Source of the DNA: a virus
Virus record (IMG/VR): IMGVR_UViG_3300008050_000180
Location: 1 to 31,319 of that record
Direction: 5' to 3' (one strand)
DNA: 31,319 bases
Shown here: one piece after another, positions 1 through 31,319 of the stretch
Numbering within the stretch: position 1 is the first letter of the stretch
How the letters are laid out: the number at the start of each line of letters is the position of its first letter
The notes under the pieces: generated by a model
What the model saw: the letters and a program-made list of their open reading frames with translations, nothing else
Database searches by the model: none
What the model was told of the DNA's origin: nothing
Translations under genes and position numbers: made by a program

Positions 1-2
1 AC

Positions 3-374
3 CAAGCGTGGGGCTTACTCAAAGAGGACATGAGCAGAGACCCCTCATGGGTCGTAGGGGGCATGAGCGACGACATAGCGTTTGATGGGGAAGCGGATTG
101 TGAGAAACACGTCAGAGAATGGCTAGTCAGTGTCATAGGCTTCATGAGAAACAAAGACCCTTCCGATACAGCAGATAGGGCGTATGACTTCTATGCTAAT
201 GCTCCCTTTCAACACTTAGAGGCACTCTTGAGAAACGAACCCAGTGAGTTGCATGAGAAGGCTTTGGGTATGTTGGAGGACTGCCGCCAAGCGAATCTAG
301 CAGAGCAGACAGGAGATGCTGATAGCAATCTACCCCCTATGCATTTCAGTGAACACATGAGGGATGAAGAATGA
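3..374 (+). CDS. Tagged small accessory protein, 5' end cut by window
   Basis: The open frame runs from base 3 and its first visible residues are QAWGLLKED, so the true start lies just outside the window. By comparison with the next gene it probably began MNPFD. An internal ATG at 30 exists, but using it would discard this conserved motif. The visible 123 residues are acidic and helical with no recognised domain. The C-terminus ends in SEHMRDEE, and a similar string (DMSEHIRGDP) occurs in the 2914-3495 protein. The stop overlaps the next gene's start (ATGA). It belongs to the tag-bearing family described in the findings; its function is unknown. Confidence 0.75.
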   Translation, partial: QAWGLLKEDMSRDPSWVVGGMSDDIAFDGEADCEKHVREWLVSVIGFMRNKDPSDTADRAYDFYANAPFQHLEALLRNEPSELHEKALGMLEDCRQANLAEQTGDADSNLPPMHFSEHMRDEE

Positions 375-859
375 ACCCCTTCGACCAAGCGTGGCTTTTG
401 CTGAAACAGACCCGTCAAAGCACGTTAGGTGAGTATCATCCCGATTTCCCCTCTCCGCACGGTGATGTGATGTGGTATCACGGCACAACAGCAAGACCCT
501 CTTCGATAATCAATCGTGAAGGCTTAACCCCCCAAACACCTAATTATCACAACACATTATCGACAAGGTTGGACCCCTCTTTGCCTTCTCAGTTCCCAAC
601 AGGGGTTTATGCAACAGGTAAATTAAAGGATGCCCAAAGGTACGCTTATGCGAGAGGTCAAGATAGAAACCAATCAAGTCAAGTATATGGGATAAGAGAA
701 GGTGTCTCTGAAACCCCCCAAGACAGACGCCTTAGAGAAATTGGAGAAAGTGCAGGTCGTAACATATCAACTGTCTTAGAAGATGTTAGATTCAGTAATC
801 CAATACCAAGGCAGTATATCACTCCGGTGCCGATTCCTCTAAATCAAAAGACAGTTTAA
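371..859 (+). CDS. ADP-ribosyltransferase-fold protein with N-terminal PFDxAWxLLK tag
   Basis: This 162-residue protein starts with the tag MNPFDQAWLLLKQ. It continues into WYHGTT (residues 35-40), an I-x6-GL-x-P segment and GVYATGKLKDAQRYA (78-92). H-G-T followed by hydrophobic-Y-x-T and A-x-x-YA is the pattern of small ADP-ribosyltransferase/KptA-like proteins, where the His and Tyr contact NAD. H37 and Y80 are the candidate residues. I cannot assign a third catalytic residue; the C-terminal IPRQYITPVPI may form the last strand. If active, it would transfer ADP-ribose to a host or nucleic-acid target. The upstream gene overlaps it by 4 bases. T4 Alt is a known precedent for a head-packaged ADP-ribosyltransferase. 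The fold call is moderately sure and the substrate is unknown. Confidence 0.6.
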   Translation: MNPFDQAWLLLKQTRQSTLGEYHPDFPSPHGDVMWYHGTTARPSSIINREGLTPQTPNYHNTLSTRLDPSLPSQFPTGVYATGKLKDAQRYAYARGQDRNQSSQVYGIREGVSETPQDRRLREIGESAGRNISTVLEDVRFSNPIPRQYITPVPIPLNQKTV

Positions 860-867
860 GTCCGTTT

Positions 868-1710
868 ATGGACTTCAGCATTTACGAAGTGGGACCGAGA
901 GACGGATTACAAAGTAGCGATACTATAACCCCTACTCATAAGAAAGTAGAACTCATTGAGAAGATAGCACAAGTGGGCATTGATAAGATTGAAGTCGGCG
1001 CAATGGTGAATCCCGACAAGGTTCCGAATATGGCTGATAGCGAACTGGTTTTCAGTAGAGTGGCTTGGTTACAATCGCAGTGTGAATTAGGGATGCTTGT
1101 CCCTAATAGGAAAGGCGTAGAAAGAGCAATGGATGTAGGAGTTACCCAATACAATGTCTTCTTTTCGCCGTCTGATTACTTCAATACGAGAAATCATGGA
1201 AGAACCATGTCTCATATCTTCACGTCTTATTGTCACTCTCTTGCCGATGTTCCGAAGGATAACATCAGAGTATATCTCTCCACTTCTTTTGGTTGTCCTA
1301 TTGCAGGCGAGATTCCAAGAAACTTAATGGAGAAGGCGCTCGATTGGGCGGATACATTGGGGTCTACAATTGTTCTATGTGATACGATTGGTAAGGCTAA
1401 CCCTCCTCTTATCACCAAAACGATGGCTTGGACAGAGGAGTTAGACGCTAAGATTGCCCTTCATCTTCATCATGGCAAGAGAAGAGGTAGAATGAAGGAT
1501 AATCTGAGTGCTGCTTTCGATTGTGGCGTGGAACAATTCGATTCTTCAATTGGAGGAATGGGAGGTTGCCCATTCATACCGGGAAGCGGTGGAAATCTCG
1601 CTACTGAAGAATTAGTGATGTGGGGAGAAAAGGAGAATCTGGATTGTGGCGTCTCTCTAAGTGACATGAAGCCGCTCATCAACTATGTGAATAAGGCCAT
1701 CAAGGTCTAA
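868..1710 (+). CDS. Hydroxymethylglutaryl-CoA lyase-like (HMGL/DRE-TIM family) enzyme
   Basis: The 280 residues have the family's usual length and motif order. EVGPRDGLQ (residues 7-15) supplies the catalytic R11 and D12. IEVGAMVNP supplies E42. CDTIG lies at 171-175. H199-x-H201 are the metal ligands. GGMGGCPFIPGSGGN (229-243) contains the catalytic loop cysteine C234 and N243, followed by LATEEL. HMG-CoA lyase cleaves HMG-CoA to acetoacetate and acetyl-CoA; related DRE-TIM enzymes do other aldol-type cleavages or condensations. One oddity is that the residues after H-x-H are HGKRRGR rather than the usual D-T-Y/R-G, so substrate specificity may differ. I see no clear Shine-Dalgarno. It lies between a tagged ADP-ribosyltransferase-like gene and a convergent minus-strand gene, and carries no tag itself. 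It is probably an auxiliary metabolic gene acquired from a host. Confidence 0.88.
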   Translation: MDFSIYEVGPRDGLQSSDTITPTHKKVELIEKIAQVGIDKIEVGAMVNPDKVPNMADSELVFSRVAWLQSQCELGMLVPNRKGVERAMDVGVTQYNVFFSPSDYFNTRNHGRTMSHIFTSYCHSLADVPKDNIRVYLSTSFGCPIAGEIPRNLMEKALDWADTLGSTIVLCDTIGKANPPLITKTMAWTEELDAKIALHLHHGKRRGRMKDNLSAAFDCGVEQFDSSIGGMGGCPFIPGSGGNLATEELVMWGEKENLDCGVSLSDMKPLINYVNKAIKV

Positions 1711-2576
1711 GCGCTTACTCCAACTTGTCCAGTAGTCGTACCGGCTTTGGAACGTGCTTGTTGGGCTACTTGCTGGATTCTATCTTGTTCTTGTTGGCGA
1801 GCCTGTAACTTTGCTTGCGAGCGGGCCTGCATACTTTGTATACCGGCAGAGCCAATTCCTACTCCACCAGTAGCCATCATGCTTTTCTCTTCTCCTGTAA
1901 AAGGCTCTACTGTTTTTGGCAAACTACCCTGTACCGCCGATGGCGTGGTTAGTTCTTGCCTATCAATCTCAGCCTGTAATGCCTGTCTCCTTGCTCCAGC
2001 CATTTGTTGACCAGTGGGAGACGGTGCTGACGGTGCTGACGGTGCTGTATATCCGCTATGTCCTTGAGCATTATCGAACACATTGAGTCGAGTTTGCGTT
2101 GTTGAAGGAGAAGGAGGATTTGTAAGGTTGGTTACTGGTTTTTGAGTGTCAAGGTAACTCTCCCAATTGGTGTGCCCTTCCGGTAGATTTAGCCCCGGAG
2201 TGTTCTGCCCTTGCTTCCATCCTTGAATCTTTACAGGATTATGTGCCACATCCGTATACGGTTTCCCTCTTAGTGCATTTAGGGTATTAGACCCTCCTCC
2301 TTTTGGAACAACGCCTGCTTTTGATGCCGCACGAGCATTTTTTGCAGCGCCTACTCTTCCCATCATTTTTGTTCCAAGTTTTGCTGCTCCTGTTCTACCT
2401 GCTTGTGAGAATAAAGCGCTGGTGAGTATTGGGAGAAATTGTGCCCATTTTTCTATGTCGTCTTTGCTCTTCACAACGAGGATTGGAGGTGTGGCAGCCG
2501 GGAGTCCACCATCAGTCACAAAGGAAGAAGGGGGAGAAGAGACTGCGACCATACCCTGCGAATCTCTCGGCGCCAC
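1707..2576 (-). CDS. Ala/Gln/Ser/Pro-rich putative virion protein, only minus-strand gene
   Basis: This is a 289-residue reading frame on the minus strand. No competing plus-strand gene covers 1711-2638. Its composition is biased: A/G/K-rich near residues 60-95, P/S/T-rich in the middle with a SAPSAPSAPS run, and Q/A/R-rich and helical near the C-terminus. It carries PPILVVKSKDD near residue 35, which resembles the hydrophobic-K sites of the virion proteins. It also carries GGVGIGSAG and a terminal GQVGVSA, which match Gly-Val-Gly strings in other virion candidates here. The stop overlaps the end of the lyase gene tail to tail. The start at 2576 faces the 2645 gene, so 2577-2644 should hold divergent promoters. 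There is no recognisable enzyme domain; a structural or internal virion role is inferred. Confidence 0.65.
   Translation of the reverse strand: MAPRDSQGMVAVSSPPSSFVTDGGLPAATPPILVVKSKDDIEKWAQFLPILTSALFSQAGRTGAAKLGTKMMGRVGAAKNARAASKAGVVPKGGGSNTLNALRGKPYTDVAHNPVKIQGWKQGQNTPGLNLPEGHTNWESYLDTQKPVTNLTNPPSPSTTQTRLNVFDNAQGHSGYTAPSAPSAPSPTGQQMAGARRQALQAEIDRQELTTPSAVQGSLPKTVEPFTGEEKSMMATGGVGIGSAGIQSMQARSQAKLQARQQEQDRIQQVAQQARSKAGTTTGQVGVSA
2021..2047. repeat. 9-bp tandem repeat (x3) inside the minus-strand gene
   Basis: Three perfect copies of acggtgctg encode a Ser-Ala-Pro run on the minus strand. This is a low-complexity coding repeat, probably a flexible linker. Confidence 0.85.
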
Positions 2577-2644
2577 GAACGTGTGATGGAGCGCAATGTA
2601 TTAGACATATCGCAGTAGTGGCGTAGGTATAGGGAGTCGTGACG

Positions 2645-2917
2645 ATGCCGAGAAACATACCCATCAACTGCGCCATCTCTCTTCTGAAAATGGGCAACTC
2701 CGCCAATGCTGCGATGATGCACGACCTTCCTTCATACATGGAAGAGGCGCTCAATCAGAAGAAAAAAACGCGTAGCGATGCTCGAAAGAAGAAAGACAAG
2801 GCCGCGAAACTCCGTCAAGTAGTAGATGACCATGAGGAAGACGCCAGTGTAATTGACTATTATCGGCAAAATCATCCTGAGTGGTTTGGTGCATTTAGAG
2901 GCGGTGGCGGCGAATGA
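2645..2917 (+). CDS. Small basic protein with N-terminal tag-like segment
   Basis: This is a 90-residue protein from ATG 2645; an in-frame GTG at 2639 is the alternative start. The N-terminus MPRNIPINCAISLLKMG fits the tag pattern loosely (P-I-N-x-A-x-x-L-L-K), without the aromatic residue. A lysine/arginine-rich helix follows (residues about 44-65), then DYYRQNHPEWFGAF and a Gly-rich tail. The basic helix could bind nucleic acid. The stop overlaps the following ATG (ATGA). It is the first gene of the rightward operon after the divergent region. Function unknown. Confidence 0.7.
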   Translation: MPRNIPINCAISLLKMGNSANAAMMHDLPSYMEEALNQKKKTRSDARKKKDKAAKLRQVVDDHEEDASVIDYYRQNHPEWFGAFRGGGGE

Positions 2918-3495
2918 AGTTCGACCCGCGTTCAAAGAGCGGAAAGCCCAGCATCGCTATCATGATTGGCGTCAAGCCTTCAAAGAAGGATGACAAGAAG
3001 AAGTATGGCGGTGGGCCGGATATGAAGAAGGCTTGGAGGTATGAAGATAAACCCAAGCCAATCGACATGAGTGAACATATACGAGGCGACCCAACAAGGC
3101 CATTCGGTCACTCTATGGAACAGGGGGATTCACTTATTGATACGGCACGACCAAGACGAATAAGGCAATATGCAGGCGATGTGCCAGAAGAAGGACTGGA
3201 AGACAGAGAGCCTGAAGGACAAATAGACTCAGAGTCTCTACGAGAAAGCAATCCCGAACTATTCGAGATGGATGACCCACGATGGAAAGACAGAGAGCCT
3301 GCACCAAAGGGTTACGAATATGGTAGAGATGGAAGACTTCGGAGAGTTTCCCCAGATGAGGGTAGAAGACCTTGGGATTCAGATGACGTTTCTAATCTCT
3401 TAGCACGTAACAGGATGCAAGCCAAAGGTAATGATTCCATAGCCATGAGCATGGATGACCCGATGTCAGCAGCATGGGGTCTTCTAAGGGGATGA
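2914..3495 (+). CDS. Charged, probably disordered protein ending in a tag motif
   Basis: The 193 residues are rich in D, E, K, R and P, with Lys- and Gly-rich stretches near the N-terminus, so it is likely disordered. The last residues are MDDPMSAAWGLLRG, a clear copy of the tag placed directly before the TGA stop at 3493-3495. The next open frame (from 3502) is in the same reading phase. Protein 1 plus protein 2 would therefore be one 533-codon frame if the TGA were read through. In other proteins of this window the tag is followed by a folded domain, which makes the position of this stop suspicious. No function is recognised. Confidence 0.7.
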   Translation: MKFDPRSKSGKPSIAIMIGVKPSKKDDKKKYGGGPDMKKAWRYEDKPKPIDMSEHIRGDPTRPFGHSMEQGDSLIDTARPRRIRQYAGDVPEEGLEDREPEGQIDSESLRESNPELFEMDDPRWKDREPAPKGYEYGRDGRLRRVSPDEGRRPWDSDDVSNLLARNRMQAKGNDSIAMSMDDPMSAAWGLLRG

Positions 3496-3501
3496 CAAAG
3501 T

Positions 3502-4518
3502 GTGTCATCTGTTGCTGTAAGAAAGGCTTGGTACGATTCTACCAACTCCTTGTATGAGGATGATAGTCCCCCTAATACTGGTGAAAACACTCGCCAGACT
3601 AAACTCTACAATTTCGACCCACGAATGGCCCATCCGAAGTATGGGGAAGATTTAGCAGCAATGCGGGCTACCGATGAAGAAGTATTGGGAAGTGGGCTAA
3701 AACCTACAGCGCAACCTCGTCACAATATAGAATGGGAAGAGGGAGTGAGTGAATTACTCGGCTCTAATCCTCGCTATCCAGATGAGGAGATGCATGAAGT
3801 CACACATCATGGTGTGAAGTATTTGATGAGGCCAGATGGGAAAGTTCAGTTCCCCATCAAAGAGGGAGATAAGGGAATATGGCTTACTCGACCTACTGAA
3901 TCAGATGCAAGTCCCGGAGGATTGTTTACACACAGAGACGCTGATAAATTAGTTTTCGTTCGTGGTAAATCTAAGTCATTGCGAGGAATGGGGAGAGCAT
4001 ATGAGCGAAACAGCGATGAGGCGCGAGAGAAGGTAGCAGAGATGTTTCTTCAACGAAAGAAGCCAATAGACCCAGATAGACTTGTCGAAGTGCCTTTACC
4101 TAAAAATAAGCAAATGTGGCAAGTTTTGAGAGATTTAGGGCTTACGGGCGGAACAGATAATCATGGCCGAAGTAAATGGGGTAATAAGGTACCAATTAAG
4201 AAGTTCTTTCCACTTCGAGGAGATGGATTAAACATGGGCGAACCAATGAACATAGCCTACCAGTTGCTCAAAGACCGCAAGTCGCCGGAGGCTTGGGCAC
4301 ACAAGTTGGAGTATGATAAGCAATATCAGAAGAATCCAAAGAGAGTCAAGTATCGTGAGCAATTGAACGCAGAACGTAGGAAGCGTGGCATATACGGCAA
4401 AGGCGGTGGCGATGTTAGCCATACTCAAGGTGGAAAACTGACGTTGGAAAGCCCTCATGCTAATCGAGCGCGACACTTCAAGGGGAAGGGAACACTTCGG
4501 AGAGTGAAGGTGAAATGA
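3502..4518 (+). CDS. Two-part protein: unknown domain, internal tag, HNH-like basic C-terminal domain
   Basis: This is a 338-residue frame. The likely start is GTG 3502, the first start codon after the in-frame TGA; it could instead be the continuation of the upstream protein. Residues 1-240 form an unknown domain. MGEPMNIAYQLLKD (residues 245-258) is the tag. The last 80 residues are basic: EYDKQYQKNPKR, LNAERRKRGIYGKG, GGDVSHTQGGKL and ANRARHFKGKG. That layout resembles small HNH-like/basic proteins of tailed phages, where D-V-x-H is the core, but only one histidine of the nuclease motif is obvious and activity is unsure. ATG 4234 begins the internal tag and has GAGGAG about 11 bases upstream, so a nested product is possible. 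It overlaps the next gene by 4 bases. Confidence 0.65.
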   Translation: MSSVAVRKAWYDSTNSLYEDDSPPNTGENTRQTKLYNFDPRMAHPKYGEDLAAMRATDEEVLGSGLKPTAQPRHNIEWEEGVSELLGSNPRYPDEEMHEVTHHGVKYLMRPDGKVQFPIKEGDKGIWLTRPTESDASPGGLFTHRDADKLVFVRGKSKSLRGMGRAYERNSDEAREKVAEMFLQRKKPIDPDRLVEVPLPKNKQMWQVLRDLGLTGGTDNHGRSKWGNKVPIKKFFPLRGDGLNMGEPMNIAYQLLKDRKSPEAWAHKLEYDKQYQKNPKRVKYREQLNAERRKRGIYGKGGGDVSHTQGGKLTLESPHANRARHFKGKGTLRRVKVK

Positions 4519-4745
4519 GTCCTTTTGACAAAGCGTGGGTCTTATTGAAGAATGTGACTGACCATGATGTCGATATGAGTAACCCAGTCAGTATAGAATC
4601 ATGGAATGAACCGACAACGCCGTGTAGCAAATGCGGCCAATACGGTGCGAACATGCGTATGACATACAACAACAAGTTTGGTACAGATGAGCAAGAAAGG
4701 CATTATTGTGAGACTTGTTATCAGATTTCACATGGGAGAGAATAG
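4515..4745 (+). CDS. Tagged mini zinc-ribbon protein
   Basis: This 76-residue protein begins MSPFDKAWVLLKN (tag). A zinc ribbon follows, with C-S-K-C and C-E-T-C separated by about 30 residues (CSKCGQYG and HYCETCYQ). The four cysteines should bind one zinc ion. The gene starts within the stop of the preceding one and ends one base before the next tagged gene. Such ribbons often bind nucleic acid or proteins; no precise role can be given. Confidence 0.8.
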   Translation: MSPFDKAWVLLKNVTDHDVDMSNPVSIESWNEPTTPCSKCGQYGANMRMTYNNKFGTDEQERHYCETCYQISHGRE

Positions 4746-4746
4746 A

Positions 4747-5052
4747 ATGAATCCCTTCGACCATGCATGGACTTTGCTTAAAGAAGCCGAATGGCATCCC
4801 CCTAATACATTCGATAGTGATGAAATGACGAGGTATCTTCGTTATCATATGAATAATTTTCACGACAAGTTATCAACAGAAGGGCAAGGAGAGGCTGCAT
4901 TTTACATGCAGCAACTAGAGGGTTTCATAAATGCAGCAAATAAAGGGGAAGAGTATTTTGGCTTTATGACTCCTGAGTTTGCAGTTGGACAGATGAATAA
5001 TTTGATTGATAAAGAAGGATTGAAAGATACCCAATTGAGGAATTTAGAATGA
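4747..5052 (+). CDS. Tagged small helical protein
   Basis: The chosen start is ATG 4747, because it gives MNPFDHAWTLLKE, the most typical form of the tag, and follows the previous stop by one base. The longer open frame from 4678 overlaps the zinc-ribbon gene. The 101 residues are acidic and helical (FYMQQLEGFINAANKG, FAVGQMNNLIDKEG) with no recognised domain. It ends the first accessory block, followed by an AT-rich gap. Confidence 0.75.
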   Translation: MNPFDHAWTLLKEAEWHPPNTFDSDEMTRYLRYHMNNFHDKLSTEGQGEAAFYMQQLEGFINAANKGEEYFGFMTPEFAVGQMNNLIDKEGLKDTQLRNLE

Positions 5053-5074
5053 ACTTCTTCTGTCCGATAATTCC

Positions 5075-5102
5075 TAATATCTGTCTATACAATTAGATAT
5101 TA
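5075..5102. promoter_or_regulatory. AT-rich inverted repeat in a gene gap
   Basis: taatatct (5075-5082) and agatatta (5095-5102) are perfect reverse complements around a 12-base loop. The surrounding 5053-5108 gap is AT-rich. It may be an operator, promoter or weak terminator between the accessory block and the membrane-protein block. There is no T-run typical of an intrinsic terminator. The arrangement is seen; the role is inferred. Confidence 0.35.
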
Positions 5103-5108
5103 TTCTCT

Positions 5109-5789
5109 ATGTTTAGACAGGATAAAGGAATAATCGGAAAAGTAATGCTTAAGATGACCTCCTTAGTGGACAGGGGCGAGGTCACGAGGATGAGCGACAC
5201 AGACGAGATGAAAATGACAGGGCTAATTCTGTCCCAATCTGCCTTAGTGGGAGTGGCAGTTGGGGTATACGCTTCGGGTTTATGGTTACCCGGAGGCAAC
5301 AACACAGACTCTACGATAAGTGGAATGACATATGCGATGGGTGCATTAGCAGTACAAACGATTGCCTACTATCTGTTCAAGATGTTCTTTGAACAAAGTA
5401 TGAAGGAAAAGGTACAGATTGCCGAAATGCAGAGAAATAGACAAGATGCATTTAGACAACAACAGTTCGGCTTTGAGCAGAGAAGGGCAGATTTAGAGTT
5501 GAGAGTGCAAGAGTTGCAGTTGGAGAATGAATTGCGTATACTACATGAAAACCCTGAGAGAATCACACCCGGTTACAATGGAGGTAGCATAGGTATAGGT
5601 GTTCAAGGGGATTTTCATAATACATACAATCCCGGCATTCCAGTTCATCAGGCAGACAATAAAACGCCACTAAATCTTGGATTAAACGCTATGGCAGATG
5701 AAGTAATGCGAGATGCGCCCCCTTCTTCAAATATGCGACTAAAGAAGGATGGCACCCCAGACCTTAGATACAAGCCGCCTTCACAGTGA
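5109..5789 (+). CDS. Membrane-anchored coiled-coil protein
   Basis: This is a 226-residue frame. ATG 5190 (MSDTDEMKMTG, preceded by gaggtcacgagg) is an alternative start giving 199 residues. Two hydrophobic segments are predicted: ILSQSALVGVAVGVYASGLW, and AMGALAVQTIAYYLFKMFF about 18 residues later. After that comes a long Q/E/R-rich helix (residues about 98-150), likely a coiled coil. A Gly-rich GGSIGIGVQGDF segment and a polar tail follow. The two-helix hairpin plus coiled coil suggests a membrane-associated assembly, perhaps a spanin-like, virion or host-membrane protein. It leads a cluster with another membrane protein and a GTPase. Function unknown. Confidence 0.7.
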   Translation: MFRQDKGIIGKVMLKMTSLVDRGEVTRMSDTDEMKMTGLILSQSALVGVAVGVYASGLWLPGGNNTDSTISGMTYAMGALAVQTIAYYLFKMFFEQSMKEKVQIAEMQRNRQDAFRQQQFGFEQRRADLELRVQELQLENELRILHENPERITPGYNGGSIGIGVQGDFHNTYNPGIPVHQADNKTPLNLGLNAMADEVMRDAPPSSNMRLKKDGTPDLRYKPPSQ

Positions 5790-5793
5790 TTAT

Positions 5794-6081
5794 ATGGTGC
5801 TCCCCGGACAATTGATACCCAGTCCTTTGCGAATCTTTCGTAATGTGCAAGATGATTCCGTAGAGGAAACGCTTAGAGCGATGCATCTTGCTAATACTGT
5901 GGATAATACCTACGAGTGGGGAATTGGATGGATAAGAACGATTATTATTTCTATTGTTCTTGCTTTAGCCGTGTCTGCTACTGAATCGAATAGCGATTTT
6001 AGTCTTTGGGAATCTACAATTGAGTGGTTCTATGAGCAAATCAGAGACATAGGACAAGGTATTGTCGATTGGGCAAGTTGA
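5794..6081 (+). CDS. Small single-pass membrane protein
   Basis: ATG 5794 follows the previous stop by four bases; the longer frame from 5749 overlaps the upstream gene. The 95 residues start MVLPGQLIPSP and contain one clear transmembrane helix (WIRTIIISIVLALAVSAT, residues about 46-63). An acidic, aromatic amphipathic C-terminus follows. It sits directly before the GTPase gene, so a joint membrane role is plausible. Confidence 0.65.
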   Translation: MVLPGQLIPSPLRIFRNVQDDSVEETLRAMHLANTVDNTYEWGIGWIRTIIISIVLALAVSATESNSDFSLWESTIEWFYEQIRDIGQGIVDWAS

Positions 6082-6087
6082 TGCTCA

Positions 6088-6798
6088 ATGGCGGTTGGCG
6101 GCGGTAGTGTATTGGTGGGCGTTGCCTTATGGGGCAAGCAGATTTGGAATAACTGGAAACCGAGAAAAGTCGGCATCTACGGAGCGAGTATGGTCGGTAA
6201 GACCACTCTTGACAAATACATGACTACTCCCGGTGAGATGGAAGACATACCAATTGAAGATAGAACTGAACATTACAAAATACTAACCAAGTATCTATTA
6301 CCTAAACCAACAAGAAAGAGGATTCGTTGGGAAGGAGAGAGAAGGGTCATTCATTCGACTGATATAGGCGGCCAAGAGCGATTTTGGAACTTATGGATTG
6401 ATGATATGGTGAATAGACAGTGCGAGTATGTAGTATTCATGTTTGATGAGCGAGCGTTCAAGGAAGGGGCGTTAGACCAAATAGGTGGATTCAAGTATCT
6501 TGTGGACTCTATAATCGGTCGAAATTATAGATATCGAAATTGGAAGAGTTGGAGGAGAGGTAAGAAGTATGTTCCTCGACTTGTGGTCTTGATTGCTAAT
6601 AAAGCAGATAGATACTTCGACAATCATGCTGCGACGTTATGGCAACAAGGAAGAATAGGCGAACACAAGATATTTGACCCCTTTCGTGATGACCTCATTA
6701 GGCTTCAAAAAGCAGGTATACCGACCAAGCGCAACTTTATGGCAACACGTATAGGATGGAACGTAGAAGCCGCTTTATTGGAGATGATTGATTATTGA
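6088..6798 (+). CDS. Ras/Arf-superfamily small GTPase with hydrophobic N-terminus
   Basis: The 236 residues carry the full set of G motifs. The P-loop is GASMVGKT (32-39), the G3 motif is DIGGQERF (92-99), the G4 motif is NKAD (171-174) and a G5-like MATRIG lies at 218-222. The spacing and the GQE glutamine are those of eukaryote-like Ras/Rab/Arf switches rather than of the translational GTPases. Residues 4-18 (GGGSVLVGVALWGKQ) are hydrophobic and could anchor the protein in the membrane. There is an insertion rich in Arg/Trp around 148-160 (RYRNWKSWRRGKK). It lies in a block with two membrane proteins. It would bind and hydrolyse GTP and may rearrange host membranes or traffic. The family call is firm; the role is inferred. 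Confidence 0.85.
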   Translation: MAVGGGSVLVGVALWGKQIWNNWKPRKVGIYGASMVGKTTLDKYMTTPGEMEDIPIEDRTEHYKILTKYLLPKPTRKRIRWEGERRVIHSTDIGGQERFWNLWIDDMVNRQCEYVVFMFDERAFKEGALDQIGGFKYLVDSIIGRNYRYRNWKSWRRGKKYVPRLVVLIANKADRYFDNHAATLWQQGRIGEHKIFDPFRDDLIRLQKAGIPTKRNFMATRIGWNVEAALLEMIDY

Positions 6799-6841
6799 CC
6801 TCGTAAGTGACCTTTTTGAAGTAGATAGGAGTCGGAGATAT

Positions 6842-7018
6842 ATGGCGAAGGGGAGTTCAACCACATCTTTGGTGTCTACAGGAGGTAGTAATTCTCTCAG
6901 AACTACTATTCCGATGTGGATTGTGGAGCAGTTCGATTTGAAGCCCGGAAGTAAGATTGAGTGGTCTCTAAGCGCCAAAAACGACGCAATGACTATTTCC
7001 GTAACCCCACAGGAGTGA
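6842..7018 (+). CDS. AbrB/SpoVT-type swapped-hairpin DNA-binding protein
   Basis: ATG 6842 follows a purine-rich ggagtcggagat. The longer frame from 6788 overlaps the GTPase. The 58 residues contain SLRTTIPMWIVEQFDLKPG followed by SKIEWSL. This is the AbrB layout: a strand with R-x-T-I-P, a helix, then L-K-x-G-x-x-I-x-W. These proteins dimerise and bind DNA as regulators or antitoxins. No toxin partner is visible beside it, so a viral transcription regulator is the more likely role. Confidence 0.7.
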   Translation: MAKGSSTTSLVSTGGSNSLRTTIPMWIVEQFDLKPGSKIEWSLSAKNDAMTISVTPQE

Positions 7019-7022
7019 TACA

Positions 7023-7976
7023 ATGGTGATGAACTACTGGCAACAACCTAACCCAAATCTCGCACAAGTGAACGAAGCAACATTGATGGCTCTTTCGCAG
7101 CAAGGAAACCCCGGTTTTACACATGCGATGTTATTGGAACAAGCGGCTGCACAGCAGCAAATGCAGAGAATGGCAACAGAGAAGAACTTAGAAGTTCCCA
7201 AAGTAAACTTCTATCCATCGCGCCATCCTAATCCAATAAAAGCAAGAAAATCTGATATCAAACAAGCATACAAGTTATTGAAACCCTCAAAGCGTTCGCT
7301 TCTTGACCCGCGAAGATGGGGGTGGAGTAATTATAGATACAACAAAGATACGGCAGTTTGCTGCGTTGATGGTTGTAATGTTATGGAACTAATTCAATAC
7401 GACAACCTATACGCGCGCATAACCGACGAAGATAGTGGTAAGACTCTATGGGATTTGTATTGGAAGAATCCAGTTACTGGCGAACCAGAAGCATTCATCG
7501 CTCGTGAAGGAGTAACAAGTGGTAGAAAACTAAGAGCAACATATTGTCCTGAGCATCTCCATCTCTATCATCTCCTTTGTAAGTGGGAGGAAGAGGAAGA
7601 TAGAGAAAATGAGATGCGACCAAGTAGGTTTCGTGATAAAATCAAGAGGGGAGTGAGTATTGTTACGGTGCCCGTCACTGCCGTAACAGGGGGCCAAACT
7701 GGGCCAACCCATCCTCTAATCACAAAATACGAGCCGTTCTTCGCTGAAGTTTCTGCAGATGCGAGGAAAACTAATGGTATCACAATGCAGCATTATTCTA
7801 ATCCTGTGACTAATGAAAACGACATAACGACCATAACATTCGACATGAGAATGTTTCAACAGGAACTTATCGAAATGTCTCGGCCTACACAGGCATTCCA
7901 AGATGTTCTCAACCAACAGGCTCAAGTCATACAGCCTACTCCATTACCACCAGAGATAGCGCAGGGGGCTCAATAA
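7023..7976 (+). CDS. Unknown protein with Cys/His cluster, likely virion-associated
   Basis: This 317-residue protein is preceded by ggagtgata. The N-terminal 60 residues are Q/A/N-rich. IKQAYKLLKPSKRS (residues about 79-92) resembles the LLK sites of other proteins here. A Cys/His region (CCVDGCN near residue 117; YCPEHLHLYHLLCKW near 176) may bind zinc. The C-terminal third is rich in T, Q and P. It overlaps the next gene by one base. I do not recognise the family. Confidence 0.7.
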   Translation: MVMNYWQQPNPNLAQVNEATLMALSQQGNPGFTHAMLLEQAAAQQQMQRMATEKNLEVPKVNFYPSRHPNPIKARKSDIKQAYKLLKPSKRSLLDPRRWGWSNYRYNKDTAVCCVDGCNVMELIQYDNLYARITDEDSGKTLWDLYWKNPVTGEPEAFIAREGVTSGRKLRATYCPEHLHLYHLLCKWEEEEDRENEMRPSRFRDKIKRGVSIVTVPVTAVTGGQTGPTHPLITKYEPFFAEVSADARKTNGITMQHYSNPVTNENDITTITFDMRMFQQELIEMSRPTQAFQDVLNQQAQVIQPTPLPPEIAQGAQ

Positions 7977-8641
7977 TGACATTCGGACAACCACCAGTAA
8001 GTAGTGGACTGAGCCTCAATTTGAGTCAATCTGGCGCGCCGATGACTAACGGTTACGCGGCCTCTGCTGCTGCACCAGCCTATTCCGGCTATGCTGCACC
8101 TAACCAAGGTTGGTATGGGAGCCAACAACCCAGCGCAGGACAAGCATTGTTTGCAGGCCTTACAGGGCAAGACCCTTACAATCAACAAGCAATTATGCCG
8201 CCCAGTGAGACTGAGATTCTAATGACAATGTTGGACCAGCAGTATTCTGTTGAGAGGTTTCTTGCATCTCCTCTCTTTTCACAATTACTTGAGATAATCA
8301 GCGCCATAACCACTTTCTCTGTTCTAAACGTTCTGAAAGGGGCATCTTACACTTTTGATGAGGATGCTGGTGTATTCTCTTTCAATACCACTACGTTACC
8401 TCAAGAACTTCAAACAATGAGTGCTGAAAACGTCTTGGCTCAAGTCACTGCATTAAATGCGCAACTTGGACAAATTATTGGACAAGCAGACCAAATCAAA
8501 ATGCAAACTATGCAGAATGCTGGTAATAGTATACTCCAAGCACAACTTGCTAACGCTATGGCAAATCCCGGCATGATGACGGGTGCCGCAGAAGCAGGAG
8601 GTTCCTTCTTGAGGAACTTCATTACTGGAGGTAGAGTCTGA
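7976..8641 (+). CDS. Low-complexity Ala/Gly/Gln protein, likely virion component
   Basis: The 221 residues begin with a G/S/A/P/Y/Q-rich stretch (to about residue 70). A helical hydrophobic section follows (ERFLASPLFSQLLEIISAIT, TFSVLNVLKGASYTF), then a Q/N/A-rich amphipathic helix (LAQVTALNAQLGQIIGQADQ) and GAAEAGGSFLRNFITGG. No enzyme motif is visible. The mix is typical of phage/virus structural or injected proteins. It overlaps both neighbours by one base. Confidence 0.65.
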   Translation: MTFGQPPVSSGLSLNLSQSGAPMTNGYAASAAAPAYSGYAAPNQGWYGSQQPSAGQALFAGLTGQDPYNQQAIMPPSETEILMTMLDQQYSVERFLASPLFSQLLEIISAITTFSVLNVLKGASYTFDEDAGVFSFNTTTLPQELQTMSAENVLAQVTALNAQLGQIIGQADQIKMQTMQNAGNSILQAQLANAMANPGMMTGAAEAGGSFLRNFITGGRV

Positions 8642-8895
8642 TGATGAGAAGAGGGTCAAATTTCATGCCAAAGCAAATTGCCGACGTGACCATGCACATG
8701 CTTGCACCTAAGAGGCAAGTTGTCGTAGATATGGTGATGGTTCAACTCATCAGTGCTATCCTTATCTTTTTGGGAATTTTAACCTTCAAAAATACCGAAA
8801 TCACTCAAGTAGAGATGTCGATGTATATGCTTGGAGTTTTTATTTCCTTTGTTCTTCTCACTTCAATCTACCAGCGTATTACGCGCCCAGTCTAA
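8641..8895 (+). CDS. Small two-pass membrane protein
   Basis: The 84 residues contain two hydrophobic helices, VMVQLISAILIFLGILTF (about 31-48) and MYMLGVFISFVLLTSIY (about 60-76), separated by a short polar loop and flanked by basic residues. It is a holin-like shape, but many small viral membrane proteins look the same and no endolysin is nearby. It starts in the previous gene's stop. Confidence 0.65.
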   Translation: MMRRGSNFMPKQIADVTMHMLAPKRQVVVDMVMVQLISAILIFLGILTFKNTEITQVEMSMYMLGVFISFVLLTSIYQRITRPV

Positions 8896-8931
8896 GCAAT
8901 GCTGATTAAGCACATAGTATTCCGCTTATGT

Positions 8932-9615
8932 ATGGTTGAGCGTAAGCCAGTCGTAAAGAGGTCGTGTGCCTTTTGTCAAATCGAGGAGAGGGAGGTGCTC
9001 GAAGAGACTCTTACGAATGGCGAAATGTCATGTTCGCAGTTGGATAAGGACATGGGTTGGAGAGCCAATACTGCAGACCGGCATTTTCGTAATCATATGG
9101 GTCAATATCACATGGCTGCAAACCCGTCTTGTATTATTTGCTCAAGTGAGAGTAGAAGTAAATATGAGGAGCGTTTCTTCTCTGATGGAGCAGAATCAGA
9201 CGCAATAGCAGAAGAGTTAGGAATCAAGGAGAGCACTGTATATCATCATATGAAGCATCACTTTCAGCCATTGGTTCAACGCTCGGCGGCGACTGAAGTC
9301 GCAATTACCGTTGGAAATGAGATTACTGTTCTTCGAGGGAACGTCGAGAGACTAAACTCGAAACTTACAGAACTCATGGATGAAGGGGATGTGCACGAGG
9401 ATGGATTTGTGAGAAAAGCCGTATCTCTCCATAAGGAAGTTCGTGAGTCTATCAAAGATTTAACCAAAGTGCAAGACCAATGGGGCACTATGGGTGACGG
9501 CACGCAAGTTAATCAAACCATTAACATTCTACAAGTTGAACTGGCAAAGGAGAGTCCAGAGAGTTGGAAACGTATCAAGACAAAACTCCAAAGTGAAACA
9601 GGTGAGATATCGTGA
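8932..9615 (+). CDS. Tandem zinc/helix-turn-helix protein, candidate small terminase subunit
   Basis: I chose ATG 8932 (MVERKPVVKR); the frame is open from 8899. There are two copies of one module. Each has a C-x2-C pair, then a helix-turn-helix, then a His cluster. Copy 1 has CAFC (12-15), a helical section ending ANTADRHF, and H51/H55. Copy 2 has CIIC (67-70), DAIAEELGIKESTVYHH and H109/H110. The second is a classic HTH signature. After residue 125 comes a long coiled coil (ITVLRGNVERLNSKLTEL), then a polar tail. DNA-binding HTH plus an oligomerising coiled coil is the usual plan of small terminase subunits. The zinc additions are unusual. A transcription regulator is the alternative. It lies upstream of the large terminase, but five genes away. 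Confidence 0.6.
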   Translation: MVERKPVVKRSCAFCQIEEREVLEETLTNGEMSCSQLDKDMGWRANTADRHFRNHMGQYHMAANPSCIICSSESRSKYEERFFSDGAESDAIAEELGIKESTVYHHMKHHFQPLVQRSAATEVAITVGNEITVLRGNVERLNSKLTELMDEGDVHEDGFVRKAVSLHKEVRESIKDLTKVQDQWGTMGDGTQVNQTINILQVELAKESPESWKRIKTKLQSETGEIS

Positions 9616-10034
9616 TACCTATTTCGGACCTTATGCAAGTAAATCATCCGGGGTATCGGGTTTTCTGTATGGGTCATAATATGCGTGAAGTGCACTATCC
9701 TGTATTCTTGGATTATTGCGTAAACGTATGTGAGAGATTCAGGTTTTATGCCCATCAACATAATGGTTCGATAATAGTCGAAAATAGCATTATGCAAGTC
9801 ATAGAGTGTCTCAAGAATATAGATGAGACAGACGAGCCGGAAGAAGTGTTTCCACTTAGAGAGCAGATTCGTAACTCATGCTATGAGTTCAAGATGCATT
9901 GCGATGAAATGGGGAGTAAGTTTACTCGACCAGATGCCATTACAGAGTTCTACGATAGAATCGCAGATTTGGTTATAGATGTAACATTCACATATGCGGG
10001 CGTAGAAAACCTCTATGAAAACAAGGAGGCATAA
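9612..10034 (+). CDS. Hypothetical helical protein
   Basis: This 140-residue protein has GTG 9612 overlapping the previous stop (cGTGA); ATG 9633 (MQVNHPGY) is the alternative start. It is Cys/His/aromatic-rich (YPVFLDYCVNVCERFRFYAH), acidic in the middle (NIDETDEPEE) and helical. No recognised domain. It ends one base before the strong ribosome site of the next gene. Confidence 0.6.
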   Translation: MIPISDLMQVNHPGYRVFCMGHNMREVHYPVFLDYCVNVCERFRFYAHQHNGSIIVENSIMQVIECLKNIDETDEPEEVFPLREQIRNSCYEFKMHCDEMGSKFTRPDAITEFYDRIADLVIDVTFTYAGVENLYENKEA

Positions 10035-10035
10035 T

Positions 10036-11904
10036 ATGGGCAAGATTCTGATTCGTAAAGCACAGGGAACCATGGGAATGGGAACTGGGTCAGACTTGCG
10101 GATATACAATCCGAGAAGTGAATCTTCGACGATGTTTCGTCACAATCATGAAGATGAGGATAGTGTACACTCCCCAGAAGATGGGAAATATCGTGATGAG
10201 AGAACAGCCAAGAAGAAAAAAGAGCGAGAGGATAGGGCCGCCGAATTGAAAAATATCAAACACATTCCTATCAAAACCACTGATTTACATGAAGATGAGG
10301 ACGTGGATGAGGATTTAGAACCGACCAAGTTTGACAGGGAACTCGAACCTTCTCTCATGACTGGAACTCATGGGAACTTCGGCGCCATGACAAGTATGGC
10401 AAATCAAGCGAAAGGGCCGGGTTTTGCTGGAGGCCATGCTTTTGCTATGGGTGAACCAATGGAAATCGCTTTCCAGTTGTTGAAGAGGCAAACGACTTTG
10501 CCCGGTTACGACAGGAAACGTGTAGAGGAAATGGTATCTCCAGAGAATAGTAATATCTGGATTGCTGCTAAACCGGGAAATGAGGAAATCTCATCTGAGC
10601 AGTCCAGCAACCTATCAGATGCAATGCTTCGAGAACTTGCTACACTAAATCGTAATCACGGACCCTTCTCCATAACAAGTGCAACGGGAAATAGTGGCGA
10701 ATGGGGTACGGAACCATCATTTATGCTGACTGGGGTATCTGAAAAGACTCTTCCTCATATTCACGAATTAGCAGATAGATTCGGCCAACAAAGTATAGCG
10801 ATATCTAATGCAAATAGTGAAGCAGCAAGATTTGAAACTCCTCAAGGAAATGTAACTGATGAGTTTACAAGTATGGATTTTAACCCAAATGCAGAGTATT
10901 CCACAGACTTTCCTACCGGTCAAAGATTAGAGTTTAAGAAGAGCGTCATAGTTCTCAAGAGAGATGAGAGAGTGGGATTTGTTGGTAAGAAGCCAAAGAG
11001 AGCAACGGGTGCTAAAGCAAGGAAAGATTACAAGGAGAGAAGTCGTCATTGGCGACCTTCGACTGGCGAGTTCAAACGGCCACCCGGCGGTATGACTCCC
11101 AGTAGTGCTACTGGAAGAAGGGCAAAGTCACGGATGCGAGGTATCAAGAGTGGTAAGAAGACCGGATTGAGTAGGGCTCATCTTGCTGTTGAGATGTCAC
11201 ACCGTGGTGTGAAGACTAAGCAACCTAAATCGAAAGACCCAAGGGCGTATAGGCAATATATGGGACAGCAAGAAGCGAGAAAGCGACTTGGTAATGTCAG
11301 AACAGTGCACGCCACGCCTGCGAGATTCGGAGCACGTTCCTATCGAGCCGGTCCGACTGGTGCCGGAATGTTGCAGAGTCAGTTGCCGGGACAGGCTGCA
11401 GCCGCAAGACAATCAGCCATGAGACGGATAAGGCCACCTCGAATCCCATCAGTAAGAATGCCATCGGTTCCTAACATTCCCGGCGGTGCTCCACCGAGCC
11501 CTCCAATGAGTGTAATGGGACAAGGTGGCGGGCAAATAGGAGTGGGGATGCCCAAACTACCGACTGCGACAGTGCAGGGGGCAGGTCCGGGAATGGTAAT
11601 GACTGGCAAAGTGGGAGTAGGTAGTGATTTGCAGAAGCGGGGACTATCATACTACGACATGGCCGAACTTCGCCAACTCGTCAATGATGCTCGAAGAGCG
11701 ATGAAGCGGAAGGAGACTAAGAAAAAGGGGAAGGGAGACAGAGACACAAGTGGCGGTGGCTCTAATTTACCAAAACATCCAGAGAATGGGCCTAAACAAA
11801 CAACTCGACCCGAAGGTGCTACCGAAGATGCGAATAATGAACCAAGAACATTCGGCTTAGACCCCATAGGCCACTTAGTAGGACGTGGAGGTAGAACTCC
11901 ATGA
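10036..11904 (+). CDS. Multidomain virion-type protein: tag plus DUF3293-like domain, basic linker
   Basis: ATG 10036 has AAGGAGG eight bases upstream, which favours it over the frame opening at 10015. The 622 residues start MGKILIRKAQG. An acidic/basic disordered section follows, then the tag MGEPMEIAFQLLKR (residues about 138-151). Immediately after comes a domain with NIWIAAKPGNEE, ELATLNRNHGPFSIT, GTEPSFMLTGV and ADRFGQQSIAI. The E-P-S-F-x-x-x-G and R-F-G-Q-x-A/S patterns match DUF3293. Next is SVIVLKRDERVG, then a Lys/Arg-rich region, a P/G/M-rich linker (GQIGVGMPK, GKVGVGSDLQKRG) and a Lys-rich tail. It looks like a structural carrier with an embedded cargo domain. Confidence 0.7.
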   Translation: MGKILIRKAQGTMGMGTGSDLRIYNPRSESSTMFRHNHEDEDSVHSPEDGKYRDERTAKKKKEREDRAAELKNIKHIPIKTTDLHEDEDVDEDLEPTKFDRELEPSLMTGTHGNFGAMTSMANQAKGPGFAGGHAFAMGEPMEIAFQLLKRQTTLPGYDRKRVEEMVSPENSNIWIAAKPGNEEISSEQSSNLSDAMLRELATLNRNHGPFSITSATGNSGEWGTEPSFMLTGVSEKTLPHIHELADRFGQQSIAISNANSEAARFETPQGNVTDEFTSMDFNPNAEYSTDFPTGQRLEFKKSVIVLKRDERVGFVGKKPKRATGAKARKDYKERSRHWRPSTGEFKRPPGGMTPSSATGRRAKSRMRGIKSGKKTGLSRAHLAVEMSHRGVKTKQPKSKDPRAYRQYMGQQEARKRLGNVRTVHATPARFGARSYRAGPTGAGMLQSQLPGQAAAARQSAMRRIRPPRIPSVRMPSVPNIPGGAPPSPPMSVMGQGGGQIGVGMPKLPTATVQGAGPGMVMTGKVGVGSDLQKRGLSYYDMAELRQLVNDARRAMKRKETKKKGKGDRDTSGGGSNLPKHPENGPKQTTRPEGATEDANNEPRTFGLDPIGHLVGRGGRTP

Positions 11905-14285
11905 TTTACTCATCTCCTCAACTTCTCAAGGCTCTCCTCATTAGGAAGGGCGATGGTAACTATCTACTCTATGGTGGGCAACTTCAAGTTCAAAGATATC
12001 CGCCACCAGAGGCTCATTTTGAAGACCCGGCTAAACCAGATATTCCGGCTTTTGCTCACACTGGTGGTCATGGGGAGAATGATACCGGTCACCCCGGTGT
12101 GGGCCACGTGATAAACGGCACATGGGTGAAGGGAGAACATGGTGAAATGGTCTGGCGCGATGACTCTGCTAATGAATATCTACATGGTATTGATGGCTTA
12201 ATCAGGGCTGTTGGAAGTGAGTTTGCTAAGAGAGGCATAGAAGCCAATCCAAAGGACGTAATTCAACGAGCCATTGACAGACACAATATGGGAAGAGCAG
12301 AGAATGACCAAGTTCCTCATATTGATAGCAATGAGTGGAAAAAACTCCACATGTCTCATTTGAATGAAGGCGGACCTGTTAGAGGTAAAGATGGTCAATT
12401 TATCACTACTATCTCGAACGGTCTTAAGCACGCCAAAGACCATTGGCTTGGGAGATTTATGGAATCATACCATATCCCTATGAACAAAGAACTTGGAGCG
12501 GAAATGGCCGCAGTAGGCCATGAAAATCCCAATAGACACAGTTGGATTCGGGAACCTTACGTTAAGCCACATAGGTTGTCTTTTGCAGTCAATCCCGATG
12601 GAGAATTACAACCTGCTGGTGGGTCAGCCGATAATCTCAAAGGAAGAACAACGCTCCCTCAAAGAGATGTTCAAAGACTCTTAGAAAGTGGATTGATGAG
12701 TGGTACACCAGAGTTCCAAAACATATCGGCTTGGGGACTCGGCGGAATGAAGGCGCCAACCTATTATCTCAGACAACCATATGGCAACCAAAATCCAGTG
12801 AATATAAATCCACAAACTAAGGCAAGTTTCATGCATGAAATGATGCAAGCAATGGGAGGTAGCCCAGAGTCACTCGCCAACAACACCATAGTGAATAGTG
12901 CTGGAGCAAAGGAGTTCATCAGTAAATTACCAAACAATTTTTCGATACCAGTCGAAGGAAGGAATCGGTCATTGAAGGCTCTTCTAATGTCTGGTTCAGC
13001 AGGTTGGGAGAAGGTATACGGCTCTCTATCAAACGTAGTAGCATTCCAAGGTATGTTTGGTGAAAACAAGAGAGGAAGACGAGATGCAAATGGAAAGTTG
13101 CAGGGAAGCACAATCGGAAAGAAGAATCTACTCTACGGTGAGAGATATGGAGATATGGCAGAAGAGGGACAAGGAATCGACAAGTTTCTCGGACACTCAG
13201 CCAGAATAGGCAATCAGCATATATACAGAACCGAGGGTGGTCGAGGTCTCGGCACACACACTCGTGCAAAAGACCATTACAGTCATATTCTTCTTGCTGC
13301 TGCACATGGCATCGCGCACCATGAGGATGAATTATCACCAGAAGCACTGGCTCTCAATAATATCAAACTGATTGATAATGAACAGGAAAGGGCACAGATA
13401 CCAAGATTAAGAAAGGTCATGGAGGTGCTCGGTAATACGATAATGATTGCCAGAGGAATCGAACCTATGAAAATACCCGACCAAGAAACATTGCGGAATA
13501 TGCAGGCGTTTACAGGTCACGACCTCAGAGGAGGAACTCACGAAGACCCGGCAATGCTCGGCATTCCAGACCACGTAAGATTAGTAGGAACAACTGCTCT
13601 TCCAATAGATACAGAACCTCACATTACGGGACTTGGCACCCCATCATCACCTCACCAATCAGTAGACGGAGCGCCCGTTAGACCCGGTGCTGCTGAAATG
13701 ATTCAAGGAGGAGGTCAATCGGCTGCAACTGGGCCTCCTCCACCTAATCCATTCAATATCCCCGGTGCCACTGTTACTCGAACACCGGCAGACCCTTCAA
13801 TTGCGGGAACTCGATTTCCGGTAGACCCAACTACACCGGGTTTAGACCCACTGCAACAAGTTAGAGCAAGGGTAGGTAATGCTCCTATGGAGAAAGTGAG
13901 AGATTTTATGGCACGACGAGAAATGCCAGTTACGCCACAAAGAGTGCAGCAGTTTCAGCAGTCTTATGGCGACCCATATCAAACGCAGTTATTTGACCCC
14001 AATCAACCATGGATGCAGAAGTCGGATAATCTGGTCAATGTGGTAGAGACGATACAGATAGACGATGCTATGAGCGATATGGCAATAATGAAGCATGTCC
14101 CTACGAGAAAATTAGACAAGAGGTCGATAACAGATATCTTACTTATTGCTAAGAGAATGGATATTTCACCAGTAGATGTTCGCACGATACTCAATACCAA
14201 AGGCGATTGGGAGCGTATTACCAAGACCTATGGCTATGATGAGGATGCCATTAAGGTAGTCAAGGTTTCATTTGGAGGGATTTGA
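11901..14285 (+). CDS. Large unknown virion-type protein
   Basis: This 794-residue protein overlaps its neighbours at both ends. It starts with SSPQLLKALLIRKGDGNYLL, which contains two candidate LLK/IRK sites near residues 9-16. Then come Gly/His-rich segments (HTGGHGENDTGHPGVGHV) and a long mixed alpha/beta body with a His-rich stretch (KDHYSHILLAAAHGIAHHED). A Pro/Gly/Thr linker follows (about 600-690), then a helical C-terminus (ITDILLIAKRMDISPVDVR). No enzyme motif is recognised. Its size and position between the DUF3293-like protein and the terminase suggest a minor head/tail or injected protein. Confidence 0.65.
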   Translation: MIYSSPQLLKALLIRKGDGNYLLYGGQLQVQRYPPPEAHFEDPAKPDIPAFAHTGGHGENDTGHPGVGHVINGTWVKGEHGEMVWRDDSANEYLHGIDGLIRAVGSEFAKRGIEANPKDVIQRAIDRHNMGRAENDQVPHIDSNEWKKLHMSHLNEGGPVRGKDGQFITTISNGLKHAKDHWLGRFMESYHIPMNKELGAEMAAVGHENPNRHSWIREPYVKPHRLSFAVNPDGELQPAGGSADNLKGRTTLPQRDVQRLLESGLMSGTPEFQNISAWGLGGMKAPTYYLRQPYGNQNPVNINPQTKASFMHEMMQAMGGSPESLANNTIVNSAGAKEFISKLPNNFSIPVEGRNRSLKALLMSGSAGWEKVYGSLSNVVAFQGMFGENKRGRRDANGKLQGSTIGKKNLLYGERYGDMAEEGQGIDKFLGHSARIGNQHIYRTEGGRGLGTHTRAKDHYSHILLAAAHGIAHHEDELSPEALALNNIKLIDNEQERAQIPRLRKVMEVLGNTIMIARGIEPMKIPDQETLRNMQAFTGHDLRGGTHEDPAMLGIPDHVRLVGTTALPIDTEPHITGLGTPSSPHQSVDGAPVRPGAAEMIQGGGQSAATGPPPPNPFNIPGATVTRTPADPSIAGTRFPVDPTTPGLDPLQQVRARVGNAPMEKVRDFMARREMPVTPQRVQQFQQSYGDPYQTQLFDPNQPWMQKSDNLVNVVETIQIDDAMSDMAIMKHVPTRKLDKRSITDILLIAKRMDISPVDVRTILNTKGDWERITKTYGYDEDAIKVVKVSFGGI

Positions 14286-14893
14286 TGGGGAAAGTCATGG
14301 TCATTAGGAAAGAAGCAGGAACAGCGTCTGCTGTTGGTGGTGGCGGTGGCAGTGTAGGAGTCGGATTGGGCGGTGGTGGCCTGATGTTCATGTTGGGGCA
14401 AGGCAGAACGATGACGCCGGAACAATTGGCAGATGCCGGATTTGGAGAAATCGGAAGCGATAGACACAATAGAGCACTCCGTATGCAGCGAATAGGTCAT
14501 GCAGCAAGATATGGCGCCGCAGGATTAGGTGCATTCAATGCACTCTATAATCAGACTTCAAGCGGCCAGCCGGGAATTGGGGGAGCCATGGCAACCGGTG
14601 CGATGAGCGGATATGCTGGAACTGCTGGTGCAGAAGATATAGCAGCACGAATGGGACAGCGCTTTGGAAGAAAATTAGACGATAAAGTGTATCATGATGA
14701 TTTTGTTGAGGGGCCAGAGGTCGCATCTCCATCTCCAGAGCCACTGATGATTACAGAAGGTTATGCAGAGATGACCCCCGAAGAGGCATCGTGGCAATAT
14801 ATGCAAAACGTTCACGCTGGGGCAGCAGAAGATTTTCCTGAGACTGAGGAAGAGAGACTGAATAGAGATGCAAGGAGTTACGATTGGTCATGA
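14285..14893 (+). CDS. Glycine-rich small virion-type protein
   Basis: ATG 14285 overlaps the previous stop. The 202 residues begin MGKVMVIRKEAG, which closely parallels MGKILIRKAQG of the 10036 gene. A Gly/Val zipper-like segment follows (GGSVGVGLGGGGLMFMLG), then TPEQLADAGFGEIG and an Ala/Gly-rich helical stretch. The C-terminus is acidic. It may be a membrane-active or packing protein of the virion. It overlaps the terminase start (TCATGAG). Confidence 0.65.
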   Translation: MGKVMVIRKEAGTASAVGGGGGSVGVGLGGGGLMFMLGQGRTMTPEQLADAGFGEIGSDRHNRALRMQRIGHAARYGAAGLGAFNALYNQTSSGQPGIGGAMATGAMSGYAGTAGAEDIAARMGQRFGRKLDDKVYHDDFVEGPEVASPSPEPLMITEGYAEMTPEEASWQYMQNVHAGAAEDFPETEEERLNRDARSYDWS

Positions 14894-16368
14894 GTAATGA
14901 GCAGATGGACGCCTTCATCCTGAATATGGATAGAGAGATGTGCAAGAAGTCATTCAAGTATTTCTTCGTAGATATCCTTGGTTTCCTATACAATCACCAT
15001 CATGACGATTGGCGGAAGGGATTAGAAGAGTCACAATACTACTGCGTGAAAGCATCTCGTGACCACGGTAAATCCGTCTTCTTCATGTCGTATGCGCTAT
15101 GGCTTGCTGCATTCAATCCCGGCAAACACGTTATGGTTTTCTCTCACTCACTTGAGCAGACGCTTGAGCATATGAGATTTATTCGCAATCTGATAGAGGG
15201 AAATGACATCCTTAGACATTTGAAGCCAGAGGGCAAGCCTTGGGCGAAATCTTACTTCGAGTTTTCTAATGGTAGCCGTATGATGGCAAAGTCAGTTGGT
15301 GGAGCAACTCGTGGATTCCACCCCGATATTGTCGTTTGTGACGATATTCTCTGGGGAACGACTGCTTCTGAATTGGCTAAGACGGCCGATTGGTTCTACG
15401 GCGTTCTCCTTCCGGTTCTCCATCACACGAGTAAATTGATGATGGTTGGCACGCCATTTAGTTACAATGACTTGTATGCGGAATTAGAGCAGAAGGAGAC
15501 ATTTAGAGTAGAGACTTATCCTGCAATTGATGCTGAAGGAATTGCTCTTTGGCCTGAGCGTTGGGATTTAGAAGCCTTAGATTTGAGGCGCATGTCGATG
15601 CCAGCAATTCAGTTTACGCGAGAATATCTCTGTGAGCCTATTCACGATGTAGCAAGTATGTTCCCGATGCCTTTGTTGGAGCAAGCAAGAGACACTGATT
15701 TGGTTCTGATAGACAGGGCCGAAACTAATTACAACGAAGAAGGAGAGGCAGATGGTGTCTTCGGACAGCACTTCATAGGTCACGACCCTGCGATAGCATC
15801 TGATAAGAATGCTGATTTTACTGCGATGACTGTTATGCGTATCAAACCCGATGAGGAGAAGAAGGAGATAATCCACGTCGTTCACGAAAGAGGAATGTCC
15901 TCAGTAGCACAAAAGAGGATGATGGTGATGCTCAATAGTAAGTTTCAACCTGAACTTATCGAACTTGAGGGAAATAACTTCCAAAGAATGCTTGAGCAAG
16001 AGATGAGAGAACTTAGGGCGGATATGCCTATTCGAGTATTCATGACTACGCGCACGCGTAAGGAGAGTTTGTTCATGTCTCTCCTTCTTGCATTTGAGCA
16101 AGGACACATTAAAACTCCATATGGCGATGAGAGAAGTAAGAAATACACTCATGCTCTTGAGCAGGAACTCAATCGTTTCGGTATGCAGAAGAGTGGTAAG
16201 TTAGAGAGCGTAGGCGTGCACGATGACTTAGCGATGAGTATAGCACTCGCAAATTGGGCATCTAAGGAGTTTAAGGGAAGTGTAATGCTCTTGGATGATT
16301 ATATGCCCGGTTTCGATAGTTGGGTAAGTGGGGATGGCAATAATACAGGGAGTTGGATGATACCATGA
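14890..16368 (+). CDS. terL: Terminase large subunit (ATPase and nuclease)
   Basis: ATG 14890 overlaps the previous stop. The 492 residues contain the Walker A-like KASRDHGKSVFF (residues about 54-65) and Walker B DIVVCDDI (146-153), followed by the motif III-like MMVGTPFSYND. The C-terminal RNase H-type nuclease has IGHDPAIASDKNADF with acidic D299, ELIELEGNNF with E359, and GVHDDLAMS with D444/D445. It packages DNA into proheads at the portal vertex and cuts concatemers. Length and motif order are normal for tailed viruses. Confidence 0.95.
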   Translation: MSNEQMDAFILNMDREMCKKSFKYFFVDILGFLYNHHHDDWRKGLEESQYYCVKASRDHGKSVFFMSYALWLAAFNPGKHVMVFSHSLEQTLEHMRFIRNLIEGNDILRHLKPEGKPWAKSYFEFSNGSRMMAKSVGGATRGFHPDIVVCDDILWGTTASELAKTADWFYGVLLPVLHHTSKLMMVGTPFSYNDLYAELEQKETFRVETYPAIDAEGIALWPERWDLEALDLRRMSMPAIQFTREYLCEPIHDVASMFPMPLLEQARDTDLVLIDRAETNYNEEGEADGVFGQHFIGHDPAIASDKNADFTAMTVMRIKPDEEKKEIIHVVHERGMSSVAQKRMMVMLNSKFQPELIELEGNNFQRMLEQEMRELRADMPIRVFMTTRTRKESLFMSLLLAFEQGHIKTPYGDERSKKYTHALEQELNRFGMQKSGKLESVGVHDDLAMSIALANWASKEFKGSVMLLDDYMPGFDSWVSGDGNNTGSWMIP

Positions 16369-16431
16369 ATAAGATAAATACGACAGAAATAGACTCAAAG
16401 AATGTAAACACTACACTTTGGACGTGAGAGA

Positions 16432-17574
16432 ATGGGCATTTTTCCAGATAATGGAGACGGTTGGTTTGAAGCCAATCTTGGTTTTTCAGCATCTGAATTA
16501 GTGAAGCGTCTAAAGAAAGCCAGAAGGCACAATAAACAAGATAAGGATTTCATAGACAAAGCAATAGATGATATTAGAGCGTTGAAAATTATGGAAGTTG
16601 ATGCTACATTGAAGGTGCATGATTGGAGTGAACCCTATTCTGATACTATCAAGGAATTAGGACTTACTGACCGTAATATGAAAGCACTCAGAAAGTTTGG
16701 AGAGTCAAGGAGTATTACTCTTCAAAGGGCTTGTCGCCAATGGGATAATGCAGATGATACACTTAAGATGCTCGAAGAATATGAAGATGTATGGGGCGAT
16801 TCGGAAAAGAAGGCTTGGGTAGAAGCGATGGATGCCAAAAGAGATGCCAGATTGATATGGAAGACTGCACTTCATCAGATAGAAAGACTAACCGATAAAG
16901 AGAAGGAAACACTTGTCAAAAGTGCTGAGATTCTACAAAGTAAAGGCCCAATGACAGGAAGGATGATTTTTGAAAACTTATCTGAAAAGAAGATTCTCCA
17001 TAAGAGTATGACGTCCATGAAATTAGCAAAATTACTCTCAATGTATGGTGAGGAGATTGATATTATTGGAGGAGCAGGAAGAGGGACTTTTGTCAAGATG
17101 GATAAGACCGGTCTCATTATCAAAGACCCATGGGCGTATGCTGCTGGATTCCTCGATGCCGATGGCTATATCACAATTACAAAGAGAGGTGAGCCTCGCG
17201 CTGGTTTCATAGCGACAGGGAATAGAGGTAAGATACATTGCGAACAACTGCAGAAAACTTTGGATTGCGGTATACTACAGTTGGACCAAAAGGTGTATAG
17301 CGACAATCAACGCAGTCAGCATCGCCTTCAGTTCTATTCTAAAGCGGATATAGCAAAACTATTGAAAGGAGTCCTGCCATTCTTACAAATGAAAACAACT
17401 CAAGCAAAAGCGGTGCTTGCATTCATAGAAGAGAGAGATAGTCTGAAGAAAGACGAATTGAAGAAAGTAGTAAGGTATAGCAATTGGAGTGACGATACCA
17501 ATAAGGCTAATGCCCTACTGGCCGAGTGGGGTATAGAGGCCGACCAAGTGAATAAGTGGGCGGAGGCGATTTGA
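16432..17574 (+). CDS. LAGLIDADG-type domain protein with winged-helix-like region
   Basis: This is a 380-residue protein. The N-terminal 130 residues are helical and charged. Residues about 165-223 look like a winged helix (KGPMTGRMIFENLSEKKI, MKLAKLLSMYG, then a GRGTFVKMD wing). From about 230, DPWAYAAGFLDADGYITI carries one LAGLIDADG motif with the acidic residues intact. The end is helical. One motif suggests it acts as a dimer, like homing endonucleases, or as a non-nuclease DNA binder, as in WhiA. It is inserted between terminase and portal, where HNH nucleases often sit. It starts 63 bases after the terminase stop and overlaps the portal start by one base. Confidence 0.7.
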   Translation: MGIFPDNGDGWFEANLGFSASELVKRLKKARRHNKQDKDFIDKAIDDIRALKIMEVDATLKVHDWSEPYSDTIKELGLTDRNMKALRKFGESRSITLQRACRQWDNADDTLKMLEEYEDVWGDSEKKAWVEAMDAKRDARLIWKTALHQIERLTDKEKETLVKSAEILQSKGPMTGRMIFENLSEKKILHKSMTSMKLAKLLSMYGEEIDIIGGAGRGTFVKMDKTGLIIKDPWAYAAGFLDADGYITITKRGEPRAGFIATGNRGKIHCEQLQKTLDCGILQLDQKVYSDNQRSQHRLQFYSKADIAKLLKGVLPFLQMKTTQAKAVLAFIEERDSLKKDELKKVVRYSNWSDDTNKANALLAEWGIEADQVNKWAEAI

Positions 17575-19373
17575 TGGCAGAAGATGAAGAAACTGGAATA
17601 CGTGGTTTTCTCAGGAGGGTTTCGGCTCCATTCAGAAGTCGAACTACACCTGAACCGCAGATGCCGCTCTATACTACTGGTATACAGGAACCAGTCTTAG
17701 CGCAGGGTATTACACTACCCGCGCTATATGCGGTCACGCACGAGAATCTCATACTGCGAACAGTCATTTCTAAGTTAGCGCAGGAGATATTCAGACGAGG
17801 CTACTATTGGGAAAAGAAGTTTCAGCACAAGTGTATGGACTGTGGTGAGGAATATAAGAATGAAGTAGAACAATGTAATCTATGTGGCGGGCAATTGAAG
17901 ACGCCAGATGTAAATCAACTAATCTATCCTAAATGGCTTCTTGAGCAGCAAAATTCGATGGAACAGAACTTCATGCACATAATGGCTGAGATTGAGAAAG
18001 ACCTCAATATAGTGGATGATGCATTCTTGATTTGCGTTAAGGAATACTTCGTAGACCCTGAGACATCAGATATGAAGTTCTATCGAGTAAAGGAAATCAT
18101 CAGAGGCGACCCGATATTCATGAGAATCATCTCAGATAAGCGCGGAGTTCGTGGTGGTAGATACAAGGTATGTCCTCTCCATCGTGACCAAGTTTCCTAT
18201 CCCGGACAAGACGAGAAATGCCAAGTCTGTGGAAATAACATGCAGGAAGCCCACTATGCCAATATGGCAGGAAGTGGGAAGACACAGTATTATCTGGAAG
18301 GAGAGGTTCTCCATATCAGTAAATACAATCCATCCAAGTTGTATGGTAAGAGCCCAGTTAATACCATGTGGCGACAAGCCATGACTTTGACGGCAATGGA
18401 TAATTACATGTATACAGCATATCAGAAGAGAAGGAGTCCGAAAGGAATCATATCTGTTACCACTGATAATCTTGAATCAATGAAGTCATTTTGGAAGACT
18501 GTTGATGAGAAAATGGAGCGTGACCCACATTACATACCAAAAGTTGGCATAGAGAGTCAGACTGGAAGAGGTGGAGTGAATTGGGTTAAGTTCATGGACA
18601 CTCTTGAGGAAATGCAGTATATTTCAGTTAGAGATGAGATGAGGAATCGTATAGCCGCTTTCTTTGGTGTAAGTAGCATTTTCATGATTGACAGTGGTAA
18701 GAGTGGCGGTTTGAATAACGAGGGAATGCAGATTCTTGTAACTAATCGGGCTGTAGAGTTTGGTCAGAAAGTCTACACTGACGTGCTTTTCCCTCGTATG
18801 CTCAAAGAAATGGACGTTACAGATTGGAAACTTACTCTCTATCCTAATGAGGAAGAGGATGAAATTACTCGTTTGCGACGAGACGAGATGGAAGTGAACC
18901 TCGCTCAGAGGATGATGATGCTTGGCTACAAACCAGAACTTATGGAGGAAGGCGACAGAGACATACGCTTTACTTATCGTCAAATGGACCCCCAGCAGGA
19001 TGGCGCAGCGCCAATGCCGCCGGGAATGACACCACCGCAAGGAATGCCGCCCGGCACTGGAATGATGCCTAATGGAATGATGCCGCCGGGAATGGCACAA
19101 CGTGGAGGAATGCCACATGGAGGAATGCCACATGGAGGAATGTCACCCGGTATGCCACCCGGTATGCCACTCAATCAGATAATGCCGCCATCACAACCCG
19201 GAGGAGAGGGAATGGGAATAAGAACGCCAAGAGGACCAGCCTCGCCACAAAGTCGAACATCTTTCGGTATAGGCTCCCCTGTTTCATCAGTTCAACAGAG
19301 GGGACCACAGAACTCATTAGCGCAGGATAATAGTCGTGCTCTACTAAACGCAAGACGAATAAAGGGCGCGTAA
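17574..19373 (+). CDS. Portal protein with two inserted zinc-binding knuckles
   Basis: ATG 17574 overlaps the previous stop. The 599 residues follow the portal pattern of GLRR-type N-terminus, a conserved body with HISKYNPSKLYGKSPVNTMW, ENLESMKSFWKTVDEKM-like helices and RIAAFFGVSSIFMID. It forms the dodecameric ring at the packaging vertex. Two zinc sites are unusual: C87-x2-C90-x10-C101-x2-C104, and C200-x2-H203-x12-C216-x2-C219. The C-terminal 110 residues are Met/Pro/Gly-rich repeats, probably disordered. It lies between the LAGLIDADG gene and small head proteins, as expected for a portal after terminase. Confidence 0.88.
   Translation: MAEDEETGIRGFLRRVSAPFRSRTTPEPQMPLYTTGIQEPVLAQGITLPALYAVTHENLILRTVISKLAQEIFRRGYYWEKKFQHKCMDCGEEYKNEVEQCNLCGGQLKTPDVNQLIYPKWLLEQQNSMEQNFMHIMAEIEKDLNIVDDAFLICVKEYFVDPETSDMKFYRVKEIIRGDPIFMRIISDKRGVRGGRYKVCPLHRDQVSYPGQDEKCQVCGNNMQEAHYANMAGSGKTQYYLEGEVLHISKYNPSKLYGKSPVNTMWRQAMTLTAMDNYMYTAYQKRRSPKGIISVTTDNLESMKSFWKTVDEKMERDPHYIPKVGIESQTGRGGVNWVKFMDTLEEMQYISVRDEMRNRIAAFFGVSSIFMIDSGKSGGLNNEGMQILVTNRAVEFGQKVYTDVLFPRMLKEMDVTDWKLTLYPNEEEDEITRLRRDEMEVNLAQRMMMLGYKPELMEEGDRDIRFTYRQMDPQQDGAAPMPPGMTPPQGMPPGTGMMPNGMMPPGMAQRGGMPHGGMPHGGMSPGMPPGMPLNQIMPPSQPGGEGMGIRTPRGPASPQSRTSFGIGSPVSSVQQRGPQNSLAQDNSRALLNARRIKGA
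19104..19145 (+). repeat. 15-bp tandem repeat in portal tail
   Basis: Unit ggaggaatgccacat is repeated twice perfectly and once with changes. It encodes Gly-Gly-Met-Pro-His. It is followed by two copies of an acccggtatgcc-like unit. This is a low-complexity coding repeat. Confidence 0.8.
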
Positions 19374-19413
19374 TTCAAATAGCATCGCGCATACGCAATA
19401 GGCAGTGAAGACC

Positions 19414-19755
19414 ATGGACCTCATCAAAATGCACCCAATGGCGCGAAAAATGACAGCCCACAACGAAGAACTTGCGAAAGCAATAGAAGATGGTAATGCA
19501 GATGTCGCAAGACAGCACATTATGGAGATAATCAAGTATGCGAGCACTCTTGAAGACGACCTTCTTATGGCTGTGAAGAAAGGAGAGAACGAAGTAGTAG
19601 TGCCTGATAACTCATGGCAAGTCATGAAGTTCAATCAATCTGGTGCAAACTTCGACCCATCTATGAGGGGCGACCAATTGCCCGGCACAATCATTCCAGC
19701 AAGAACAAAGCAGGCTATGAGGCCCGTACGCGGAACCTTTGGTCGAAGAGTCTGA
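19414..19755 (+). CDS. Small helical head-region protein
   Basis: ATG 19414 (MDLIKMHPMARK) is preferred; GTG 19405 is an in-frame alternative. The 113 residues have a helical N-terminal half (NEELAKAIEDGNADVARQHI) and a basic C-terminus (PARTKQAMRPVRGTFGRRV). It lies between portal and scaffold-like proteins, so a head-assembly role is plausible; no family is recognised. Confidence 0.6.
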   Translation: MDLIKMHPMARKMTAHNEELAKAIEDGNADVARQHIMEIIKYASTLEDDLLMAVKKGENEVVVPDNSWQVMKFNQSGANFDPSMRGDQLPGTIIPARTKQAMRPVRGTFGRRV

Positions 19756-19764
19756 GGCGATATA

Positions 19765-20112
19765 ATGGAAGAAGGGGACGCAGGAAAACTCATGAATACT
19801 CTCATCTCTAAGATGGAGAGTATGGATAATGAGGTTCAGACGCTAAAGGCGGAGAATCTTATTCTCAAGAGAATGATGGATAATCCTAAAGTTCTCTTAC
19901 GTAAAGCAGGTTTTGTTCCTTTCAACACTCCTCTATCGGAAGACGTTGAGGTTGACGCTTTCAGAGCAGACGTGCAGACTGGCGGACTTCTCAAGGCAGA
20001 GGTAGACTCCTCTGACCCAGATAAGTTTAGCAATACTGAGATTCACGAAATGAGTTGGGATGAGATACACGATATGGCAGACCAACATAGAGAAGTAAAG
20101 GAGATGTATTGA
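19765..20112 (+). CDS. Coiled-coil protein sharing its C-terminal motif with the scaffold
   Basis: This 115-residue protein begins with a coiled coil (MNTLISKMESMDNEVQTLKA). It contains NPKVLLRKAGFVPF (about 40-53) and GLLKAEVDSSD (about 74-84), two LLK/LRK-type sites. It ends EMSWDEIHDMADQ plus a short tail. The prohead-protease/scaffold protein ends MSWDEVHQLADK. This shared end suggests a common capsid-binding function, for example an accessory scaffold or core protein. It overlaps the next start by one base. Confidence 0.65.
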   Translation: MEEGDAGKLMNTLISKMESMDNEVQTLKAENLILKRMMDNPKVLLRKAGFVPFNTPLSEDVEVDAFRADVQTGGLLKAEVDSSDPDKFSNTEIHEMSWDEIHDMADQHREVKEMY

Positions 20113-20435
20113 TGGTAAAACCAAGATATGAAGAAACCTCGTCTGAGGTCCAAGAATTATTGATGAAAGCAATTGCACTTGAAAAGCGTATAGATGAGGC
20201 AGAGATACAGAAATCATCTCATCATCCAGAAACTACTTTTGATACGAGGCCGGGTGGCGTTCAATTCATGGCAGAAAGTGGAGGGCAAACTTACAATGTC
20301 TTCTATAACACAAACCAATCACTTCTTGATTCCGATGATGTCGCTAACAAGGGTGCGTCCAGTGAGAGCGTAAATCTTGATAATACTCCAATGAAGAATA
20401 CCCACGACACCGTAAACAGGCTTGTCGAGGGATGA
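20112..20435 (+). CDS. Small hypothetical protein in head-gene cluster
   Basis: ATG 20112 overlaps the previous stop. The 107 residues have a helical N-terminus (SSEVQELLMKAIALEKRIDE), then a polar Gly/Asn/Ser-rich part (PGGVQFMAESGGQTYNVFYN) and an acidic end. No domain is recognised. It overlaps the next small gene by ATGA. Confidence 0.6.
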   Translation: MVKPRYEETSSEVQELLMKAIALEKRIDEAEIQKSSHHPETTFDTRPGGVQFMAESGGQTYNVFYNTNQSLLDSDDVANKGASSESVNLDNTPMKNTHDTVNRLVEG

Positions 20436-20566
20436 GCGTGACCAAAGTCGCCGTAATCAAAGGCGTCATAGACTCTATGTCGTGTAGAACATGTGGTGCT
20501 ACTCCCAGCGAGGGGTGTAGGCGAAAACAAGGATTACCCATAGAACAATGTCCGATGAATGGGTGA
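20432..20566 (+). CDS. 44-residue zinc-binding mini-protein
   Basis: This very short frame has its ATG overlapping the previous stop (ATGA), a spacing shared by most genes here. It encodes MSVTKVAVIKGVIDSMS, then CRTC, a further Cys eight residues on (SEGCRRKQG) and a last one (EQCPMNG). The C-x2-C plus two more cysteines could form a small zinc knuckle. The composition and start position favour a real gene, but its length makes this less certain. Confidence 0.55.
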   Translation: MSVTKVAVIKGVIDSMSCRTCGATPSEGCRRKQGLPIEQCPMNG

Positions 20567-20583
20567 TAAGGTGATAAGGTGAT
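20562..20583 (+). promoter_or_regulatory. Tandem ggtgataa repeat with three Shine-Dalgarno-like cores
   Basis: ggtgataa ggtgataa ggtgat lies just before the 1910-residue gene. GGTGAT is complementary to the ATCACC segment at the usual 3' end of 16S rRNA. Three copies end about 5 bases from ATG 20589, so this could be a multi-register ribosome site. The repeat is seen; the function is inferred. Confidence 0.45.
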
Positions 20584-20588
20584 GATGG

Positions 20589-23500
20589 ATGAAAGAAGGC
20601 CCAATAGATGTCTATCTGCGTCATCGTTCTGAATTACTGAAGGCCATATACGACGGCACCGACCCAGAGCAAGAGGTTGGAGATTATCTCATCTCTACGA
20701 TAAATCTGGAGAATCACGAAATAGAGTTTCATCCTACATCAGAAGACGAACTCTGTCGGGGATTTAGTTCCGATTTTCTAAAAGCAGAAGAGGGCGGACG
20801 GAGTCAACCATTCGCATCATGGAGACCTGCTTTTCATATGGAAATGGGGACACGCCATCCTTGGCGTGGACGAGTCAAGATGGCCTATGATGAGAGCGAT
20901 AACGATAGATTCAATTTTCCCTTATTCACTGAGAAGAGGAAAGGGGAAACGCATTCACAGTTTATGGAGAGAAATAAGATACCTATCAGTATGAAGCATG
21001 GCCTTTGGCCGGAAGTTCTACCATCGAGAACGAGACCTGTAAGGGAGAAAATTGTAGGTAAGGATGGGATAGAGCGTCTGGTCGAGACGGGAGTCGAAAC
21101 CGAACCAATAGAGAATTATACTGACGTCAGTCCTTTTGATAAAAAAGTGCATCCATTAAGGAGGATTCGTGCTGATACTGGTAAACCAGAATGGGAACAG
21201 ATGCTTAGAGAGTTCTATCTGGGTAAGAATAAATGGGCTGAGAAGGTAGCAGATGCGGAAAAGAAGCATAGAGCGCATTGGAAGAAAGATGCAATTGGAG
21301 ACGGCTCTGAGGAATATGATACGCAGACTATCTATGATTCTATACCCGATGGAAAGTTCTCTTTCTTAGGTGGAGATGATGGGCACAAAAGTGAAGTCAC
21401 TAACCATCTTCATGGATTGCGATTGAGAGACTTCGAGAGATGGAAGAATGGAACTGGCGATTGGGGAGGTTTCAATGAAGAAGATGGTGAGAAGCACAAA
21501 GATAGAGTCAAGGCGCTGGACAAAGAAGGCAAGGACTTGGAAGAGGAGCATTTCAATGATAGGATGGAGAAATTACTCAGTAACGATGTTACTCCTATTA
21601 CTTACAAACCAGAAGACCCATACGGAGAATGGGATAAGAAGGGAATAGAATCATTAGCAGATATGACCAAAGTCCATGCTCATGGAATGGGGCATTCGAC
21701 TTTGATGAGAGGATTGGAGTTCCTTTCTCCAGAAGATAGGACTATTGTGATGGAGCATATAGCGACACATGGCACAGATGACCCAGACCTAAGACATCAA
21801 TATATTGAACTTGATGATGGGCATCGTCTTTTTATGGCTCGTATAAAGCAGACAAAGAAGCAGAGGCAAGAAGGAGAGTTGCATTGGTTTCAACGTGCCA
21901 GAATGCATTCGGGCGCTAATGTTCCAGAGCATAAGGAAAAGCCACACGATTCATTCATACATGGAGACGAAGGCATGATTGCTGGCACTTTGGCTAATAC
22001 GCTCGTCAAAGACGACGGCATCCATGAGGGCGAGCCGCACCAGTATGCGAGGCACGCATCTGGGGAGATAGATATGGATAAGGAGCCGAAGAAGATGTAT
22101 GATAAGACCGCATTAGAGCATGTGATGGAAAAACTCGAAGAGGCCTATGAGGGAGATGGCCTCTTAGAGTATGGTGAGGATAGGGTAGATGCGGGTGGCT
22201 TACCTATCGGTAAGGCCAAGAATCTTCCGAAGTTTAGCGAGAGAGATATAGAAGATATTCAAAGTGCTCTATCAGAAGGGAAGGATGCAAAGGAGGCATT
22301 GAGCGAAAAACTCACAAATAATAGTCACATTGCTTTGGGAACAGAAGGATTTCTGGATTTAATGGGTTGGAATCGTGATTTAACTGAGAGGCACAAGAGT
22401 CACCCTCTCTTCAGTGGGAGAGGGAGTAAGGCTCTGATTAACAAGTCTATCATGAGAGGCATTCTCAAAAATCTAAAGCGCGTATCTGGTCTTTCTCTTA
22501 GTGCAAAACAGATAAGGTCAGCAATGGGAGCGCATATCGTTAATCATGGACCGAAGCCTGAAGACATTTCTGATGAGGAGCGAGAACATTACTTAGATGT
22601 TGAAGGAAGGCTCAAGGGATTAGGATTCCCACAAGGCGGGCGCATATTTGCACATAGAGGAGGGCTTGGAAGAGAACTTTCAACTTATGTGGAGATGATG
22701 CATGATTTTCATGCTGACGATATTGATTGGGATAAGGGAGAGGGAATATCGTCAGAGTTAGGGGACAGAGAACAAGAGGGGTCTGGAAAAATCATTCCTA
22801 ATAGCAATACGTTGGGACTCTGGGCACGTGCCCATCCTCATTTCCTTCCTTATGGACAAAACTACCACGACACTGCGCATGGTATTATGGCTACGACTGA
22901 TACAAATACTCACGCATTACACAGAATAGGAACTGCAAGACACCCCGGAAGAAATATCAAGACGAACAGTTCACAATATCTTTCGACTCGCAGTCCTTAC
23001 TTTATGGCCCGATTTATGCGTGAAAACCCGTCTCCACAGAACTTTGTAATGGAAACGAAGAATCTAACTACGAGAAGTATCATGGCTCATCATTTCAATT
23101 CTCATAATTTCGCTACTATGACCAATACAGCAAAAGAATGGAAGGAACCTCCTTCAAAATACAAGAAAGATACGGATGGTGAACTCGTGCTTGACAAAGA
23201 TGGCGAGCCGATATTATCAAACCGTAAGGGATGGACCGATGAAGAGTTAGCACGAAGAGTGCAGCCGGGAGATTATGGAATAAGAAGAGTAGCAGCATTA
23301 GCACGTCTACAAGCCCACGCCAATGGCAGGCGTAACGCCTTTGGCAATCCCGGTGAAAGAATGCATATTACCTTGAAAGATTTAGAGGATAACCCAAGTT
23401 TTCGAGCATCTCCCGATATGGACTCAATGGATTACTTAGCGGAGATGCCTCACTTCAAAGGCTCAAATATCCAAGATAGGCTCGACGCTGGTTTATTGGA

Positions 23501-26321
23501 TGAGTTGGAAGACTTCAATGTCATACTTGATGAGATGAAGTCGAGGAACCCTCCAGAAGAATTGCCTGCAGACCATCCAATAATGAGACGATACGAGAAT
23601 CTCATGGCGAAGTTCAACAAGGTATACGGGGATGAGATAATACGAACCAGTAGGGGTGCATACGGTGGGAGGCAAAAGCAAACATCATACGGTTGGCGTG
23701 ATAAGGACGAGGATGTTATGCGAGGCGACAAAAAGGCTGTTACTAATTATGCTCGTGATGTCTTAATTCCAGAAGTTCTCAAAGCCCATCCTTCTGCATA
23801 TCATCCGTCTAATCCTAAAGCGCTTGCTAATGTCGCCGCCACACTACAAGGCGCTATGAGGAGTATTTACAAGAAAGGGGGAGGAGGTCTTACTACTTCT
23901 GCTGCTTGGATTAGGCCTGCTGGCTCAAAAGCCGCATTATATGCTCCAGAATACAAGAAAGATGCGGATGGTGAACTCATACTTGACAAAGATGGTGAGC
24001 CGATATTAACAAAGAGGATTTCATCTGATGAGCAATATAGATTGGCTTCTTTGATGCAGCAAGGTGAAGTCGGAAGCAAGATAATTGGGGATGAGTCAAT
24101 ACATATGATTCTGAAGAAACTCGGTTTGCCAGACGATACTCCCCATCGCAAACATGTAAAGCACATGATGAAGACACACGGTGGTGATTTTACTGCTGCT
24201 ACTCTCGGCCAATTAGCAACAGCAGGTATAGATTGGCAGTCGAATTATGAGAAGGATGAGAGGGGAAAGTATGTTCTCGATAAGGATGGGAGGAAAATCC
24301 CAGCAGCATCTCCATTTAAGAGTTTGAAAGGGGAAGATATCCATACATTTTTAGACGATAAAATGAAAGAACTTCAGGAGAGTTATCCAACTTCGGCAGC
24401 AACTGGACGTGAGAGCACAGAATACCAAGTAACACAACGCGCCTTACGAAGTGCATGGGACAAAACCCATAAGGGCCATATTGCATTGAGAGGAATTAGA
24501 AATGTTGTGAATCTTCAACCTGACTTATTGAAGGGCTATGGATTAACCTTCCAATCTTCTCCTAACTACAGTAGGAAGAATCCAATGATTGCTCAACAGA
24601 AAGTTTCAGGCGAGCCTTTGGGGGATAGGGAATTGTTGTTCTCCCACAGAGATAAGACTGGCGATAGGAGAGATTTAACTGATATGAAGAATATAGCAAA
24701 CAGCATTCTCGTATTCGATGAAGGGGCATTGCAGGGAGAAACACTTCAAGCCAAGTTCGACCCTTTCGAGGGAAAGAAAGCGGTAGGATGGTATGACGAT
24801 GTTCCAATCGAATCACATGATAGCGGAGAAGGGGCTATTCCTCATGACCACTACATCAGTGGAGGTATGGATGATGGTTATCTCGTCACACCAGAAATAG
24901 GAATTGAACACGATGAAGACGACAACATCGTCGTAGGCACTAATGCTACTGAGGGCTATTATCACACCGTACCATTCCAAACGTTACAGATGATGTTTCC
25001 ACACTATAACAATGAGCATATACAAACTTTGATTGATAGCCACCCAGTTGAAGAAACGACCTTATCTAATCAACAAACTCCATCCAGTGATACGGGATAT
25101 CCACCATCAGCGGATTTTCCATCTGTTAGATACAGTGAACCAATGCATATTTCCAATCTGTTGTTGAAGGACAAAGCAGAGTTACCGAAGCAAGTTCCGC
25201 TCATTGACCCCCTTCATAGGATATTCGACATTGAAGATTTGAAGCAATTGAGAGGATTCACTGGTGAATGGGTCGTCTCAATTCACAAGGATGGAAAAAG
25301 ATGCAAAGTGCAATGCAAGAAGAATCGTGTGACCGTATTCGACGATAGTGGCAATAAACAATCAATGAGTGAGAAAATGAGGAATGCTTTCAAACAAATC
25401 GGAAAGAAGGATTACGTAATAGATGGCGTAATGCAAGACGGAGAGTTCCACGTTAATGATATTCTACTCTATGATGACGATGTCGTATACGACCTCTCTA
25501 CGCGTGAGCGCATTAAAGTGTTAAGGGGACAGTTCGATAGTTACGACCCTGTTTACATACCCAGCCCGTCTGATATTAGAATTACAGATGAAGTTGGTTT
25601 GGAGAATGCAGTGAAGGAGTTGAGTAAGGAGTCTGACAAGATACTCTTGAGAGATGCAAAGTCCACATACATGAAGGGAGAAGAAAAGCACCCTAAGTGG
25701 GTTCTATTGGCAAAATCGGACATAGAGTTCCACATACCTTTCTCTATGGAGATTGATGATAGTCACTTCATTATACATCTTCCAGAGGACTTAGTGAAAT
25801 ACGAGATAGTAGATGGGGAGGCAATCGAGCCAATAGCAGCAATAGGTAGTCTTACTGATTCAGATTACTCTCTACGCCTCGCTAAGAGTCTTGAGCCTTA
25901 TTGGAAAATAGCATTAAGTGAGATGTTAAAGGAAGAAACCGAGATAGAGCCTGAGATAGATGAGGAGAGGATAGAGGAAGAGAGTGCTGGCATACTCAAA
26001 CCAAAGAAAGATAAGAATCTGATAATGAAGCCAAACGATGTTTACAAGACGCTCGTTCTCATAGAACGCGCAATAGATGCAATGGAGAAGGGATTCAGCA
26101 ATTTGGCTGGAAGAGGTTTTGGATATGATGTGGGCGATGGAACCGAGAGTCCACGCGGCCCTACGAAGTTGGATAGTGAGGAGTCTTTACCGGATTGGGA
26201 CATGAGGAAACGGCCTACAGAGGATATGGAGAAGCCAGAGGACTATCCCGGTAGACGAAGGAAAGCGAAGAAAAATGCCGAGCAGTCCAACGAATTGGGA
26301 GAAAGAAGCCTTGAGGGATAG
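20589..26321 (+). CDS. Giant multidomain virion-type protein with C-terminal ligase-like domain
   Basis: This is a 1910-residue protein. The N-terminus has SELLKAIYDG and SSDFLKAEEGG, both LLK-type sites. The long middle is hydrophilic and His/Asp/Glu-rich. It carries three repeats of KD-x-x-G-x-x-x-LDKDG at about residues 857-876, 1121-1140 and 1220-1237. After the tag SEPMHISNLLLKDK (1516-1529) comes a region with the layout of nucleotidyltransferase ligases: HKDGKR (1566-1571, motif I), VIDGVMQDGEFHVNDILLY (1610-1628, motif III), STRERIKVL, ILLRDAK (motif IV-like) and KWVLLAK (motif V-like). The motif I lysine position is His, and motif III DGE is DGV, so ligase activity is doubtful. The tail has helical, acidic and basic stretches. 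It is likely a minor virion or injected protein. Confidence 0.75.
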   Translation: MKEGPIDVYLRHRSELLKAIYDGTDPEQEVGDYLISTINLENHEIEFHPTSEDELCRGFSSDFLKAEEGGRSQPFASWRPAFHMEMGTRHPWRGRVKMAYDESDNDRFNFPLFTEKRKGETHSQFMERNKIPISMKHGLWPEVLPSRTRPVREKIVGKDGIERLVETGVETEPIENYTDVSPFDKKVHPLRRIRADTGKPEWEQMLREFYLGKNKWAEKVADAEKKHRAHWKKDAIGDGSEEYDTQTIYDSIPDGKFSFLGGDDGHKSEVTNHLHGLRLRDFERWKNGTGDWGGFNEEDGEKHKDRVKALDKEGKDLEEEHFNDRMEKLLSNDVTPITYKPEDPYGEWDKKGIESLADMTKVHAHGMGHSTLMRGLEFLSPEDRTIVMEHIATHGTDDPDLRHQYIELDDGHRLFMARIKQTKKQRQEGELHWFQRARMHSGANVPEHKEKPHDSFIHGDEGMIAGTLANTLVKDDGIHEGEPHQYARHASGEIDMDKEPKKMYDKTALEHVMEKLEEAYEGDGLLEYGEDRVDAGGLPIGKAKNLPKFSERDIEDIQSALSEGKDAKEALSEKLTNNSHIALGTEGFLDLMGWNRDLTERHKSHPLFSGRGSKALINKSIMRGILKNLKRVSGLSLSAKQIRSAMGAHIVNHGPKPEDISDEEREHYLDVEGRLKGLGFPQGGRIFAHRGGLGRELSTYVEMMHDFHADDIDWDKGEGISSELGDREQEGSGKIIPNSNTLGLWARAHPHFLPYGQNYHDTAHGIMATTDTNTHALHRIGTARHPGRNIKTNSSQYLSTRSPYFMARFMRENPSPQNFVMETKNLTTRSIMAHHFNSHNFATMTNTAKEWKEPPSKYKKDTDGELVLDKDGEPILSNRKGWTDEELARRVQPGDYGIRRVAALARLQAHANGRRNAFGNPGERMHITLKDLEDNPSFRASPDMDSMDYLAEMPHFKGSNIQDRLDAGLLDELEDFNVILDEMKSRNPPEELPADHPIMRRYENLMAKFNKVYGDEIIRTSRGAYGGRQKQTSYGWRDKDEDVMRGDKKAVTNYARDVLIPEVLKAHPSAYHPSNPKALANVAATLQGAMRSIYKKGGGGLTTSAAWIRPAGSKAALYAPEYKKDADGELILDKDGEPILTKRISSDEQYRLASLMQQGEVGSKIIGDESIHMILKKLGLPDDTPHRKHVKHMMKTHGGDFTAATLGQLATAGIDWQSNYEKDERGKYVLDKDGRKIPAASPFKSLKGEDIHTFLDDKMKELQESYPTSAATGRESTEYQVTQRALRSAWDKTHKGHIALRGIRNVVNLQPDLLKGYGLTFQSSPNYSRKNPMIAQQKVSGEPLGDRELLFSHRDKTGDRRDLTDMKNIANSILVFDEGALQGETLQAKFDPFEGKKAVGWYDDVPIESHDSGEGAIPHDHYISGGMDDGYLVTPEIGIEHDEDDNIVVGTNATEGYYHTVPFQTLQMMFPHYNNEHIQTLIDSHPVEETTLSNQQTPSSDTGYPPSADFPSVRYSEPMHISNLLLKDKAELPKQVPLIDPLHRIFDIEDLKQLRGFTGEWVVSIHKDGKRCKVQCKKNRVTVFDDSGNKQSMSEKMRNAFKQIGKKDYVIDGVMQDGEFHVNDILLYDDDVVYDLSTRERIKVLRGQFDSYDPVYIPSPSDIRITDEVGLENAVKELSKESDKILLRDAKSTYMKGEEKHPKWVLLAKSDIEFHIPFSMEIDDSHFIIHLPEDLVKYEIVDGEAIEPIAAIGSLTDSDYSLRLAKSLEPYWKIALSEMLKEETEIEPEIDEERIEEESAGILKPKKDKNLIMKPNDVYKTLVLIERAIDAMEKGFSNLAGRGFGYDVGDGTESPRGPTKLDSEESLPDWDMRKRPTEDMEKPEDYPGRRRKAKKNAEQSNELGERSLEG
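23157..24299 (+). repeat. Three dispersed LDKDG repeats in the giant protein
   Basis: Copies lie at 23157-23216, 23949-24008 and 24246-24299. The first two encode nearly the same peptide (YKKD-T/A-DGEL-V/I-LDKDGEPIL). The third is divergent (YEKDERGKYVLDKDGRKI). They look like beta-hairpin inserts duplicated within one gene. Confidence 0.8.
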
Positions 26322-26356
26322 TCCCGCAGCATTGAAGTAGTAAAGCAATACGTGAG

Positions 26357-27736
26357 ATGATTAGTGTGCTCGGTAGTAAACAACTGTTCAGACATGACGA
26401 TGAGTCAATCGCCATCCTCAAGGGTGGTAACGACCTCATTGTCGCTGGCTACGCAAGCGTGGAAGTTGTAGACAAGCAAGGCGACGTAATAACAAAGGAG
26501 GCATTAAAGGACGCATTTCGTAAGTTCATGGAAAACCCATCTTACAGAAACGTTCAATTAGCGCACTCCAATATACAAGTAGGCGACGTAGTACCAAGTT
26601 ACACAGATAATGAAGGGAGGTTGTGGAAAAGCGAAGTCGATGATGTCGGGATGTTTGTAGTAGTACAACTCCGTAACGACATCGAGAAGGCCAAGGAAGT
26701 CTCAGCAGAGATTAGAAAAGGCGTTCTCAGAGGATTCAGTATCGGTGGTCAAGCGTTCAAAAGGGATAGAAAATCAGACCCAAAAAGAGGCGACTACCAA
26801 GAAATAAGCAAACTGGAACTTCATGAAATAACGATTTGTGAAAAAGGCATCAACCCCGAAGCAACATTCAGCATTCTAAAAGAAGATACGGAAGTGAACA
26901 ATATGACAACAGAAAACGACGAAAACGATATGACAAAGCAACTGGGCGACGTTCTAACGCGCTTGGAATCACGTTTGGACGGTATGGAAAAGGGCGAGAA
27001 GCCTGCTTTCCTTGAAGACAAGAAGGACGATGACGACAAGAAGGACGACAAGAAGAAAGAGGCGGCGGAGATAACTGAGGAGCCAGTGGAGAAATCCAAT
27101 GAGTTCTCAGATGTCATTACATCCGATTACTTGAATTGGATGGAAGACACTCTGAAGAGTGGCGGTGTGGACACAGGAGCCGCACGCGCACACTTTGATG
27201 GTCTGGAAAAGGCTAACCTCGGTTCCACTCCAGAAGAGATGGCCTCTAACGACCTCCAGCGAACTGGACAGGTTAAGGGACGCGTGCAGGAAGGTGGCAA
27301 GCCTTCAACTAACGCACTCGGTAAGACTACTGGTAGTGGCAAGGTTGCGAAGTCTGACTTCATCGACCCTCGTTCACTAACGGACTCAGACATTGAGGCC
27401 GCTTACGAAGTTTACAAGGCTGCAGCCCTTGAGAACGAACTACGTGGAAGCCTCGAAGAGCAGTTCTCTACACGCTACACGCACGAGAGGCAGTCCGAGA
27501 TTGCCAAGGCAGAGGCAGCAGCATTCGATGCACGCAGCCCACTTGAGGCTATTCAGAAGTCCATCGAGGCACTTGGAGAGCGCATTGACGGACTTACTAC
27601 ATCAGCAGAAGCAGGAGAAGATTTCAAGAAGTCCGAGAGCGCCACTGGAATAGTGGTTCCTTCGACTGAGGATTTGGCACTAATGTCTTGGGACGAGGTT
27701 CATCAACTGGCCGATAAGACATTGAGCCCGGAGTGA
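26357..27736 (+). CDS. Prohead protease (S78-type) fused to scaffold
   Basis: This is a 459-residue protein. Residues 1-175 match HK97-type prohead proteases: VAGYASVEVVDKQGD, NVQLAHSN with catalytic-type H70, RGFSIGG with S128, and LELHEIT followed by GINPEATF. After FSILKEDTE (171-179) comes a linker rich in Asp/Lys (DDKKDDKKKEA), then a helical acidic scaffold region. It ends MSWDEVHQLADKTLSPE, like the C-terminus of the 115-residue protein. It would organise the prohead and then cleave the scaffold and capsid protein. ILKGG (20-24) and SILKED sit at domain borders and may be its own cut sites. ATG 26904 could give a free scaffold. Confidence 0.88.
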   Translation: MISVLGSKQLFRHDDESIAILKGGNDLIVAGYASVEVVDKQGDVITKEALKDAFRKFMENPSYRNVQLAHSNIQVGDVVPSYTDNEGRLWKSEVDDVGMFVVVQLRNDIEKAKEVSAEIRKGVLRGFSIGGQAFKRDRKSDPKRGDYQEISKLELHEITICEKGINPEATFSILKEDTEVNNMTTENDENDMTKQLGDVLTRLESRLDGMEKGEKPAFLEDKKDDDDKKDDKKKEAAEITEEPVEKSNEFSDVITSDYLNWMEDTLKSGGVDTGAARAHFDGLEKANLGSTPEEMASNDLQRTGQVKGRVQEGGKPSTNALGKTTGSGKVAKSDFIDPRSLTDSDIEAAYEVYKAAALENELRGSLEEQFSTRYTHERQSEIAKAEAAAFDARSPLEAIQKSIEALGERIDGLTTSAEAGEDFKKSESATGIVVPSTEDLALMSWDEVHQLADKTLSPE

Positions 27737-27754
27737 GAATCCACAATACAAAAT

Positions 27755-27775
27755 AGGAGATGAAGAAAAATGGCA
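27755..27775 (+). promoter_or_regulatory. Strong ribosome-binding leader of the capsid gene
   Basis: aggagatgaagaaaaATGGCA precedes the major capsid protein. The same 21 bases occur before the 28975 gene. AGGAG is complementary to the 16S rRNA tail, followed by a purine-rich spacer. It marks the capsid protein and the next gene for high expression. Confidence 0.75.
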
Positions 27776-28936
27776 CGAAACTACGTACGAACAATAACTG
27801 ACATGGAGCGCTATTACTATGGCGCAGGGAACGCAATGGGGTATTCTTACTCCGGTAGTGAACTACTCAAGGCAGACAGCCCAATGCTGTCTACCACTGG
27901 TGGAACTTACCAAGCAATTTATGGACGCAAAGTCTGGTCGCAACTGAACCAAGAGTTCAACGCTTTCAGTATTCTACCCAAGAAGCCTTGGGACCGAAGT
28001 GGATGGCGCGTAATCACTGGTCGCCCCAATTCGGGCACTCTACACGGTGGAGTTGCAGAGAACGCAACACTACCTGAGACAGTCAAGCCGACTTTCCAGC
28101 ACGTTGCTGCAAAGCCTAAGACTATCGCACACACCTTTGATATGTCCGAGACAGCGATTTTCCTCGCTGACAAGGATGATGGCCTCGGAGATATCCGCTC
28201 GGTCATGAAGGAAGAAATGGGCAAACATCACGCTGAGATGGTGAACAAGATGCTTTGTACCGATGTCGACACACCTGCTGCTAACAACTTCGAGTCCTTG
28301 GACCGAGTTACAGCAGCATACAGCAACAACGCAACTACCACAACTGGTCTGGTTAATGGTCACGACAATCTAAGCGCTGACTCTGACCTCGACATATACA
28401 GTATCGACAGGAGTGCAAACTCATGGTCGAACGCTGAGATGAGCAACAACGCAGTGAGCAATGTCTCAACTGACAGAGTTCTTTCTCTCGACTTGATTGA
28501 CGAGATGTTCCAGAAACTCTGGGTCCGTGGTGGTAACCCCAAGGTTATGCTAACCGGATATGACACACTAATGCGCCTGCAGCAACTATTGCAGAGCCAG
28601 CAAAGGTTCATGGAAGAGAAGAGAGTCACCCCCACCTACAACGGTGTAAAGGGTGTTCCGGGAATGGAAGCCGGATTTATCGTGGCTACCTACAACGGAG
28701 TCCCAATTATCCCAACCAAGAACATGCTGACGGATTCTATCAGTCGCGTTTACTTCTTAGATACAGATTACCTGCACTTTAGCACAGCAATACCGACCCA
28801 ATACTTCGAGTCGGGAATTGAGACCGGCGACCCCTTCGCCATCAACAGGCTGGGTCAAGAAGGACTCTACCGAACAATGGGCGAGATTTGGACCACTTTC
28901 TTTGGGTCACAAGGAAGTCTGAGGGACTTGAAGTGA
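27770..28936 (+). CDS. Major capsid protein (HK97 fold)
   Basis: The 388 residues directly follow the protease/scaffold, as in HK97-type gene order. The text is typical of this fold: GRKVWSQLNQEFNAFSILPK, GWRVITGRP, a central variable region with Asn/Ser/Thr, then NPKVMLTGYDTLMRLQQLL, MEAGFIVATYNGVPI and VYFLDTDYLHF. Residues 31-38 (ELLKADSP) resemble the protease's SILKED site, so the mature protein may start near residue 35. It self-assembles into the icosahedral shell. Many codons look adapted for strong expression, matching the strong leader. Confidence 0.9.
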   Translation: MARNYVRTITDMERYYYGAGNAMGYSYSGSELLKADSPMLSTTGGTYQAIYGRKVWSQLNQEFNAFSILPKKPWDRSGWRVITGRPNSGTLHGGVAENATLPETVKPTFQHVAAKPKTIAHTFDMSETAIFLADKDDGLGDIRSVMKEEMGKHHAEMVNKMLCTDVDTPAANNFESLDRVTAAYSNNATTTTGLVNGHDNLSADSDLDIYSIDRSANSWSNAEMSNNAVSNVSTDRVLSLDLIDEMFQKLWVRGGNPKVMLTGYDTLMRLQQLLQSQQRFMEEKRVTPTYNGVKGVPGMEAGFIVATYNGVPIIPTKNMLTDSISRVYFLDTDYLHFSTAIPTQYFESGIETGDPFAINRLGQEGLYRTMGEIWTTFFGSQGSLRDLK

Positions 28937-28950
28937 GGCCAGAAGGCAGG

Positions 28951-28960
28951 AATATATACA
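28951..28960 (+). promoter_or_regulatory. TATA-like element before the second capsid-cluster gene
   Basis: aatatataca sits between the capsid stop and the strong leader of the 28975 gene. It resembles an archaeal TATA box, but there is little space for a BRE and start site before the ATG. A weak candidate. Confidence 0.25.
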
Positions 28961-28980
28961 GGAGATGAAGAAAAATGGCA
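28960..28980 (+). promoter_or_regulatory. Second copy of the capsid-gene ribosome leader
   Basis: aggagatgaagaaaaATGGCA is identical to the leader at 27755-27775, although the genes behind it are unrelated. This points to duplication or strong selection for matched expression. Confidence 0.75.
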
Positions 28981-29373
28981 GATACATTAACAGTAACAGG
29001 CAGTAGCACAACGGCAACCCTTGTAGGGGCATGGGAACTCAGAGCGGGCTCTCACGACACAACAGAATGGCTTGACGGAGCAGCAGATGTAAGTTATCCG
29101 GGCGGAGGTCCGGGCACTTTCCATCCATCAAACTCCGATGGAGCGACCGGATACGACCCGGCCCCCAAGATGGCATTGATTACACTTGGTTCAACAACTA
29201 ATGGAGCCACTGTCACACTAAGTGGCGGAGCAACCTCTGTTCTTACAGCAATAGCAACTGGCGGCACAAGCGCGAATGCGCAGACACTCGGTGCTACAAT
29301 TAGCGGTCTGGTAGTCACACTACCTACAACTGGAACTGTAACCAGTGGGCAACTTGTGGTATTTTACAACTGA
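28975..29373 (+). CDS. Ser/Thr/Gly-rich head-associated protein (decoration or fibre-like)
   Basis: The 132 residues are rich in G, T, S and V with a beta-strand pattern (ATVTLSGGATSVLTAIATGG, TISGLVVTLPTTGTVTSG). It lies directly behind the capsid gene with the same leader, so high copy is expected. A capsid decoration or head-fibre protein is the likely role; no family is firmly recognised. Confidence 0.65.
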   Translation: MADTLTVTGSSTTATLVGAWELRAGSHDTTEWLDGAADVSYPGGGPGTFHPSNSDGATGYDPAPKMALITLGSTTNGATVTLSGGATSVLTAIATGGTSANAQTLGATISGLVVTLPTTGTVTSGQLVVFYN

Positions 29374-29382
29374 GGTGGGTGA

Positions 29383-29841
29383 ATGCCTACCGTAACATAT
29401 GCAGGCAAGTGGTATTCTCGTGCTGGACGCGACCCATCCATAGGCGAATGGATTCGCGGAAGCAGAAGAACCGTCTCCCAATCTTGGTTGGATGACAACA
29501 GGCATTGGTTACTCAAGGACGATTATATCATTGAGGGCGACGAAGCACCGCATTCAGATGCGGGCAATGATGGCATTCCAGACAGCGAATGGAGAAAAGC
29601 CGACATTATGGCTTGGCTCGACAATAACGGAATACCAATTAGCGGTGGTTACAAGACCAAGAGTTCTCTTCTCTCTTTAGTGGAAGAGGCTTTAAGTCCG
29701 GCCCCTGTCGAAGAGCCAGTAGTCGAGGCGGAACCTGAAGCCGAAGAACCAGTAGTGGAAGAAGCAGTAGTGGAAGAAGCAGTAGTGGAAGAAGCAGTGG
29801 TGGAAGAAGCAGTAGCAGAAGACGAAACGGAAATGGAGTGA
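29383..29841 (+). CDS. HeH/LEM-type domain protein with acidic VVEEA-repeat tail
   Basis: The 152 residues follow ggtgggtga. The N-terminal 65 residues have WYSRAGRDPSIGEW and HWLLKDDYIIEG. Residues 71-104 (ADIMAWLDNNGI, then TKSSLLSLVEEAL) fit the HeH/LEM helix-extended-helix motif, which often binds DNA or proteins at the end of small head proteins. The tail is a VVEEA repeat. It lies among small head genes after the capsid protein, where head-completion proteins are expected. Confidence 0.65.
   Translation: MPTVTYAGKWYSRAGRDPSIGEWIRGSRRTVSQSWLDDNRHWLLKDDYIIEGDEAPHSDAGNDGIPDSEWRKADIMAWLDNNGIPISGGYKTKSSLLSLVEEALSPAPVEEPVVEAEPEAEEPVVEEAVVEEAVVEEAVVEEAVAEDETEME
29743..29817 (+). repeat. 15-bp tandem repeat encoding VVEEA
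   Basis: About five copies of a gaagaagcagtagtg unit encode Glu-Glu-Ala-Val-Val. The first copy has cca instead of gca, and late copies vary by single bases. It is a coding repeat likely to change copy number between strains. Confidence 0.9.
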
Positions 29842-29847
29842 TGAAAA

Positions 29848-30126
29848 ATGGCATTTAGTAGCACAACAGACACAAGAACACACGTAATGGGTGACCTAAT
29901 GATGGTTACTGGAGATTGGAACGCAGCGAGTGTAGCAACAGGCACAATAGTAACTGGCCTATCAGAGATACTCGCTTGCGGAGTAATAGGCGACACTTTC
30001 GGTGACGTCACAGGTGGAGGCGTAGATGGGGCATTTGCCATCGTCACAGACGCAGCACCCGGCTCCCTCACAATAGATTGCGTAGCCAGCAACACTGGTA
30101 AGTGGTGGGCATTGGGTAAGCGCTGA
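29848..30126 (+). CDS. Small head-region protein
   Basis: The 92 residues begin MAFSSTTDTRTHVMGDLMM after gtgatgaaaa. They contain a Gly/Val/Thr-rich beta-type body (GTIVTGLSEILACGVIGDTF) and end WWALGKR. The pattern is like small structural or decoration proteins next to capsid genes in marine viruses. Exact role unknown. Confidence 0.6.
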   Translation: MAFSSTTDTRTHVMGDLMMVTGDWNAASVATGTIVTGLSEILACGVIGDTFGDVTGGGVDGAFAIVTDAAPGSLTIDCVASNTGKWWALGKR

Positions 30127-30143
30127 AACAGGCGGTGACCTAT

Positions 30144-30341
30144 ATGGCTAATCTAACACTAAAGTTTGCAGTTATCGGCCCGATAGCCCCGAAGGATTTT
30201 TCCAATGAGGCTAGGGCAGAAACAGCATTGGCGGCAGGATATACTACGATTACTGATGCAGCGTCTACGTCATCATTAGTGTCATCTGAGCCAATTATTA
30301 TTCTTGGAAATGTGTTTCTTGTTCTCACATACTATGCATGA
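30144..30341 (+). CDS. Small hypothetical head-region protein
   Basis: ATG 30144 (MANLTLKFAVIGPIAPK) is chosen over GTG 30135. The 65 residues include FSNEARAETALAAGYTTITD and a hydrophobic C-terminus (IIILGNVFLVLTYYA). No recognised domain. Its position in the head cluster suggests a structural role. Confidence 0.55.
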   Translation: MANLTLKFAVIGPIAPKDFSNEARAETALAAGYTTITDAASTSSLVSSEPIIILGNVFLVLTYYA

Positions 30342-30356
30342 AGGTGGTGTTTGTGG

Positions 30357-30656
30357 ATGTCCAAGTTCGAGTTACAAACACTTGATATTGACGACATCAG
30401 CAGAGCAGCCAAGCAAAATGTTCGTGCAGACATTAAATACGACAACCAGAAAATCAATACCGATGCTCCGCTAAAGGGCATCACTAAGAAGCAGAGGGCG
30501 AGAACCTCTGATATCGCAGACATACTCGATATTGGTGCTGGCACACGCTGTGCTCACTGTGGTATGCTTCACTTTCTATGGAGGGCTACTTGTGGCGCTT
30601 GCGAAAGGCCTATGAAATATAACCTCGGAAGCCGTAATGAGGAGGCGAGGTTATGA
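30357..30656 (+). CDS. Zinc-ribbon protein at end of head cluster
   Basis: ATG 30357 is chosen; the frame is open from a TTG at 30351. The 99 residues are basic and polar for the first 60, then RCAHCGM and ATCGACERP form a C-x2-C / C-x2-C zinc ribbon. The pairs are close together, so the ribbon is compact. It overlaps the next tagged gene by ATGA. Confidence 0.7.
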   Translation: MSKFELQTLDIDDISRAAKQNVRADIKYDNQKINTDAPLKGITKKQRARTSDIADILDIGAGTRCAHCGMLHFLWRATCGACERPMKYNLGSRNEEARL

Positions 30657-31319
30657 ATGAGTTTGACTTAGCATGGACCATCTTGAAGGGACTCCCCGAA
30701 CAACAGATGTTTATAGAAGATTCAACACCTCCTAAAATGATGAACCAAAATAGGAGAATTAGTAGAATGGGAACAGTCAATCCTGCAATTGAGGGTATGT
30801 TATCAAGAGAGTGGTCTAATCATCCAGATTGGGGTGATAAACGTCCTAATTTAAGAATTAATTCAGAGGCAGCCCCAAATTACAAAGGGGATAGTTTATT
30901 GGATTGGACTCATTCCATAATTGATGGTTCTCAAGGACTACATGAAAAATGGTATCCGGGTAAAAAACGAGGAGCGTGGGGAACTGAGGGAGAAGATGTA
31001 GCGTATGACGATACTCCAAGACGCAACTCAACTCAAGATATTATTAACCAATATGACCCGAAAAAGCATGGAAACGATATTGACCAGTATATGGCTGAGA
31101 ATGACCCATCTACACGAAGAAAACTGGAAGAAGAGGAAGAAACAAGAAAAAGAGGTGAACAAGAAACTCAAGATAATTTCAAAAATCTTCTTCAAGAATA
31201 TGAACCGGAGCAATTTTTGGACCATCCTGACGGCTTAACTCCTATTCAAAGACAAAGAAGTAGATTAGAAGACATGGCTCGTGAGTTAGCAATGGCTCGC
31301 GGTATGCCTGACCCTCGTA
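30653..31319 (+). CDS. Tagged protein, 3' end cut by window
   Basis: ATG 30653 overlaps the previous stop. The frame stays open to the window end (222 codons). It begins MNEFDLAWTILKG, a tag variant with Glu at the Pro position. The rest is hydrophilic and acidic/basic: a D/N/P-rich middle, then a charged helical part (RRKLEEEEETRKRGEQETQD), likely a coiled coil. No domain is recognised in the visible part. It shows that tagged genes continue beyond this edge. Confidence 0.75.
   Translation, partial: MNEFDLAWTILKGLPEQQMFIEDSTPPKMMNQNRRISRMGTVNPAIEGMLSREWSNHPDWGDKRPNLRINSEAAPNYKGDSLLDWTHSIIDGSQGLHEKWYPGKKRGAWGTEGEDVAYDDTPRRNSTQDIINQYDPKKHGNDIDQYMAENDPSTRRKLEEEEETRKRGEQETQDNFKNLLQEYEPEQFLDHPDGLTPIQRQRSRLEDMARELAMARGMPDPR

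What the first reader, a model, noticed from the sequence alone, without database searches (positions are those of the whole stretch)
868..1710. HMG-CoA-lyase-like enzyme in a viral genome
The catalytic motifs (R11, D12, E42, H199, H201, C234, N243) are all present, so it is probably an active aldolase-type lyase. Such a gene is unexpected in a tailed virus. It could feed acetyl-CoA/acetoacetate metabolism, or divert HMG-CoA from archaeal isoprenoid lipid synthesis, since HMG-CoA is the mevalonate-pathway precursor. The altered loop after H-x-H may indicate another substrate.
Basis: partly seen in the sequence, partly recalled or inferred. Interest (0 to 1): 0.75.

Follow-up and report, generated by a model that had tools for sequence, protein, structure and literature searches.

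The report
HMG-CoA lyase-like enzyme of archaeal viruses
A tailed virus of marine archaea carries a conserved relative of HMG-CoA lyase, an enzyme its predicted hosts appear to lack although they make the substrate for their membrane lipids; such genes were already annotated in this virus group, but all viral copies form one old family with a changed active-site loop.

Summary
In detail: ORF 868-1710 (+) is an intact 280-aa protein of the HMG-CoA lyase branch of the DRE-TIM metallolyases. All seven named residues are present, the AlphaFold model matches HMG-CoA lyases best (Z 36-38, against 28.7 or less for synthases), and purifying selection is strong (dN/dS 0.03-0.05). It is not a chimera, since three syntenic relatives exist in other viral contigs. 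It is not unexpected either. More than 100 IMG/VR contigs carry such genes, 44 of 50 tested share the HVTV-type capsid protein of magroviruses, and the ICTV Aoguangviridae profile and Xu et al. 2023 already list HMG-CoA lyase. New here: viral copies form one clade (support 100/100), and none of 106 keeps the H-x-H-[DN]-T motif found in 22 of 23 cellular relatives. The presumed Poseidoniales hosts lack the enzyme (0 of 244 genomes over cut-off) but encode HMG-CoA synthase and reductase, and show no acetoacetate-activating enzymes (0 of 25). Best reading: a virus-specific acyl-CoA lyase that cleaves host HMG-CoA, draining the mevalonate pathway. The substrate is inferred; a related substrate is a serious rival. 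Prevalence is patchy (9 of 22 MCP-bearing contigs).

The parts
868..1710 (+). HMG-CoA-lyase-like protein, 280 aa. Metal and catalytic residues R11, D12, E42, H199, H201, C234, N243; GGMGGCPF active-site Cys loop; R134-x-Y136-x-S138
1462..1503 (+). codons 199-212 (HLHHGKRRGRMKDN): H-x-H metal ligands followed by the lineage-specific loop that replaces the cellular H-x-H-[DN]-T motif
371..859 (+). 162-aa ORF ending 8 bases before the lyase start, probably co-transcribed; N-terminal MNPFDQAWLLLK tag shared with many viral proteins; function unknown
1707..2576 (-). convergent 289-aa ORF overlapping the lyase stop by 4 bases; a homologue lies in the same place and strand in all 7 loci that hold it; no Pfam, PHROG or NCBIfam match
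14884..16368 (+). terminase large subunit (viral context)
17556..19373 (+). portal protein (viral context)
26357..27736 (+). prohead protease, peptidase S78 family (viral context)
27770..28936 (+). major capsid protein, phrog_24667; about 33% identical to haloarchaeal HCTV-5/HVTV-1

Best explanation
The gene encodes a virus-specific member of the HMG-CoA-lyase branch of the DRE-TIM metallolyases. It is a divalent-metal-dependent TIM barrel that breaks the C-C bond of a 3-hydroxy-3-methylglutaryl-CoA-like acyl-CoA by retro-Claisen cleavage. Shown by computation: fold, active-site residues, selection, a single viral clade, and wide occurrence in magrovirus-type viruses. Inferred: that it is active; that HMG-CoA is the substrate; and that in the infected archaeon it turns the host's HMG-CoA into acetyl-CoA plus acetoacetate. 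Host HMG-CoA synthase plus viral lyase would form a Lynen (ketogenic) shunt that the host lacks on its own. Because the host also seems unable to reactivate acetoacetate, the effect would be to recover acetyl-CoA and CoA and to shut off mevalonate-derived membrane-lipid synthesis, rather than to complete leucine degradation. The changed post-H-x-H loop may alter the rate, the regulation or the exact acyl group accepted.
For: Sequence: PF00682 6.9e-26. NF004283 HMG-CoA lyase 200.8 bits against 40.5 or less for all synthase models; two viral relatives pass the 246-bit cut-off, L066 at 259 and L082 at 257.9. Structure: pLDDT 94.5, pTM 0.92; HMG-CoA lyases Z 36-38 over nearly full length, next best isopropylmalate and citramalate synthases at most 28.7. 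Catalytic residues conserved in a clade with pairwise identities down to 31%. dN/dS 0.029-0.047. Viral clade 100/100 with the loop columns left out. Host side: HMG-CoA synthase match in 24 of 25 Poseidoniales (L390, NF041302 2.8e-83); HMG-CoA reductase match in 25 of 25 (L391 is class II, TIGR00532 439.8 bits, over its cut-off); HMG-CoA lyase over cut-off in 0 of 244 Poseidoniales; the viral profile finds nothing in 116 Thermoplasmatota at 1e-25, although it scores bacterial and human HMGL at 1e-62 to 1e-80. No SCOT-type transferase and no acetoacetyl-CoA synthetase in 25 of 25. No other CoA-ester enzyme among 51 proteins scanned from the 102-kb sister genome.
Against: None of 106 viral proteins keeps the H-x-H-[DN]-T motif that 22 of 23 cellular relatives have, so the substrate or chemistry may differ. 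The window protein falls below the curated HMG-CoA lyase cut-off. No conserved metabolic partner gene lies beside it. The gene is missing from some near-complete relatives: 5 of 8 MCP contigs of 90 kb or more have it. The host is assigned from literature on the virus group, not shown for this contig.
Confidence: 0.5

Rival explanations
1. An active lyase of the same branch, but with a different acyl-CoA substrate (for example a citramalyl-, methylmalyl- or other 3-hydroxyacyl-CoA), as the lineage-wide loop change suggests.
For: 0 of 106 viral proteins keep H-x-H-[DN]-T; viral clade on its own long stem, not inside the leucine-operon HMGLs; several cellular relatives called HMGL sit beside CoA-transferase genes rather than methylcrotonyl-CoA carboxylase genes, so the family name covers more than one reaction.
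Against: All seven catalytic and metal residues, the R-x-Y-x-S motif and the GGCP Cys loop are kept; best structural and profile matches are HMG-CoA lyases; HMG-CoA is an expected metabolite of the presumed host, while no other suitable acyl-CoA was identified.
Confidence: 0.3
2. An auxiliary gene that completes host leucine degradation, as annotated by Xu et al. 2023 (PMC10160649).
For: HMGL is the last step of leucine catabolism; KEGG-based annotation in PMC10160649.
Against: Host genomes show neither HMGL nor SCOT or acetoacetyl-CoA synthetase; no leucine-pathway partner gene in the virus. The upstream host steps were not tested.
Confidence: 0.08
3. Bacterial contamination, a chimeric assembly, or a decaying passenger gene.
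For: Two of the three hits in the phage collection look like such contamination (Acinetobacter chromosomal DNA).
Against: Syntenic copies in three other viral contigs, strong purifying selection, a virus-only clade, 44 of 50 HMGL contigs with the same MCP family, GC like that of neighbouring genes.
Confidence: 0.02
4. A catalytically altered scaffold or regulatory protein that only binds acyl-CoA.
For: The loop change next to the metal site is clade-wide; fast divergence, median 42% identity against 78% for the MCP.
Against: Metal ligands, Arg, Asp, Glu and Cys stay essentially invariant over that divergence.
Confidence: 0.08

Closest known systems
HMG-CoA lyase (HMGCL/MvaB/YngG; human 2cw6, B. 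subtilis 1ydo, Acinetobacter 6nds)
   Same: TIM-barrel fold (Z 36-38), catalytic R/D/E/H/H/C/N set, GGCP Cys loop, 26-31% structure-based identity
   Different: H-x-H-[DN]-T-x-G replaced by H-x-H-H/E plus a lineage-specific loop; a separate 100/100 clade; 280 aa without the C-terminal extension of many cellular enzymes; stand-alone in a virus
HMG-CoA lyase noted as an auxiliary gene of Aoguangviridae/Magrovirales (PMC10768690; PMC10160649)
   Same: Same virus order by MCP and replication genes; very probably the same gene family
   Different: Those reports name the gene by annotation only; the loop change, viral monophyly and absence from host genomes are not in the passages read. The ICTV exemplar genomes were not held here, so direct orthology was not tested
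Isopropylmalate, citramalate and homocitrate synthases (DRE-TIM Claisen condensing enzymes)
   Same: Superfamily fold and metal site
   Different: Window protein scores 40.5 bits or less on their models, Z 28.7 or less; the host's own 419-aa protein of this type (L232) is only distantly related

Membership tests
HMG-CoA lyase (cellular HMGCL/MvaB family) | HMGL-like TIM-barrel domain (PF00682) | tested here: met
   6.9e-26; model Z 36-38 to HMG-CoA lyases
HMG-CoA lyase (cellular HMGCL/MvaB family) | Catalytic and metal residues R, D, E, H-x-H, C, N | tested here: met
HMG-CoA lyase (cellular HMGCL/MvaB family) | H-x-H-[DN]-T motif present in 22 of 23 cellular relatives | tested here: not met
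   0 of 106 viral proteins
HMG-CoA lyase (cellular HMGCL/MvaB family) | Score over the NCBIfam NF004283 cut-off (246 bits) | tested here: not met
   window 200.8 bits; viral relatives L066 259 and L082 257.9 do pass
HMG-CoA lyase (cellular HMGCL/MvaB family) | Phylogenetic position among cellular HMG-CoA lyases | tested here: inconclusive
   Viral proteins form one separate clade, 100/100; unrooted tree, 23 cellular rows
HMG-CoA lyase (cellular HMGCL/MvaB family) | Metal-dependent cleavage of HMG-CoA to acetyl-CoA and acetoacetate | not testable with these tools
   needs an enzyme assay
Isopropylmalate/citramalate/homocitrate synthases | Curated model score over cut-off | tested here: not met
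   window protein at most 40.5 bits against cut-offs of 413 or more
Magrovirales (virus group) | HVTV-related HK97 MCP with PolB, clamp loader, ligase and chaperonin replication/folding set | tested here: met
   MCP; 102-kb sister genome with identical MCP has PolB, AAA/clamp-loader-type ATPase, DNA ligase, ERCC4 and Cpn60
Magrovirales (virus group) | Host in Poseidoniales | not tested
   taken from literature on the order (PMC10768690, PMC12451623); no tRNA in the window to link it to a host

The most novel reading that the evidence does not exclude
A virus-specific class of retro-Claisen acyl-CoA lyases with a rebuilt active-site loop installs a ketogenic (Lynen) shunt in archaea that lack it, so that infection drains HMG-CoA from archaeal lipid synthesis: viral control of membrane-lipid supply.
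Probability: 0.35. Interest if true: 0.8.

Novelty: new variant of a known kind. Interest (0 to 1): 0.5.

Why it matters
[quoted passage not shown] If the viral enzyme cleaves their HMG-CoA, viruses would be acting on the entry step of archaeal membrane-lipid synthesis with an activity the host does not have. That is a metabolic takeover rather than a boost of a host pathway, and it can be tested with one purified protein. The clade also offers more than 100 natural variants of an active-site loop otherwise nearly fixed in this enzyme family.

Tried and rejected
Chimera or contamination: rejected by synteny and relatives. The phage-collection hits: H1/H2 look like Acinetobacter chromosomal DNA, H3 is a canonical cellular-type lyase. 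Co-divergence of lyase and MCP: Mantel r 0.126, not significant (maximum of 2000 permutations 0.26), so strict vertical co-inheritance is not shown. Conserved metabolic partner genes: none found; neighbours are terminase, portal, chaperonin or unknown proteins. ICTV exemplar genomes ON649702, OR863078 and PP497039 are not held; Philosof 2017, Zhou 2023 and Prabhu 2025 are not held. No open-access paper found on the role of the residues after H-x-H.

Full report
Observation. The window is a 31,319-base IMG/VR virus record. ORF 868-1710 (+) encodes 280 aa. It matches Pfam HMGL-like (6.9e-26) and, among NCBIfam models, HMG-CoA lyase NF004283 at 200.8 bits, with all synthase models at 40.5 bits or less. 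The surrounding genes are viral: terminase, portal, S78 protease and an MCP that resembles haloarchaeal siphoviruses HCTV-5 and HVTV-1 at about 33% identity. Copies at 98, 97 and 68% identity lie in three other viral contigs in the same gene context. dN/dS against the two closest is 0.029 and 0.047.

How widespread. These scans select for canonical motifs, so 106 near-complete viral proteins is a lower bound and not a random sample. Of 50 of these contigs, 44 carry the same MCP family, phrog_24667. In the other direction, among contigs found by MCP alone, 9 of 22 of at least 52 kb and 5 of 8 of at least 90 kb encode the lyase. So it is common but not universal, in line with a published remark that magrovirus auxiliary genes are sporadic (PMC10160649). 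MCP and lyase distances do not correlate significantly; the lyase diverges much faster (median identity 42% against 78%).

Virus and host. The 102-kb sister contig with an identical MCP carries PolB, AAA/clamp-loader-type ATPase, ATP-dependent DNA ligase, ERCC4 nuclease, SNF2 helicase and a Cpn60 chaperonin, which fits the ICTV description of Aoguangviridae, order Magrovirales (PMC10768690). That profile names HMG-CoA lyase as an auxiliary gene, and Xu et al. list HMGCL under leucine degradation. Presence of the gene in this group is thus already known. Poseidoniales as host is taken from that literature and was not shown for this contig.

Host metabolism. Using an 18-base marine group II 16S probe (recalled from memory; its hits are nearly all titled Poseidoniales, marine group II or Euryarchaeota), Poseidoniales genomes were reached. 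None of 244 has an HMG-CoA lyase over the model cut-off; the only matches are weak, about 30 bits or less, and the one checked is a longer synthase-like protein. The viral profile found nothing at 1e-25 in 116 Thermoplasmatota, while it recognises bacterial and human HMGL at 1e-62 to 1e-80. HMG-CoA synthase models match in 24 of 25 and HMG-CoA reductase models in 25 of 25 Poseidoniales; one example of each was checked against NCBIfam, and the reductase is class II and over its cut-off. No SCOT-type CoA transferase and no acetoacetyl-CoA synthetase was found in 25 genomes at the strict limits used. Many genomes are incomplete, but a consistent absence over 244 is hard to explain that way.

Structure and phylogeny. 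AlphaFold2 with 17 diverse viral sequences gave pLDDT 94.5 and pTM 0.92. All eight HMG-CoA lyase entries lead the PDB comparison (Z 36.1-38.0); isopropylmalate and citramalate synthases follow at 28.7 or less. In a tree of 34 viral and 23 cellular-type proteins, with the post-H-x-H loop columns removed, viral proteins form one side of a 100/100 branch (the earlier 64-row tree agrees). The cellular sample is small, mostly plasmid-borne bacterial genes, and the tree is unrooted, so the donor is unknown and a cellular member inside the viral clade cannot be excluded.

The loop. Cellular relatives read H-x-H-[DN]-T (22 of 23; the exception reads HLHNADG). None of 106 viral proteins does; most read HLHH or HLHE, followed by a loop of variable length and composition. 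In the window's closest relatives the loop is HHG-[KP]-R-x-x-R-M, with a basic character. From general knowledge, the Thr at this place is catalytic in pyruvate carboxylase; its role in HMG-CoA lyase was not established here. This is the strongest sequence reason to doubt an ordinary HMG-CoA lyase.

Mechanism. The best-supported reading is an active metal-dependent acyl-CoA lyase that acts in the infected cell on host HMG-CoA. Since the host appears to make HMG-CoA as a lipid precursor and cannot obviously use acetoacetate, the likely effect is to drain the mevalonate pathway and release acetyl-CoA and CoA. Shown: fold, residues, selection, clade, host gene content. Inferred: activity, substrate, direction and benefit. 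The main rival is the same chemistry on another acyl-CoA. Leucine degradation is less likely, though the upstream host steps were not tested.

Genomic setting. The lyase starts 8 bases after ORF 371-859 and overlaps by 4 bases the convergent ORF 1707-2576, whose homologues occupy the same position in all 7 loci that hold it. In other lineages the lyase lies close to terminase, portal or chaperonin genes. No metabolic partner recurs, so a stand-alone action on a host metabolite is the simplest reading.

Verdict. A real, conserved, virus-specific variant of a known enzyme kind, in a virus group for which the gene had already been annotated. The added interest lies in the clade-wide loop change and the mismatch with host gene content.

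Noticed in passing
window 371-406, 4237-4272, 4515-4550, 4747-4782, 10450-10485, 30653-30688; many loci, e.g. the 960-aa ORF of L135: Recurrent peptide M-x-P-F-[DN]-x-A-[WF]-x-L-L-K: 177 copies in ORFs around the lyase in 59 viral loci against 0.6 expected by shuffling, 95 of them at or near protein N-termini, some proteins with 2-4 internal copies (GEPMDIAFQLLK). It may be a capsid-targeting or processing tag of magroviruses, but this is untested.
   Followed up: partly
window 1707-2576 (-): Convergent ORF without any family match, conserved opposite the lyase in the closest viral relatives.
   Followed up: partly
CAKLQH020000001.1 and CAKLQF020000001.1 (L021): Records named Acinetobacter phage MD-2021a contain a stretch that looks like bacterial chromosome (CoA-transferase, lyase, catalase, transcriptional regulators).
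   Followed up: partly
L011:1035-17579 (102-kb sister contig): A single ORF of about 5,500 aa in the sister virus genome; not examined.
   Followed up: no
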